Source: Tsukamurella conjunctivitidis (lineage in GTDB: Bacteria > Actinomycetota > Actinomycetes > Mycobacteriales > Mycobacteriaceae). From it: a DNA stretch of 64,000 nt. Shown here in pieces: positions 1 through 64,000 of the stretch (positions are counted from its first letter, which is position 1; each line of letters opens with the position of its first letter). Both the position numbers and the translations under genes were made by a program. The DNA lies in assembly GCF_007858475.1 (NCBI RefSeq), contig NZ_VIGX01000004.1, positions 186,001-250,000 on the forward strand, given 5' to 3'. Below the pieces are notes generated by a model. That model was not told where the DNA came from. It worked only from the letters and a program-made list of their open reading frames with translations, and searched no databases.

Positions 1-483
1 CCCGCCGCGGGCCTGCGCGACGCGGTACAGCGCATCGACCGCGCGCTCGGCGTAGAGCCGCCCACCGTCGGGGAAGTGCACCGCGGGGCCGGCGAACCGC
101 AACTGGGGCCACCGTCGAGAGGCTTCGCGCGCATCGAGGAGCTCCGCGCGCAGGCCGATCGTGGGGACCGCCTCCAGCAGCTCCGCGACGTCCGGGCGCG
201 GCCCGTGACTGACGACGCCCACCTGATCGAGGAGGTGTGCGCCGGACTCGGTCTCGATCTCCCGCCACAGGGGCAGCGCCGCGCGCAGCAGCGCGAGGTA
301 CTCCGGGCGCGTGTAGCCCGGGTTGAAATTGCGGGTGGCGCCGTGGGAGGCGCCCAGCGGGTGGGCGCGCCGGTACCGCTCGATCAGCACCACGTCGACC
401 CCGGCGCGGGCGAGCGCCCACGCCGCGGCCGCCCCGACGCCGCCGCCCCCGACGACCGCGACCCGATGGTCGGTCCGTTCCAT
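1..483 (-). CDS. FAD-dependent oxidoreductase of the DAO/sarcosine-oxidase type, 3' part beyond the window
   Basis: The first 161 residues of a flavoprotein are present; the gene runs off the left edge. From the ATG at 483 it opens with a Rossmann dinucleotide-binding signature (VVGGGGVGAAAAWALA), followed by a beta strand ending in the ribose-binding acid (VVLIER). GASHGATRNF then corresponds to the GSSHG-x-TR element that lines the flavin in monomeric sarcosine oxidase and N-methyltryptophan oxidase. This supports an FAD-linked amine or amino-acid oxidase fold. The substrate cannot be judged without the C-terminal half. The gene is divergent from the WS/DGAT-like gene; the 170 bp between them show no clear operator. 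Confidence 0.75.
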   Translation of the reverse strand, partial: MERTDHRVAVVGGGGVGAAAAWALARAGVDVVLIERYRRAHPLGASHGATRNFNPGYTRPEYLALLRAALPLWREIETESGAHLLDQVGVVSHGPRPDVAELLEAVPTIGLRAELLDAREASRRWPQLRFAGPAVHFPDGGRLYAERAVDALYRVAQARGG

Positions 484-653
484 CTGCGCCTTCCTCCCCA
501 CGGGCCGCGGATGCAGCGGTGACCGCGAATCATCGTCGAACCTACGGGAGACTGTAAGCGAGAAGGGCTTTCCCCACGGCGATCCGATCATCGTGAGGGC
601 ATCGCGTGCGCGATCGCGGAGGGACGGGGTTCCGAGTGCGTTAGCGTGGTGTG

Positions 654-1982
654 GTGACCGGTGGGCTCCTCTCCCCGCGCGATGCCCGTACCCATTGGGC
701 ATCGGCGGTGATACCGAGCGATCAGTTCATGCTCTACTGTTTCGACCACGGCGACGGCCCGGCCCCGTCGGCCGCGGAGGTGGCGGACGTCGTCCTGGCG
801 CGCGCACCGTCGATCCCGGACCTGCGGCTGCGGATAGCCCCGGCGCCCGGCGATCTCGAGCATCCCGCGTGGGCGCCGTGCGATGTCATCGATGTCCGCG
901 AAGGTATCGCGCGCACGTGGGACGCGGTGCCGGCCGCGGTGGCGCGCCTGTTCTCCCGGCAGGTGGACGCGACCGTCGCGCCCTGGCGAGTGCACGTCTT
1001 CCCACGCGTGGCGGGCGCGCCCCGGTGCGCCGGTCTCGCGACGGTGCTGGTGCTGCAGGTGGCCCACGCCCTCGCGGACGGCCGTCGGTCCGCCGAGATC
1101 GCCCGCGCACTCCTCGGTTCGGGCGGGGCCCGTGAGGTGCCCGCCGCGCGTCCGTTGCCCGGCCCGCTCCGCGCGGTCCGCGGGCTGCTCGGCCTGCCCG
1201 TCGCGCTGGCGCGCACCGTCGTTCTCGGTGTCCGCGCCCCGCGGGCTCGCGAGGAGATCGACCGGCGCACCCGCGACGGTGCCCTGCCGCCGGCCGCCCC
1301 CGGCTGTCCGCGCACCCTGCTCAACGCCGCCCCCGATGCCACCCGCGACGTGCGGATGCTGGTGCGCGACAGCGACTCGCTGCGCGGGGGATCGACCGTC
1401 ACGGTGACCGCGCTCGCCGCCGTCTCGCTCGCCGTGGAGCGCTATCTGGGCTCGCGTGGCGGTGCGGTGCCCGCGGAGCTGTCGGCGGAGGTGATGGTGG
1501 CGCGTGAGCGGCGGCACGGCGAGCGCAACGCCTTCGGCAACGTCTCGGTACCGCTGTACCCCGGCGCGCCCGCCGCGGAGCGGCCCGGTCTCATCGCGGC
1601 TGCCCTGGCCGCCGCCCGCGAGCGCGCCATGAGTCCGTTGTGGCGCACCGTCGGAGCGGCGGAGGATGCGGCACCGTCGTCCCTGGCAGTGCTCGGGGTG
1701 CGCGCCTTCGACCCCACTCTGATCCCCGCGACCATGGCCGGTGCGACCGTGCTCTCGAGCGTGTACCGCGGCCCGGCGGACCTGGCGTTGCTCGGCGGGA
1801 GGTCGGCGTTCACCGCGGGCTTCCCGGCGCTCTCACCCGCCATGGGCCTCACCCACGGCGTGCACGGCCTCGGCGAGTCGGTGACGGTCTCCGTCACCAG
1901 CAGCCGGACCGCCGTGCCCGATCCGGATGCGTACGCCGCCCTGCTGGCGGACGCGCTCGATGAGGTGGCTCAGGCCCGCTGA
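654..1982 (+). CDS. WS/DGAT-family acyltransferase-like protein
   Basis: This 442-residue protein resembles wax ester synthase/diacylglycerol acyltransferases, which move acyl-CoA chains to alcohols or diacylglycerol for storage lipid. Family landmarks are an N-terminal LSPRDA (PLSPLD-like), the acyltransferase motif region as AHALADG near residue 145, a GNVSVPLYP block and a C-terminal GLTHGVHGLGESVTVSVTS block. The canonical HHxxxDG motif is reduced: the second His, Asp and Gly remain but the first His is Ala. The start is set at GTG 654 because a TAGCGT hexamer ends 6 nt upstream; GTG 651 is also possible. The 3' end overlaps the convergent LacI gene by 13 nt. The family is fairly secure; enzymatic activity and substrate are not. 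Confidence 0.72.
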   Translation: MTGGLLSPRDARTHWASAVIPSDQFMLYCFDHGDGPAPSAAEVADVVLARAPSIPDLRLRIAPAPGDLEHPAWAPCDVIDVREGIARTWDAVPAAVARLFSRQVDATVAPWRVHVFPRVAGAPRCAGLATVLVLQVAHALADGRRSAEIARALLGSGGAREVPAARPLPGPLRAVRGLLGLPVALARTVVLGVRAPRAREEIDRRTRDGALPPAAPGCPRTLLNAAPDATRDVRMLVRDSDSLRGGSTVTVTALAAVSLAVERYLGSRGGAVPAELSAEVMVARERRHGERNAFGNVSVPLYPGAPAAERPGLIAAALAAARERAMSPLWRTVGAAEDAAPSSLAVLGVRAFDPTLIPATMAGATVLSSVYRGPADLALLGGRSAFTAGFPALSPAMGLTHGVHGLGESVTVSVTSSRTAVPDPDAYAALLADALDEVAQAR

Positions 1983-2959
1983 GTGGCGGGACCGGTGGTG
2001 TCGCCGACGACGAGGTCGACGTCGAGCGCGAGGGTCGGCAGGGCCGCGCCCTCCTGCGCGGCGAGCACGGCCTGCGCCGCGCGGCGGCCCATCTCGACGA
2101 TCGGCTGGCGGATCGTGGTGAGGACCCGGTCGAAGCCGTCGACGCGGACACCGTCGAAGCCCACGACGGAGAGGTCGTCGGGAATGCGCAGGCCCCGGGA
2201 CTCCGCCGCGCGGATCACCCCGGCCGCCAGCAGGTCCGACTGGGCGATCACGGCGGTCGGCGCGTGCGCGTCGAGCAGCTCGCCGCCCGCGCGGAAGCCC
2301 TCGTCGATCGTGCTGTCGGCGGAGACGACGACGGCTGCGTCCGGGAAGGCGGCCAGAGCGGCCGCCGTGCGCGCCTTCTCGACGTCGCCGTGCCGGAGTC
2401 GCACGACACCGACCGAGCGGTGTCCGAGCGCGCGTAGATGACCCGTGAGCAGGGCGGTGGCGGAGCGGTTCTCGACGCCCACACTGCCGATGTCGTCGAC
2501 CTGGTTGCCGGCAGTGACCACGGGGATCGAGCGCTTCGCCATCGCGGCGCGCAGCGAGTCGAGGGCGGGGGAGCAGCCGGCGGCGACGACTCCGTCGACC
2601 GGGAGTGTGCGCAGGCGCTCCTCCGGGAGGGAGTCCGGGAGGAGCAGGACGGAGGTGGGGCTCGCGGCGAGGGCGGCCGACACCCCGTCGAGGATGCCGA
2701 TGATCACGGGGTCGCGGAAGGCGCGGCCGGCCTCGTCGTCCACCTGGACGCCGATGATGTCGGTGCGGCCGCTGCGCAGGGAGCGGGCCCGCGGGTCCGG
2801 TCCCTCGTAGCCGAGGTCGGCGGCGGCGGCGAGGACGCGGGCCCGGGTGGCATCGCTGATGGGCTTGTCGACGCCGAAGGCGTGCGAGGCCGTCGACAGC
2901 GAGACGCCCGCCGCCTCGGCGACGTGCACCAGCGTTATCCGGTTTGACCCGCGTGTCAT
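1970..2959 (-). CDS. LacI-family transcriptional regulator
   Basis: 329 residues. The N-terminus carries a LacI helix-turn-helix (ITLVHVAEAAGVSLSTASHA) followed by the hinge region, then a periplasmic-binding-protein-like effector domain (GVQVDDEAGRAFRDP, VVGFDGVRVDGF, TTIRQPIVEMGRRA). It is divergent from an MFS transporter gene 50 bp away. The shared intergenic region holds a perfect CG-centred palindrome of the type LacI proteins bind, so it probably represses the transporter and perhaps itself. The ligand is unknown; sugars or nucleosides are usual for the family. Confidence 0.93.
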   Translation of the reverse strand: MTRGSNRITLVHVAEAAGVSLSTASHAFGVDKPISDATRARVLAAAADLGYEGPDPRARSLRSGRTDIIGVQVDDEAGRAFRDPVIIGILDGVSAALAASPTSVLLLPDSLPEERLRTLPVDGVVAAGCSPALDSLRAAMAKRSIPVVTAGNQVDDIGSVGVENRSATALLTGHLRALGHRSVGVVRLRHGDVEKARTAAALAAFPDAAVVVSADSTIDEGFRAGGELLDAHAPTAVIAQSDLLAAGVIRAAESRGLRIPDDLSVVGFDGVRVDGFDRVLTTIRQPIVEMGRRAAQAVLAAQEGAALPTLALDVDLVVGDTTGPATQRA

Positions 2960-2984
2960 GGGGACCTAGCCTAACAACAGTAGA

Positions 2985-2998
2985 TCGAAACGTTTCGA
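2985..2998. promoter_or_regulatory. LacI-type operator palindrome
   Basis: TCGAAACGTTTCGA is a perfect 14-bp palindrome with the central CG typical of LacI-family operators. It lies 26 bp upstream of the LacI regulator start and 11 bp upstream of the MFS start, so it can control both divergent genes. Confidence 0.85.
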
Positions 2999-3009
2999 AG
3001 GGTTGATCG

Positions 3010-4239
3010 GTGAGCGTGGGATTCCAGGAGCAGAAGGCGGAGGCGGTCGGGGGCTCGGTGCTCGCCTGGCGCAATGCCGTCGCGGTGATCTTCGCGCTCA
3101 GCGGCCTCACCTTCGCGAGCTACCTGGGCCGCCTGCCGCAAGTGCGCGACGACCTCGGCGCGAGCACGCTGCAGGTCAGCCTGCTCACCTTCGGGCTCGC
3201 CGTCGGCTCCGTCGTGGGTCTGGTCGGCTCAGGGGCACTGGCCGCGCGGTACGGCGCGCGCCGCGTCATCGCCGTGACCCTGCCCGCGCTCGGCGTCACG
3301 ATGATCGCCGCGGCCGCCGGTGCGCAGGCGGGGAACTACGTACTCACGCTCCTACCGTTGGTGTTGGTCGGCCTCTCGCACGGCATCACCGACGTCTGTA
3401 TGAACCTCTCCGGCGCCGAGAACGAGCGTGCTCTGGGGCGCACCGTGATGCCGGCCTTCCATGCGGCCTTCTCGCTGGGCACCGTCGCGGGCGCGCTCAC
3501 GGCCGCCGCCGCGCAGGCGGCGCACGTGCCCCTGCTGCCGCACCTGCTCGTGGTGAACGGCGTCCTGCTGGTCGTGGGCTGGTTCGCGCTGCGGCACGTG
3601 CCCTTCCGGGCGCACGACGCCGACGACCATGCTCCGGTCTCCCGCCGGGAGCGACTGGCGGTGTGGCGCGAGCCCCGCACGCTGCTCATCGGGTTGATGG
3701 TGCTCGGCATGGCGCTCACCGAGGGCAGCGCGAACGACTGGCTGGCGCTGGCCATGGTCGACGACCACGGCACGTCGAAGACTGTCGGGACCCTGACCTT
3801 CGCGGTCTTCGTGACCTTCATGACGATCGGCCGGCTCGCCGGTACTCGGGTGCTCGATAGCTTCGGGCGCGTGCGCACGCTCCGCGCCTGCGGAGCGCTC
3901 GCGTTCGTGGGCCTGACGATGGTGATCTTCGGCCCGACCTGGCTCGCCTACGCGGGCGTCGCGCTCTGGGGTCTCGGCGCCTCCCTCGGCTTCCCGGTCG
4001 GGATGTCCGCGGCCGCCGACCAGCCGCGCATGGCGGCGGCGCGCGTCTCCGTCGTCTCGACGATCGGCTACCTCTCGTTCCTCGCCGGTCCGCCGATCAT
4101 CGGCGCGCTGGGCCAGTACGTGACACTGCTGTACGCGCTGGTCCTGGTGCTCGTCGCCTTCGCCGTCACCGTGGTCGTCGCCCCCGCGGCGCGGGAGCCG
4201 GAGCCCGCAGCTTCCGGCGGACCGTCGAACTGGGTGTAG
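3010..4239 (+). CDS. MFS transporter
   Basis: 409 residues with the hydrophobic pattern of a 12-helix major facilitator protein, including the loop 2-3 signature as GSGALAARYGARRV and a matching half-repeat near IGRLAGTRVLDSFGRVR. It resembles the YbjJ-like MFS subgroup (cytoplasmic Asn/Gly-rich motif GLSHGITDVCMNLSGAENER), which includes sugar and drug exporters. The GTG start follows directly after the LacI operator. The link with the divergent LacI gene suggests an inducible transporter. The direction of transport and the substrate cannot be told from sequence. Confidence 0.88.
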   Translation: MSVGFQEQKAEAVGGSVLAWRNAVAVIFALSGLTFASYLGRLPQVRDDLGASTLQVSLLTFGLAVGSVVGLVGSGALAARYGARRVIAVTLPALGVTMIAAAAGAQAGNYVLTLLPLVLVGLSHGITDVCMNLSGAENERALGRTVMPAFHAAFSLGTVAGALTAAAAQAAHVPLLPHLLVVNGVLLVVGWFALRHVPFRAHDADDHAPVSRRERLAVWREPRTLLIGLMVLGMALTEGSANDWLALAMVDDHGTSKTVGTLTFAVFVTFMTIGRLAGTRVLDSFGRVRTLRACGALAFVGLTMVIFGPTWLAYAGVALWGLGASLGFPVGMSAAADQPRMAAARVSVVSTIGYLSFLAGPPIIGALGQYVTLLYALVLVLVAFAVTVVVAPAAREPEPAASGGPSNWV

Positions 4240-4282
4240 CGCGAGCGGCCTGCTCGTTCGTGCCGGCAGGCCGAGGCGGCGT

Positions 4283-4381
4283 TCCCTAGCGGGATGGCAC
4301 GGCCGGAGTCGGTGCTCCCTAGCGGGATGGCACGGCCGGAGTCGGTGCTCCCTAGCGGGATGGCACCACCGGAGTCGGTGC
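4283..4381. repeat. Three tandem copies of a 33-bp unit
   Basis: Units at 4283-4315, 4316-4348 and 4349-4381 are identical except for two bases in the third. Each starts with TCCCTAGCGGGA. The array abuts the 85-bp palindromic element that begins with the same CTCCCTAGCGGG motif, so this motif recurs four times with a 33-bp period. This occupies part of the 364-bp gap between the MFS gene and the next coding region. Confidence 0.9.
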
Positions 4382-4465
4382 TCCCTAGCGGGGGATACTC
4401 CACCTCGGCGTGTCGTGCACTCCCTATGTCCATGGACATGGGGAGGTGGCCGCCCCGCTAGGGAG
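4381..4465. repeat. 85-bp palindromic element, copy A
   Basis: Bounded by perfect 13-bp inverted ends, CTCCCTAGCGGGG at 4381 and CCCCGCTAGGGAG ending at 4465, with an internal palindrome centred on GTCCATGGAC. A second ungapped copy lies at 5565-5649 in the same orientation, differing at 12 of 85 positions. The size and terminal inverted repeats are those of a MITE or REP-like element. The remaining gap to 4603 (CTGTGGATAAC, CCTGTGGA repeats) has no coding signal. Confidence 0.88.
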
Positions 4466-4603
4466 AACGCGCCGAGCGAAGCGAGGGAGCGCGGCTGCCA
4501 GGTCGATGCGGTGCCTGTGGATAACCCGGTTCCTGTGGAGGAAGTGCCGTTCTGCTGGCTTCGTGAGCGATGTGCGGCGGGGCGGAACGGCACGATCGGC
4601 GTC

Positions 4604-5530
4604 ATGGGGGAGCTGATGACCCGCGAGTTGTTGCTCGCGCAGGGGTGGACGCGCAACGGGATCCGGCAGGCCATCCGGGGCAAGACGCTGCGAATGCTGT
4701 GGCCGACGGTCTATACGGACGAGTCGGTCGGGGAGGACTGGGTCGAATACGAACGGATGGTGCGGGCGGCGGGCACCGTCGGCGGGTGGGGAGTCATCAG
4801 TCATCAGAGTGCGGCGGTGCTGTGGGGACTGCCCGTACTACGGCCCGACTACTCGCGGGTGCACACCACGATCGACGATCGACACAAGGGGGGCCTGGTC
4901 AGCGGGAAGAGGCACGTTCACCCGCGGCCGCTACCGTCGAGCGACGTCGTTCTTCTCGACGGGATCCGAGTCACGTCGCTCCCGCGGACCGCCGTCGACA
5001 CTGCTATGGCGGGCGACTACGAGCAGGCGCTCGCCCTCATCGACGCCGCTCGCCTGATTCCGCGGGTCTCGCGACCCGCGACCCGGCCGCCGGTGCCGCT
5101 GGCGGAACTGCACCGGGTCGTCACCGACTTGGGCAGGCGTACCGGGAGCGAGACGGTGCTGCAAGCGCTCACGGACTCCGTCGAATGCAGCGAGTCGGTG
5201 GGTGAGTCGTGGTCGCGGGCGCGGATGATCCAGTGGAAGCTACCCACCCCGCAGCTGCAGCGGACGTTCCAGATCCGAGGCCGGACCTACTACGTCGACT
5301 TTTGCTGGGGACGGCTCGTCGGCGAGTTCGACGGTGAGGGCAAGTACCGGTCCGACGCGGACCGTCGGAGCTACGAGCAGCGACGGGATGCGGACTTCGC
5401 GACCATTGGCATCACCGTCTGTCACTGGAAGTGGGAGGACCTGATCGACCGGCGGCGGTTCTATTCCATCCTCACCACCCAGATGTTCAATACCGGCGTG
5501 ATCGCGTCGATCCCGCGGTTCCCGGGCTGA
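4604..5530 (+). CDS. Orphan nuclease-fold protein with AbiEi-like N-terminus (DUF559-like)
   Basis: 308 residues from ATG 4604; ATG 4616, 4 codons later, is also possible. The N-terminal ~150 residues (LLLAQGWTRNGIRQAIRGKTL, then SHQSAAVLWGLPVL and TSLPRTAVDTA) have the winged-helix and beta layout of type IV AbiEi-family antitoxin-like proteins. The C-terminal ~100 residues (YYVDFCWGRLVGEFDGEGKY, ITVCHWKWEDL) resemble the DUF559/Vsr-like endonuclease fold, with D and E-x-D in the expected places. Such genes are common orphans in Mycobacteriales; no toxin partner is adjacent. Two copies of an 85-bp palindromic element flank the gene in direct orientation, suggesting it moves or spreads with them. 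Confidence 0.7.
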   Translation: MGELMTRELLLAQGWTRNGIRQAIRGKTLRMLWPTVYTDESVGEDWVEYERMVRAAGTVGGWGVISHQSAAVLWGLPVLRPDYSRVHTTIDDRHKGGLVSGKRHVHPRPLPSSDVVLLDGIRVTSLPRTAVDTAMAGDYEQALALIDAARLIPRVSRPATRPPVPLAELHRVVTDLGRRTGSETVLQALTDSVECSESVGESWSRARMIQWKLPTPQLQRTFQIRGRTYYVDFCWGRLVGEFDGEGKYRSDADRRSYEQRRDADFATIGITVCHWKWEDLIDRRRFYSILTTQMFNTGVIASIPRFPG

Positions 5531-5564
5531 TATCCGGCGGTGATCGGGCGCTGGCACCGTCGGG

Positions 5565-5649
5565 CTCCCTAGCGGGGTGTGCTCGGCCATGGCGCGTCGT
5601 GCATTCCCCATGTCCATGGACGTAGGGAGGTGGCCGCCCCGCTAGGGAG
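5565..5649. repeat. 85-bp palindromic element, copy B
   Basis: Same length, orientation and 13-bp terminal inverted repeats as copy A at 4381-4465; the right-hand 25 bp are identical. It lies between the nuclease-fold gene and the convergent CPBP protease gene, where its stem could also end transcription from either side. Confidence 0.88.
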
Positions 5650-5667
5650 CGCAGCGAGCGGCGCGGG

Positions 5668-6432
5668 TCAGCGCAGGAGCTGCCAGGCGAAGGCGGCTGC
5701 CAGCGCGCCCGCGCCGTTGAGGCACCAGTGCAGCGCGATGGGGGCGATGAGGGAGCCGCTGCGGGAACGGAGCCAGGTGAACACCCAGCCGGCGAAGGCG
5801 GTGGCGATGACCGCGCCCGCGATGCCGAGGACCTGGGCCAGCGGTCCCGCGCCGAGGATCTTGGTCAGGCCCGCGTTGCCGCTGGTCAACCCCAGCGACG
5901 AGGCGATGTGCCAGAAGCCGAAGAGGAGGGAGCCCGTGACCACGACCCAGCGGAAGCGCATCGCCCGCGACAGCGTGCCGTGCAGCGCGCCGCGGAAGGC
6001 CAGTTCCTCGGGGATCACCGTCTGCAGCGGGATGATCACCATCGACGCGATGATCGCGGTCGAGAAGGTCGCGTAGCGGTCGTTGAGGAACAGGCCGCGG
6101 GTGACCGGCAGCAGCGCGCCGACCACGATCACCGTCGCCACCACGAAGACGGCCGCGGCGGCGTACTTCGCTCCGGAACGCCAGTGCTCGCGCCCCAGCC
6201 CCAGCTCGTGCCAATCCAGGCCGCGGTGCCGGGCGATGCCGATCAACAGGACGGCGGACACCGGAACGGCCAGCAGGGCGGCCCAGCTGCCGGTGAAATG
6301 GGCGACGAGATTGGTCGCGACGAGCACGGCGATGACGACGCCCACATCGACGATCGCGCGTGCCCCGGACACCGCCGAGCGCAGGGCGGAGTGGTCGGGG
6401 GCGGTCGTCTGTGCTGCAGTCACCCGCTCCAT
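5668..6432 (-). CDS. CPBP-family intramembrane metalloprotease
   Basis: 254 residues from ATG 6432; a TTG at 6459 is an alternative start. Hydrophobic throughout, with about seven membrane segments. The CPBP (Abi, CAAX-protease-like) motifs are in order: PEELAFRG (EExxxR), FGFWHIASS (FxxxH) and ALHWCLN (HxxxN). These place the catalytic Glu and His residues inside the membrane. In bacteria the family includes bacteriocin self-immunity proteins and membrane-protein processing enzymes. Divergent from the PimE-like gene, 57 bp away; nothing nearby reveals the substrate. Confidence 0.88.
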   Translation of the reverse strand: MERVTAAQTTAPDHSALRSAVSGARAIVDVGVVIAVLVATNLVAHFTGSWAALLAVPVSAVLLIGIARHRGLDWHELGLGREHWRSGAKYAAAAVFVVATVIVVGALLPVTRGLFLNDRYATFSTAIIASMVIIPLQTVIPEELAFRGALHGTLSRAMRFRWVVVTGSLLFGFWHIASSLGLTSGNAGLTKILGAGPLAQVLGIAGAVIATAFAGWVFTWLRSRSGSLIAPIALHWCLNGAGALAAAFAWQLLR

Positions 6433-6489
6433 GGTCCAGATGCGCGGCGGTTCGCGCAACGGGTGTGAGCATGGCTAAGGTGTCCACCC

Positions 6490-7800
6490 GTGACCAAGGA
6501 CCGCAGCACGTCGGCCGACGGCGGTCCCGCGAGCGGCCTCCGGCGCGTCGCGCTTCCCCTCTTCCTCGTGGCCCTCGGTGCCCGGATCATCTGGATCCTC
6601 GCCGGGCAGCACAACTTCAACTTCGTCGATCTGCGGGTGTACTACGAGGCGGCGCAGCGGGTGACCGCGGACGGCGGGCTCTACGACTTCGCCCTCCGCG
6701 ACTACACGCCCCAGCAGCCGCTGCCCTTCACGTACCCGCCCTTCGCGGCACTGTTCTTCTACCCGCTGAAGTTCCTGCCCTTCCCGGTGGTGGCGGTGGG
6801 CTGGGTGGCGCTCACCGCGGGCCTGTTGTTCCTGGTCATCCGCATGTGCCTGGCGATCCTGGCGGCGGGGCGCGGCGCACCGTCGCGCCTGGGCGACGTG
6901 CCGCGGGAGCTGCCCCTGATCTGGACGGCCGCCGCGCTGTGGATCGACCCCGTGCGCACCAACCTCGACTACGGGCAGATCAATGTGGTCCTCATGACCT
7001 TCGGCGTCTGGGCGGCGTATCTCGTCGCCCGCGCCGCCCCGTCGCCGGCTCTCGCGCCGAAGCCGGAGAAGGTCGACGGTGCCTCCGGGTTCCTCATCGG
7101 CCTCGCCGCCGGGATCAAGCTCACGCCCGCGGTCGGCGGGCTGTTCCTGCTCGCCCGCGGCCGGGTCTGGGCCGCCGTCTTCTCCGGTGTGACGTTCGCC
7201 GCCACCGTCGGGGTCAGTTATCTGATCCTGCCCTCGGAGACGCGCCGGTACTTCACCATCCTGCTCGGCGACACCGGCCCCATCGGCGACCCCGCCAAGC
7301 CCGACAACCAGGCGCTGCGCGGCGCGGTCTCCCGGTTCGCCGGGCATGACGTGGGGACCGGGCCGGCGTGGATCATCGCGGTCGCGGTCGCCGCGGTCCT
7401 GCTGTTCGCCGCGTGGTGGGTCGTCCGCCGCGGGGACGCCCTCATCGCGCTGGTGCTGGTGCAGTTCCTCGGCCTGCTCGCCTCGCCGATCTCGTGGATC
7501 CACCACTTCGTGTGGATCGTCCCGCTGCTGATCTGGGTGGTGCACGGCCCGCTCGGTCCCGGCGGCGGCGCGGACCTGCGCGGCCCGGGTGCCGCGTTCA
7601 CACCGTGGGCGACGACGGCAGCGGCGGTCATCGCCGTGTTCGGCTACATCGGCGTGCACTTCCTGCGCAAGGGACTCGCCGTGATCGGGATCGACGACGG
7701 CCCCGTCTGGGCCCTGTTCATGGCGCCCGGCGTGCTGGCGCCGTTGGTCCTCGTCGCCCTGATCCTCGCGCAGCGCCGACGGCTGGACGCACTAGTCTGA
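6490..7800 (+). CDS. pimE: Polyprenol-phosphate-mannose-dependent alpha-(1,2)-mannosyltransferase, PimE-like (GT87)
   Basis: 436 residues with about ten predicted membrane helices and the GT87 layout. The first extracytoplasmic loop carries FVDLRVYYEAA, whose Asp (D47) sits where the catalytic Asp of mycobacterial PimE lies. PimE adds the fifth mannose, from polyprenyl-phosphomannose, to phosphatidylinositol mannosides on the outer membrane face. The assignment to PimE rather than another GT87 paralogue leans on synteny: pimE lies a few genes before typA, lpqW and mshB in Mycobacterium, as here. A TAAGGT hexamer lies 8 nt before the GTG start. Confidence 0.72.
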   Translation: MTKDRSTSADGGPASGLRRVALPLFLVALGARIIWILAGQHNFNFVDLRVYYEAAQRVTADGGLYDFALRDYTPQQPLPFTYPPFAALFFYPLKFLPFPVVAVGWVALTAGLLFLVIRMCLAILAAGRGAPSRLGDVPRELPLIWTAAALWIDPVRTNLDYGQINVVLMTFGVWAAYLVARAAPSPALAPKPEKVDGASGFLIGLAAGIKLTPAVGGLFLLARGRVWAAVFSGVTFAATVGVSYLILPSETRRYFTILLGDTGPIGDPAKPDNQALRGAVSRFAGHDVGTGPAWIIAVAVAAVLLFAAWWVVRRGDALIALVLVQFLGLLASPISWIHHFVWIVPLLIWVVHGPLGPGGGADLRGPGAAFTPWATTAAAVIAVFGYIGVHFLRKGLAVIGIDDGPVWALFMAPGVLAPLVLVALILAQRRRLDALV

Positions 7801-7804
7801 GCGG

Positions 7805-8869
7805 ATGACCAACCTCGGCCGGTTCGGCCTTGCGCTCATCACCGCGGCGGCCCTGGCGACCAGCGCCTGCGCGACCAGCACGGCACCGTCGACGGAGAGC
7901 GACGCCCCGTCGGCCACCGGCACCGTCACCCTCGTGACGCACTCCAGCTTCCACCTTCCCTCGGGCGTCCTCGACGACTTCACCAAGCAGACCGGCCTCG
8001 CGATCAAGACCGTCGAACTCGGCGACGGCGGCGAGCTCGCGACCAAGCTGTCGCTGACTCCGGGCAACCCGCCCGGCGACGTCGCCTTCGGCGTGGACAA
8101 CACCTACGCGGCGCGGCCGGTCCGCGCCGGCGTCTTCGACGAGTACGTCTCGCCCGCCGCCGCGAACGGTGCACAGGACTACGCGCTCGCCGGCATGAAG
8201 CAGCTCACCGCGATCGACTTCGGCGACGTCTGCGTGAACATCGACACCCGCTACTTCCGCGACAAGAACCTGCCCGAGCCCGTCACCTACCAGGACCTCG
8301 CCAAGCCCGAGTACCGCGGGCTCACCGTCGTGGAGAACCCCGAGACCGCCTCGCCCGGCACGGCCTTCCTCGCCGGCACCGTCGCGACCCTCGGCGAGGG
8401 CTGGCAGGACTACTGGCGCGCGCTGCGCGCCAACGACGTCGCCGTGGCCCCGAACTGGTCGACCGCGTACTCCACCGACTTCTCCGGCTCGTCGGGCAAG
8501 GGGCCCAAGCCCATCGTCGTCTCGTACGCCAGCTCGCCCGCCGCCGAGGTCGGTAAGGACGGCTCCGCCCCGCCCACCCGGGCTCTGCTCGACACGTGCT
8601 TCCGACAGGTCGAGTACGCGGGCGTACTGCGCGGCACCACGAACCCCGACGGCGCCCGCAAGCTCATCGACTTCCTGCTCTCGCCCGCGGCGCAGGCCAC
8701 GATCCCCGATGAGATGTACGTCTATCCGGTCACCCGCGGCGTCGCGCTTCCCGAGGCCTGGGCGAAGTACGCGCCGGTCCCGCCGAAGGCCGCGACCCTG
8801 CCCGCCGACCGCCTCGCCGACGAGCGCGACGGCTGGGTGCGGCAGTGGCGCCAGCTGATGGGGCGGTGA
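7805..8869 (+). CDS. Thiamine/iron-type ABC transporter substrate-binding lipoprotein (ThiB-like)
   Basis: 354 residues. The N-terminal signal ends at a weak lipobox (TSAC, Cys21). The mature part has the class II binding-protein opening TVTLVTHSSF, LSLTPGNPPGDVAFGVDNTYA and FLLSPAAQATIPDEMYVYPV, closest in my reading to ThiB/TbpA, which captures thiamine and its phosphates; Fe3+ binders share the fold. The next two genes encode a double-length permease and an ATPase, giving a complete importer. The start follows a TAGTCT hexamer by 6 nt; that hexamer overlaps the upstream stop codon. No thiamine-pyrophosphate riboswitch precedes it, so the substrate stays open. Confidence 0.75.
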   Translation: MTNLGRFGLALITAAALATSACATSTAPSTESDAPSATGTVTLVTHSSFHLPSGVLDDFTKQTGLAIKTVELGDGGELATKLSLTPGNPPGDVAFGVDNTYAARPVRAGVFDEYVSPAAANGAQDYALAGMKQLTAIDFGDVCVNIDTRYFRDKNLPEPVTYQDLAKPEYRGLTVVENPETASPGTAFLAGTVATLGEGWQDYWRALRANDVAVAPNWSTAYSTDFSGSSGKGPKPIVVSYASSPAAEVGKDGSAPPTRALLDTCFRQVEYAGVLRGTTNPDGARKLIDFLLSPAAQATIPDEMYVYPVTRGVALPEAWAKYAPVPPKAATLPADRLADERDGWVRQWRQLMGR

Positions 8870-10503
8870 CCCCTCTGTCGTTGCGGGGCGCCGTGACGTC
8901 GGCATCGCGCGGACGGCTCCTGCTGCTCGCCGCCCCGTTGCTGTTCGTCGCGGTCTTCTTCCTGTGGCCGGTCGCCGCGATCGTCGCGCGGGGACTCGCG
9001 TCGGAGGGTGTCGGCTTCCGGGAGGGTTTCACCGGCGCCGGCGGCCTGGGGCTGGTCTGGTTCACGGTCTGGCAGGCGGCGGCGTCGACGCTGCTCACCG
9101 TCATCCTCGGGTTACCGCTCGCCTGGCTCACCGCGCGGGTACGGTTCCGCGGCCAGTGGCTCGTCCGGGTGGTGGCGACGGTGCCCTTCGTGCTGCCGAC
9201 CGTCGTGGTGGGCGTTGCCTTCCGCACCCTGTTCGCGCCCGGCGGCGGCCTCGGCTTCCTCGGCCTCTCCGAGACCGTGTGGGCGGTGCTGCTGGCGCAC
9301 GCCTACTTCAACGTCTCGGTGGTGGCGCGGATCGTCGGCGGAGTGTGGTCGGCCGTCGACCCGCGCGCCGAGCAGGCCGCGCGCACGTTGGGCGCCGGGC
9401 CCGTCCGCGCCTTCCTCACTGCCACCGCGCCGGCGCTGCTGCCCGCCGTCGCCTCCGCTGCGTCGGTCGTGTTCCTCTTCTGCGCGACGAGCTTCGGCAT
9501 CGTCCTCGTCGTCGGCGGCAGCCGGCTGCGCACCTTGGAGACGGCGGTCTACCAGGAGGTGGTCGGCGCCTTCGACCTGCGCACCGCCGCCCTGCTGGCG
9601 CTGGTCCAGATCGTGATCGTCGTGCTGGCCGTGGCCCTGAGCGGGGCACTGCGCGTGCGGGTCTCGCGTCCCTCGGCGGCTGCGCGGATCGAACCGCGGC
9701 GCCCCGGGGGCCGCACCCGGACGGCCGTGGCCGTCGGCGTGCCCGTCAGCGTCGTCCTGCTGCTCTTCCCGCTCGGCGCGCTCCTGGTGCGCTCGCTGCG
9801 ACCTGACCCCTCGGGCGCGCTGAGCCTCGACGCCTATCGCCGGCTCACCGCCGACTTCGGTGGCGTCGTGCCGGTCAAGGCACTCGTGATGTCGCTGGTC
9901 ACGGCCGCGCAGGCCGGTGCGATCGCTCTGCTCGTCGGCGGCCTCGCCGCGGTGGCGATCGCCCGGTCCCGGGGGGTGCTGAGCCGGTTCGCCGACGCCG
10001 TGGTGATGCTGCCGCTCGGCGTGAGCGCGGTGACGCTCGGCTTCGGCTACCTCCTGGCACTGCAGTCGCTGCCCGGGATCCGCGAATCGCCCGCTGTGCT
10101 GCCCTTCGTGCAGGCCCTGGTCGCGCTGCCGCTCGTCGTGCGGGTGCTGGTGCCCGCCCTCGGGGCCGTCGACCCACGGCAGCGACAGGCCGCCGCCGTG
10201 CTGGGCGCCTCGCCGCTGCGCGTCTTCGTCTCCGTCGATCTGCCCGTGATCGGCCGGTCGGTGGCCGTCGCCGCGGGCTTCGCGTACGTCGTTACGCTGG
10301 GGGAGTTCGGGGCGGCGAGCTTCCTGGTGCGGCCCGAGCAGATGACGCTGCCCGTGCTGATCGGCCGGATCTCCGGCCGGCCGGGCTGGGCCGATGCGGC
10401 GCTCGCCGCGTCGTGCTCGGTGCTGCTCATCGTCGCGACGGTGCTGGTGATCGGCGCCGTCGAGGCGCTGCGCCGCGACGATGTGGGGCGGGCGGAGTTC
10501 TGA
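8866..10503 (+). CDS. ABC transporter permease, fused double-domain (ThiP/FbpB type)
   Basis: 545 residues with two repeats of about 260 residues, each a six-helix permease with an EAA loop: EQAARTLGAGPVRAF in the first half and RQAAAVLGASPLRVF in the second. Single-chain double permeases are typical of ThiBPQ and Fe3+ importers. GTG 8866 is chosen as the start because it overlaps the TGA of the binding-protein gene (GTGA), implying translational coupling; GTG 8845 is an upstream alternative. It forms the membrane channel for the adjacent binding protein and ATPase. Confidence 0.87.
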   Translation: MTPLSLRGAVTSASRGRLLLLAAPLLFVAVFFLWPVAAIVARGLASEGVGFREGFTGAGGLGLVWFTVWQAAASTLLTVILGLPLAWLTARVRFRGQWLVRVVATVPFVLPTVVVGVAFRTLFAPGGGLGFLGLSETVWAVLLAHAYFNVSVVARIVGGVWSAVDPRAEQAARTLGAGPVRAFLTATAPALLPAVASAASVVFLFCATSFGIVLVVGGSRLRTLETAVYQEVVGAFDLRTAALLALVQIVIVVLAVALSGALRVRVSRPSAAARIEPRRPGGRTRTAVAVGVPVSVVLLLFPLGALLVRSLRPDPSGALSLDAYRRLTADFGGVVPVKALVMSLVTAAQAGAIALLVGGLAAVAIARSRGVLSRFADAVVMLPLGVSAVTLGFGYLLALQSLPGIRESPAVLPFVQALVALPLVVRVLVPALGAVDPRQRQAAAVLGASPLRVFVSVDLPVIGRSVAVAAGFAYVVTLGEFGAASFLVRPEQMTLPVLIGRISGRPGWADAALAASCSVLLIVATVLVIGAVEALRRDDVGRAEF

Positions 10504-10537
10504 TGCGGGGACGTCACGATAGGGGAGAGGAGCCGCG

Positions 10538-11566
10538 GTGCTGACCATCGACCGGGTCTCGGTGCGCTACGGCGACCGGACCGCCGTGCGGGAGGTCTCG
10601 CTCACCGTCGGGGAGACGGCCGGGGTCGAACGCGCCGACGCGGTGACGGCGCTGCTGGGTCCGTCGGGCTGCGGCAAGTCGACCCTCCTGCGCGCGGTGG
10701 CGGGCCTCGAGCCGCTCGCCGGCGGCCGGATCCTGTGGGACGGCGAGGACCTCGCGCACGTCCCCACGCACCGCCGCGGCTTCGGCATGGTCTTCCAGGA
10801 CGGGCAGCTCTTCGGGCACCGCGACGTCGCGGGGAACATCCGGTACGGCCTGCAGCGCCACCGCTGGCCGCGGACCGAGGCGAACGCCCGCGTCGAGGAG
10901 CTGCTCGAGCTGGTGGGCCTGCCCGGGATGGGCGCGCGGCCCGTCGGCGAGCTCTCCGGTGGGCAGCAGCAACGCGTCGCGCTCGCCCGCGCGCTCGCGC
11001 CGGAACCCCGGCTGCTCCTCCTCGACGAGCCGCTGTCGGCGCTGGACCGGCAGCTGCGGGACCGCCTCGTGGGCGACCTGCGCCGTATCCTCCGCGAGAC
11101 CGGGACGCCCGCGCTCATCGTGACCCACGACCACGACGAGGCCGTCGAACTGGCTGATACCGTCGCCGTGCTGGACGCCGGCGAACTCGCCCAGGTCGAC
11201 CGGCCCGCGCGCCTGTGGCGTCGCCCTCGCACGCCCGACGTCGCGCGCTTCCTCGGCTACTCCGTGCTGCTGGACGCGCAGGTCAAGGACCTGCAGGCCA
11301 CGTCCGTCCTGGGACAGGTGCTCGTCGACTGCCCGGACGGCCGGTTCCGGCTGGGCCTGCGCCCCGGATCCGTCGTGATCCAGGCGCGCGGGGTGCCCGC
11401 CCGGGTGTCGGGTTCCGTCCCGACGGCCGACGGGGTGCGGATCACCGCCGCGGTCGACACCGAGGACGGCGAACTACTCGTCGACGCGCTCGGCGACACC
11501 GCGCCCGCGGACGGTGAGATCGTGCGCGTCGCGCTCAACCCGCGCCGGATCGCCGTGATCGGATAG
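10538..11566 (+). CDS. ABC transporter ATP-binding protein (ThiQ-like)
   Basis: 342 residues. Walker A GPSGCGKST, Q-loop FGMVFQDGQLF, signature LSGGQQQR, Walker B LLLLDEPLSALD and switch His in VTHDHDEA are all intact. A C-terminal ~110-residue TOBE-like regulatory extension follows. It powers the importer formed with the two upstream genes. A GAGGAG Shine-Dalgarno lies 7 nt before the GTG start. The Asp/Glu-rich extension is longer than in E. coli ThiQ and closer to Fe3+/spermidine importer ATPases. Confidence 0.9.
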   Translation: MLTIDRVSVRYGDRTAVREVSLTVGETAGVERADAVTALLGPSGCGKSTLLRAVAGLEPLAGGRILWDGEDLAHVPTHRRGFGMVFQDGQLFGHRDVAGNIRYGLQRHRWPRTEANARVEELLELVGLPGMGARPVGELSGGQQQRVALARALAPEPRLLLLDEPLSALDRQLRDRLVGDLRRILRETGTPALIVTHDHDEAVELADTVAVLDAGELAQVDRPARLWRRPRTPDVARFLGYSVLLDAQVKDLQATSVLGQVLVDCPDGRFRLGLRPGSVVIQARGVPARVSGSVPTADGVRITAAVDTEDGELLVDALGDTAPADGEIVRVALNPRRIAVIG

Positions 11567-11570
11567 GCCG

Positions 11571-13517
11571 GTGACCGACGTCTTCACCCCGCGCCAAGCC
11601 CGCGCGCTGCTCTCGATCGCCGACACCCTGATCCCCGGCCGGCCGGGGATCCCGGGCGCCCGCGACATCGACTTCCTCGCCTCCGTCTCGCGGACGGCGC
11701 AGCACAAGATGCTGCCGCGCGAACTGCGCGAACTGCAGATCTTCCTCGACCTCTGGGACACCCGCGGCTTCGGCGTGGTGAACCGGATCGGGCCCCGGCG
11801 GTTCTCCGCACTGCCGCGGGAACGCCGCGAGGAGACGCTGCTCCGCTGGGGTGCGCACCCGCTCGCGCCGGTGCGGGCCGTCTTCCAAGGACTGCGCTCC
11901 CTGCTCATCGGCGCCTACTACATCGCGCCCGACGCCACGGCGGCGAGGACCGCGATCGGCTATCCGGAGGCACCCGGGCCGCTGCCCGACGCGCCTGAGC
12001 GACCGCTGCGGCCGATGCCGATCCCCGCCGGCGGCGCGCGCCTGACGGCCGACGTCGTGATCGTCGGCTCCGGGGCGGGCGGCGGCACCGCGGCGGCCGT
12101 GCTCGCCGCCGCGGGCCTCGACGTGCTCGTCCTCGAGCGCGGCGGCTACCACGACGATCGCGACTTCGGCGCGGGCGAGCTGGAGTCGCTCACGACCCTC
12201 TACGCCGGCGCGCCCGCGATCTCCGCCGAGGGCCAGTTCTCGTCGTTCATGGCCGGCGGCACGCTGGGCGGCGGCACCGTCGTGAACTGGTCCACCTCCT
12301 TCGCGACGCCCGACCACGTCCGTGCCGAGTGGGCCGCCCACGGCGCCCGGCAGTTCGCGGGCGAGGAGTTCACGCGCTCGCTCGACGCCGTGCAGCGCCG
12401 GCTCGGCGTGAACACCGACCACGGAGCCGCATCGTCGCGCGACGCGATCCTCGAGCGCGGACTCACCGCCCTCGGCTGGCACTGCGCGGCGATGCCGCGC
12501 AACGTGCTCGGCTGCGATCAGGGAGTCGAGTGCGGGCGCTGCGGATACGGCTGCCGGATCGGCGCGAAGCAGTCGACCGCCAAGACCTGGCTGCAGGACG
12601 CCGCCGACGACGGTGCGCGGATCGCCGTCGGCGTCGAGGTGCGGCGCGTCGTCGTGGAGCGGGGCCGCGCGACCGGCGTCGAGGCGATCGGGCCCGACGG
12701 TGCCCCCGTCACCGTCGCCGCGAAGGCCGTCGTGGTCGCCGCCGGCTCGCTGCAGACCCCGCCGCTGCTGCGGCGCTCGGGCCTGCGCAACAAACGGATC
12801 GGCGAGAACCTGCGGCTGCATCCGGTGACCGCTGTCGCCGGCGTCTTCGACGAGGACGTCCGGCCCTGGGAGGGCGGCCTGCAGACCCGCTACTCCACCG
12901 AGCACGCCGATCTGGACGGCGACGGCTACGGCGTCATCTACGAGACGGGGCCCGCCAGCCCCGGCGCGATCACCCTGTTCCAGCCGTGGCACTCGGCGGA
13001 CCGGCACGCCGACGACATGCTGGCGCTGCGCCGCACCGTGCAGGTGGGCGTCATCGTGCGCGACACCGGCAGTGGCCGGGTCACCGTCGGGCGCGACGGC
13101 GAGCCGGTCGTGCGCTATCGCCTGAGTGATCGCGACGCGGCGCACATGCAGCGCGGAGTGGTCGGCGCGGCCGAGATCCTCTCCGCGGCCGGGGCCCGCT
13201 CGGTGCGCAGCTCGCACCAGAACCGGGTCGCCGCGGACCTGCCCGGATCGCTCGACGCATTCGCCGCCGCCGCGCAGCGAGAGGGCTACGCGCCCGCGCG
13301 GTGCATGATGATCGCCCTGCACATCATGGGCTCCGCCGCGATGGGCGGCAGCCGCGAGACCTCGGCGACCGATCCGGACGGCGCGACCTGGGAGGTCCCG
13401 AACCTCGTGGTGGCCGACGCCTCCTGCTTCCCCACGCCCAGTGGCGTGAACCCGATGATCTCCATCGAGGCGATCGCCCACATGAACGCCTCGCGGCTGG
13501 CGGCGCGACTGACCTAG
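11571..13517 (+). CDS. GMC-family FAD oxidoreductase with N-terminal gluconate-dehydrogenase-3-like segment
   Basis: 648 residues. Residues 1-150 ([18 protein letters not shown]) resemble the small-subunit-like N-terminal helical domain found fused to bacterial long-chain alcohol oxidases. The FAD domain follows with [20 protein letters not shown] and LERGGYHD near residues 163-195. A Cys-rich GC-x5-EC-GRCGYGC segment and GAKQST match the fatty-alcohol oxidase subgroup. The C-terminus has [10 protein letters not shown] and [14 protein letters not shown] with the GMC active-site His and Asn. Likely oxidises a long-chain alcohol or sterol. It starts 4 nt after the ATPase gene, so it is probably in the same operon, an odd pairing. 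Its end overlaps the convergent cation-efflux gene. Confidence 0.82.
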
Positions 13518-14506
13518 GGACGGTCGCCGTCGAGGTACCAGTCGGGCAGCGGCTCGGTGGTGAGCCGCGTGGTGTCGCCCGGCCGGGTGAGCGTGAAGAC
13601 CGCCCGCTGGATCCGCGGGATCCGGTCCATGTCGTCCGCGATCGCCGCGAGCCGCGCCGCGACCTGCGACTCCGGCAGGTCGCCCTCGAGATCGACCGCG
13701 GCCACGAGGAAGAGCCGATCGGCCCCGACCCACTCCATGTGCAGGAAGCTCACCTGCCGGATGTCCGGATGCGCGAGCAGCGCCTCGAGCATCCGGTTGC
13801 GGGCGAGCGGCGTCGCCTCCTCGCCGGTGAGGAAGTCCATGTTCCGGCTGATCAGGAAGACCGCCACGAAGCCGAGCAGGATCCCCACCGCGATCGACCC
13901 GATCGCGTCCCAGACCGGGTTCCCGGTGATCTGGTGCAGCGCCATCGCGGTCGCCGCGATGACGATGCCGATGAGGGCGCTGAGATCCTCGGCGAAGACC
14001 GAGCGCAGCACCGGGTTCGACGTGATCCGCACGTAGCGCAGCGGGTGCAGCATGCGCTCCTGGGCGCCCGCCTTGGTCTGGCGCAGCGCCTGCAGGAAGG
14101 AGATGCCCTCCAGCACGAAGGAGATGGCCAGCACCGCGTAACCCCACCCGTAGTCCGCGGCCTCCTCGGGCGCCCCGAGCGCCGTGATCCCGTGCCACAC
14201 CGAGACCGCCGCGCCGACGCTGAACAGCCCGAACGCCGCGAACATCGACCACACGTAGCCCGACCGGCCGTAGCCGAAGGGATGGCCGGCGTCGGCGGGC
14301 TTGCCCGCCCGCTTGGCTCCGATGAGGAGGAAGACCTCGTTGCCGGTGTCGGCCCACGAGTGCGCGGCCTCCGCCACCATCGCCGCCGACCCGGTGACCG
14401 CGGCGGCCACCGACTTCGCCACCGCGATCAGCACGTTCGCGCCGAAGGCGATGAGCACCGTCAACAGGCTCTCGTCCTGGGAACCGTCCGCCGCCTCGTC
14501 ACTCAT
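13514..14506 (-). CDS. Cation diffusion facilitator (CDF) metal efflux protein
   Basis: 330 residues from ATG 14506, which lies 7 nt after a TACGAT hexamer (leaderless). Six membrane helices and a cytoplasmic C-terminal domain. Metal-site signatures are HSWADTGNE in helix 2 (HxxxD) and AEDLSALIG in helix 5 (D in the second half-site). CDF proteins exchange cytoplasmic Zn2+, Mn2+, Fe2+ or Co2+ for protons. The HxxxD form fits Zn/Cd-type or iron/manganese-type members; the metal cannot be settled. Convergent with the GMC gene (4-nt overlap) and divergent from the aldo/keto reductase. Confidence 0.9.
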
Positions 14507-14555
14507 GCTGCCGATCGTAGGCCCGGCGGCGGCGCGCGCCGGGCATGATGGGGGC

Positions 14556-15614
14556 ATGGGTGCATTCGATCCGTACATCGCGAGCGACCGGCGGTACGAC
14601 GGGGTTCCGTACCGCCGGGTGGGGGAGTCCGGCCTCAGACTCCCCGCCGTTTCGCTCGGCCTGTGGCACAACTTCGGCGACGACAAGCCGCTGCAGACCC
14701 AGCGCGACATCCTGCGTCGCGCCTTCGACCTGGGCGTGACCCACTTCGACCTCGCCAACAACTACGGCCCGCCGCCCGGCAGTGCCGAGCGGAACTTCGG
14801 CACGCTGCTCGCGGAGGACTTCCGCCCGTACCGCGACGAGCTGATCATCTCGTCCAAGGCGGGCTGGGACATGTGGCCGGGGCCCTACGGATTCGGCGGC
14901 TCCCGCAAGTACCTGCTGTCCTCCCTCGAGCAGTCGCTGCGGCGGATGGGGCTCGACCACGTGGACATCTTCTACAGTCACCGGCCCGACCCCGAGACGC
15001 CGCTCGAGGAGACCATGGGCGCCCTTCATAGCGCCGTGACCTCGGGGAAGGCGCTGCACGTGGGAATCTCCTCGTACAGCGCCGAGCTCACCGCCCGGGC
15101 CCAGGAGATCATGCGCGGGCTGGGCACGCCGCTGCTCATCCACCAGCCCTCCTACTCGATGCTCAACCGCTGGGTCGAGAGCGACGAGGACGGGGCCTCC
15201 CTGCTGGAGACGGCCGCCGCCGAGGGGATGGGCGTCATCGCCTTCTCGCCGCTGGCGCAGGGGCTCCTCACCGACCGCTACCTCGCCGGCGTACCGGAGG
15301 ACTCGCGCGCCGCCGCTGGCAAGAGCCTGTCCGGCGGCATGCTGTCCGACGACAACCTGGCCCGCGTCCGGGGGCTGGCGGGCATCGCCGCCGCCCGCGG
15401 GCAGACGCTCGCGCAGATGGCGATCGCCTGGGTACTGCGCGACCCGGCGGTGACCTCCGCGCTCATCGGGGCGTCCAGCGTCGCGCAGCTCGAGGACAGC
15501 GTCGGCGCCGTCGCGAACCTCGCCTTCACCTCCGAGGAACTGGCCGCGATCGACGAGTTCGCCGTCGACGGCGACGTGAACATCTGGTGGGGCGCCACCG
15601 CTTCGACGTCATGA
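14556..15614 (+). CDS. Aldo/keto reductase, YghZ-like
   Basis: 352 residues. The AKR catalytic set is visible: [12 protein letters not shown] (Asp and Tyr), ISSKAGW (Lys) and [10 protein letters not shown] (His). The NADPH site shows [13 protein letters not shown] near the C-terminus. [21 protein letters not shown] is characteristic of the YghZ/Kv-beta branch, whose E. coli member reduces L-glyceraldehyde-3-phosphate and methylglyoxal. ATG 14556 is chosen because homologues begin with a short MxFxPYxASDxRY leader and CATGAT lies 6 nt upstream. It overlaps the TetR gene by ATGA, so the two are cotranscribed. Confidence 0.9.
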
Positions 15615-16348
15615 CCACCGCGCGGACCGGCACGTCCGGCGGCCCACAGGGTGCTGCGGGCCGACCTCGCGCCACGGGCGGAAGGGGCGGCACGAGCGGC
15701 GCCGCGGGACGGGTCTACGCGGGCGCCGACGCACGGACCCGGCACGCCGAACGCCTGGCCCGGCTCGAGGAGGCCGGGCTGGACCTGTTCGCCACCGTCG
15801 GTTACCAGCAGACGACCGTCGCGGACGTCTGCGAGCGGGCGAAGGTCTCGCGGCGCCACTTCTACGAGCAGTTCGCCGACCGCGAGGCGCTCCTGCGGCA
15901 TCTGCACACCGGGCTCCAGCAGCGTGGCCGCGTCGCGGTCGAGACGGCGCTCGCCCGGGGCATGTCCCGGGTGGACGGCCTGTCGACGGCGGAGGCCCGT
16001 CGCGCGCTGGTCCTGGCCGGCGTGAGCGCCTACATCGACGCGGTACTCACCGACCCGCGCGGGCTGCGCGTGGCCTTCGTCGAGGTGGTGGGTGTGAGCC
16101 CCGAGATGGAGCGCTACCGGCTGGACAACCGCGCCGCGTGGGCGGCGCTGGTGCGCTCCGCCGTCGAGGCCGTCGGGTCGCGGGCCGTGGCCCCCTGGGT
16201 GTACGCGGCGTTCATCCCGTCCGTCAACGAGTTCCTCGTCGCCTGGTGGCAGCGCGCGGACGCGGGCGCGGACCCCACGGAACTCGTCGAGGTGCTCTCG
16301 TCGGTGCTGACGAACCTGCTGGAGACGGCGTCGGCGGACGGGAACTGA
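15611..16348 (+). CDS. TetR/AcrR-family transcriptional regulator
   Basis: 245 residues from ATG 15611, overlapping the reductase stop codon by 4 nt. After a ~45-residue disordered Gly/Thr/Arg-rich leader comes a TetR DNA-binding domain: EAGLDLFATVGYQQTTVADV then CERAKVSRRHFYEQFADREALL. The C-terminal ligand domain is helical and unassigned. Cotranscription with the aldo/keto reductase suggests it controls that gene, probably as an autoregulated repressor; no clear palindrome was found at the operon start. The 140 bp after it hold no gene I can support. Confidence 0.9.
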   Translation: MTTARTGTSGGPQGAAGRPRATGGRGGTSGAAGRVYAGADARTRHAERLARLEEAGLDLFATVGYQQTTVADVCERAKVSRRHFYEQFADREALLRHLHTGLQQRGRVAVETALARGMSRVDGLSTAEARRALVLAGVSAYIDAVLTDPRGLRVAFVEVVGVSPEMERYRLDNRAAWAALVRSAVEAVGSRAVAPWVYAAFIPSVNEFLVAWWQRADAGADPTELVEVLSSVLTNLLETASADGN

Positions 16349-16490
16349 CCGCTTTCCGCTCTAGCCCGGCGTCGTGCCCACCACCGCCGGGCGAGCTGCG
16401 GTCGCTACAGGTACCGGCGGAGGTGCTCGATCGGGCGATCGCGAGCGCCGCCGATCCGGGTGCGCTCCGGGAGCTGCTGGAACCGGGGGA

Positions 16491-16688
16491 CTAGGCGACG
16501 CGGGTGCGTTCGGGGTTGGCGCGCACCGTCTTCAAGGACTTCTCGAGTTCCTTCTTGGTGGCGCCGTGCGCGGCCATCCGGTTGAGCTTGTGGATCACCA
16601 CGGGGCACTTCATGCACCGCGTCTTCTTACGGCAGCACTTCTTCTTGGGCTTGCTGCCCACGAGCTTGTGCGCCTTGGTCTTACTCAC
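16491..16688 (-). CDS. Small Lys/Cys-rich protein behind an iron box
   Basis: 65 residues, strongly basic. Four Cys are clustered (C18, C19, C25 and C28, followed by Pro), flanked by KKK and RKK runs, then a helical C-terminal third (ATKKELEKSLKTV). The Cys spacing could bind a metal ion or an iron-sulfur cluster, but I do not recognise the family. GTG 16688 lies 6 nt after TAACCT, with TTGACA a further 19 bp upstream, and an IdeR/DtxR-type box covers the -10. It is therefore predicted to be repressed by iron and expressed in starvation. Divergent from typA. Confidence 0.75.
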   Translation of the reverse strand: MSKTKAHKLVGSKPKKKCCRKKTRCMKCPVVIHKLNRMAAHGATKKELEKSLKTVRANPERTRVA

Positions 16689-16692
16689 TTCA

Positions 16693-16711
16693 ATAGGTTA
16701 GCGCAACCTAA
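16693..16711 (-). promoter_or_regulatory. IdeR/DtxR-type iron box over a leaderless promoter
   Basis: ATAGGTTAGCGCAACCTAA matches the established 19-bp iron-box consensus TTAGGTTAGGCTAACCTAA at 15 positions, with both AGGTTAG/AACCTAA half-sites kept. On the minus strand the -10 (TAACCT, 16695-16700) lies inside the box and the -35 (TTGACA, 16720-16725) is 19 bp upstream. Repressor bound here would block the promoter of the small gene starting at 16688. Confidence 0.8.
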
Positions 16712-16876
16712 TGATCGATTGTCAATCGTCACACTGAGCACGTCCGATTCGGGGCGGAACCGGTTTTCCCCGTAACCTGGAGGCGACCAGGCGTGTACTC
16801 ACGCCCCCTTCTCCGTGTCCGCGTGAGCCGTTCGACGAGCCCATGCGCGCGCGGACGCCAGCACAGGAGAACCTTC

Positions 16877-18784
<1,908 letters not shown>

Positions 18785-18865
18785 TCGCCCTCGGTCGCGG
18801 TGGCGAACCCGGCGGCGGTGCCGCGGGCGGTGTGGACTTCGAGCGAGCGGTAGGAGGCACGAGCA

Positions 18866-20725
18866 GTGCGGCGTAGGTCCCTGGGGCTGACGATGGCGTC
18901 GGCGCTGCTCGCGACGACCCTGACCGCGTGTGTCGCGGATCCGCCGCCGGCGGTGCCGGGCTCGGAGACCTCCGCGCCGCCGCAGGCGCCGGCGACCACC
19001 GGCGCCACCGTGCAGGTGGCGATCGACGGCCTGGGCCCGGGCTTCAACCCGCACCTCGCGTCCAATTCGTCTTCGGCCTCGCGGGCGCTCGCCGCGATGA
19101 CGCTCCCGAGCGTCTTCCGCGAGGTCCGCGGGGAGGACGGACGGGTGACGCTCGCGCAGAACACCGATCTGATCCCGACGATCGAGCACCCCGCGCCGCT
19201 GCAGATCGCGTACACCATCCGGCAGGACGCGCAGTGGTCCGACGGTGCTCCCATCGCGGCCGAGGACTTCGTGTACCTCTGGCAGTCGATGACCACCGCA
19301 CCGGACACGGTGGGCTCGGCGCCGTACCGGCAGATCGAGTCGGTGGCCTCCGGCGCCGGCGGCAAGCGGGTCATCGTCACCCTCAAGGCGCCGCTGCCCG
19401 GGTGGCGGTCGCTGTTCCAGAACCTGCTGCCCAGCCACCTCGTCAAGGGATCGCCGGGCGGCTTCAACGGCGCCATGCGGGAGAAGATCCCGGCCTCGGG
19501 CGCCGGCTACCTCGTCAAGAAGGTCGACGTGGCGCGCGACGAGGTGACGTTGGAGCGCAACGACAGGTACTGGATGAAGCCGGCCCGCGTCGACCGCGTC
19601 GTGCTCCGCAAGGGCGGCACCGACACCCAGCTCGCCAACTCCGTCCGCACCGGGGACGTGCAGGTGGTCTCGATGCACGGCGGGCCGTCGCTGCTCGCGC
19701 AGCTCACCTCCATCTACGAGGTCCGCGCGATCGAGCAGGTCGATCCCCGCGTGCTCTCGCTGACGCTGAACACCCGCTCGAAGTTCCTCGCCGATGTCGA
19801 GGTGCGCCGCGCCCTGCTCGACGCCGTCAACGTCGACCTGCTCACCACCGTCGGCTCCGGCGGCGACGCCGTGCGCCCGGCCCGCGCACAGGTGCTCGCA
19901 CCGTCGGACGCCGGCTACGTCCCGACCATGCCGGCGCGCCCCGCGCCGGCGGAGGCGAAGGCCCGGCTCGAGCAGGCTCTCGCGGCCGCCGGTTACACGC
20001 TGCAGAACGCCCCGATCCCGCCCAGCCAGAGCGTGCCGCCGACGCCGCCGCCCGCCACGACCGAGCCGGGGAGCCCGAGCACCAGCACCGATCCGTCGGC
20101 GCTGCCGGTACCGCCGTCGCCGTCGCCCGGCGAGAACGTGCAGCAGTACGTGCGCGACGGGGTGCCGATGTTCCTGCGGATCGGCGTGCCGCAGGGCAAT
20201 GTCGCCGCGTTCGCAGTCGCCAGCAATGCCACCGACCAGCTCCGGGCCATGGGCGTCTTCGCCTCGGTCGTGACGCTGGAGCCGCAGGTGGTCGCCGGGA
20301 CGGCGCTGCTCGACGGTGCCGTCGACGCCGTGGTCGGCTGGTCCAGCGCCGGGCCCACGCCGGCGGAGCGCTTCGCCTCCCGCGTCGAATGCCCCGCGCC
20401 CCCCTCGGAGGGTGGCCAGCGTCCCACGACCACCACGACGGCGCAGGCGCCGAACCTCGAGAACGACCCCGCCGCCACCACGGTCGGCGGCAATCTCTCC
20501 GGCCTGTGCGACGCCGACCTGCAGGGCCTCGCGCTCGACGGACTGCGCGGCGGCCCCATCGACCTCGCGGCGATCGACGCGCAGCTGTGGTCCCGCGCGA
20601 CGGTGCTGCCGATCCTGCAGGACGTGACGCTCACGGCGGTGGGACCGACCGTCCAGGGCGTCACGCTCGAGGGCACGCCGCGCGACGGGGTCTTCACCGG
20701 CGTGGAGGGGTGGGCCCGCAAGTGA
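18866..20725 (+). CDS. lpqW: LpqW-like lipoprotein (peptide-ABC binding-protein fold)
   Basis: 619 residues with a signal peptide ending in the lipobox LTAC (Cys22), so anchored outside the plasma membrane. The body is a family-5 solute-binding fold: YTIRQDAQWSDGAPIAAEDFVYLW, ASGAGYLVKKVD and RRALLDAVNVDLL. A ~60-residue Pro/Ser/Thr-rich insertion lies near residues 395-425. In mycobacteria LpqW channels PIM intermediates into lipomannan/LAM synthesis and is genetically linked to PimE, which is also in this window. A TAGGAGG Shine-Dalgarno precedes GTG 18866. The end overlaps mshB by GTGA. Confidence 0.88.
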   Translation: MRRRSLGLTMASALLATTLTACVADPPPAVPGSETSAPPQAPATTGATVQVAIDGLGPGFNPHLASNSSSASRALAAMTLPSVFREVRGEDGRVTLAQNTDLIPTIEHPAPLQIAYTIRQDAQWSDGAPIAAEDFVYLWQSMTTAPDTVGSAPYRQIESVASGAGGKRVIVTLKAPLPGWRSLFQNLLPSHLVKGSPGGFNGAMREKIPASGAGYLVKKVDVARDEVTLERNDRYWMKPARVDRVVLRKGGTDTQLANSVRTGDVQVVSMHGGPSLLAQLTSIYEVRAIEQVDPRVLSLTLNTRSKFLADVEVRRALLDAVNVDLLTTVGSGGDAVRPARAQVLAPSDAGYVPTMPARPAPAEAKARLEQALAAAGYTLQNAPIPPSQSVPPTPPPATTEPGSPSTSTDPSALPVPPSPSPGENVQQYVRDGVPMFLRIGVPQGNVAAFAVASNATDQLRAMGVFASVVTLEPQVVAGTALLDGAVDAVVGWSSAGPTPAERFASRVECPAPPSEGGQRPTTTTTAQAPNLENDPAATTVGGNLSGLCDADLQGLALDGLRGGPIDLAAIDAQLWSRATVLPILQDVTLTAVGPTVQGVTLEGTPRDGVFTGVEGWARK

Positions 20726-21630
20726 CGCGCACGAGCGGTCGGCGGCTACTACTGGTGCACGCGCACCCCGACGACGAGACGATCACCACCGGCGGGACCA
20801 TCGCGCGCTACCTCGCCGAGGGAGCCGAGGTGACCGTCGTGACCTGCACGCTCGGCGAGGAGGGCGAGGTGATGGAGCCGCGCTTCGCGCAGCTCACCGC
20901 CGACAACGCCGACCAGCTGGGCGGCTACCGCATCGGCGAGCTCACGGCCGCGCTGGCCGCGCTGAGCGATCCCGCCGGACCGGTGCTGCGGCCGCGGTTC
21001 CTCGGCGGCATGGGCCGGTGGCGCGACTCCGGTATGGCCGGCACCCCCGCGGCCGAGCACCCCCGGGCCTTCGCCTCGTCGCCCCGGACGCAGGTCGACG
21101 GCGGCCCCCTGCAGGCGCTCACGCGCATCGTCCGGGAGGTTCGGCCCCAGGTCGTGATCACCTACGACGAGGTCGGCGGCTACGGCCACCCCGACCACAT
21201 CGCCGCGCATCTGCTCACGCACGCCGCCGTCGACGCGGCGGCGGACCCCGCCGTCGCAGGGGAGCCCTGGACGGTGGAGAAGCTGTACTGGACGGTGACC
21301 TCCCGCGGGGACCTCGACGCCGGGCTCGCCGCACTGCGGGGTACGGACCTGCCCGGCGACTGGCGCGTACCGGCGCCCGACGAGCTGCCCGCCCACGACG
21401 ACCACGGGGTCACCGCGCGGATCGACGTGGCACCGGTCCTCGACCGCAAACGCGCCGCGCTCCGCGCCCACGCGACGCAGCTCGGCGTGAGCGCGGACGG
21501 CGCCGCCCTCGCGCTGACCAACCGGATCGCGCAGCCGGTCTTCGCCGAGGAGGCCTACGTGCTCGCCCGCGGTGCCGCCGCCCCCGACCCGGACGGCCTC
21601 GAGCGCGACCTCTTCGCCGGGGTGGCGTGA
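20722..21630 (+). CDS. mshB: N-acetyl-1-D-myo-inositol-2-amino-2-deoxy-alpha-D-glucopyranoside deacetylase (MshB)
   Basis: 302 residues, a LmbE-like zinc deacetylase. Zn ligands appear as HAHPDDE (H15, D18) and [11 protein letters not shown]. The early [16 protein letters not shown] and [14 protein letters not shown] segments are specific to MshB/Mca rather than other LmbE proteins. MshB removes acetate from GlcNAc-Ins in the second committed step of mycothiol synthesis. GTG 20722 overlaps the lpqW stop codon, giving translational coupling. Location after lpqW and before fbiC matches the Mycobacterium order. Confidence 0.93.
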
Positions 21631-21983
21631 TGGAGCCGGTGGACAAGCTCCTGCTCGGGATGGCCGCGCTCGGCGGCGCGGTGTGCGCGGTGGGCGCCAC
21701 CATGTACCTCTACCTGTACGTCGGGGCCGTGCCCCTTCCGCTCTCCGCGGTTCTGTTCGGCGCGCTGCTCGCCTGGATCTCCGTCGCGGCCCGGCGCCTC
21801 GGCGGCGAGCCCGTTCACGGCGCCCTCCCCGTGATCGCGTTCCTCCTGGTGATCGCGGTCTTCCTGCTCGGCGGACCGGGCGGCGACATCGTCCTCTACG
21901 CCGACTGGCGGCTGCCCGTGCTCCTGCTCTGTGGAATCGGGATGCCGATCCTCGCGGGACACCTGGCATCATCGGAGAAGTGA
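21630..21983 (+). CDS. Four-helix small membrane protein between mshB and fbiC
   Basis: 117 residues, overlapping the mshB stop by one base and the fbiC start by four. Four hydrophobic segments (about 8-33, 38-55, 67-85 and 93-112) with very short loops. It occupies the place of mycobacterial Rv1171, a conserved membrane protein of unknown role. No catalytic motif is visible. Tight coupling on both sides argues for a shared transcript rather than a shared function. Confidence 0.85.
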
Positions 21984-24571
21984 CGGACGCTTCAGAGCAG
22001 ACCCCCGCGCTTCTCCCGCTGCCGACGGTGCCGAAACGCGCGGCGGAGCCGTACGTGCCGACGGCGTCGGCGATGCGCCGCGCGTTGCGCCGGGCGCGGG
22101 ACGGCGCGGTGCTCAACGTCGACGAGGCGCAGGTGCTGCTCGCGGCCCGCGGCGACGATCTGGACGACCTCTGCCGCTCGGCCGCGCGCGTGCGCGACGC
22201 GGGCCTGTTGGAGGCGGGGCTGACGGGGGCCGACGGGACGCCGCAGGTCACCTACAGCAAGAAGGTCTTCATCCCCATCACGCGGCTGTGCCGCGACAAA
22301 TGCCACTACTGCACCTTCGTCACGGTGCCGGGCAAGCTGGCGGCCGAGGGGCACGGCGCGTACATGGAGCCCGACGAGATCCTCGAGGTCGCACGGCGGG
22401 GCGCCGAGCTGGGGTGCCATGAGGCGCTGTTCACCTTGGGCGACCGGCCGGAGGACCGCTGGGAGGCGGCGCGGACCTGGCTCGACGAGCGCGGCTACGA
22501 CTCCACCCTCGACTACGTGCGGGCCATGGCGATCCGTGTGCTCGAGGAGACGGGCCTGCTACCGCATCTCAACCCCGGCGTCATGAGCTGGGAGGAGCTG
22601 TCCCGCCTCAAGCCCGTCGCGCCGTCGATGGGGATGATGCTCGAGACCACCTCCGAGCGCCTGTTCACGGAGAAGGGGCAGCCGCACTACGGCTCTCCCG
22701 ACAAGGATCCCGCGGTGCGGCTGCGCACGCTGACCGACGCGGGCCGCCTCTCGGTGCCGTTCACGACGGGGCTGCTCATCGGCATCGGCGAGGACGAGCG
22801 GGAGCGCGCCGAATCGATCATGGCCATCCGCAAGGTGCACAAGGCCTTCGGCCACGTGCAGGAGGTCATCATCCAGAACTTCCGCGCCAAGCCCGACACC
22901 GCGATGCGGTCGGCCCTGGACGCGGACCTGCAGACCTATCGCGCAGCGATCGCCGTGACCCGGATGGTGCTCGGCCCCGCGATGCGAGTGCAGGCGCCGC
23001 CGAACCTGGTCTCCGCGGACGAGTGCCGGCTGCTGCTGGAGGCCGGCGTCGACGACTGGGGCGGCGTCTCGCCGGTGACCCCGGACCACGTCAACCCCGA
23101 GCGACCCTGGCCGGACCTCGACGCGCTCGCGCAGATCACCGCCGACGCGGGATTCGAACTGCGACAGCGGCTCACGGCGCAGCCCAAGTACGTCCGGGCC
23201 GGTAGTCCGTGGATCGATCCGCGGGTCGCGCCCCACGTCACCGCCCTGGCCGACGCCGAGACCGGACTTGCGGACCCGGACGCGATGCCCGTCGGTCTGC
23301 CCTGGCAGGAGCCCGACGAGGAGTGGGCGTCGTCGGGCCGGGTGGACCTGAACACCGCGATCGACGTCGACGGGCGCAACACCGACACCCGATCCGACCT
23401 GGGGTCCGCCTTCGGCGACTGGGAATCGGTGCGGGAGCAGGTGCTCTCGCTGTCGGCGCCGGAGCGGGTCGAGTCCGATGTCCTCTCCGCGCTGCGGGCC
23501 GCGGAGCGGAACCCCGGCGGGTTGTCGGACGACCAGTACCGGGCGCTCGCCTACGCCGATGATGCCGGCCTGGAAGCGCTGGTCGCCCTGGCGGATCAGC
23601 TCCGCAAGGACGCCGTCGGCGACGTGGTGACCTATGTGGTCAACCGGAACATCAACTTCACCAACATCTGTTACACCGGCTGCCGGTTCTGCGCCTTCGC
23701 GCAGCGCAAGGGCGACGCCGACGCCTTCACCCTATCGATGACGGAGGTCGCCGACCGCGCCGAGGAGGCGTGGCAGGTGGGCGCCACCGAGGTGTGCATG
23801 CAGGGCGGCATCGACCCCGACCTGCCCGCCACCGGCTACGCCGACCTGGTGCGCGCCGTCAAGCAGCGCGTCCCCGGCATGCACGTGCACGCCTTCAGCC
23901 CGATGGAGATCGTCAACGGCGCCGCCCACTCGGGCGAGTCGGTGCGCGACTGGCTGATCGGGCTCCGCGAGGCCGGCCTCGACACCATCCCCGGCACCGC
24001 CGCGGAGATCCTCGACGACGAGGTCCGGTGGGTGCTCACCAAGGGCAAGCTGCCCACCTCGGCGTGGATCGACGTGGTGACCACCGCCCACGAGGTGGGC
24101 ATCCGCTCGAGCTCGACGATGATGTACGGCCACGTCGACAACCCGTCGCACTGGGTGACGCACCTGAACGTGCTGCGCGACATCCAGGACCGCACGGGAG
24201 GCTTCACCGAGTTCGTGCCGCTGCCCTTCGTGCACCAGAGCGCCCCGCTGTACCTCGCGGGCGCCGCGCGGCCGGGGCCCACGAAGCGCGACAACCGTGC
24301 CGTGCACGCGTTGGCGCGGGTGATGCTGCACGGCCGCATCGACCACGTCCAGACGTCGTGGGTGAAACTGGGCACCGCGGGTACCCAGGCCATGCTGCAG
24401 GGCGGAGCCAACGACCTGGGTGGCACCCTGATGGAGGAGACGATCTCGCGCATGGCGGGATCGGCGCACGGATCGGAGAAGACGGTGGCGGAACTGCACG
24501 CGATAGCGAACGGCATCGGGCGTCCCGCACGGGAACGCACCACCACTCATGCCCAGCGGGGTGCGGCGTGA
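21980..24571 (+). CDS. fbiC: FO synthase FbiC (fused CofG-CofH radical SAM)
   Basis: 863 residues, the usual length of actinobacterial FbiC. Two radical-SAM domains in one chain: the CofG half has CRDKCHYC starting at residue 104 and the CofH half has CYTGCRFC starting at residue 564. Together they condense 5-amino-6-ribitylamino-uracil with tyrosine to make FO, the deazaflavin of coenzyme F420. GTG 21980 overlaps the preceding stop (GTGA). The later F420 genes fbiA and fbiB are also in this window, at 60.2-62.7 kb. Homologous to Rv1173. Confidence 0.97.
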
Positions 24572-25335
24572 ACGCGCTGGAGCCGCGCGGCGGCACGGTG
24601 ACCGGCACCGTCAGCGATCTCGAGCTGGCGCGCACCGTCGGCGTCTTCGTGACGGTGGCGCGCCCGGCGGTGGCCGGGGCGCGCTTCGTCTCGACGCTTG
24701 CCGGCCTCACCCCGATCCCCGTGGTCAACAGCTACCTGCGACGAGATTCCGACGGCCGCTCGCGCTGGTGGGTCATCCCCGTCGGCGCGGTGTCGACGGT
24801 GGCGGTGGCCTGGCCGGGCACGCTCGGGATCGTCGCGCGCCTACTGCCGGTGCAGACCTACCTCGGCTTCGCGAACCAGACCCTCGTCGTGGTCGGCGTG
24901 GCGGGGGAGCACGGCGTGGACCAGGTTCCCGAGCAGATCGACCTGGTCGCGCGGGTGCTCTCGCGCCGTCAGATCGACGCCCGCGCGCTCCTGGGCGACA
25001 AGCCGGGCTTCCAGGACCTGGTGCCGGTCCGGGAGACCGGCGACAAGCTCCGGGGCGGCGTCTTCTCCGCCGTCGGCGCGGTCCGCGATGTGATGCGCAC
25101 CGTGAAATCGGCCCGCTCGGCGCTCGAATCGCGGCCGCGTCCCGCAGGCCTGTTCGACACGCTCGGCAAGCTGCCCGTGGTGGGCGCGGTGGCCGGGTAC
25201 GTCGGCGAGTTCGCCACGCTGCGCGTCGTCGAGGCCCGCGCGTCCGACGGTGCGAAGATCCTCGGTCTGGAAGCGGCGTTCGCGGGGACCGCGGCACCGT
25301 CGGGCATCGAGGCGGACCCCGAGTCGGAGTCGTAG
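24568..25335 (+). CDS. Unrecognised protein coupled to fbiC
   Basis: 255 residues; GTG 24568 overlaps the fbiC stop by 4 nt. I do not recognise the family. The sequence has a moderately hydrophobic stretch at about 66-92 ([21 protein letters not shown]), a beta-rich centre ([17 protein letters not shown]), an Arg/Lys-rich helical segment near 165-195 and an acidic C-terminus (EADPESES). No catalytic motif, signal peptide or metal ligands are evident. The coupling makes an accessory role to F420 or simple cotranscription equally possible. Confidence 0.75.
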
Positions 25336-25373
25336 CCCCGATTCCTGTCGGTCCGCGGCGCTAGACTCGGCGC

Positions 25374-25910
25374 ATGACCGCAGCTCGGAGAGGCGACTTG
25401 ATGTCGCTGGACGACTGGCGTGCCTTGGGGGAGGACACGGCGGGGCGGTCGGAGCTTCAGGAGGGGGTCCTGATCGTGTCTCCGAGTCCGGTGCCGAGGC
25501 ATCAGAAGGCGGGTTTTCGACTCGGGTTGGCGCTGCATCCGCACCTGCCCGACGGGATCGAGATCGTGCCGGATGTCGATGTCATCGTCGCGAGCGGGTT
25601 CCCGCCGACCGTGCGTCGGCCGGATCTCGTGATCGTGAAGACCGGCGCTGCGACGGAGATCGTCGCCGCGGACGTGGTGCTCGTCGTCGAGATCCTCTCG
25701 CCCGGTACCCGTCGCCAGGACCTGGTGACCAAGCGCAGCGAGTACGCCGACGTGGGCATCCCCCACTACTGGATCGTCGACCTCGATGGCGGACCGAGCA
25801 TCGAGGCCCTCACCCTCCGTGACGGATCGTACGAAGGTCCAGTCTGCACAAGTGAATTCGACGCCACGGCGCCTTTCCGCCTCACTATCGACCCGACCGC
25901 ACTGACCTGA
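25374..25910 (+). CDS. Uma2-family (DUF820) putative endonuclease
   Basis: 178 residues with the Uma2 variant of the PD-(D/E)XK fold: an early E in RSELQEGVLIV, RRPDLVIV, and VEILSPGTRRQDLVTKRSEYADVGIPHYWIVDL with the E and K/Q catalytic positions. The family expanded in cyanobacteria and actinobacteria; its role is unknown, though some are linked to mobile DNA. The gene stands alone with its own TAGACT hexamer 6 nt before ATG 25374. An inverted-repeat element lies immediately downstream. Confidence 0.9.
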   Translation: MTAARRGDLMSLDDWRALGEDTAGRSELQEGVLIVSPSPVPRHQKAGFRLGLALHPHLPDGIEIVPDVDVIVASGFPPTVRRPDLVIVKTGAATEIVAADVVLVVEILSPGTRRQDLVTKRSEYADVGIPHYWIVDLDGGPSIEALTLRDGSYEGPVCTSEFDATAPFRLTIDPTALT

Positions 25911-25917
25911 CGAGGGA

Positions 25918-26007
25918 CGGGTGGGGACACTGCCGTCGAGCGCATCGGAGGCCGCGAGCCGCTAGGCGAGTGGACGAGGTCTAAGCGAGCGGCAGTGTCC
26001 CCACCCG
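25918..26007. repeat. 90-bp element with perfect 18-bp inverted ends
   Basis: Left arm CGGGTGGGGACACTGCCG (25918-25935) is the exact reverse complement of the right arm at 25990-26007, with 54 bp between. The long spacer makes it a poor classical terminator hairpin, though it lies between convergent genes (Uma2 and NupC). It may be a small palindromic mobile element, or a bidirectional terminator with a structured loop. No second copy was seen in the window. Confidence 0.85.
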
Positions 26008-26046
26008 GCCCGGCCCGGGTCGGGTCCCGAGCGCGCCGTCGGGAAA

Positions 26047-27264
26047 CTACGAGATGAGCCCGACGATCGTCGCGGAGATGAACGAGACCAGGGTGGCGCC
26101 GTAGAGGAGCTTCAGCCCGAACTTGGCGATCTGATCGCCCTGCACGGGTGCGAGGGACTTCGCGGCGCCGGCGATGATGCCGATCGAGCTGAAGTTGGCG
26201 AAGGAGACCAGGAAGGTCTGCGCGATGGCCTCGGAGCGGGCCGAGAGCTGCAGCGGCCCGCCGGGGTTCTGGTCGGTGAAGGACAGCATCGCCACGAATT
26301 CGTTGGTCACCAGCTTGGTCGCCATGAGGCTGCCGACCGACTGGCACTCGCTCCACGGCACGCCCGTCAGCCACGCCAGGGGCGCGAAGACGTAGCCCAG
26401 GACGTCCTGGAAAGTGGTGCCGTTGAACAGGCCTGAGAAGATGCCGTTGACGAGCGCCATGATCGCCACGAAGCCGATGAGCATCGCGGCGACGGTGAGC
26501 GCCACCTTCGCGCCGTCGAGGATGTACTCGCCGAGCATCTCGAAGAAGGACTGCTTCTTCTGCTCCGGCGGCGCGTAGACGTCGTCCTCCGGGGCGACCT
26601 CGTAGGGGTTGATGAGCGAGACGACGACGAAGGCGCCGAACAGGTTGAGCACGATCGCGGCCACGACGTACTTGGGCTCGATCATCACCATGTACGAGCC
26701 GACGATCGACATGGACACCGTGGACATCGCCGACGCGGAGAGCGTGTAGACCCGGTTCTCGGGGAGCGTGGGCAGGATCTTCTTGATCGCGATGAAGTTC
26801 TCGGACTGGCCGATGATCGCGGAACTGACGGAGTTGAAGGACTCCAGCTTCGGCATGCCGGTGACCTTCGACAGCCCGAGGCCGAGGTACTTGATGACCA
26901 GCGGCAGGACCTTGATGAACTGCAGGATGCCGATCAGTGCGGAGATCAGGATGATCGGCGTCAGCACGTTGAGGAAGAAGGGGGTGCCGCTGGTGGCGTC
27001 CTTCTTGTAGTCGACGAGCCCGCCGAAGACGAACGCCGTGCCCTCGTGGGCGTAGCTCAGCAGGTGCTGGAAGCCCGTCGACATGCCGTCGATGACGTAC
27101 TTGCCCACCGGGGTCTTGAGCATCACCAGGCCGAGCACGAACTGGATGGCGAGCATCCCGAGGATGTACGGCGCCTTCTTCTTCAGCATGGCGACGTTGC
27201 GCGTAGGCAGGTACGCGAGGAGGAGGAAGACGATCAGCCCGAAGACACCGACGATTACGTGCAC
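26047..27264 (-). CDS. NupC-type concentrative nucleoside transporter
   Basis: 405 residues with the SLC28/NupC core: GQSENFIAIKKILP (GQSE nucleoside-binding hairpin), LPENRVYTLSASAMSTVS, and TKLVTNEFVAML and FANFSSIGIIAG in the C-terminal half. It couples nucleoside uptake to a proton or sodium gradient. Length is normal. The start is GTG 27264. Convergent with the Uma2 gene and divergent from fdxC, 108 bp away; no nucleoside-catabolic gene is close. Confidence 0.93.
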   Translation of the reverse strand: MHVIVGVFGLIVFLLLAYLPTRNVAMLKKKAPYILGMLAIQFVLGLVMLKTPVGKYVIDGMSTGFQHLLSYAHEGTAFVFGGLVDYKKDATSGTPFFLNVLTPIILISALIGILQFIKVLPLVIKYLGLGLSKVTGMPKLESFNSVSSAIIGQSENFIAIKKILPTLPENRVYTLSASAMSTVSMSIVGSYMVMIEPKYVVAAIVLNLFGAFVVVSLINPYEVAPEDDVYAPPEQKKQSFFEMLGEYILDGAKVALTVAAMLIGFVAIMALVNGIFSGLFNGTTFQDVLGYVFAPLAWLTGVPWSECQSVGSLMATKLVTNEFVAMLSFTDQNPGGPLQLSARSEAIAQTFLVSFANFSSIGIIAGAAKSLAPVQGDQIAKFGLKLLYGATLVSFISATIVGLIS

Positions 27265-27372
27265 CCGTGAATGAAATCACAGGCCGGCAGGTTAGGCGAC
27301 ACTTCTTTGTGACACGTTCCTGCGGCGCGGAATACTGTCGGGTGGAAGCAGTCGGTGCGAAGGAGATGACAG

Positions 27373-27705
27373 GTGACGTACACCATCGCAGAGCCCTGTG
27401 TGGATGTGCTCGACAAGGCATGTATCGAGGAGTGCCCCGTCGACTGTATCTACGAGGGCAACCGGATGCTGTACATCCAGCCCGACGAGTGCGTGGACTG
27501 CGGCGCCTGTGAGCCCGTGTGCCCCGTCGAGGCGATCTTCTACGAGGACGACGTGCCGGACGAGTGGGCCGAGTACGTGACCGCGAACATCGATTTCTTC
27601 AACGAGATCGGTTCGCCCGGCGGTGCCGCCAAGCAGGGGAAGATCGACTACGACCACCCCTTCATCAAGGCGCTCCCGCCGATGAACACCGACACCGAGC
27701 ACTGA
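27373..27705 (+). CDS. fdxC: Seven-iron ferredoxin (FdxA/FdxC)
   Basis: 110 residues. Cluster ligands are C9, C17 and C21 with a displaced Cys (CVDVLDKACIEECPVDC), then CVDCGACEPVCPVEA, the 3Fe-4S plus 4Fe-4S arrangement of actinobacterial FdxA. The acidic C-terminal tail (DDVPDEWAEY) is typical. It is a low-potential electron carrier; its partner is unknown. An AAGGAG Shine-Dalgarno lies 8 nt before GTG 27373. dapC follows 1 nt after its stop, as with Rv1177-Rv1178. Confidence 0.95.
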   Translation: MTYTIAEPCVDVLDKACIEECPVDCIYEGNRMLYIQPDECVDCGACEPVCPVEAIFYEDDVPDEWAEYVTANIDFFNEIGSPGGAAKQGKIDYDHPFIKALPPMNTDTEH

Positions 27706-27706
27706 C

Positions 27707-28807
27707 GTGCCGCGCGTGCCCGTGGCGTCCGGCCTGCCGGACTTTCCCTGGGACACCCTCGCGGACGCGAAGGCGAAGGCCGCCGCGCACGTCGGCGGCA
27801 TCGTCGACCTGTCCGTCGGCACGCCCGTCGATCCGGTGGCCGAGCCGATCCGCCGCGCCCTGTACGAGGGATCCGCGTTCCCCGGTTACCCGGCCACGAT
27901 CGGCACCGTCGCGCTGCGGGAGGCCGCCGCGGCGGCCCTGAGCCGGCGGTACGGCACCGTCGAACTGCCGGAGAGCGCGATCCTGCCCGTGATCGGCACC
28001 AAGGAGGCGATCGCGCAGCTGCCGTCGACGCTGGGGCTCGGCGCGGGGGATGTGGTCGTCATCCCCGAGGTGGCCTACCCGACGTACGAGGTGGGCGCGC
28101 TGCTGGCCGGGGCGCGGCCCGTGCGGGCCGACGGTACCGCCCAGCTCGGCCCGGAGCGCCCGGCGCTCGTCTTCGTGAACTCCCCGTCGAACCCCACCGG
28201 CAAGGTGCTTGGCGTCGACCATCTGCGCAAGGTGGTGCAGTGGGCTCGCGAGCGCGGCGCGATCGTGGCGTCCGACGAGTGCTACCTGGGCCTGGCCTGG
28301 GAGGCCGAGCCGGTCTCGGTGCTCGACCCGCGCGTCTGCGACGGCGACATCACCGGGCTGATCGCGATCCACTCGCTGTCGAAGACGTCGAACCTGGCCT
28401 CCTACCGCGCGGGCTTCCTCGCGGGCGACCCGGCGCTCATCGCCGAGTTGGCCGCGGTGCGCAAGCACGCCGGCGCGATCGTGCCCTTCCCCGTGCAGGC
28501 CGCCATGACCTACGCGCTGTCCGTGGACGAGCACGAGGCCGAGCAGCGCGCCCGCTACGCCGCCCGCCGCGCGGTACTGCTGCAGGCCGTCCGTGGCGCC
28601 GGCTTCACCGTGGACCACTCGGAGGCCGGGCTGTACCTGTGGTCGACGCGGGGAGAGCCCTGCCGCGACACCGTCGACTGGCTGGCTGAGCGGGGCATCC
28701 TCGCCGCACCCGGCGAGTTCTACGGTCCGCAGGGCGCACTGCACGTGCGGATCGCCCTGACCGCGACCGACGAGCGCATCGCCGCCGCCGCCCAGCGCCT
28801 GGCCTGA
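27707..28807 (+). CDS. dapC: N-succinyldiaminopimelate aminotransferase DapC
   Basis: 366 residues, fold-type I PLP aminotransferase. Visible are NSPSNPTGKVLG, SDECYLGLAWE (PLP-binding Asp and Tyr) and HSLSKTSNLASYRAGF with the Schiff-base Lys. It converts N-succinyl-2-amino-6-ketopimelate to N-succinyl-LL-diaminopimelate in lysine and peptidoglycan synthesis; dapD and dapE are at 42-46 kb. Annotation as DapC rests on the fdxC neighbour and mycobacterial synteny. Its stop overlaps the start of the DUF692 gene by 1 nt. Confidence 0.93.
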   Translation: MPRVPVASGLPDFPWDTLADAKAKAAAHVGGIVDLSVGTPVDPVAEPIRRALYEGSAFPGYPATIGTVALREAAAAALSRRYGTVELPESAILPVIGTKEAIAQLPSTLGLGAGDVVVIPEVAYPTYEVGALLAGARPVRADGTAQLGPERPALVFVNSPSNPTGKVLGVDHLRKVVQWARERGAIVASDECYLGLAWEAEPVSVLDPRVCDGDITGLIAIHSLSKTSNLASYRAGFLAGDPALIAELAAVRKHAGAIVPFPVQAAMTYALSVDEHEAEQRARYAARRAVLLQAVRGAGFTVDHSEAGLYLWSTRGEPCRDTVDWLAERGILAAPGEFYGPQGALHVRIALTATDERIAAAAQRLA

Positions 28808-29688
28808 TGGCGATCACCGGTGTCTCGGCCGCATGGCGGCCCGAGCTCGCCGGGATGCTGCTCGACGGTGCGCGGGAGGGCGCCGTCGCCTTCACCGAGA
28901 TCGTGGCGGAGAACGTCGACCCGGCCGGCCTGCCCGACGAGCTCGTGGAACTCGCGCGCCTCGGCGTCACGGTGGTCCCACACGGCGTGACCCTCGGCAT
29001 CGCGGGCGCGGACCTGCCGGATCCCCTCCGAGTCCAGCGTCTCGCCGAGCTCGCCGTGGCGCTGAACGCACCGCTGGTCAGCGAGCACGTCGCGTTCGTC
29101 CGTGCGGGCACCGTCGGGCTGGACGACGAGGCCGGGCCCCACGACGATGTGCTCGAGGCCGGGCACCTGATGCCGGCGCCGCGCACCGCGGAGGCGCTCG
29201 ACGTGCTCGTCGAGAACGTCCGCGCCGCGCAGGCCGCGCTGCCGGTGCCGCTCGCGCTGGAGAACATCGCCGCGCTGTTCGCCTGGCCCGAGGACGGCTA
29301 CGACGAGCCCGCCTACCTGCGGGAACTCGTCGATCGGACGGGCGGGCGCCTGGTCCTCGACCTGGCCAACATCTACGCCTCGTGCACCGCGCGCGGAGCC
29401 GACGCCGCCGCGGAGCTGCGCCGCTATCCGCTGGAGGCCGTCGCCTACGTGCACATCGCGGGCGGCCGCTTCGACGGTGCCCTCTACCTCGACACCCACG
29501 CCGACCCGATATGTCCGGAAGTTCTGGATCTGCTCGCGGTCTGGCGGGATTCACAGCGTTCTCTTGGGCACGTTTCCGCAGGTGGGGAGGCATTGCCCGG
29601 AGTGTTGCTGGAACGAGACGAGTCCGTGATCGAATCCGCCGTCCGGCACGAGATGCTGTGCCTACGAGAGGTTCTCGGGATCGACTGA
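28807..29688 (+). CDS. DUF692/MNIO-family putative multinuclear iron peptide-modifying oxygenase
   Basis: 293 residues, a TIM-barrel protein of the family that includes methanobactin MbnB. Metal-ligand candidates appear in family order: H59 (PHGVTLG), H94 (SEHVAF), E152 (ALENIA), D185 (DLANIY), H216 (VHIAGG), D229 and H231 (DTHADP) and E269 (LLERDE). Family members studied so far use two or three irons and O2 to remodel Cys or other residues in small precursor peptides. The next gene encodes a Ser/Cys-tailed small peptide and the one after a short partner protein, the composition of such systems. Translationally linked to dapC by a 1-nt overlap. The last ~180 bp are visibly less GC-rich. Family assignment is firm; the reaction is inferred. 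Confidence 0.9.
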   Translation: MAITGVSAAWRPELAGMLLDGAREGAVAFTEIVAENVDPAGLPDELVELARLGVTVVPHGVTLGIAGADLPDPLRVQRLAELAVALNAPLVSEHVAFVRAGTVGLDDEAGPHDDVLEAGHLMPAPRTAEALDVLVENVRAAQAALPVPLALENIAALFAWPEDGYDEPAYLRELVDRTGGRLVLDLANIYASCTARGADAAAELRRYPLEAVAYVHIAGGRFDGALYLDTHADPICPEVLDLLAVWRDSQRSLGHVSAGGEALPGVLLERDESVIESAVRHEMLCLREVLGID

Positions 29689-29706
29689 ACGACGAGGCGG
29701 TGCGGG

Positions 29707-29988
29707 ATGGAATTCCTGGTGGTGTTCTTCGTGATCTTCGCAGTGATCGCCGTGTGCGTGTCCATCGCGGGCGGTCAGAACGGTGGTCGGCGGGGCGGGC
29801 GGTCCCGTCGGCGCGGCGGCTCGTCGGGCGACGGCGGCGGTTCGGCCTGGTTCTTCGGCGGTTCCGACGGCGGCTCGCACCACTCGGGCCACGATTCCGG
29901 GTCCAACTGCAGCTCGAGCAGCTGCGGGGGTTCCAGCAGCTGCGGTTCCAGCTCGTCGAGCAGTTCGAGTAGCTGTGGTTCCTCCTGA
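29707..29988 (+). CDS. Membrane-anchored Gly/Ser/Cys-rich small peptide, candidate MNIO substrate
   Basis: 93 residues starting 18 nt after the DUF692 gene. Residues 3-21 form a single membrane helix; a Gly/Arg-rich basic stretch (28-38) follows, then a Gly/Ser/His region (WFFGGSDGGSHHSGHDSG). The tail carries Cys at 68, 73, 79 and 90 separated almost only by Ser and Gly, ending CGSS. This matches the low-complexity Cys/Gly/Ser tails seen on actinobacterial membrane proteins next to DUF692 enzymes (TIGR04222-type, from memory), though the large TIGR04222 domain is missing here. The N-in basic flank suggests the tail may be cytoplasmic, within reach of the enzyme. Substrate status is inference. 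Confidence 0.8.
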   Translation: MEFLVVFFVIFAVIAVCVSIAGGQNGGRRGGRSRRRGGSSGDGGGSAWFFGGSDGGSHHSGHDSGSNCSSSSCGGSSSCGSSSSSSSSSCGSS

Positions 29989-30376
29989 GGTGCGCGACCG
30001 GCTGCGGCGCCGGCAGGCGGCGGTCCTCGAGGACCTGCTCGCCGGCCGGGTACCGCCCGGCGTCGACGCCGCCGGCGCGGCGCTGACCGGCCGGGTCCTC
30101 GCCGTGAAGCGGGCGAACTCGGCGGCCCGCGCCTGTCCGCCGCTGCGCGCGCTCCCGGGCTGGCCGGGTGGCTTCGTCGAGTACGCCGCGAGCCACGCGA
30201 AGGCGGACTGCTCCGCCCACGACGCCCGCGACTACATCGAATGGCTCCGCCGCCACGGAACGACGGCGGAGCGCGCGTGGGTCGCCGTGGAGGCCGTCCG
30301 CAGCGGGGCGCGGCGCTGGTCGCTGGTGCGCGGCCGGCCCGTCGTGCGCGTCGGCACCCGGGTCTTCGGGGCCTGA
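29975..30376 (+). CDS. Small helical partner protein of the DUF692 locus (SCO6045-like)
   Basis: 133 residues from GTG 29975, overlapping the peptide gene by 14 nt; GTG 29990, 1 nt past its stop, is an alternative. The N-terminal half is helical (RDRLRRRQAAVLEDLLAGRVPPG, GRVLAVKRANSAARACPPL), the C-terminal half has YIEWLRRHG and a basic beta tail (SGARRWSLVRGRPVVRVGTRVF). It resembles, from memory, the short proteins beside DUF692 in Streptomyces (SCO6045 type), in the position of MbnC/BufC partners that bring the peptide leader to the enzyme. It ends 4 bp from the convergent pcaD, leaving no space for a terminator. Confidence 0.75.
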   Translation: MVPPEVRDRLRRRQAAVLEDLLAGRVPPGVDAAGAALTGRVLAVKRANSAARACPPLRALPGWPGGFVEYAASHAKADCSAHDARDYIEWLRRHGTTAERAWVAVEAVRSGARRWSLVRGRPVVRVGTRVFGA

Positions 30377-30380
30377 CGCG

Positions 30381-31190
30381 CTACCGAGCGGCTCGGAGGA
30401 AGTTCCCGAGCAGCGGGTCGAACAGCTCGGGTGTCTCCAGCGACGGGCTGTGCCCCGTTCCGGGGAGCACGTGCAGGTCGACGGTGCCGAGCGCCGCGGC
30501 CAGGCCGGCGCCCAGCGTGCCGCCGTCGAAGACGTCCTCGGCTCCCACCACGACCCGTGCGTCGCCGCCGAACGCGCCGGCCGCCGCGCTGAGATCGCGC
30601 CGCGCCGCGCGCCCGCGGAGCGCGGCCGCCGCCCCCGCGGGCGGCGCGGCGGCGATCATCGCGCGAGCCTGGGCGCACACTGCGGGCCGGGTCGCGACGG
30701 TCGTCGGCCCGAGAACGGCGGGCAGGAACTCCTCGCCGTAGCGCGCCGTGCCCTCGGTTTCGAGACGATCCGCCAGGGACAGCCGCGCGGTACGGACCTC
30801 GGGAGTATCGAGACCGGCGAAGGTGTCGCTGAGCAGGAGCCGTTCGAGCCGCGGTCCGGCCAGGTCCGCGAGCTCGAGCGCCACCTGGCCGCCCATCGAA
30901 TAACCGACGCCCGCGAAGCGCTCGGCGCCGAGCAGGTCCAGGACGTCGATCGCCGCCTCCGCATGGTGATGCAGCGCGATCTCGCCGCCGCTCGCCACGG
31001 GCGCGGTGTCGCCGAAGCCGAGAAGGTCGATCGCCACACCCCGGAAGCCGCTGTCCGCCAGGGCGTTCAGCTGCGGCGCCCACATCGCGCGGGAGAAGAG
31101 GAAGCCGTGCAGCAGGAGCACCGTCGGACCGTCGCCCGCGACGGTCGCGCCGACGGGGCCGTGACGGGTGTCGAGGACCTGCTCAGCCAT
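30381..31190 (-). CDS. pcaD: 3-oxoadipate enol-lactonase (PcaD-like alpha/beta hydrolase)
   Basis: 269 residues, alpha/beta hydrolase fold: LLLHGFLFSRAMW (oxyanion region), nucleophile elbow GVGYSMGGQ with Ser, Asp in GAEDVFDG, and His in LPGTGHSPSLE. General hydrolase motifs do not fix the substrate, but it is the last gene of a catBAC operon, overlapping catC by 8 nt. It therefore most likely hydrolyses beta-ketoadipate enol-lactone to beta-ketoadipate, the step after CatC. No succinyl-CoA transferase or thiolase follows in this window. Confidence 0.82.
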   Translation of the reverse strand: MAEQVLDTRHGPVGATVAGDGPTVLLLHGFLFSRAMWAPQLNALADSGFRGVAIDLLGFGDTAPVASGGEIALHHHAEAAIDVLDLLGAERFAGVGYSMGGQVALELADLAGPRLERLLLSDTFAGLDTPEVRTARLSLADRLETEGTARYGEEFLPAVLGPTTVATRPAVCAQARAMIAAAPPAGAAAALRGRAARRDLSAAAGAFGGDARVVVGAEDVFDGGTLGAGLAAALGTVDLHVLPGTGHSPSLETPELFDPLLGNFLRAAR

Positions 31191-31472
31191 CGAGCGCGAC
31201 GTCCGACGGATGGCCGGCGAGGGGAGTGACCACGACCGTCATCCACTTGAACAGCGGCAGGCCCCAGAGGATCTCGTGCAGCCGTTCGTTGTCGGCGACG
31301 TCGAAGATCGAGATGTTGGAGTACTGGCCGACGACGCGCCAGATGTGCACCCACTCGCCGCCGCGCTGCAGCTCCTGACTGTAGGCCTTCTCGGTGGCGA
31401 TGGCCTCGGCGCGCACCGCGGGGTCCACGTCGTCGGGGATGGCCACGTCCATGCGCACCGCGTAGAGCGCCA

Positions 31473-31473
<1 letters not shown>
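31183..31473 (-). CDS. catC: Muconolactone delta-isomerase
   Basis: 96 residues, normal CatC length. MALYAVRMDVAIPDDVD, EKAYSQELQRGGEWVHIWRV and SNISIFDVADNERLHEILWGLPLF follow the family throughout, including the conserved Glu and His of the decameric isomerase. It converts muconolactone to 3-oxoadipate enol-lactone. ATG 31473 overlaps the catA stop codon by one base. Confidence 0.96.
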
Positions 31474-33488
<2,015 letters not shown>

Positions 33489-33492
<4 letters not shown>

Positions 33493-34394
33493 GCCGCGGT
33501 CCCCCGTTCGGCGGTGAGGTCGGCCCCGCCCAGCGCATCGAGGACGCGGGCGAGGAGGGGCGAGTCGTCGTCGGCGCGCCAGGCGAGGGCGAGCTCGACG
33601 CTCTCGGTGTCCGGCAGGTCCACGAAGTGCACGCCGGGGAGCTGAATGGAACTGGCCGTGTGGGGCACCAGGGCGATCCCCAGTCCCGCCGCCACGAGCG
33701 CGAGCAGGGTGGAGGTCTGCGGCACCTGGTGCGCGCGACGCGGGGTGAACCCGGCGGCCGCGCAGGTCCGGACCACGGCACCGTCGACGACGGAGCCGGT
33801 GTCGGCCGGGTAGGTCACGAAGTCCTCGTCCTGGAGGTCGGCGACGGTGACCGCGGGGTCACCGTCGAACCGGTGGCCCTGCGGCAGGGCGAGGATCAGC
33901 GGCTCCGCGAAGAGCGTGCGGTGTGCGATGCCCTCGACGGCGACGGGGGTGCGCAGCAGCGCGATGTCGAGCCGGCCGTCGGTGAGGGCCGCGGCCTGGA
34001 GCGGCGTCAGCATCTCGGTGTCGATGGTGAGCTCGACGTCGGGGAGGGCCGCCTTCACGCGGCGCACCACGCGGGGGAGCACGCCGTACGAGGCCGATCC
34101 GGTCACGCCGACGCGCAGGACACCGCTCGCGCCCTGCCCGATCAGCCGGGCACGGTCGACGGCGCCGTCGAGCTCGGCGAGGATGCGGTGGACCTCGGCG
34201 GCGAAGACCCGCCCGGCCTCGGTGAGCTCGACCTGGCGGGTGGTGCGCGCGAAGAGCGGGGTCCCGAGGGAGGCCTCGAGCTGTCGCACGGTGCGCGACA
34301 GGGCGGGGCCGGCGATGTGCAGCCCGTCCGCGGCGCGACCGAAGTGCTCGGTCTGCGCGACGGCCAGGAACTGGCGCAGGTGCCGCAGCTCCAT
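33489..34394 (-). CDS. catR: LysR-family regulator of the cat genes
   Basis: 301 residues from ATG 34394, preceded by a GAGGAG Shine-Dalgarno 6 nt away; an upstream in-frame start lacks one. The N-terminal winged helix (MELRHLRQFLAVAQTEHFGR, GLHIAGPALSRTVRQLEASLG) and a LysR substrate domain (PDVELTIDTEM, DGRLDIALLRTP) are clear. Effectors for such regulators are usually muconate or benzoate. Unusually for the CatR type it is not divergent from catBAC but the first gene of that operon; it is divergent from benA, so it may control both directions. Confidence 0.88.
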
Positions 34395-34601
34395 GACGTC
34401 CTCCTCACTGATCGATGTGATGTGCATCTCACGGTAGGAGCACCGATTCGGAAAGACCAGGACCTATTCGTTCGAAATTGATGCCTGAAACGTAATAAAG
34501 ACACCCTGGTGGGTTGCTAGCGATATGCCCGGCGCGCGGGAGCGGCTCCGCGCGCGACGGTGATGGGGATCACAGCCATCCAGCCGACCGGAGGTCTCCC
34601 G
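34395..34601. promoter_or_regulatory. Divergent cat/ben promoter region
   Basis: 207 bp between catR and benA, with an A/T-rich core at 34440-34520 that contrasts with the surroundings. A T-N11-A site (TATTCGTTCGAAA, 34465-34477) containing TTCGAA fits a loose LysR box. GGAGGT at 34590-34595 is the benA ribosome-binding site. Control by CatR and by the LuxR-type regulator downstream of ben is likely; exact sites are not resolved. Confidence 0.5.
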
Positions 34602-35978
34602 ATGACCGTCACCGAACCCTCGCCCACCCCGCCCGCGGACGTGCTCGACCACGCGATCGACGAGCGTCCCGCGGACGGCGTATACCGCGTCAACCGCAAC
34701 ATCTTCACCGACGAGGAGACCTTCGAACTGGAGATGCGGTACATCTTCGAGGGCAACTGGGTCTACCTCGCGCACGAGAGCCAGGTCCCGGAGCCGGGCG
34801 ACTACTACACCACGTACATCGGCCGGCAGCCCGTGGTGATCACCCGCGGCACCGACGGCGGGCTGAACCTGCTCATCAACGCCTGCGCGCACCGCGGCGC
34901 CATGCTGTGCCGGAAGAAGACCGACAACCGCAAGACCCTGACCTGCCCGTTCCACGGCTGGACCTTCCGCAACGACGGCCGCCTGCTCAAGGTCAAGGAC
35001 CCGGACGGTGCCGGGTACCCGGCCCAGTTCGACACCGAGGGCAGCCACGACCTGACCCGGGTCGCGCAGTTCGGGAACTACCGCGGTTTCCTGTTCGGCT
35101 CGCTGAACCCGGACGTGCTGCCGCTCGAGGAGCACCTCGGCGACACCACGACCATCATCGACATGCTGGTGGACCAGTCGCCCGACGGACTCGAGGTGCT
35201 CCGCGGCGCCTCCACCTACACCTACGACGGCAACTGGAAGGTGCAGGCGGAGAACGGCGCCGACGGCTACCACGTGACCGCCACGCATTGGAACTACGCG
35301 GCCACCACCAGTCGCCGCACCACGGGCGACTCCGGCAACACCACCAAGACCCTGGACGCCGGGCAGTGGGGCAAGTCGGGCGGCGGGTACTGGTCGTACC
35401 CGAACGGGCACCTGTGCCTGTGGACCTGGGCCGGCAATCCGCAGGACCGCCCCCTGTGGGACCGCATGGACGAGCTCAAGGAGCAGTTCGGTGAGGCCAA
35501 GGGCGACTTCATGGTCCGCGGGTCCCGCAACCTGTGCCTGTACCCGAACGTCTACCTCATGGACCAGTTCTCCACGCAGATCCGGCACTTCCGCCCGATC
35601 AGCGTGGACAAGACCGAGGTGACCATCTACTGCATCGCCCCGAAGGGCGAGTCGAAGGCGAACCGGGCCTGGCGGATCCGCCAGTACGAGGACTTCTTCA
35701 ACGCCTCGGGAATGGCGACACCGGACGATCTCGAGGAGTTCCGAAGCTGCCAGAAGACCTTCCTCGCGACCGCCGCGCAGTGGAACGACATGAGCCGCGG
35801 CGCGGAGCACTGGCTCACCGGCCCGGACGAGGTCGCGACCGTGCTCGGCATGACCGGCGTCGTCTCCTCCGGCGTCAAGAACGAGGACGAGGGGCTCTAT
35901 CCCGTGCAGCACAAGTACTGGCAGGAGACCCTCCAGGCCGGCCTGGCCGCCGACGCCGCGAAGGGGGGCGTCCGATGA
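34602..35978 (+). CDS. benA: Benzoate 1,2-dioxygenase, alpha (Rieske) subunit
   Basis: 458 residues, very close to BenA along the whole length ([33 protein letters not shown]). Rieske ligands are NACAHRGAM (CxH) and TCPFHGWTF (CxxH). The mononuclear iron site is in [17 protein letters not shown] (Asp and two His). With BenB and the reductase it dihydroxylates benzoate to the 1,2-cis-diol carboxylate. A GGAGGT Shine-Dalgarno is 6 nt before ATG 34602. It overlaps benB by ATGA. Confidence 0.97.
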
Positions 35979-36499
35979 GCACCCCGACCACCGCCGCGTC
36001 CGGATCACGCGCAGTCGACCAGCACGTCATCGAGCAGTTCCTGTACCGCGAGGCGCGGTTCCTGGACGACCGCGAGTTCGAGAAGTGGCTCGACTGCTAC
36101 GCCGACGACTGCGAGTTCTGGATGCCCGCCTGGGCGGACGACGACAGGCTCACCGAAGACCCGCAGACCGAGATCTCGCTGGTGTACTACCCGGACAAGG
36201 GCGGCCTGACGGACCGCGTCTTCCGGATCCGTACCGAGCGCTCCTCCGCCACCTCACTGCCCGAGCCGCGGACGAGCCACAACATCAGCAACGTCGAGGT
36301 GATCGAGCGCCGCGGCGACCTGGTGGACGTCCGGTTCAACTGGCACACCATGTACTTCCGGTACGACACCGTCGACCCGTACTACGGCACCACGCTGGCG
36401 ACGCTGGACTTCTCGGGGGAGCGGCCGCTCTTCCGCCGTAAGACCGTGGTGCTCAAGAACGACTACATCCACCACGTCGTCGACATCTACCACGTCTGA
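35975..36499 (+). CDS. benB: Benzoate 1,2-dioxygenase, beta subunit
   Basis: 174 residues of the ring-hydroxylating dioxygenase small-subunit fold (SnoaL-like): [44 protein letters not shown] and [11 protein letters not shown]. It shapes the alpha3-beta3 hexamer and has no cofactor. ATG 35975 overlaps the benA stop. Length agrees with other BenB proteins. Confidence 0.96.
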
Positions 36500-36521
36500 T
36501 TCGGGCGGAAGGGATCTCATC

Positions 36522-39110
36522 ATGGTGCATCAGGTGGCGCTGGCCTTCGAGGACGGGGTGACCCGGTTCATCTCCGTCGACCCGGGGCAGACCGTGGCGG
36601 ACGCGTCGTACCGGCAGCGGATCAACATCCCGCTCGACTGTCGCGACGGGGCCTGCGGAACGTGCAAGGCCCGCTGCGAATCCGGGACCTACGACGGCGG
36701 GACGTACGTCGAGGACGCGCTCACCGCGGAGGAGGCCGAGCAGGGCTACTGCCTGCCCTGCTCGATGTCGCCGACCTCGGACCTCGTGCTGCAGATCAAC
36801 AGCACCTCGGCGGTGGCCAAGACGCAGGTGGGCGAGTTCGCCGCGACCGTGACGGGCCTCGAGCGGCTCACCCCGAGCACCGTCGGGCTGCGGCTGCGCG
36901 CCGACGAGCGCGACCGCCTCGCCTTCCTCCCCGGGCAGTACGTCAACATCGTGGTCCCGGGGTCCGGGGCCGACGGTGCGCCCGACGCCGAGCGGTCCTA
37001 CTCCTTCGCCTCGCACCCCGACGACGAGGAGCTGGAGTTCCTGGTCAAGCTGATCCCCGGCGGCGGTGCGATGTCGGACTGGCTCACCGGGCGGGCGGCG
37101 GTCGGCGACCGCGTGCGCTTCCGCGGCCCGCTCGGATCGTTCTTCCTCCGCGAGGCCGACCGGCCCGCCCTGCTGGTGGCCGGCGGCACCGGGCTCGCGC
37201 CCATGCTGTCCATGCTGCGATCCATGCGCACCCGCGACCCGGGCCGCACCGTCCAACTGCTCTACGGCGTCTCGCAGGACCGGGACGTCACGCAGCTCGA
37301 CGTGCTCGCGGGGCTCCGGGAGGAACTGCCGCGGTTCGCTTTCGAGCACTGCGTCTCCGCCGCCGACAGCACGGCCGCGCACCGCGGGCACGTCACCGAC
37401 ATCCTGCGTACCGCGCATCTGCACGGCGGCGACGTCGCCGTGTACCTGTGCGGCCCGCCGCCCATGATCGACGGATTCCGGGCGGAGCTGGACCGCCTCG
37501 GGATCACGCCGACGGGCTTCTACTACGAGAAGTTCCTGCCGGCCGCCACCTCTCCGGCGCCCGCGACCACGGCCCCCGCCGCGCCGCCTGCCGTGGTGAC
37601 GGCCTCAGCGCCCGCCGCCGCGCCACCTGCCGAGGCCTCGGCGCCGAACCCGGTCCGGAACGAGGTCACCGCCTCGGCACCGATACCCGCCGGGACGCTC
37701 TCCTCCGACGGCCTGCTCGTCGAGGCCGGCGGCGCCCTCCTGGAGAACCCGGACGCCCGCGGGCTCGCCGGGCAGCCGCTCCTGACAGCGCGCGACCTGC
37801 AGCCGGTCACGGCGCCGCCCGAACCGCTCGGCGCGGACGGGTACGAGATCGGCGAGGAGCATCCCGACATCCGCAAGTCGGACGCCGTCTTCGAGGCGCG
37901 CAAGGCGCTGGAACTCGGCGCGCTGGAACTCGTCCTGGGACGCATCGGGTCGCCACAGCTGGCCGGATACCGGCTGCTCGCCGAGGCGACGGTGCCGTAC
38001 CTGGATGGAGACCGGCTCACCGACGCCGCCGGCTACACCGAGGCCAACGCCGCCTTCCACGACTACCTGTTCACTCTGACCGGCAACGAGCACCTCCTCG
38101 CCGCCTACCAGCGGCTCGGCGTGCGCAACCACATGGACACGACGCTGCGGAGCGCCACCTGGATCCACCCGCGGTGCGCCCAGGACCACCTCGACATCGT
38201 CGAGGCCGTCGCCGCGGGGGACCGCGAGGGCGCCCGCACGCTGGTCGCCGACCACGCGGAGCGGTCCATGGAGACCACCCGACGCGCCATGCACGAGCAG
38301 GAACTCGCGCGCACCCCGGCGTTCGTGCACCCCGGCAGGTTCGCGGGGAGGGTCGTCGTGGTCACCGGCGCCGCCCAGGGGATCGGCGAGCGCGTCGCCC
38401 GGCGGGTGCACGCCGAGGGCGGTTCGGTGCTGCTCGTGGATCGCTCCGACCTGGTGCGGGGGCTCGCCGACGAGCTCACCCGCGACGGGATGGAGGCCGT
38501 CGCCGCCGTCGCCGACCTGGAATCGCTCACGGGCGCTCAGGACGTCGCGGCGCAGGCGCTCGAACGCTTCGGCCGGATCGACGTACTCGTCAACAACGTC
38601 GGCGGCGCGATGTGGTTCAAGCCCTTCACGGAGTTCACCGAGGCGCAGATCGGCGCGGAGGTGACCCGGTCGCTGCTGACCACGCTGTACTCGTGCCGCG
38701 CGGTGCTGCCCGCGATGCAGCGCCGCGGCCGCGGCGTGATCGTCAACGTCTCGTCGGTCGCCACCCGCGGTGTGCACCGCGTTCCGTACTCGGCGGCCAA
38801 GGGTGGGGTGAACGCCCTCACCGCGTCGCTCGCCATGGAGTACGCGGACAGCGGGATCCGGGTCGTCGCCTCGGCCCCGGGCGGGACCGAGGCTCCGCCG
38901 CGGCGTATCCCGCGCGGCGGCGACGCCCCGGAGACCGACCTGGAACGGGCCTGGTTCCAGGCGCACATCGACCAGACGCTGGAGTCGAGTCTCATGCACC
39001 GCTACGGAACGCTCGACGAGCAGGCCGCCGTGATCTGCTTCCTGGCGAGCGACGAGGCGGGATACCTCACCGGTTCCGTGCTGCCGGTCGGCGGCGGGGA
39101 TCTCGGCTGA
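36522..39110 (+). CDS. benCD: Fused BenC reductase - FCD-like domain - BenD diol dehydrogenase
   Basis: 862 residues in one uninterrupted frame. Residues 1-95: [2Fe-2S] plant-type ferredoxin (DCRDGACGTCKARC, CLPC). Residues 100-338: FAD/NADH reductase (RSYSFASHP, GGTGLAPMLSML, CGPPPMIDGF), together BenC. Residues 339-440: Ala/Pro linker. Residues 447-600: an all-helical segment matching the GntR-regulator FCD ligand domain (ANAAFHDYLFTLTGNEHLL, DHLDIVEAVAAGD, ADHAERS), with three His of the usual metal site but no DNA-binding domain. Residues 605-862: short-chain dehydrogenase with VTGAAQGIGE, NNVGG and YSAAK (near 755-759), matching BenD, which oxidises the benzoate diol to catechol. NADH made by BenD could feed BenC in the same chain. 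Confidence 0.9.
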   Translation: MVHQVALAFEDGVTRFISVDPGQTVADASYRQRINIPLDCRDGACGTCKARCESGTYDGGTYVEDALTAEEAEQGYCLPCSMSPTSDLVLQINSTSAVAKTQVGEFAATVTGLERLTPSTVGLRLRADERDRLAFLPGQYVNIVVPGSGADGAPDAERSYSFASHPDDEELEFLVKLIPGGGAMSDWLTGRAAVGDRVRFRGPLGSFFLREADRPALLVAGGTGLAPMLSMLRSMRTRDPGRTVQLLYGVSQDRDVTQLDVLAGLREELPRFAFEHCVSAADSTAAHRGHVTDILRTAHLHGGDVAVYLCGPPPMIDGFRAELDRLGITPTGFYYEKFLPAATSPAPATTAPAAPPAVVTASAPAAAPPAEASAPNPVRNEVTASAPIPAGTLSSDGLLVEAGGALLENPDARGLAGQPLLTARDLQPVTAPPEPLGADGYEIGEEHPDIRKSDAVFEARKALELGALELVLGRIGSPQLAGYRLLAEATVPYLDGDRLTDAAGYTEANAAFHDYLFTLTGNEHLLAAYQRLGVRNHMDTTLRSATWIHPRCAQDHLDIVEAVAAGDREGARTLVADHAERSMETTRRAMHEQELARTPAFVHPGRFAGRVVVVTGAAQGIGERVARRVHAEGGSVLLVDRSDLVRGLADELTRDGMEAVAAVADLESLTGAQDVAAQALERFGRIDVLVNNVGGAMWFKPFTEFTEAQIGAEVTRSLLTTLYSCRAVLPAMQRRGRGVIVNVSSVATRGVHRVPYSAAKGGVNALTASLAMEYADSGIRVVASAPGGTEAPPRRIPRGGDAPETDLERAWFQAHIDQTLESSLMHRYGTLDEQAAVICFLASDEAGYLTGSVLPVGGGDLG

Positions 39111-39151
39111 ACGCCCGCCCCGGGGAACCGCCCCCGGCCTATCGTGGGGCG

Positions 39152-41683
39152 ATGGACCCCTGGTCGGCGCGGCGGATCCGCGGAGCGCGGTTGGCCGTCG
39201 TCGGCGACCGCTCCGGCCGCGGCGCGCGGGCGTTGGCGATGCTGGCGCATCCCGGGGCCGCCGTCGTCCAGGCGCTCGGCACATCCGATGCGCACGACGC
39301 AGCGCACGACGCAGCGCACGACGCCGCGCGCGTGCGGCGCGCCGTCGCCGCCGGCGGAGCGGTCGTGGTCGCGGACGCGCAACGCCTCGCCGAGGCGGAT
39401 CTGCGGGAGCTCGCCGCGGCCGCGCAGCGGGGCACGCCGATCGCCCTGGCCAGGGCGCTGGCGGAGCCGCCGGCCTCCGCGCTGTGGGCCGACGGGGCCC
39501 GTGCCCTGGGCGCGGACGTGCACGTCGCGCTCGACGCCTTCACCCCCGACGAGATCGCCGCACTCGCCCGCACCCTGGGTCTCGACCTCGCGGCCGCCGC
39601 GGCGGTGCGGCTGCACCGGTGCACCGCGGGCGCGATCGAGGCGACCCTCGCAGCGCTCGACGACGCCGCGCGCTCCGGCGGCGGGCCGGGGGACGCGGTC
39701 CCCGCGGGCGAGCGGCAGCGCGTGACGGCGGCGCTGGCGGAGGTCGGGGCGCACGCCGCGAACGTGGCGCTCGCGGTGGCGATCCTCGGCGAGGCCGTCC
39801 CCTCCGACCTCGCCGCGGTCGCGGGCACGGAGATCACCGCGAGCGTGCTCGACGCTCTCACGGGCCGGGGACTCGTCGTCGCGCGGCGCGACCGCGACGG
39901 CCCGCGGGTGCTGGCGCCGTCGCCGATCGTCGCCCGGGCGGTGCAGGAGGCATCGGCGTGGGCCGACCGGGCACGGATGCACGAGGCGGCGGTGGGGGTG
40001 ACCGATCCGCACCGCGCCCTGCGCCATCGGGCGGCCGCGGTGCTGGGGAGCGACCCCGACTTGGCGGCACTCCTCGCGGAGGACGGTGCCGCGCTCGCCG
40101 CCCGGGGCGAATGGTCCTCGGCCGCGGCGGCGTTCGCGGCGGCGACGGGGGTGGCGGGAGACGGCGCCACCGCGCGGGAACTGCGGATCGCCGCCGTCGA
40201 CGCCTACGTCAGTGCGGGCGACCTCGGCGCGGCCCGCGAGCTGGTTCCGGCCATCGAGGCCTTGCCGTCCAGCCCCGAGCGGGACTCGGTTCTCGGCTAC
40301 GTCGCGATCCAGTCCGGTCGCCCGGCGGAGGCCCTCGACCGGCTCGAGCGGGCGTGGAAGGCGGTGAACCCGCGCCTGGATCCGCTTCGGGGCGCGCGGA
40401 TCGCGCACCGACGGGGCCTGGACGCGCTCGTGCGCTGGGACGGCCCGGCGCTCATCGCGTGGGCCGACCGGGCGATCGAACTGGGGGGAGAGGCACCGCC
40501 CGCCATCGAATCCCGCGCCTTCCGGGGACTGGGCGCCGCGGCCTCCGGAGACCTGGTCGGCGCGGCCCGCGCGGTGGACGAGGGGCTCGCGGAGACCGGC
40601 CTACCGGTCGCGGTGTCCCAGCGACTGATGCTCGGCGTGGGCTGGATCCAGTACGGGCTCGGTGATCTCGACCGCGCCCGCACGGCGCTCACCGCCGCCC
40701 GCGAGGCCGTCGGGGGCGCGCACCGGGTGTCGTTGTGGGCCCTCGGGTGGCTCGCGCGGGTGCAGTTCGAGATCGGCGACTGGGACGGCGCGCTGGCGAG
40801 CGCGCGGGAGGCGGTGGATCTCGGTGACAGCACCGGCATCGTGCTGTGCTCGCCGCTGGCGCACTGGACCGCGGCCGAGGTGAGCGCGCTCCGCGGCGAT
40901 CAGGAGGCCGCGGAGCGGCACGCCGCGGCCGCACGCGTGGCACCGACGGGCTACCTCACGCAGCGGATCCCGGCCGCGCTGGCACAGGCCGCGGCCACCC
41001 GCGGGGGACCCCGAGCGGTGCTCGCCGCGGTGCAGCCACTGCTCGTCGACCCCGCGGCGCAGCGCGTCGGACCGGACTTCTGGCCGTGGCATCCCGTGGC
41101 CGCCCGGGCGCTGGTGGAGTCGGGCCGAGCGGACGAGGCGACGGCGCTGCTCGACGCGGCGCCCCGGCCGCAGAGCACACCGGCCCGGCTCCGCATGAGC
41201 GTCGCGCGGGCGCTGGCGGAACCGGATGCGGACATCGCCGCCGCGGCCCTGCAGGGGTGCCTGGCGGATGCGGAGGCGTTCCCCGTCGCCGCCGGGGACG
41301 TTCATCTGGATCTGGGGATGCTCCTGCGGCGCACCGGCCACCGGCGCGACGCCGCCCATCACCTCGCGGCGGCGGCCGCCGTCTTCGAGTCGCTCGGCGC
41401 CCAGGCGCGCCTGCAGACCACGGACCGCGAACGCGGCAGGTCCGGCGGGCCGGCCGACGCCGACGTCGCGGCCCTGACGCCGCACGAACTGAACGTCGCG
41501 CGCCTCGTGGTCGCCGGCTTCACCAACCGCCGCGTCGCGGAGCAGCTGTACCTCTCGCCGAAGACGGTGCAGTTCCACCTGACCCGCATCTTCGCCAAGC
41601 TCGGGGTCACGACCCGCGGCGAGCTCACCGCCCGGTACGGCGGCGAGCTCGAGAACCGACCAGACGGACCGGCTCAGCGGTAG
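39152..41683 (+). CDS. benR: Large LuxR-family regulator, BenR-like
   Basis: 843 residues from ATG 39152, 6 nt after TATCGT. The C-terminus is a LuxR/NarL helix-turn-helix (LTPHELNVARLVVAGFTNRR, LYLSPKTVQFHLTRIFAKLG). Residues 380-760 are TPR-like helical repeats. The N-terminal region resembles the ATPase of large LuxR (LAL/MalT-like) proteins, but the P-loop place reads GDRSGRGARA without the GK[ST] ending, so ATP binding may be lost. Corynebacterium glutamicum activates its ben genes with a LuxR-type BenR next to benD (established); position here is the same. Name given by that analogy. Confidence 0.8.
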   Translation: MDPWSARRIRGARLAVVGDRSGRGARALAMLAHPGAAVVQALGTSDAHDAAHDAAHDAARVRRAVAAGGAVVVADAQRLAEADLRELAAAAQRGTPIALARALAEPPASALWADGARALGADVHVALDAFTPDEIAALARTLGLDLAAAAAVRLHRCTAGAIEATLAALDDAARSGGGPGDAVPAGERQRVTAALAEVGAHAANVALAVAILGEAVPSDLAAVAGTEITASVLDALTGRGLVVARRDRDGPRVLAPSPIVARAVQEASAWADRARMHEAAVGVTDPHRALRHRAAAVLGSDPDLAALLAEDGAALAARGEWSSAAAAFAAATGVAGDGATARELRIAAVDAYVSAGDLGAARELVPAIEALPSSPERDSVLGYVAIQSGRPAEALDRLERAWKAVNPRLDPLRGARIAHRRGLDALVRWDGPALIAWADRAIELGGEAPPAIESRAFRGLGAAASGDLVGAARAVDEGLAETGLPVAVSQRLMLGVGWIQYGLGDLDRARTALTAAREAVGGAHRVSLWALGWLARVQFEIGDWDGALASAREAVDLGDSTGIVLCSPLAHWTAAEVSALRGDQEAAERHAAAARVAPTGYLTQRIPAALAQAAATRGGPRAVLAAVQPLLVDPAAQRVGPDFWPWHPVAARALVESGRADEATALLDAAPRPQSTPARLRMSVARALAEPDADIAAAALQGCLADAEAFPVAAGDVHLDLGMLLRRTGHRRDAAHHLAAAAAVFESLGAQARLQTTDRERGRSGGPADADVAALTPHELNVARLVVAGFTNRRVAEQLYLSPKTVQFHLTRIFAKLGVTTRGELTARYGGELENRPDGPAQR
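39290..39325 (+). repeat. Three tandem 12-bp units inside the LuxR-type regulator gene
   Basis: GCGCACGACGCA is repeated three times (39290-39301, 39302-39313, 39314-39325; last base differs), encoding AHDAAHDAAHDA near residue 47. In-frame short repeats like this can vary in copy number by slippage without breaking the gene. Confidence 0.85.
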
Positions 41684-41929
41684 ACGGTCTGCAGCGTCGT
41701 GGCGGCGGCGAGGCACTCGGGACCGAACTCCCGGCCGAACCCGCCGGCCCTGCCCCACCGAACCGGGGCGAGCGACGTCGGCGCAGGTCCACGACCTGTT
41801 ACGGGCGGATTGGGAACCAGGATGCACGGATCGACGGACGCGCTCGTCCGTGCGTTCGTGGCCCGGCTGCACCGCATGTTACGCTATAGCAAATATCATT
41901 GAGGTTAAGTTGTGGTGAGGTGGTGAAAG

Positions 41930-42175
41930 ATGAAGTTCACGAAAGTCAGGACCGGGCTGGTCGCGGCACTCTGTGCTGTGGTCGTGCTCTGCGGGATCGG
42001 ACTGTGGATCATCGAGTCCCGCCTGGCCGCCGCCCATCCCGAGTGCGTCGGCACCGGTTCTCCGCGTGCGGTTCTGACTGAGACCGCGACGGACGAGGGG
42101 CCTCATCACCGGGTGTTCGGCAGGGTGCTCGCCGGGCTCGCCTGCCCGCCTTCCCCTGCCCCTGGAACGAAATAA
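41930..42175 (+). CDS. Small single-helix membrane or secreted protein
   Basis: 81 residues: a positively charged start (MKFTKVR), one hydrophobic helix at about 9-28 (GLVAALCAVVVLCGIGLWII), then a short polar tail with two Cys. No family recognised. A purine-rich GGTGAGGTGGTGAAAG precedes the ATG and the upstream 60 bp are distinctly A/T-rich (41880-41920), which supports real expression. Otherwise the 246-bp gap after the LuxR-type gene shows nothing. A strong hairpin follows 18 bp after the stop. Confidence 0.55.
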   Translation: MKFTKVRTGLVAALCAVVVLCGIGLWIIESRLAAAHPECVGTGSPRAVLTETATDEGPHHRVFGRVLAGLACPPSPAPGTK

Positions 42176-42193
42176 GATTCACTACCGCAGGAA

Positions 42194-42233
42194 CGCGAAC
42201 GGCGGCCGGTGCACGCACCGGCCGCCGTTCGCG
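42194..42233. terminator. Bidirectional hairpin terminator
   Basis: Perfect 19-bp stem, arms 42194-42212 and 42215-42233, with a 2-nt centre. It lies between the convergent small membrane-protein gene and dapD. There is no clear U-run, as is common for actinobacterial terminators. Confidence 0.85.
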
Positions 42234-42241
42234 GGTTCGAG

Positions 42242-43192
42242 TCAGTTCTTGTGCAGCGCGGCGTTGAGCTCGACGCCCTCGCTCTTCCACGGCACGACCT
42301 CGACGGCGCCGGTCACGGAGTTGCGGCGGAACAGCAGGTTGCTCTGCCCGGCCAGGTCCCGCGCCTTGACCTGCGTACCGTCCGGCCCGGTGACCTTGGT
42401 GCCGGCCGTCAGGTAGAGGCCCGCCTCCAGGACGCAGTCGTCGCCGAGCGGGATGCCCAGGCCGGAGTTCGCGCCCAGCAGGCAGCGCTCGCCGAGCTTG
42501 ATGATCTCCTTGCCGCCGCCCGACAGGGTGCCCATCGTCGAGGCGCCGCCGCCCACGTCGGAGTGGTCGCCGATGACGACGCCAGCGGAGATCCTGCCCT
42601 CGACCATGGCGGTGCCGAGCGTGCCGGCGTTGAAGTTCACGAAGCCCTCGTGCATGACGGTCGTGCCCTCGGCGAGATGCGCACCGAGCCGCACGCGATC
42701 CGCATCGCCGATGCGCACGCCGGTCGGCAGCACGTAGTCGACCATCCGCGGGAACTTGTCCAGCGAGTACACGATGACGGTGCCGCGCTTGCGCAGCGCC
42801 GCGCGCACCAGCTCGAAGCCGGTGGGGGAGCAGGGGCCGAAGTTGGTCCACACCACGTTGGCCAGCAGGCCGAACTGGCCCTCCAGGCTCAGGCCGTGGG
42901 GCTGCACGAGCCGGTGGCTCAGCAGATGCAGGCGCAGGTACACGTCGTGCGCGTCGACGGGGGCGTCCGCGAGGTCGGCGATGGTGGTCTCGACCACGAC
43001 GGTGCGCACCTTGCGGTCCGCATCGGTGCCGGCCAGCGCCGTCAGCTCGGCGGGTGCGCCCGCGGGTTCCCGTACGGATCCGACGGTGCCGCCGCCGTCC
43101 GTCAGTTCCGGCGCGGGGAACCAGGTGTCGAGCACCGTCCCGTCGTCGGTGATGGTCGCCAGTCCGTATGCCTTCGCTCCACGATTCGTCAC
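42242..43192 (-). CDS. dapD: 2,3,4,5-Tetrahydropyridine-2,6-dicarboxylate N-succinyltransferase
   Basis: 316 residues, the actinobacterial DapD type. The N-terminal domain is followed by left-handed beta-helix hexapeptides (VRLGAHLAEGTTVMHEGFVN, GRISAGVVIGDHSDVGGGAS, GERCLLGANSGLGIPLGDDC). MHEGFVNFNAGTLG and GGGASTMGTLSGG are DapD-specific active-site segments. It adds succinate to tetrahydrodipicolinate, the step before DapC. GTG 43192 is leaderless, 6 nt after TACGCT (43199-43204). Mycobacterial counterpart Rv1201c. Confidence 0.95.
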   Translation of the reverse strand: MTNRGAKAYGLATITDDGTVLDTWFPAPELTDGGGTVGSVREPAGAPAELTALAGTDADRKVRTVVVETTIADLADAPVDAHDVYLRLHLLSHRLVQPHGLSLEGQFGLLANVVWTNFGPCSPTGFELVRAALRKRGTVIVYSLDKFPRMVDYVLPTGVRIGDADRVRLGAHLAEGTTVMHEGFVNFNAGTLGTAMVEGRISAGVVIGDHSDVGGGASTMGTLSGGGKEIIKLGERCLLGANSGLGIPLGDDCVLEAGLYLTAGTKVTGPDGTQVKARDLAGQSNLLFRRNSVTGAVEVVPWKSEGVELNAALHKN

Positions 43193-43308
43193 CCGCTCAG
43201 CGTACTGGCAGACGCGATCCGGGCGCGGCCCCCGTGGAGCACGGCCGCGCCCGAGCGACGTTCCGTCCTCGCCCTGCGGAACCGCGCGATTCGGATACCG
43301 TGCATGCA

Positions 43309-44661
43309 GTGACCACGACTCTCGACACGGCCAAGCTCGCCAACCGGATCGATGACGCCGTCGACGACGGGGACCTGACCACGGTCTCGTCGCTCATCGC
43401 ACCCCTGACGTCGCACGAGGTCGCCGATGTCCTGGAGCGGCTCGGCCGCAAGGACCGCGCCGTCGTCTTCCGGCTCCTGGCGAAGGACGAGGCGCTCACC
43501 GTCTTCGAGTCCCTCGACGCGCCCCTGCAGGGCGAGCTGATCCACGACCTCCAGGACGAGCAGGTCACCGGCCTGTTCGCGGAGCTCGACCCCGACGACC
43601 GCGTGACCCTGCTCGACGAACTGCCCGCGACCGTCGCCGCCCGCCTACTCCACGGCCTGCCGGAGGGGGAGCGCGCCGCCACCGCCGCCCTGCTCGGATA
43701 CCCGCAGGGCTCCGTCGGCCGCGAGATGACGCCCGAGTTCGTCTCGGTGCACCCCGAGGACACCGCCGCGGAGGCGCTGGCCGCGGTACAGGCGCGCATC
43801 GACGACGTCGAGACCATCTACGGCATCCCCGTCGTGGGGCCGGGCCGCGTGCTCGTCGGCATCGTGGGGCTCCGCGGCCTGCTGCGCAGCGCGCCGGAGA
43901 CCCCGGTCCGGGAGATCATGAACATCGCCGGCACCGCCCGCGCCCGGGAGTCGGCCGAGGAGGCCGCCCGCCGCTGCGCCGAGCAGCGCCTGCTGGTGAT
44001 GCCGATCCTCGACGACGAGCATCGGCTCGTCGGCATCCTCACCGTCGACGACGCCCTCCGCATCCTCGAGGAGGCGGAGAGCGAGGACGCCGCGCGGCAG
44101 GGCGGCGTGGAACCGCTGAACCGGCCCTACCTCTCGACCCCGGTCCGCACGCTCGTGCGCTCCCGTGTGGTGTGGCTCCTGGTGCTCGCGATCGGGGCGA
44201 CACTGACCGTGAAGGTGCTGTCCGTGTTCGAGGACAGCCTGCAGGAGATGGTCGTGCTCTCGCTGTTCGTACCGCTCATCATCGGCACCGGCGGCAACAC
44301 GGGTAACCAGGCGGCCACGACCGTCACCCGCGCGCTCGCGCTCGGCGACATCACCACCGGCGACGTCCTGCGGGTGCTCGGCCGCGAGGTGCGCGTGGGC
44401 GCGACGCTGGGGCTGGTCCTCGGCGGCCTCGGCGCGCTCATCGCGGGACTGCTCTTCGGCACCGACGTGGGCCTCGTCATCGGCGCCACCCTGTTCGGCG
44501 TGTGCACCATGTCGGCCACCGTCGGCGGCCTCATGCCGATCGTCGCGAAGTCCATCGGCGTCGACCCGGCGGTCTTCTCCAACCCGTTCATCAGCACCTT
44601 CGTCGACGCGACCGGCCTGATCCTCTACTTCCTCATCGCGAAGGCGATCCTCGGGATCTGA
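43309..44661 (+). CDS. mgtE: MgtE-family magnesium transporter
   Basis: 450 residues from GTG 43309, 7 nt after TACCGT (leaderless). The N-domain ([29 protein letters not shown]), a CBS pair ([36 protein letters not shown]) and five membrane helices with [20 protein letters not shown] and [14 protein letters not shown] are standard. The cytosolic domains sense Mg2+ and gate the channel. It sits between dapD and dapE, an insertion relative to the mycobacterial order. Confidence 0.94.
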
Positions 44662-44677
44662 CCACTACCCTGAAGGC

Positions 44678-45754
44678 GTGACTCTCGAACTCGCCGCCGA
44701 CCCGATCGACCTCACCGCCGCACTGGTGGACATCCCCAGCGTGAGCCACGACGAGGAACGGATCGCGAACGAGGTGGAGTCCGCGCTGCGCGCGCTGGAC
44801 CGCTTCGAGGTGCTCCGCGTCGGCAACAACGTGCTCGCCCGGACGAATCGCGGGCTGCCGCAGCGGGTCATGCTCGCCGGCCACCTCGACACCGTGCCGA
44901 TCGCCGACAACGTGCCCAGCCGCCGCGAGGGCGGGATCCTGCACGGCTGCGGCACCGTCGACATGAAGAGCGGCGACGCGGTCTTCCTGCACCTCGCGGC
45001 GACCATGGCCGAGCCCGCCTACGACCTGACCCTGATCTTCTACGAGTGCGAGGAGATCGCCTCGCAGTTCAACGGCCTCGGCCGCATCGAGCGCGAGCTC
45101 CCCGAGTGGCTGCGGGCCGACGTCGCGATCCTCGGCGAGCCCTCCGGCGGCCTCATCGAGGCGGGCTGCCAGGGCACCATCCGGATGCGCATCACCGCCG
45201 GTGGCGTCCGGGCGCACAGTGCCCGGTCCTGGCTGGGCGACAACGCGATCCACAAGCTCGGCCCCGTGCTCACCGCCCTGCAGGGCTACGCCGCCCGCAC
45301 CGTCGACATCGACGGCTGCGAGTACCGCGAGGGACTCTCCGCCGTGAAGATCGAGGGCGGGGTCGCCGGCAACGTGGTGCCCGACGAGGCCTTCGTGGAC
45401 GTCAACTTCCGGTTCGCGCCCGACCGCACCGTCGACGAGGCCGTCGCGCACGTCCGGGAGGTGCTCGCGGGACCGATCGCCGACGGTGCCCTCGCGGTCG
45501 AGGTGACCGACGCGGCCGCCGGAGCCCTCCCCGGCCTGAACGCTCCCGCGGCGGCCAAGCTCGTCGAGGCCGCGGGAGGCCGGTTCCGCGCGAAGTACGG
45601 TTGGACGGACGTCTCGCGGTTCGCCGCGCTCGGCATCCCCGCCGTCAACTTCGGCCCGGGCGACCCGAACTACGCGCACAAGCGCGACGAGCAGGTCGAG
45701 ATCGCGCAGATCACCGAGGTGGCCGCCGTGCTCCGCGCCTTCCTCGCTGGGTAG
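44678..45754 (+). CDS. dapE: Succinyl-diaminopimelate desuccinylase
   Basis: 358 residues, M20 di-zinc hydrolase: [12 protein letters not shown] (His, Asp), GTVDMKSGD (bridging Asp), YECEEIAS (catalytic Glu and Zn ligand) and the C-terminal [11 protein letters not shown] (His). It releases succinate from N-succinyl-LL-DAP, following DapC. GTG 44678 is 6 nt after TACCCT. Counterpart of Rv1202. Its TAG stop is the start of a TAGGTT hexamer serving the next gene. Confidence 0.94.
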
Positions 45755-45757
45755 GTT
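45752..45757 (+). promoter_or_regulatory. -10 hexamer overlapping the dapE stop codon
   Basis: TAGGTT begins with the dapE stop TAG and ends 7 nt before ATG 45765 of the next gene, which has no Shine-Dalgarno; a leaderless internal promoter. Confidence 0.65.
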
Positions 45758-45764
45758 GTGCGTC

Positions 45765-46559
45765 ATGGCCTCCGATAAGAAGCCCTCCGCCGATCACTAC
45801 CTGCGCTACCGCGGCCCCGTGCGCGTGCAGGGCGTGGCGGCCGCGGAATCGTCGACCACGGACCAGCGACTGCTCGCGAACGCCGACGACGCCGACTGGC
45901 TGCACCGCGACCCCTGGCGGGTCATGCGGATCCAGGCCGAGTTCGTCGAGGGCTTCGGCGCGCTCGCCGAGCTGCCGCGCGCCGTCACCGTCTTCGGATC
46001 CGCACGGATCAAGCAGGATTCGGCCGAGTACGCCACCGGACGCGAACTGGGCGCCGGGCTGGTGCGCGCCGGATACGCCGTCATCACCGGCGGCGGACCC
46101 GGCGCGATGGAGGCCGCGAACCGCGGCGCCAAGGACGCCGACGGCCTGTCCGTGGGGCTCGGGATCGAGCTGCCCTTCGAGCAGGGGCTCAACGACTGGG
46201 TCGATCTCGGCATCAACTTCCGCTACTTCTTCGTGCGCAAGACGATGTTCGTCAAGTACGCGCAGGCCTTCGTCTGCCTTCCCGGTGGCTTCGGCACGCT
46301 CGACGAACTCTTCGAGGCCCTCACGCTGGTGCAGACGCACAAGGTGACCCGGTTCCCGATCGTGCTCCTGGGCTCGGCCTACTGGGGCGGGCTGGTCGAC
46401 TGGATCCGCGGCACCCTCACCGAGCAGGGGATGGTCTCGCCCGGCGACGCGGACCTGATCACCGTCACCGACTCCGTCGCCGAGGCCATCGACATCATCG
46501 TGCGCGCCGACGCCGCCCGCGAGCGCGAGGCCGGCGCGAGCGAGGTGGATCCGTCGTGA
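45765..46559 (+). CDS. LOG-family protein, long form (TIGR00730)
   Basis: 264 residues. After a ~75-residue N-terminal extension the Rossmann core has VTVFGSARI, ITGGGPGAMEAANRGA and LPGGFGTLDELFEAL, the PGGxGTxxE nucleotide-monophosphate site of LOG proteins. These cleave cytokinin riboside or other nucleoside 5'-monophosphates to base and ribose phosphate. A second, shorter LOG gene follows with a 4-nt overlap. ATG 45765 is leaderless behind a TAGGTT that overlaps the dapE stop. Confidence 0.92.
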   Translation: MASDKKPSADHYLRYRGPVRVQGVAAAESSTTDQRLLANADDADWLHRDPWRVMRIQAEFVEGFGALAELPRAVTVFGSARIKQDSAEYATGRELGAGLVRAGYAVITGGGPGAMEAANRGAKDADGLSVGLGIELPFEQGLNDWVDLGINFRYFFVRKTMFVKYAQAFVCLPGGFGTLDELFEALTLVQTHKVTRFPIVLLGSAYWGGLVDWIRGTLTEQGMVSPGDADLITVTDSVAEAIDIIVRADAAREREAGASEVDPS

Positions 46560-47104
46560 CCGCCATCGCCGTCTTCTGCGCCTCGCGCCCCGTCCCGCAG
46601 GAGTACATCGACCTGGCCACCGAGGTGGGCCGCGGCATCGCCGCCGGCGGCGACTCGCTGGTCTGGGGCGGCGGGCACGTCTCCATGATGGGCGCGGTTG
46701 CGCAGGCGGCCCGCGACGGCGGCGCCCACACCCTGGGCGTGATCCCCACGGCCCTGGTCGACCGGGAGGTCGCCGATCACGGGGCCGACGAACTGCTCGT
46801 GGTCGCGACGATGCGGGAGCGCAAGCAGCTCATGGACGACAACGCCGGCGCTTTCCTCGTGCTGCCCGGGGGCGTGGGCACCCTCGAGGAGTTCTTCGAG
46901 GCCTGGACCGCGGGCTACCTCTCGATGCACGACAAGCCGGTCGTGGTCCTCGACCACGACGGCTTCTACGCGCCGCTGCTGGACTGGATCGACGGGCTGA
47001 AGGCGAAGGGCTTCGTCGGTGACGCGGCTCTCGGCCGGCTGCAGCGCGCGACGGACGTCACGGCCGCCCTCGAGGCGTGCCGTGGTACGGCGGTGCCACG
47101 GTAG
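46556..47104 (+). CDS. LOG-family cytokinin riboside 5'-monophosphate phosphoribohydrolase, short form
   Basis: 182 residues, start GTG 46556 overlapping the preceding stop. FCASRPVPQEYIDLA, VWGGGHVSMMGAVAQAA, ATMRERKQLMDDN and LPGGVGTLEEFFEAW are the classical plant/bacterial LOG motifs including the catalytic Arg and Glu. It corresponds to mycobacterial Rv1205, shown to make cytokinins. In tandem with a longer paralogue, from which it is clearly diverged. Confidence 0.94.
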   Translation: MTAIAVFCASRPVPQEYIDLATEVGRGIAAGGDSLVWGGGHVSMMGAVAQAARDGGAHTLGVIPTALVDREVADHGADELLVVATMRERKQLMDDNAGAFLVLPGGVGTLEEFFEAWTAGYLSMHDKPVVVLDHDGFYAPLLDWIDGLKAKGFVGDAALGRLQRATDVTAALEACRGTAVPR

Positions 47105-47107
47105 GCT
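47102..47107 (+). promoter_or_regulatory. -10 hexamer overlapping the LOG gene stop codon
   Basis: TAGGCT starts with the stop TAG of the short LOG gene and ends 6 nt before GTG 47114 of fadD6, giving a leaderless internal promoter. Confidence 0.65.
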
Positions 47108-47113
47108 CGCCGC

Positions 47114-48925
47114 GTGAGCTCTACGCATAAGAACACCACCGTCGGCGTCGCGGATCTGGCCAGGGGCGTCGGCAAGCTGATCCCCGACCTGCCCCTGCTG
47201 ATCAAGGAGGGACCGGCGATCCTGCTGCGGACGCCGAACAGCAAGGAGACCATCGGCACGGTGTTCGCCAAGCGCGCGGCGCAGCACCCGTCGCGCGACT
47301 TCCTGCGCTTCCACGGCGAGGGCATCAGCTACGGCGAGGCCAACGCCACCGTCAACACCTACGCGCGCGTCCTGCTCCAGCGCGGCGTCAAGGTGGGCGA
47401 CGTGGTCGGCGTCGTCATGCACAACCACCCGCAGATGGTGCTGGTCATGCTGGCGATCGTCAAGGTCGGTGCCACGGCGGGGCTGGTGAACTACAACCAG
47501 CGCGGTGCCGTCCTGGCGCACAGCCTGGGCATCCTCGAGACCGGCACCATCATCGCCGGCGCCGAAGACCTCGAGGCCTTCGACTCCGTCGACGCCGCGG
47601 ACCGCCCCGCCGACGGGGTGGTGCTGACCGTCGACGAGCTCGCGGAGCAGGCGCAGCGGATCCGCGCCGAGGATCCGAGCGCCACCGAGAACCCCGCCGT
47701 CACCGCGACGCTGCCCGCCAGCACCCGCGCCTTCTACGTCTTCACCTCCGGCACCACCGGGATGCCGAAGGCGTCGATCATGACGCACTACCGCTGGCTC
47801 AAGGGCATGGCGGGCTTCGGGGCGACCGGCGTCCGGATGCGCGGCGACGACGTGATGTACTGCCCGCTTCCCCTCTACCACAACAACGCCGCGCTGGTCT
47901 CGCTCGGCTCGGTGCTGGTCTCCGGCGCCACCCTCGCCATCGGCCGCAAGTTCTCCGCCTCCAAGTTCTGGGACGAGGCCAACGAGAACTCGGCCACGAT
48001 GTTCATCTACATCGGCGAGATCTGCCGGTACCTGCTCAACCAGCCGCCCAAGCCCAGCGACCGCTCGAACACCATCCGCGTCGCGGCGGGTAACGGCATG
48101 CGGCCCGAGATCTGGCGGGAGTTCCAGGAGCGCTTCGGGATCGAGCGGATAATGGAGTTCTACGCCGCCAGCGAGACCAACATCGCCTTCCTCAACGTCT
48201 TCAACATCGAGGCCACCGTCGGCCTGTGCCCCCTGCCGCACGCGGTGGTGGAGTACGACCTCGACACCGCCGGGCCCAAGCGCGACGCGCGCGGCAAGCT
48301 CAAGCGCGTCAAGCGGGGGCAGAACGGCCTGCTGCTGACCAAGATCACCAAGTCCGCGCCCTTCGACGGCTACACCGACGGGAAGGCCGGCGAGGCGAAG
48401 CTCATTCGCGACGGCTTCAAGTCGGGCGACGTGTGGTTCAACACCGGCGACGTCGTGACCAACCAGGGCTTCGACCACATCGCCTTCGTCGACCGGCTCG
48501 GCGACACCTTCCGCTGGAAGGGCGAGAACGTCGCGACCACCGAGGTCGAGGGCGCACTCGACGAGGCCGACCAGGTGGAGGGCGCGATCGTCTACGGCGT
48601 CGCCATCCCGGGCGCCGACGGCAAGGCGGGCATGGCCGCGGTGAAGCTCGCCGAGGGCCACGAGTTCGACGGCGCCGTGCTCGGCAAGCAGCTGCGGAAC
48701 GAGCTGCCGGGCTACGCGATCCCGCTGTACGCGCGGGTCGTTCCGAGCCTCGAGGTCACCTCCACGTTCAAGAGCCTCAAGGGTGAGCTGCGCAAGCAGG
48801 GCTTCGAGGAGACCGGCGACGATCCGCTGTACGTCTTCGTCGGCGGCGCGGACGGCTACGTCCCCGCGTACGACGGGTACGCCGCCGACGTCGCGGCGGC
48901 CAAGGTCCCGGACCTGCGTTCCTAG
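47114..48925 (+). CDS. fadD6: Fatty-acid-CoA ligase FadD6-type
   Basis: 603 residues of the ANL superfamily, FATP-like branch. YVFTSGTTGMPKAS is the P-loop, EFYAASETNIAF the aromatic/ATP motif, WFNTGDVV and FVDRLGDTFRWKGENVATTEVE the hinge and lid, with a C-terminal Lys in STFKSLKGELRKQGF. It activates long or very-long fatty acids as CoA thioesters. In the same position as Rv1206. It is joined to folP2 with no intervening base (TAGATG). Confidence 0.93.
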   Translation: MSSTHKNTTVGVADLARGVGKLIPDLPLLIKEGPAILLRTPNSKETIGTVFAKRAAQHPSRDFLRFHGEGISYGEANATVNTYARVLLQRGVKVGDVVGVVMHNHPQMVLVMLAIVKVGATAGLVNYNQRGAVLAHSLGILETGTIIAGAEDLEAFDSVDAADRPADGVVLTVDELAEQAQRIRAEDPSATENPAVTATLPASTRAFYVFTSGTTGMPKASIMTHYRWLKGMAGFGATGVRMRGDDVMYCPLPLYHNNAALVSLGSVLVSGATLAIGRKFSASKFWDEANENSATMFIYIGEICRYLLNQPPKPSDRSNTIRVAAGNGMRPEIWREFQERFGIERIMEFYAASETNIAFLNVFNIEATVGLCPLPHAVVEYDLDTAGPKRDARGKLKRVKRGQNGLLLTKITKSAPFDGYTDGKAGEAKLIRDGFKSGDVWFNTGDVVTNQGFDHIAFVDRLGDTFRWKGENVATTEVEGALDEADQVEGAIVYGVAIPGADGKAGMAAVKLAEGHEFDGAVLGKQLRNELPGYAIPLYARVVPSLEVTSTFKSLKGELRKQGFEETGDDPLYVFVGGADGYVPAYDGYAADVAAAKVPDLRS

Positions 48926-49804
48926 ATGACCGCGCCGCCGGTCCGCCCCACCTTCTGCGGCCGCCCGGTCCCGACGGACCGGGCGTTGGTCATGGCCATC
49001 ATCAACCGCACGCCCGACTCCTTCTACGACCGCGGCAGCTACTTCGCGGTGGACGCGGCGCTGGAGCGCGTGGACGCCGCCGTCGCCGAGGGCGCCGACG
49101 TGGTGGACGTGGGCGGCGTCAAGGCCGGGCCCGGCCAGGACGTGGACGCCACGGAGGAGATCGCCCGGACGGTGCCCTTCATCGCCCAGGTGCGCGACCG
49201 GCATCCGGACCTGTTGATCAGTGTGGACACCTGGCGCGCCTCGGTCGCCGAGGCCGCGGTGGACGCCGGCGCCGACCTCATCAACGACACCTGGGCGGGC
49301 GCCGACCCGGACCTGCCCCGGATCGCCGCGGAGACCGGCGCGGGGCTGGTGTGCTCGCACACGGGCGGCGCGGTGCCGCGCTCGCGCCCGTACCGGGTGC
49401 GCTACCCCGACGTGGTGGCCGACGTGCGCGAGCGGCTCCTCACCGCGGCGGAGGCGGCCTTCGCCGCGGGCGTGCGCGAGGACGGCATCGTGATCGACCC
49501 GACCCACGACTTCGGCAAGAACACCCACCACGGACTCGCGCTCCTGCGGCACCTCGACGAGCTGGTCGGCACCGGTTGGCCGGTCCTGATGGCGTTGTCC
49601 AACAAGGACTTCATCGGCGAGACGCTGGACGCCGGCCTGGAGGAGCGCGTGGCGGGGACCCTGGCGGCGACGGCGCTGGCGGCGCACGCGGGGGCGCGGA
49701 TGTTCCGCGTGCACCAGGTCGCCGACACCCGGCGCGTGGTGGAGATGGTGGCCTCCATCGACGGCGTCCGGCCGCCGTCGCGCGTCGTCCGGGGGCTGGC
49801 GTGA
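48926..49804 (+). CDS. folP2: Dihydropteroate synthase paralogue FolP2
   Basis: 292 residues in the DHPS TIM barrel: MAIINRTPDSFYDRGSYF, DVVDVGGVKAGPGQDVD, ISVDTWRASVAEAAVDAGAD and INDTWAG. The pterin-site GG.A.P pattern is altered (GGVKAGPG instead of GGESTRPG), the hallmark of the FolP2 group, which in mycobacteria lacks detectable DHPS activity and is encoded next to GpgS. So a folate role is doubtful. Overlaps gpgS by GTGA. Confidence 0.92.
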   Translation: MTAPPVRPTFCGRPVPTDRALVMAIINRTPDSFYDRGSYFAVDAALERVDAAVAEGADVVDVGGVKAGPGQDVDATEEIARTVPFIAQVRDRHPDLLISVDTWRASVAEAAVDAGADLINDTWAGADPDLPRIAAETGAGLVCSHTGGAVPRSRPYRVRYPDVVADVRERLLTAAEAAFAAGVREDGIVIDPTHDFGKNTHHGLALLRHLDELVGTGWPVLMALSNKDFIGETLDAGLEERVAGTLAATALAAHAGARMFRVHQVADTRRVVEMVASIDGVRPPSRVVRGLA

Positions 49805-50733
49805 GCGGGGAGGCGCCGCAGGCGCACGCGAGCGAGCGCTTCTTCGCCGAGCCGACCTGGTCGGTGGAGGAGCTGATCGCCGCGAAGGACGGCCGGACCG
49901 TCTCGGTGGTGCTTCCGGCCCTCAACGAGGAGGAGACCGTCGCCGGGGTCGTGGCGACGATCGTGCCGCTGCTCGGCACCCTGGTCGACGAGCTGATCGT
50001 GCTGGACTCGGGTTCCACGGACGCCACGGCCGAGCGGGCGCGCGCGGCGGGCGCCACGGTGATCAGTCGCGAGGACGCCGTTCCCGGACTCCCGCCGGTC
50101 CCCGGCAAGGGGGAGGCGCTGTGGCGCGGAGTCGCCGCCTCGTCGGGCGACCTGATCGCCTTCGTCGACTCCGACCTGATCGAGCCCGACCCGCGCTACG
50201 TGCCGCGGCTGCTGGGGCCGATGCTCTTCGACCCCGATGTGCACCTGGTCAAGGCCTACTACCGGCGCCCGCTCCGCGTCTTCAAGCAGGGCGAGGACCC
50301 GACGGGCGGCGGCCGCGTCACCGAGCTGATGGCCCGTCCGCTGCTGGCGGCGTTGCGCCCGCCACTGCGGGTGATCCTGCAGCCCCTGGGCGGCGAGTAC
50401 GCGGGCACCCGCGAGTTCCTGGCGTCCGTGCCCTTCGCGCCGGGCTACGGGGTCGAGATCGGGCTGCTGCTGGACGCGGAGGCCCGCTACGGCCTGGTCG
50501 GGATCGCGCAGGTCAACCTGTCGGTGCGCAAGCACCGCAACCGCGATCTGCGCGACCTGGGCGTGATGAGCCGGCAGATCCTGGGAACGGCGCTGCGGCG
50601 CTGCGGGATCCCGGATTCGGGCGCGGGGATCACCCAGTACCTCGTCGAGCCCGGGCCCGACGACCGGTTCACCGCCATCACCACGGATCTGGACCTGGAG
50701 GATCGCCCGCCCGTGGCATCCCTCAAGCGGTAA
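49801..50733 (+). CDS. gpgS: Glucosyl-3-phosphoglycerate synthase
   Basis: 310 residues, GT81 family. SVVLPALNEEETVAGVV, LDSGSTDATAERA and the metal motif FVDSDLIEPD (DxD) are intact. GGEYAGTREFLASVPFAPGYGVEIGLL is the acceptor region specific to GpgS. It transfers glucose from a nucleoside diphosphate sugar to 3-phosphoglycerate, starting methylglucose lipopolysaccharide synthesis. GTG 49801 overlaps folP2. Counterpart of Rv1208. Confidence 0.95.
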   Translation: MSGEAPQAHASERFFAEPTWSVEELIAAKDGRTVSVVLPALNEEETVAGVVATIVPLLGTLVDELIVLDSGSTDATAERARAAGATVISREDAVPGLPPVPGKGEALWRGVAASSGDLIAFVDSDLIEPDPRYVPRLLGPMLFDPDVHLVKAYYRRPLRVFKQGEDPTGGGRVTELMARPLLAALRPPLRVILQPLGGEYAGTREFLASVPFAPGYGVEIGLLLDAEARYGLVGIAQVNLSVRKHRNRDLRDLGVMSRQILGTALRRCGIPDSGAGITQYLVEPGPDDRFTAITTDLDLEDRPPVASLKR

Positions 50734-50734
50734 C

Positions 50735-50748
50735 GGCAAGTACTTGCC
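50735..50748. promoter_or_regulatory. Operator-like palindromes upstream of the membrane/wHTH pair
   Basis: GGCAAGTACTTGCC is a perfect 14-bp palindrome. A second site, GAAAGTCCTTTC (about 50755-50766), has 5-bp arms and shares the GNAAGTNCTTNC layout, 19 bp further on. TATAGT follows at 50768-50773. Both precede ATG 50801 and are likely bound by the winged-helix protein encoded by the second gene of the pair. Confidence 0.65.
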
Positions 50749-50800
50749 AATATGGAAAGTCCTTTCTATAGTCGATTCCATCGACGACGGAAGGGCTGCC

Positions 50801-51271
50801 ATGAGCGACGACGGACGGATGACCGCCGACGAGGCGCGGCGCACCCTGGACGCGGCCCACGCCGCGTCGATCGCGACCCCCGCGGACCGCGCGCGGCTGG
50901 AGCAGGGCCTGATCCGCATCGGCGTCGTCACCGGCGCACTGATCCTCGGGCTGCGCCTGACGATCGGCGACCCGGGAGCGCCGATGTGGCTGCGTCACTG
51001 GGGCTTCGCCGTTGTCATGGCCGTCTACTTCGCGGTGATCGTCGCCGCCGTGGTGACCATGCGGCGGGCGAAGGCGGTGCCGCGCGGCTTCTCCAGTCGC
51101 TACACCGTGGGGATCGCGCTCACGTTTCTCCTGTACACCGCGTACATCGTCCTCCAGGCGGGCACGGTCGACACCGGCATGGACTGGCAGTGGGTGATTC
51201 TGGGTGCCGTCCTGACGATGACGCCCGCGCTCCTCGCGGCACGATCGATCTCGCGGCTGGCCCTCCGATGA
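50801..51271 (+). CDS. Four-helix membrane protein paired with a winged-helix regulator
   Basis: 156 residues: a soluble N-terminal 45 residues (MTADEARRTLDAAHAASIAT) and four membrane helices, two at 45-95 and two at 105-150 joined by short loops. No named family. GAAGGG lies before ATG 50801. ATGA overlap with the next gene, a MarR-like regulator, indicates a regulator-transporter/sensor pair of a kind common in actinobacteria, controlled by the palindromes just upstream. Confidence 0.82.
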   Translation: MSDDGRMTADEARRTLDAAHAASIATPADRARLEQGLIRIGVVTGALILGLRLTIGDPGAPMWLRHWGFAVVMAVYFAVIVAAVVTMRRAKAVPRGFSSRYTVGIALTFLLYTAYIVLQAGTVDTGMDWQWVILGAVLTMTPALLAARSISRLALR

Positions 51272-51567
51272 CGGGCGCGCACGCACGGCACCGGCTCGAC
51301 GACGTCATCCACGCGCCCGTGCGCTTCTCCATCGTGGCAGCGCTCGCGAAGGTCGAGAACGCGGAGTTCGCCGCGGTGCGGGACGCCGTGGAGCTCTCGG
51401 ATTCGGTGCTCTCCAAGCAGGCCGCGCAGCTCGAGGCGGCCGGCTACGTCACGATCAAGAAGGGCTACGTGGGCAAGCGCCCGCGCACCTGGCTGTCGCT
51501 GACGTCGCAGGGTCGCCAGGCCTTCGAGTCCCATCTCGGCGCGTTGCGCGCGATCGCCGAAGGCTGA
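51268..51567 (+). CDS. Small winged-helix transcriptional regulator (HTH_27-like)
   Basis: 99 residues, a single winged helix: RLDDVIHAPVRFSIVAALAK, LSDSVLSKQAAQLEAAGYVT (recognition helix) and KRPRTWLSLTSQGRQAF (wing and C-terminal helix). This is the compact MarR/PadR-like family without a ligand domain. Cotranscribed with the membrane gene it overlaps; probably an autorepressor acting on the 50735 palindromes. Confidence 0.9.
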   Translation: MTGAHARHRLDDVIHAPVRFSIVAALAKVENAEFAAVRDAVELSDSVLSKQAAQLEAAGYVTIKKGYVGKRPRTWLSLTSQGRQAFESHLGALRAIAEG

Positions 51568-51604
51568 CGTTCGAGGGATCGGTCGGTTCCGGCCGGTATC
51601 GCTC

Positions 51605-52342
51605 TCAGGCGATCGCCGGCCCGAAATCCGCGGGTTCTCCGCGGGCGCCCAGGGCGGCGTCCAAGGCGGCGGCACCGGAGACCAGGGCGCGGCCCCGCCG
51701 GGTCAGGGAAGCCCGCCAGCCGTCGAGCGTGTCGCGCAGCGGCTCGACCCCGCCTGCGGAGCGCACGTGCTCAGCGAGTTCCGCGATCCGCGCGAGGCGG
51801 AAGCCGCCGCGGCGCAGTTGCTCCGCCATGCGGGCGTCGCGGACGTCGGCGGGCGCGTAGACCCGATAGCCGGTGGCGCGGTCGCGCCGAGGGCGCACGA
51901 TGCCCGCGCGCTCCCAGGCGCGCAGCGTGGCGGGCACGACGCCGAGCAGATGCGCCACGTCGCCGACGAACAGCGGCGGTCCCGCGGCGTCATCGGGGGC
52001 GTGCAGGTCGTCGAGCGCGGCGCACACCCGGCGGAAGGTTCCGCGGTCCTCGGCGAGTTCCTCGTGTGCCACATCCAGCAGCGCGAAGGCCCCATCGAGA
52101 TCGTCGCGGTGCACGGCGCGCAGGATCTCCCCGGCGCGCGCGTGCCCGCACCCCGGGACCAGCGCGAGGAAGGCGTCGAGGGCCGAGCGGTGGGCCCGGG
52201 TGTAGACGCGGTAGCCCGACGGGGTGCGCCCCGCCGGCGGCAGGATGCCCTGCTCCTCGTAGTTCCGCACCGCCTGCGGCGAGAGCCCGTGCGGTCGCGC
52301 CAGATCGACGGGACGCAAGCGTAGTTGAGAGTTCGGGGTCAT
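51605..52342 (-). CDS. MerR-family regulator with two HTH domains (TioE-like)
   Basis: 245 residues with two MerR-type DNA-binding domains: PVDLARPHGLSPQAVRNYEE with GYRVYTRAHRSALDAF, and VGDVAHLLGVVPATLRAWER with GYRVYAPADVRDARM. Tandem MerR domains are the mark of TioE-like regulators from antibiotic gene clusters. Divergent from an erythromycin-esterase-like gene with 57 bp between, so control of that gene is probable. In the gap, TTCAACG occurs twice, 12 bp apart (52367 and 52379). Confidence 0.88.
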   Translation of the reverse strand: MTPNSQLRLRPVDLARPHGLSPQAVRNYEEQGILPPAGRTPSGYRVYTRAHRSALDAFLALVPGCGHARAGEILRAVHRDDLDGAFALLDVAHEELAEDRGTFRRVCAALDDLHAPDDAAGPPLFVGDVAHLLGVVPATLRAWERAGIVRPRRDRATGYRVYAPADVRDARMAEQLRRGGFRLARIAELAEHVRSAGGVEPLRDTLDGWRASLTRRGRALVSGAAALDAALGARGEPADFGPAIA

Positions 52343-52399
52343 CGTCCCTGATCCTCGCGTAGAAGTTTCAACGGATCATTCAACGATACCGTGAAGGGA

Positions 52400-53578
52400 A
52401 TGAACCCCGACCAGGTCGACCTCGTTTCCTACCTCGCCGCCCAGCCCGCTCCGACCCGACTCCTCGCCCTCGGCGAACCGATGCACGGCTCCGAGGAGAT
52501 CCTCCGCGCCCGCAACGCCGTGATCGAGGATCTCGTGCTGCGGGGCGGCTACCGCTCGATCGCCGTGGAGTCGGATTTCCACCGCGCCCCGCTGGTGAAC
52601 GACTACCTCGCCGGCGCCGACCTCGACCTGGAGCGGGTCCTCGACGAGGGCTTCAGTCATCCGTACGTGCACCGGCTCGCCGCGACCGGCGAGCTCCTGG
52701 AGAGCCTGCGCGAGCTGAACCGCACGCTCGAGACGCCCGTGCGGTTCTACGGCTTCGATGGGCCGATGGAGATGGCCGCCGCGCCGAGTCCTCGCGCCTA
52801 CCTCCTGCGACTGCGGGCCGCGCTCGCGGCGGTCGACGAGCACGTCGTCGGCGAGCAGGAGCTCGAGGACCTCCTCGGCGACGAGGCGCGGTGGACCGAC
52901 GAACAGGCGATGTACGAGGCGGACCGGGGCGTGGGGCGCACCGTCGACGTCGAGCGGCTGCGCCTGCTGACCGACGACCTGTGCGCGGTCCTGCAGGCGC
53001 GCGCCCCCGAGCTCACCGAGCCGGCGGAGGCGTGGTGGGAGCTGCGGGCCGACGCGGCCACCGCCGTCGGCCTCCTGCGGTACCACGCGATCATGGCGAC
53101 CGACACCCCCGACCGGCTCGGCCGCCTCAGCGCGCACCGGGACGCGATGATGGGGCGCAATCTGCTGGCGATCCTCGACCGCGAGGCGGACCGCGGCGGC
53201 ACGATCGCGTTCGCGCACAACCTGCACCTGCAGCGCGGGGCGAGCGAGATGCGGATGGGGCCGCACGTGGTGCGCTGGTTCAGCGGCGGCGCCCAGGCGG
53301 CCGCGCGCCTGCGCGACGGATACCGCTTCGTGGCGATGGGGATCGGCGCCGCTCCGGCGCACGGGCTCGCCGTTCCGGCGTCCGGCACCGTCGAAGGGGA
53401 GCTGTACCGCCGGCAGGACGCGCCCGCCCGGTTGTACGCGGGCTCTGAGCTCGCCGCGCGGCTGGGGGAGGCGTCGCCGCGCGCGGACCGGGACGCGCTC
53501 GGCGCCTACTTCCCGCTGGACGCCGCGCGCCTGGCGGAGACGGACGGTGTCCTGTTCCTCCGCGAGGTTCGGGCATGA
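52400..53578 (+). CDS. Erythromycin esterase-like hydrolase
   Basis: 392 residues from ATG 52400, 7 nt after TACCGT. Family landmarks: LALGEPMHGSEEI (Glu and His), SIAVESDFHRAP (Glu), RFYGFDGP and AFAHNLHLQRG (His). These match the EreA/EreB-like fold that opens macrolactone rings, but many genomic members act on other or unknown esters. The divergent two-domain MerR regulator suggests induction by a small toxic molecule. Resistance function is not proven by sequence. Confidence 0.85.
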   Translation: MNPDQVDLVSYLAAQPAPTRLLALGEPMHGSEEILRARNAVIEDLVLRGGYRSIAVESDFHRAPLVNDYLAGADLDLERVLDEGFSHPYVHRLAATGELLESLRELNRTLETPVRFYGFDGPMEMAAAPSPRAYLLRLRAALAAVDEHVVGEQELEDLLGDEARWTDEQAMYEADRGVGRTVDVERLRLLTDDLCAVLQARAPELTEPAEAWWELRADAATAVGLLRYHAIMATDTPDRLGRLSAHRDAMMGRNLLAILDREADRGGTIAFAHNLHLQRGASEMRMGPHVVRWFSGGAQAAARLRDGYRFVAMGIGAAPAHGLAVPASGTVEGELYRRQDAPARLYAGSELAARLGEASPRADRDALGAYFPLDAARLAETDGVLFLREVRA

Positions 53579-53585
53579 TGGCCTC

Positions 53586-53906
53586 ATGGTGATCGTGTTG
53601 TACGCCCTGGGACTGCTGGCCGTGGCCGCCGTGCTGTACGGCGTGGCCGCGCTCGTCTTCGGGCGCGGCGACGACACCCCGCCGCTCGAAACGGGAGCGA
53701 CGCCGACGGTGCTGCCCGCCGAGGACGTGGCCGGCGCCGACGTGCGCGCGCTCCGGTTCCAGCAGGTGGTACGCGGGTACAAGCCCGCCGAGGTGGACTG
53801 GGCCCTCGAACGACTGGCGCGGGAGATCGACGTCCTGCGCGCCCGGCTGGCCGCCGAACAGGAGTCCGCACCGGCCGCGACCGAGCCCGCCGGCGAGGCC
53901 GACTAG
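53586..53906 (+). CDS. DivIVA-domain membrane protein (Rv1209-like)
   Basis: 106 residues: one membrane helix (VIVLYALGLLAVAAVLYGVA), an acidic/Pro linker, then a short DivIVA-like coiled segment (VRALRFQQVVRGYKPAEVDW, ALERLAREIDVLRARLAAE). The FQQVxRGYxxxEVD motif is the DivIVA membrane/curvature-binding hook. Position after gpgS and before DUF3117 fits Rv1209. Possibly connected with polar growth; no direct evidence. Confidence 0.88.
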   Translation: MVIVLYALGLLAVAAVLYGVAALVFGRGDDTPPLETGATPTVLPAEDVAGADVRALRFQQVVRGYKPAEVDWALERLAREIDVLRARLAAEQESAPAATEPAGEAD

Positions 53907-54016
53907 GTCCGCTTTGCCAGTAGTCCGCGCCGATCACTGCAGCGCACAGGCTAGAATATGGAGCGGACCCGCGGCGGGCGCGCTCGGGCGGGTGAAGGAT
54001 CTGAAGGGAGCAACGG

Positions 54017-54184
54017 ATGGCGGCTATGAAGCCACGTACGGGGGACGGCCCCTTGGAAGCGACCAAGGAGGGGCGCGGAATCGTGATGCGCGTACCCCTG
54101 GAGGGTGGTGGACGCCTCGTGGTGGAGCTCACGCCCGACGAGGCCGCCGCGCTCGGCGAGGAGCTGCGCGGCGTCACGTCGTAG
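54017..54184 (+). CDS. DUF3117 small conserved protein
   Basis: 55 residues: MAAMKPRTGDGPLEATKEGR, then IVMRVPLEGGGRLVVELTPD and a short helix ending RGVTS. It is one of the most invariant small actinobacterial proteins (Rv1211 in M. tuberculosis); function unknown. An AAGGGAG Shine-Dalgarno sits 6 nt before ATG 54017 and a hairpin follows 20 bp after the stop. Confidence 0.93.
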   Translation: MAAMKPRTGDGPLEATKEGRGIVMRVPLEGGGRLVVELTPDEAAALGEELRGVTS

Positions 54185-54204
54185 CCGGTAGAACTGCTTT
54201 CCCT

Positions 54205-54237
54205 GAGATCCCGTGCGGTGCCACCGTACGGGATCTC
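54205..54237 (+). terminator. Hairpin terminator after DUF3117
   Basis: 15-bp stem (54205-54219 with 54223-54237) containing one G-U pair and a 3-nt loop, followed by CTCGTTTCC. Placed between DUF3117 and the methyltransferase gene. Confidence 0.8.
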
Positions 54238-54258
54238 CTCGTTTCCCGAGGGGGTCCC

Positions 54259-55122
54259 ATGGCGCACGTCCCGCCCGGCCTGGCCGCGGTGCTGCCCGCA
54301 CTGGCCTGCCCGCACTGCGGCGGCGGACTCGACGCCGACGACGGCACTCTGCTCTGCGCGCGCGGTCACTCCTTCGACGTGGCGCGGCAGGGCTACGTCT
54401 CCCTGCTCGCGGGCGACGCCCGCGGCCTCATCGCCGACGACGCCGAGATGATCGCCGCCCGCGAGCGGTTCTTCGCGACGGACCACTACGCGACCTTCCA
54501 CGCCGCGGTCGCGGAAGCCTCGACGGGAGCGCCCGCCGGGCCGATCCTCGACTGCGGGGCGGGCGAGGGCGAGTACCTCGCGCGGGCCTGTGCGGCCAGG
54601 GCCGCCGCGGACCTCGGCGGCACGGGCATCGGGCTCGACCTCTCGAAGCCCGCCGCCCGGCGCACGGCCCGTCGCGGACCGTCGATCGGCGCCGTCGTCG
54701 CGAACGGCTGGGCGCGCCTGCCCGTGGCCGACGGTGCCGTCGCCGCCGTGCTGTCGGTCTTCGCCCCGCGCAACGCCGCCGAGTTCGCGCGGGTCCTCGC
54801 CCCCGGCGGGCGACTGGTGGTGCTCACGCCCGGACCGCGGCACCTGCGGGAGCTCGTCGAACCCCTCGGCATGATCTCCGTCGAGGAGGGCAAGGTCGCG
54901 CGGCTCGACGGTGCGCTGCACGACTTCTCGCTCGTCGGCCGCGAGAAGCACGAGTGGATCATGGATCTCACCGCCGGGGCCGCCGCCGACCTGGTCGCGA
55001 TGGGCCCCAGCGCGCACCACGGCTCGGCGCGGGCACGCGCCGCGGCGATCGAGCGGCTCACCGCCGGCGGCACCGCGGCCGTGACGGCGTCGGGCACCGT
55101 CAGCGTCTACGCGCTGCGGTAG
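54259..55122 (+). CDS. 23S rRNA (guanine-N1) methyltransferase, RlmA-like
   Basis: 287 residues. An N-terminal zinc ribbon (ALACPHCGGGL, LCARGHSFDVARQGYV) precedes a class I SAM domain (ILDCGAGEGEYL, GIGLDLSKPAARRTARR, LSVFAPRN). This pairing is specific to RlmA/TlrB enzymes, which methylate G745 or G748 of 23S rRNA; the RlmA-II type in Gram-positives can give tylosin-class resistance. Which base is modified here is not determinable. Convergent with glgM. Confidence 0.9.
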   Translation: MAHVPPGLAAVLPALACPHCGGGLDADDGTLLCARGHSFDVARQGYVSLLAGDARGLIADDAEMIAARERFFATDHYATFHAAVAEASTGAPAGPILDCGAGEGEYLARACAARAAADLGGTGIGLDLSKPAARRTARRGPSIGAVVANGWARLPVADGAVAAVLSVFAPRNAAEFARVLAPGGRLVVLTPGPRHLRELVEPLGMISVEEGKVARLDGALHDFSLVGREKHEWIMDLTAGAAADLVAMGPSAHHGSARARAAAIERLTAGGTAAVTASGTVSVYALR

Positions 55123-55140
55123 GTTTCCGCCGTGGCCCGG

Positions 55141-56322
55141 CTACGTGCGGGCGGCGATCGCGTGCCGGTAGACCTCCAGAGTCTGCGCGGCGATGGACTC
55201 CCAACTGAACTCGGCGATCGCGCGGGCGCGCCCCGCGGCGCCGTAGTCCGTCGCCCGGCCGGGATCGGCGCAGAGGGCGTTGACGGCCGCGGCGAGATCG
55301 GCCTCGAAGCTCGCGGTGTCGGCCTCGTCGTAGTGGACGAGCGTGCCCGTCTCGCCGTCGTTCACGACCTCGGGGATGCCGCCCACGTCCGACGCGACGA
55401 CGGCGGTGCCGCACGCCATCGCCTCGAGGTTGACGATCCCCAGCGGCTCGTACACCGACGGGCACACGAAGACCGTGGCGGCGCTGAGGATCTCGCGGAC
55501 CTTCGGCGTGGGCAGCATGTCCTGCACCCAGTGCACCCCGTCGCGGGACTCCGCGAGCGCGGCCACGGCGTCCGCGGTCTCCGCGGCGATCTCGGGGGTG
55601 TCGGGGGCGCCCGCGCAGAGGACCAGCTGCACGTCGGGGGAGAAGCGGTGCGCCGCTGCCACCAGATGCTTCACGCCCTTCTGTCGCGTGATGCGGCCGA
55701 CGAAGGCGACGATCGGCCGGTCGGGGTCGATGCCGCGCTCGACCAGCGGGGAATCCGCGCCGAAGGTGGGCGCCGGGTACCAGACCTCGGTGTCGATCCC
55801 GTTGCGCACCACGTGGACCCGGCTCGCGTCAAGGCGCGGGTAGGCGTCCAGCACGTCGTCGGCCATGCCGCGGCTGACGGCGATCACGGCGTCGGCGTAC
55901 TCGATGGCGTTGCGCTCGGCCCAGCTCGAGAGGCGGTAGCCGCCGCCCAACTGTTCGGCCTTCCACGGGCGGCGCGGTTCGAGCGAGTGCGCGGTGAGGA
56001 TGTGCGGGACGCCGTAGAGCTGCCGGGCGACGTGCCCGGCGAGGCCGGTGTACCAGGTGTGGCTGTGCACCACGCTCGCCTCGGCGGCGAGGTTCGCCAT
56101 CCGCAGGTCGGTGGAGAACATCTCCAGCGCGGTGTTCGCGCCCGCCAACTCGGGGTCCGGGCCGGAGACCGTGACGCCCTCCGCGTCCGGGCGGGGCGCG
56201 CCCATGCAGTGCACGTCGACCTCGCAGAGGCTGCGCAGCCGCGCGACGAGTTCGGTCACGTGCACGCCGGCCCCGCCGTAGACCTCCGGCGGGTACTCCC
56301 TCGTCATCATCGCTACGCGCAT
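55141..56322 (-). CDS. glgM: GT4 glycosyltransferase, alpha-maltose-1-phosphate synthase GlgM (GlgA-type)
   Basis: 393 residues. [20 protein letters not shown] at the N-terminus, [11 protein letters not shown]-like [27 protein letters not shown] and [20 protein letters not shown] (donor-binding E-x7-E) define the actinobacterial GT4 GlgA/GlgM group. In mycobacteria Rv1212c uses ADP-glucose and glucose-1-phosphate to make maltose-1-phosphate for the GlgE glucan route. ATG 56322 is leaderless, 6 nt after TAGCCT. Divergent from glgC, which provides ADP-glucose. Confidence 0.93.
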
Positions 56323-56489
56323 GCCACCAGGCTAGAGCGTGCGGTGGCCGGACGCAGGCGGATCGCCCGAGCCCGAACCGTGCGGTTCACCTGTGGTTGT
56401 CCGCCCGGACGCCTGTGCTTGGCAGTGGAACCGGATGCACTGTCGCAGAACACTGCACGCGTGCCCGGATTGGGGTTAGCGTGGACCCC

Positions 56490-57707
56490 GTGAGCAACCA
56501 GCCTCGTGTCCTGGGAATCGTCCTCGCCGGCGGCGAGGGCAAGCGCCTGTATCCGCTGACCGCGGACCGCGCGAAGCCCGCAGTGCCCTTCGGCGGGTCG
56601 TACCGCCTGATCGACTTCGTGCTGTCGAACCTGGTCAACGCCGGGTACCAGCGCCTGTGCGTGCTCACCCAGTACAAGTCGCACTCGCTCGACCGGCACA
56701 TCAGCCAGACCTGGCGCATGTTCGGTTTCCGCGGCGAGTACATCACCCCGGTGCCCGCGCAGCAGCGCGTCGGCAAGCGCTGGTTCACCGGCAGCGCCGA
56801 CGCGATCTTCCAGTCGATGAACCTCATCACCGACGACGATCCCGACTACATCGTGGTCTTCGGCGCGGACCACGTGTACCGGATGGACCCGTCGCAGATG
56901 GTGCAGGCGCACATCGAGTCCGGCGCGGGCGTGACCGTCGCCGGGATCCGGGTGCCGCGCGCCGAGGCGAAGGCCTTCGGCTGCATCGAGTCCGACGACG
57001 CCGGTCGCATCACCCGGTTCCTGGAGAAGCCCGCGGACCCGCCCGGCACCCCCGACGATCCGGACGTGACCTTCGCGTCGATGGGCAACTACGTCTTCAG
57101 CCGGCAGGCGCTCGTCGAGGCGATCATCGCGGACGCCGAGAACCCGGACTCCGACCACGACATGGGCGGCGACATCATTCCCGCGTTCGTCGACCGCGGC
57201 GAGGCGGCGGTGTACGACTTCAGCGACAACCAGGTGCCCGGCGCGACGGAGCGCGACGCCGGGTACTGGCGCGACGTCGGCACCATCGACGCCTTCTACG
57301 AGGCGCACATGGACCTCGTCTCCGTCTACCCGATCTTCAACCTCTACAACCGCCAGTGGCCCATCCGGTGCGAGAACGACAACCTGCCGCCGGCCAAGTT
57401 CGCCCGCGGCGGCCTCGCGCAGGAGTCCATGGTCGGGGCGGGCAGCATCATCTCCGGCGCGACGGTGCGCAACTCCGTCATCGGCGCCAACGTCACCATC
57501 GGCGACGGTGCCACCGTCGAGGGTTCCGTCCTCATGCCGGGCGTGAAGATCGAACCCGGCGCCGTCGTGCGGCGCGCGATCCTCGACAAGAACGTCGTCG
57601 TGGGACGCGGGGAGATCCTCGGCGTGAACCTCGACCGCGAGCGCGAGCGGTTCAACGTCTCCGCGGGCGGCGTGGTCACCGTCGGCAAGGGCGTCCGGAT
57701 CGGCTGA
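56490..57707 (+). CDS. glgC: Glucose-1-phosphate adenylyltransferase
   Basis: 405 residues from GTG 56490; a TAGCGT hexamer ends 7 nt before, and homologues begin a few residues before [18 protein letters not shown]. Nucleotidyltransferase core with [36 protein letters not shown] and EKP, then a left-handed beta-helix C-terminal domain ([20 protein letters not shown]). It makes ADP-glucose for GlgM. Regulation by sugar phosphates is usual in the family. Confidence 0.96.
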
Positions 57708-57755
57708 CCGCCGCGGATACCGTCCTGTGCCCGGGCCGCGGTGTTCTGCCGCGCG

Positions 57756-58565
57756 TCAGGCCGCGTCGTCGGCGCGGGCGAGGAGGCCGTTCGAGGAGCC
57801 GCGGAGGAGGATCTCGACGACGGCGTCGGCATCGTCGGACATGGGGACGTGACCGCTGCCCGGAAGCCAGACGTGCTCCGCCGCGGGGAGCAGGTGGCGG
57901 GCCCGGCGGCCCTGGTACGGGAGCAGGACGCGGTCCCGTGTGCCCCAGGCGACGGTGACGGGGATGTCGGCGGCGATGTCGGCCTCGAACGGGAACGCGC
58001 CGCCGATGATGTCGCGCAGTGTGTGCCGGGAGTCGACCATGTTCGTCAGGTCGCCGAGGACGCGGTCGGCGGCCAGTCGCTCGCCGTGCGTCATCAGCGA
58101 GGCGAGCATCAGCTTGCGGCCGATCCCGCTGCGGGTGAGCAGCGGCGCGAGCGGCGACGCCAGCCGGCCCGCCGCGATCAGCGCGGTGAAGTGCGCGCGG
58201 ATGAGCAGGAAGTCGGTGTCGTCGCGCCAGAAGCCGGCGGGGGAGAGCCCGGTCGCGCTGGAGACGATGCCGCTCGCCGCGGCCTCGAGCGCGATGCGTC
58301 CGCCCAGCGAGTTCCCGGCGATGTGCGGCCGGACGAGCCCCAGTTCGTCGAACAGGTCCTCCAGGTGCTGCTGCAGGGCCTCCTGGACGGTGCGGCCCGC
58401 GAGCTCGAGCGCGGGGGACTCGCCGTGTCCGGGGAGGTCGAACAGGATGACCTCGCGGTGCTGCGCGAGCCGCTCCGCCACCGGGTACCAGGCCTGACGG
58501 CGGTGCGCGATCCCGTGGACCAGCACCAGCGGCTCACCCGAGCCGAATCGTTCGTACGCCAACAT
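57756..58565 (-). CDS. Alpha/beta-fold hydrolase
   Basis: 269 residues from ATG 58565. LVLVHGIAHRRQAWYPVAER, the nucleophile elbow AGNSLGGRIAL (Ser), Asp in WGTRDRVLL and His in GSGHVPMSDDA complete the triad. A lid of helices lies at about 125-190. Substrate unknown; general hydrolase or lipase-like. Convergent with glgC. Confidence 0.9.
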   Translation of the reverse strand: MLAYERFGSGEPLVLVHGIAHRRQAWYPVAERLAQHREVILFDLPGHGESPALELAGRTVQEALQQHLEDLFDELGLVRPHIAGNSLGGRIALEAAASGIVSSATGLSPAGFWRDDTDFLLIRAHFTALIAAGRLASPLAPLLTRSGIGRKLMLASLMTHGERLAADRVLGDLTNMVDSRHTLRDIIGGAFPFEADIAADIPVTVAWGTRDRVLLPYQGRRARHLLPAAEHVWLPGSGHVPMSDDADAVVEILLRGSSNGLLARADDAA

Positions 58566-58721
58566 CTCTGCCACCTCGTCGTGGTCGGGGCGGGCGGGGC
58601 CCGCGGGTGCCCGGCGGTGCGCCGGACGATTGTTCGGAGCGTACGGATTGATAGGAACGAACGCAATCACTCTCAGAAAAGTCGTCGCTGATGGGTTCGT
58701 CGTCGTCGGCGTTCCGGGCTT

Positions 58722-58743
58722 GCCTTCGAGCGCGCTCGAAGGC
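58722..58743. promoter_or_regulatory. 22-bp perfect palindrome at the SDR promoter
   Basis: GCCTTCGAGCGCGCTCGAAGGC half-sites (11 bp each arm) end 1 bp before the TAGCGT -10 hexamer (58745-58750), itself 7 nt before ATG 58758. A dimeric repressor here, TetR or MarR type by shape, would block the promoter. The regulator gene is not adjacent. Confidence 0.8.
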
Positions 58744-58757
58744 CTAGCGTCGCTGCC

Positions 58758-59630
58758 ATGAACACGAACAGAGAACTGAAGTTGCTGGTCACCGGGGCCT
58801 CGCAGGGCTTCGGGCGGTGTCTGGTGGAGGACGCGCTCGGGCGCGGCGACAGGGTCACGGCGGTCGTCCGCGACGCCGGCTCCGTCCGGGAGCTGGCGGA
58901 CACCCATCCGGGTCGGCTGGACGTCGTCGAGGCGGACCTGCGCGATCGGGAGGCGGTCGAGCGGGTGGCCGCGGTGATCGGGGAGTCGCCGATCGACGTG
59001 CTCGTCAACAACGCCGGCCGCGCGATCGCGGGCGCCGCGGAGGAGCTGTCGATGGAGCTCTTGCGGGAGCAGCTCGAGCTGAACTTCTTCGCCGCGGCCG
59101 CGCTGACCCGGGCCGCGCTGCCGGGCATGCGGGAGCGCGGTGCGGGGACGGTCGTGCAGATGAGCAGCCAGGGCGGACGGCTGTCCTTCCCGGCCGTCGG
59201 GGCGTACTCGGCGAGCAAGTTCGCCCTCGAGGGCTGGTCCGAGGCGCTCGCCGGCGAGGTCGCGGAGTTCGGGGTGCGGGTGCTCATCGTGGAGCCCTCG
59301 CGGTTCCGCACCGGCTTCAACACCACGCATTCCCTGGCGGTGACCGCACCGTCGGAGGTGTACGGGCGGACCGTCGGGACGGTGCAGCGCGACCTGACCG
59401 GATCCGACGGTGCGCAGGAGGGCGACCCGGCGCGGGCCGCCCGGATCATCGGCGACGTGGTCCGGTCGGCGGACGTGCCCCTCCGCCTCCCGCTCGGCGC
59501 CGAGGCCGTCGAGCGCCTGACCGCGGCGTACACCGCCGGGCTCGACGGTGTGCGGCAGTGGGCCGATCTCGCCCGCTCCGCCGACTACCCGGACGCGGCC
59601 GCCGCGCCGCGGACCATCCCGACGGCCTGA
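58758..59630 (+). CDS. Short-chain dehydrogenase/reductase
   Basis: 290 residues, classical SDR: LLVTGASQGFGRCLVED (GxxxGxG), NNAGRAIAG, SSQGGRLSFPAVG and YSASKFALEG (Tyr, Lys). Preference for NADP is suggested by basic residues after beta 1-2 (VVRDAG). Substrate unknown. Leaderless start 7 nt after TAGCGT with a 22-bp operator-like palindrome just upstream, so probably induced by a small molecule. Confidence 0.92.
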   Translation: MNTNRELKLLVTGASQGFGRCLVEDALGRGDRVTAVVRDAGSVRELADTHPGRLDVVEADLRDREAVERVAAVIGESPIDVLVNNAGRAIAGAAEELSMELLREQLELNFFAAAALTRAALPGMRERGAGTVVQMSSQGGRLSFPAVGAYSASKFALEGWSEALAGEVAEFGVRVLIVEPSRFRTGFNTTHSLAVTAPSEVYGRTVGTVQRDLTGSDGAQEGDPARAARIIGDVVRSADVPLRLPLGAEAVERLTAAYTAGLDGVRQWADLARSADYPDAAAAPRTIPTA

Positions 59631-59639
59631 GCCGGACCG

Positions 59640-60197
59640 TCAGTCCCGGGCGAGGGCGGCCCGGACCTGGTGGGCGACGGTGGTGTGCTCGGCCGACTCC
59701 GGCAGGGCGTCGACGGGCCACCAGCGCAGGTCGTTCGACTCGTGGCTGATCGCGAGGTCGGGCGTGCCCGGGCCGACGGCGAAGGCCCGGAAACGCAGGT
59801 CCAGGTGGCGCGTCGGGACGCCGAGCGAGCACCGGATCGGGTGCGTGTGCAGCGTCAGCAGATCCGCGTCGAGAACGAGGTCGGCGAGGCCTGACTCCTC
59901 GTGCCCCTCGCGGAGCGCGGCGGCGGGCACCGTCGTATCGCTGTCCTCGCAGTGTCCGCCCAGCTGCAGCCATTCGCCCACGCGGGGGTGATGGGTCAGC
60001 ACGACGTGCGTGCGCGCCTCGTTGAGGATCACCACCGACGCCGTGATGTGGCCGGGCACGTTGGCGCGGGCGCACGCGTTCGGCTGGGCGTCGAGGAAGG
60101 CGAGCACGGTGTGGCGCAGGGCGTCGTCGCCGTCGGTGCGGGCGTCGAACCGGGCGAGGACGTCGACGGCGGAGGCGTGCAGGGAGGCGAAGGTCAC
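59640..60197 (-). CDS. NUDIX hydrolase
   Basis: 185 residues. The Nudix box is GGHCEDSDTTVPAAALREGHEESGL: the REGHEESG catalytic core is intact, but the first Glu of GX5E is replaced by Asp/Ser context. N-terminal ~45 residues are helical. It starts 3 nt after fbiB in the same direction and likely shares the fbiA-fbiB transcript; a role in sanitising a nucleotide linked to F420 synthesis is only a guess. Confidence 0.88.
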   Translation of the reverse strand: MTFASLHASAVDVLARFDARTDGDDALRHTVLAFLDAQPNACARANVPGHITASVVILNEARTHVVLTHHPRVGEWLQLGGHCEDSDTTVPAAALREGHEESGLADLVLDADLLTLHTHPIRCSLGVPTRHLDLRFRAFAVGPGTPDLAISHESNDLRWWPVDALPESAEHTTVAHQVRAALARD

Positions 60198-60200
60198 GGA

Positions 60201-61673
60201 CTACCTTTCGAGGAGCATTGCGCCCGGCGGCAGCGGCGGGCGGGGCGCGGACAGCACGGACGGATCCGCCGGATACCCGACCGCGATCGCGCCCGCGGGC
60301 CGGTGGTCGTCCGGCAGGTCCAGGATCGTCCGCACGGTCTCGGCGGCGAAGATCGTCGACCCCACCCAGCAGCTGCCGATGCCGCGCACGGCCAGCGCGA
60401 CCAGCAGCGACTGCACGGCGGCGCCGACGGCGACGGTGAACATCGTCTCCTCGGCGGCGGTACGGCGGGCGTCGGGGTAGGAGTGGGCACCGTCGGGCAC
60501 CATGAACGGCAGGATCAGCTCCGGGGCGTCGTAGAGCAGCTGCCCGCGGCGCACGCGCTTCGCGACGGACTCGGGCGTGCGCCCGTCGCCCGACAGGTCG
60601 GCCGCCCACTGGTCCTTCATGGCGTCCAGCAGCGCCGTGCGGCGCGCGGCATCGCGCACCCACACGAACCGCACCGGATGGGTGTGATGCGGCGCAGGGG
60701 CCGTCAGGGCCTCCGCGACGGCGTCCCGCACGTCCTCCTCGGGGACGGGCTCGTCGGCGAAGGAGCGGACCGAGCGGCGCACCAGGAGCGCCTGTCGGCG
60801 GGCGAGCTCGACACCGGTGTGGAAGAGGTCGTCCTCGCCGGGGCGGACGAGGCCGCGCGCCGTCGCGAGCGGCGACCCGGGTTCCGGCTCCCGGACGGAG
60901 AAACCGCGCACCACCGCGACCGGGACGCCGCCCAGCTTGCCCTTCACCAGGTCCGCGGCGGCGGCCAGCTCGTCGGCGACGGCGATCTCCGTGACCACCA
61001 GGTCGTTGCCGTAGGCGTCGACGGCGCCGGCGTAGCCGTGCAGCACCTCCATGCCGGCGGCGCCGATCGCCGCGTCCGTCTGACCGTTCCGCCAGGCGCG
61101 GCCCATCGTGTCGGTGACCAGCACCGCGACGTCCACGCCGAGGCGCTCGCGCAGCGCGGCGCGGACCGCGGCCGCGCTGCCGTCGGGGTCCTCGGGGAGC
61201 AACGCGACGGTGTCGGAGGCGACGTTGGAGGCGTCCACCCCCGAGGCGGCCTGCACGATGCCGAGCTTGTTCTCGGTGATCCACGTGCGGCCCTTGGTCG
61301 CCAGCACGCGCACCGACTCGTCGGCGATCAGGCGCCGGCGGAAGGCGTCGCGCTCCTCGGGGTCCGACGGGGCCCGCAGCACGCGACCCTCCGCCTTGGA
61401 GAGGACCTTGGAGGTGATCACCACGACGTCGCCGTCCGCGAGCCAGGGCGCCGCATCGGCGAGGAGGGCGCCCACGTCGTCGCCCTCGGTCACCTCGGGG
61501 ACGCCGAAGACGGGCAGGATCTCGAGCGACGGTGCGCCGTGGTCGCGGCCCGGCCGCGACGGTGCTTCCGGGCCGCGGCCCGGCCGTGACGGTGCTTCCG
61601 GGCCGCGGCCCGGCCGTGACGGTGCTTCCGGGCCGCGACCCGGAAGCGGGGCCCCGGCGGCGGGGCCGGTCAC
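60201..61673 (-). CDS. fbiB: Coenzyme F420:gamma-glutamyl ligase FbiB (with FMN nitroreductase-like domain)
   Basis: 490 residues. The CofE-like ligase domain (residues ~50-290) shows [46 protein letters not shown]-like [15 protein letters not shown] and [13 protein letters not shown]; the C-terminal nitroreductase-type domain begins at [17 protein letters not shown], with [14 protein letters not shown]. FbiB adds glutamates to F420-0 and reduces dehydro-F420-0. GTG 61673 overlaps fbiA by GTGA, and VTGP matches the start of mycobacterial FbiB. Between them and the ligase domain lies an unusual insert of three [10 protein letters not shown] repeats. Confidence 0.95.
61531..61643 (-). repeat. 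30-bp tandem repeats at the fbiB 5' end
   Basis: Units at 61561-61590 and 61591-61620 are identical, 61621-61643 is a partial copy and 61531-61560 a degenerate one. Each encodes the decapeptide [10 protein letters not shown]. Every full unit contains the 16-bp palindrome CCGGGCCGCGGCCCGG, so the mRNA just after the start codon would be heavily structured. Confidence 0.92.
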
Positions 61674-62695
61674 AGGCCGACCAACTCGAGGCCGGCGTCG
61701 ATCATCGCCGCGGTGGCCTGCGGCGAACTCATCAGGAGCGGCACCGCCGCGACGGGCAGGCCGTCGATCTCCGTGCCCGCGTCCTCCTCCGAGACGAGCC
61801 AGCCGTCGAGGATGCCGTTGCCGCTGCGGGCCCCGAAGTGCTCGCCGATGGCCTGTGCGCTGGTCTCGATGCCGAGCACATCGAGGCACCGGTCGGCCAT
61901 GCCGCGCAGCGGCGCGCCGCCGATCACGGGGGAGACGCCCACGACCTTGGCGGACGTGGTGCGCAGCGCGGCGCGGATTCCACCGACCGAGAGGATCGCC
62001 CCGATCGAGACGACCGGGTTCGACGGGGCGAGGAAGACCACGTCGGCCTCCTCGATAGCGGCGAGCGCGGCCCGCGAGGCCTGGGCCTTTCCGGACCCGG
62101 GGCCGTCGGCCCCGCCCACCTGGGCGAAGCCGAAGGTCTCGATATCGGCGCGGTAGCGCACCCACCACTCCTGGAAGTGGATGGCCTTCTTGGCGCCGTC
62201 GGTGGAATCGGGGTCCGCGACCACGACGTGCGTCTCGTGCCGCCCGTCCGTCGCGGGCAGCAGTCGCACGCCCGGCTGCCAGCGGTTGCACAGCGCCGCG
62301 GTGACGTCGGTGAGCGGATACCCGGAACTCAGCATCTGGGTGCGGATGAGGTGGGTGGCGAGGTCGCGGTCGCCGAGGCCGAACCAGTCCGGATCGGCGC
62401 CGTACTTCGCGAGCTCCTCCTTGGCGTGCCACGTCTCGTTGCGGTGACCCCAGCCGCGCTCGGTGTCGATGCCGCCGCCGAGCGTGTACATGCAGGTGTC
62501 GAGGTCGGGGCAGATCCGCACGCCGTGCATCCACGCGTCGTCGCCCACGTTCACCACCGCGGTCACCGCATCGCCGGCCGCGCCGCCCGGGTCCGCGCCG
62601 TCCTTCTCCGGGAACGTCGTCACCCCGAAGCGCTCCCGCGCGCCCTCGAGGAACCGCGCACCGCCGACACCGCCCACCAGCACCGTCACCTTCAC
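61670..62695 (-). CDS. fbiA: 2-Phospho-L-lactate (phosphoenolpyruvyl) transferase FbiA
   Basis: 341 residues, CofD family: [71 protein letters not shown] and [15 protein letters not shown]. It transfers the phospho-acid from the guanylylated donor to FO, making dehydro-F420-0 or F420-0, just before FbiB. GTG 62695 is leaderless, 7 nt after TACGCT (62703-62708). Coupled to fbiB. Counterpart of Rv3261, with whiB2 divergent as in Mycobacterium. Confidence 0.96.
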
Positions 62696-63044
62696 GGGTT
62701 CGAGCGTAATGGTCGCCCGGCGACCGCCGCCGCCACGGGTCGCGGCGGTCGGGGAGGTCGCGCGAACGCCCCGTTTCCTGGCATGATCGAAGGCGCGACG
62801 CGGCCCCGGTGGTGCGTCGGCGAGCGCGTGTGAAATATGACGCGGATCACATCTCAACCACGTGTCGAGGCCTCGCATCCGGCCGTCCAGGTGGTATTAG
62901 CTAATTTCCCGGTTCAGCTTGACGTGGCGGCTTTGCACGTGTGTAATCACAATCGTGTCATTCAGTGCGGCGTGATCTTCGCCGGCGGGGCATGCAGACC
63001 GAAAGACCATCGAACACCACGAAAGCAACGAGGGAGGCGGGCCG
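62696..63044 (+). promoter_or_regulatory. Divergent fbiA/whiB2 intergenic region
   Basis: 349 bp without a gene. It holds the fbiA -10 (62703-62708), an A/T-rich segment at 62880-62970 that likely contains the whiB2 promoters, a perfect ATTAGCTAAT palindrome (62896-62905), and TGTGTAATCACA (62940-62951), a short inverted repeat. GAGGGAGG before ATG 63045 is the whiB2 ribosome-binding site. whiB2 genes usually have a long controlled 5' region. Confidence 0.55.
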
Positions 63045-63371
63045 ATGACGATCGACGCTCATCGTGAACCGTTCGGAAGCTTCTCCGGTGGGTCCAGCCG
63101 CGCGCACTTGAGTGTCGTGCCCGCGGGTTTCGAGGAACTCTACGAGGCCGTCGAGGATCAGTGGCAGGACCGCGCACTGTGCTCGCAGACGGATCCCGAG
63201 GCGTTCTTCCCCGAGAAGGGCGGCTCCACTCGCGAGGCCAAGCGCATCTGCCTGGGCTGCGAGGTGCGCAACGAGTGCCTCGAGTACGCCCTCCAGAAGG
63301 ACGAGCGCTTCGGCATCTGGGGTGGTCTGTCCGAGCGTGAGCGCCGCAAGCTCAAGCGCGGCATCATCTGA
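63045..63371 (+). CDS. whiB2: WhiB2/WhmD-type iron-sulfur regulator
   Basis: 108 residues. Four cluster Cys: ALCSQTDPEAFFPEKGGS (first), ICLGCEVRNEC (CxxCx5C), then GIWGGLSERERRKLKR, the WhiB turn and basic DNA-contact tail. WhiB2/WhmD is essential for septation in mycobacteria and is divergent from fbiA there as well. It binds a 4Fe-4S cluster and works with the primary sigma factor. Standard length. Confidence 0.95.
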   Translation: MTIDAHREPFGSFSGGSSRAHLSVVPAGFEELYEAVEDQWQDRALCSQTDPEAFFPEKGGSTREAKRICLGCEVRNECLEYALQKDERFGIWGGLSERERRKLKRGII

Positions 63372-63373
63372 TC

Positions 63374-63422
63374 GTTCGTCGTACGGCGGCCGTCGCTCGC
63401 GCGGCGGCGCGCTACGACGAAC
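63374..63422 (+). terminator. Possible terminator after whiB2
   Basis: 10-bp inverted repeat GTTCGTCGTA ... TACGACGAAC (63374-63383 and 63413-63422) around a GC-rich, internally complementary 29-nt centre; 2 bp after the whiB2 stop. Confidence 0.45.
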
Positions 63423-63486
63423 CCGTCGCGCGGGCGCGACGGCATCGCATCGCCCGCGGAGTTCGCCTCGTCCCGATGCGCGATCG

Positions 63487-63987
63487 TCAGAGCGCGTCCG
63501 GGCCGGCGAGCAGAGTCTCCTCCGTCACGCCGAGGTAGTCGCTGATCTGGTGCACCAGGATCGCGAGGATCTCCTCCAGCAGATCGCTCTCCGTCTTCGC
63601 CCGACGTTGCAGGGGGCGGCGGAACAGGATCAGTCGCGCCCTCGTGCGGTTCCCCCGCCGGTCGATCCCCACGGGCACCATGCGCGCCAACGGGATCGGG
63701 CCGTCGGCCTCCACCTCCGCGGGCCACGACACCGCATCCGGATCGTGGGGCAGGATTCCCGGCACGTCGTCGACGGCGATGTCCAGGTCGGTCAACCGGT
63801 CGTGCCACAGCGAGTCGATCTCGGCGAAGGCGTCGAGGACCACCTCGTCGAAGTCCTGCGACCGCGTGCGATAGGCGGGGAGGTCGCGGGGCACCAGCGG
63901 CCCACGCAGCCCGTGGCCGCGCCGGTCGCGCGATACGCGGCGGCGCAGTCGCGCGCCGCTCGTGGGCGTCCCTCTCCTGCTTCTCAT
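63487..63987 (-). CDS. Metallopeptidase-fold (zincin_1/DUF1025-like) protein, Rv3259 type
   Basis: 166 residues: an Arg-rich N-terminal 30, DFDEVVLDAFAEIDSLWHDR, PIPLARMVPVGIDRRGNRTR, LILFRRPLQRRAKTESDLLE, and EEILAILVHQISDYLGVTEE. The last segment aligns with the HExxH helix of minimal zincin-like peptidases, but reads HQISD, so the catalytic Glu and second His are absent and it is probably not an active protease. It neighbours whiB2 as Rv3259 does in Mycobacterium. Start ATG 63987. Confidence 0.82.
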   Translation of the reverse strand: MRSRRGTPTSGARLRRRVSRDRRGHGLRGPLVPRDLPAYRTRSQDFDEVVLDAFAEIDSLWHDRLTDLDIAVDDVPGILPHDPDAVSWPAEVEADGPIPLARMVPVGIDRRGNRTRARLILFRRPLQRRAKTESDLLEEILAILVHQISDYLGVTEETLLAGPDAL

Positions 63988-64000
63988 CGTGTTCTCAGTC

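Follow-up and report, generated by a model that had tools for sequence, protein, structure and literature searches.

The window analysed here, the whole 64-kb stretch of Tsukamurella conjunctivitidis DNA, includes five genes on the forward strand, namely fdxA, dapC and the genes for an MNIO (DUF692) enzyme, a small peptide and a partner protein (Table 1). The dapC stop codon overlaps the ATG of the MNIO gene (TGATG, 28805-28809), the peptide gene starts 18 nt after the MNIO stop codon, and the peptide and partner genes overlap by 14 nt. A hydrolase gene is the downstream neighbour of the last three genes, hereafter the three-gene unit. The start assigned to the peptide is the earliest possible, as there is no upstream alternative. 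One Cys of the peptide (17) sits inside the helix and four (68, 73, 79 and 90) are in the tail. Re-reading the sequence confirmed the coordinates, gene order, 18-nt gap and Cys positions and spacing of the original prediction. In the relative T. tyrosinosolvens, peptide and partner are both annotated as hypothetical protein, and a scan of the MNIO, peptide and partner proteins against PHROGs matched no family.

Table 1. Position of the genes and peptide features at the locus (window coordinates)
Feature	Position	Strand	Basis or remark
fdxA (ferredoxin)	27373..27705	+	NF045480 187 bits, over cut-off; conserved upstream neighbour, not counted in the mechanism
dapC (succinyldiaminopimelate transaminase)	27707..28807	+	TIGR03539 578 bits, over cut-off
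MNIO (DUF692) enzyme, 293 aa	28807..29688	+	PF05114 185.6 bits, cut-off 25
Putative precursor peptide, 93 aa	29707..29988	+	One N-terminal membrane helix and a Ser/Gly/Cys/His tail
Predicted membrane helix of the peptide, residues 4-20	29716..29766	+	Hydropathy
Arg-rich stretch of the peptide just past the helix, residues 28-36	29788..29814	+	Charge pattern
His/Ser/Gly/Cys tail of the peptide, residues 58-93	29878..29985	+	Alignment of Tsukamurella orthologues
Partner protein, 133 aa, GTG start	29975..30376	+	Homologous to the short proteins that follow MNIO in TIGR04222 clusters and to an MNIO-fused domain

The assignment of the enzyme to the DUF692/MNIO family was borne out by a profile check (PF05114, Table 1), and the protein has the TIM-barrel fold and the conserved His/Asp/Asn/Glu set. 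Nine ligand-type positions (H59, H94, E152, D185, N188, H216, D229, H231 and E269) are invariant across 13 sequences. Among genomes drawn as samples, MNIO matches were found in 84 of 301 from the family and 107 of 298 from the order. The surroundings of 102 MNIO loci, corresponding to 98 distinct enzymes, were scanned; four Tsukamurella loci were present twice (L003/L046, L004/L048, L005/L050 and L006/L020).

Two arrangements account for all but four of the distinct loci (L104, L118, L013 and L014 were placed in neither group). At 57 of the 67 loci of type A, a Cys-tailed protein with 3-5 detected helices ends no more than 120 nt from the MNIO start, and proteins of this sort at type-A loci are recognised by the TIGR04222 model. 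At type-B loci, which include the one in the window, one or two small one-helix Cys-tailed peptides adjoin the MNIO and partner genes. Removal of the duplicates reduced the 31 type-B loci to 27, found in 11 genomes of Tsukamurella, six of the Mycobacteroides group (two of these records, L008 and L009, are titled Mycobacterium sp.), eight of g11, one of g13 and one of g34, which belongs to another family. The TIGR04222 model was not matched at any type-B locus in the 27 genomes searched, 20 of which carry such a locus, and its matches there were only at other loci; nor did it match any of eight peptides at E <= 10.

A quick tree of 98 rows groups the 27 type-B enzymes in one clade (SH-aLRT 100). 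When nine class-level enzymes were added (107 rows), the minimal clade around the 27 extended to L184 and L185, with a support of only 60. Two one-helix loci outside group B, L198 and L104 (a long branch), fall outside this clade and, hence, there was more than one gain or loss of the one-helix arrangement, as read from quick trees with SH-aLRT support only and long branches at L062, L107, L053, L104, L184, L185 and L198. With L184 and L198, one-helix peptides beside an MNIO and partner reach beyond the order.

The overlapping 133-aa, all-helical protein proposed as partner was confirmed. Its AlphaFold2 model consists of helices only (pLDDT 83.4) and has MbnC as its best structural match, in a VIA list that did not contain NGO1945 and TglI. 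The partner had no Pfam family at E <= 1 and so no DUF2063 match, and searching PDB sequences with its profile gave one match, a terpene synthase at E 0.19, which was taken as chance. Neither the peptide nor the partner, both searched against Pfam and NCBIfam, matched any family over its cut-off. However, other actinobacterial MNIOs have homologues of the partner as neighbours or as fused domains. A partner gene follows the MNIO gene at 27/27 distinct type-B loci and at 34/67 type-A loci, and a partner homologue is fused to the MNIO at 19 of the 28 class-level loci inspected (L184-L211, out of 51 places; from a set of 30 loci, the window and one Tsukamurella locus were left out). As in PME-type-2 proteins, which adjoin an MNIO and are without a DUF2063 signature, the partner lies beside the MNIO and carries no such signature, and its homologues occur in type-A clusters.

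The type-B peptides are 75-123 aa long, apart from four of 55 aa, and each of the Cys-tailed type-B ORFs listed showed a single detected helix. When small ORFs were filtered for an N-terminal helix plus at least three Cys in a Ser/Gly tail, one was recovered from the two strands of the 64-kb window, the peptide itself. Applied to the surveyed loci, 755,610 bases in all, the filter gave 87 ORFs lying no more than about 1.3 kb from an MNIO gene and one farther off; among the 87 are C-terminal parts of larger TIGR04222-type proteins and four duplicate loci, and the 1.3-kb zone makes up a large share of each locus. On these counts a chance origin of the whole was rejected. Among the 156 tail Cys of 36 peptides, the next residue is Gly in 106 cases and Ser in 48 and two Cys end the chain, as expected for such a tail. 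Two peptides per locus, as expected for a precursor, are found at two Tsukamurella loci and at all eight g11 loci.

The expectation that relatives would carry a linked one-helix Cys-tailed peptide was upheld when checked, with at least three tail Cys at 23 of the 27 distinct type-B loci. In seven Tsukamurella orthologues of the window type, His 58, 59 and 62 and Cys 68, 73, 79 and 90 are invariant and the indels fall around them. Comparison of the window peptide with the six other Tsukamurella orthologues of its type gave dN/dS values of about 0.15-0.31 (seven peptides in all; L005, L051, L052 and L053, which are of another type or have paralogues, were left out), and judged from its codons the peptide is under purifying selection. 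A further possibility is that the peptide is a bacteriocin-like or low-complexity membrane peptide that stays unmodified, akin to Pfam YxzE. PF25184 does match residues 1-56 (E 1e-4), and 4 of 21 genomes match it at E <= 0.001, but the match scores only 23.7 bits against a cut-off of 40 and none of the 21 genomes exceeds that cut-off. As this reading also leaves the link to the MNIO unexplained, we consider it very improbable.

The three genes are a real, selected unit. Of 16 Tsukamurella genomes, 11 carry all three, and in the other five none of the three was found. A peptide-profile search of the genome that includes the window recovered only the local peptide, and in the five Tsukamurella genomes without the MNIO of the unit no orphan peptide was found, the one weak match (in G137) being an unrelated protein with no Cys tail. 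In G137, dapC is directly followed by the hydrolase gene that in the window lies downstream of the unit, indicating that the three genes are missing there as a block. In three others without the unit (G070, G158 and G188) other sequence follows dapC.

The original prediction also held that the unit is coupled to dapC. The start-stop overlap is real, but the link looks positional because fdxA-dapC, which stands before the unit in g11 and g13 as well, was not found near it in the 10.8-kb stretches examined in Mycobacteroides, and dapC and the hydrolase gene are directly joined in G137. dapC is intact in four of the five Tsukamurella genomes without the unit; the fifth (G198, in 890 contigs) gave no dapC orthologue. 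With fdxA and dapC not found in the Mycobacteroides stretches and dapC intact in these four genomes, a functional coupling to lysine biosynthesis was rejected.

Though the Cys tail is conserved at most type-B loci, four of the six Mycobacteroides-group peptides depart from this, which weakens the original interpretation. Those of one subclade (L008, L009, L010 and L012) are 55 aa long and have 1, 1, 0 and 1 tail Cys, respectively, against 5 and 4 in the peptides of their sister loci, L007 and L011. The enzymes of the four Cys-poor loci retain the invariant positions, and enzyme and partner are under strong constraint (dN/dS 0.07-0.13). At one further locus, L185, enzyme and partner are present with no Cys-tail ORF in the stretch examined. 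Hence, the MNIO-partner pair might act on another substrate, with the Cys tail belonging to a linked but separate membrane peptide or being one of several substrates, and it is the constrained pair beside peptides with 0-1 Cys, together with L185, that speaks for this. However, each Cys-poor genome has a single MNIO, whole-genome searches of the Mycobacteroides-group genomes revealed no recognisable second precursor, and none of the six gave a TIGR04222 match. Peptide and enzyme are also present or missing together across Tsukamurella, and on this evidence another substrate appears unlikely. In the Cys-poor loci, either one Cys (or another residue) suffices or the enzyme has a further substrate.

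The side of the membrane on which the tail lies was examined using the charges flanking the helix. In all 36 distinct type-B peptides (counted after dropping one spurious 53-aa ORF), positive charge is higher after the helix than before it. The 25 residues after the helix hold 2-10 positives, and the residues before it hold none in 35 peptides and two in the remaining one; the scripted choice of the ATG nearest the helix biases these counts toward short N-terminal flanks, but the start of the window peptide is unaffected. Under the positive-inside rule, the side of the positively charged flank is cytoplasmic, and an N-out/C-in orientation with a cytoplasmic tail is therefore predicted. With regard to a Sec signal, a simple charge count finds no positive N-region in the window peptide and an Arg-rich segment after its helix. 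Display of the tail at the cell surface, as had been suggested, runs against this pattern, and was rejected as the default reading.

The same chemistry could nevertheless be carried out by a stripped-down TIGR04222-type system whose tail, once modified, comes to lie on the outer side of the membrane, as has been suggested for TIGR04222 proteins and bufferins. The tails are alike, the partners are homologous to those of TIGR04222 clusters, and the TIGR04222 tails are read as extracytoplasmic in PMC12452194. By eye, the end of the Tsukamurella helix (S-I-A or S-A-A) also resembles a signal peptidase site. However, the charges around the type-B helix are the reverse of those of an export signal, and an external tail seems to us rather unlikely, though the charge argument is limited by the TIGR04222-type proteins, which do not separate cleanly from the type-B peptides. 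When the same crude measure was applied to 57 type-A proteins they split 27 to 30; an outward tail is indicated for 27 of the 29 in which 4-5 helices were detected and an inward one for all 28 with three, and a weak last helix was probably missed in those showing three. Given this split, the contrast between a cytoplasmic tail here and the type-A tails is suggestive, not proven.

Taking these lines together, we think it reasonably probable that the three-gene unit makes a membrane-tethered peptide, N-terminus out and tail in the cytoplasm, that the MNIO and its partner oxidise the tail Cys, and that the tail binds a soft metal. In this scheme, the 93-aa peptide would insert via its single N-terminal helix, probably with the N-terminus outside and the Ser/Gly/Cys/His tail on the cytoplasmic side. 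Like MbnC or a PME-type-2 protein, the 133-aa partner would hold or present the peptide and support the MNIO, and the enzyme, using a non-haem iron cluster and O2, would oxidise the tail Cys, with thiooxazole-type or related sulfur groups as the most likely products. Once modified, the tail might bind a soft metal ion, e.g. copper, on the inner membrane face. There are precedents for such products in PMC13419390, where HvfBC makes 5-thiooxazoles on HvfA and MbnBC makes the oxazolone and thioamide groups of methanobactin. More tentatively, the peptide could be an MNIO product that is never exported, an N-out/C-in one-helix peptide whose modified Cys/His tail is a fixed metal ligand at the inner membrane face, the opposite location to that of bufferins, oxazolin and, as proposed, the TIGR04222 proteins; this we regard as possible but doubtful.

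The three-gene unit may thus handle metals at the cell membrane. If so, it would be a very small and easily handled form of the membrane-protein MNIO systems of actinobacteria, with only three short genes, and the natural Mycobacteroides-group peptides with 0-1 tail Cys would supply a ready-made test of the enzyme's target. A RiPP-type metal ligand that is anchored and faces the cytoplasm would occupy a new location.

Among known systems, the methanobactin pair MbnB-MbnC differs from the unit: the enzyme scores 33 bits with the MbnB model TIGR04159 (cut-off 325) and the candidate precursor is a membrane-anchored Cys-tail peptide. The systems for bufferins and oxazolin (BufB, HvfB and a DUF2063 partner) share a related MNIO and a Cys-bearing precursor, but the score with the BufB equivalog NF050167 (135.7 bits) is below its cut-off of 310, the peptide is without a positive Sec-type N-region and the partner has no Pfam match. 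The peptide may belong to adjamnio-V, given in PMC12452194 (Fig. S3) as 'very small proteins' encoded directly after an MNIO, which it resembles, on that description alone, in its small size and its place right after the MNIO. That possible overlap apart, no description of one-helix MNIO peptides was found in the literature on MNIO/DUF692, TIGR04222, bufferins and adjamnio, as far as the texts were accessible, and no literature naming DUF692 together with Tsukamurella or with Mycobacteroides was found.

The locus had been put forward as a candidate new one, but it is not new in kind, as Actinomycetota MNIO clusters with Ser/Gly/Cys-tailed TIGR04222 membrane proteins and short partners were described in 2025 (Antoine et al., PMC12452194), a paper that leaves their chemistry and role open. 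These TIGR04222/MNIO/PME-type-2 clusters are the nearest known system. Common to both are a related MNIO, a Ser/Gly-rich Cys tail, a membrane protein as substrate candidate and a short partner without DUF2063. The type-B peptides differ in having no TIGR04222 domain and one helix in 75-123 aa (55 aa in four), as against 3-5 detected helices in about 300 aa, and in that their gene usually lies after the MNIO gene. The published tail is read as extracytoplasmic, whereas the charges predict a cytoplasmic one here, by a measure that does not cleanly separate the two groups.

The MNIO (DUF692) enzyme and its partner, the 133 aa protein which follows the peptide in the window, are combined in a single open frame in 19 of the 28 loci examined (L186, L188–L197, L200, L201, L204 and L206–L210), and the genus designated g116 supplies 18 of these 19 fusions. 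Paired Cys-tail peptides accompany the MNIO in two Tsukamurella loci and in all eight loci from genus g11 (L051, L052 and L054–L061). At four loci of the Mycobacteroides group (L008, L009, L010 and L012), the peptide is shortened to 55 aa, retains at most one tail Cys (0–1) and is located after the partner gene, and the MNIO and partner beside it are under constraint. Two genes lie approximately 3–4 kb upstream of the Mycobacteroides-group MNIO; judged by eye from their sequences, one may encode a repressor of the iron-dependent type and the other a sigma factor.

The genome containing the window includes a further MNIO (L045), adjoining a Cys-tailed membrane protein of the TIGR04222 type, and hence both kinds of MNIO locus coexist in one genome. 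One-helix Cys-tail peptides also adjoin MNIOs placed outside the window's clade, in L104 (a short contig) and L198, which suggests repeated origin or loss of this arrangement.

A benzoate/catechol degradation cluster lies 3′ of the MNIO-peptide-partner unit in the window.

Locations of the features discussed, with profile matches
Feature	Location	Match
Peptide	window 29707-29988	PF25184, sub-threshold
BenA, benzoate dioxygenase large subunit	within window 30381-35978	TIGR03229, 802 bits
Catechol 1,2-dioxygenase	within window 30381-35978	TIGR02438, 482 bits
Muconate cycloisomerase family	within window 30381-35978	sub-threshold
PcaD-like hydrolase	within window 30381-35978	sub-threshold
LysR regulator	within window 30381-35978	
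Further MNIO (L045)	G000:C321:138037-138810	
Upstream gene pair	L007 481-2272	
Upstream gene pair	L010 552-2311	

PF25184, to which the window peptide shows similarity below the threshold, comprises YxzE-like putative bacteriocins and has a match in Bacillus subtilis. That species does not figure among the controls whose genomes match the MNIO family PF05114.
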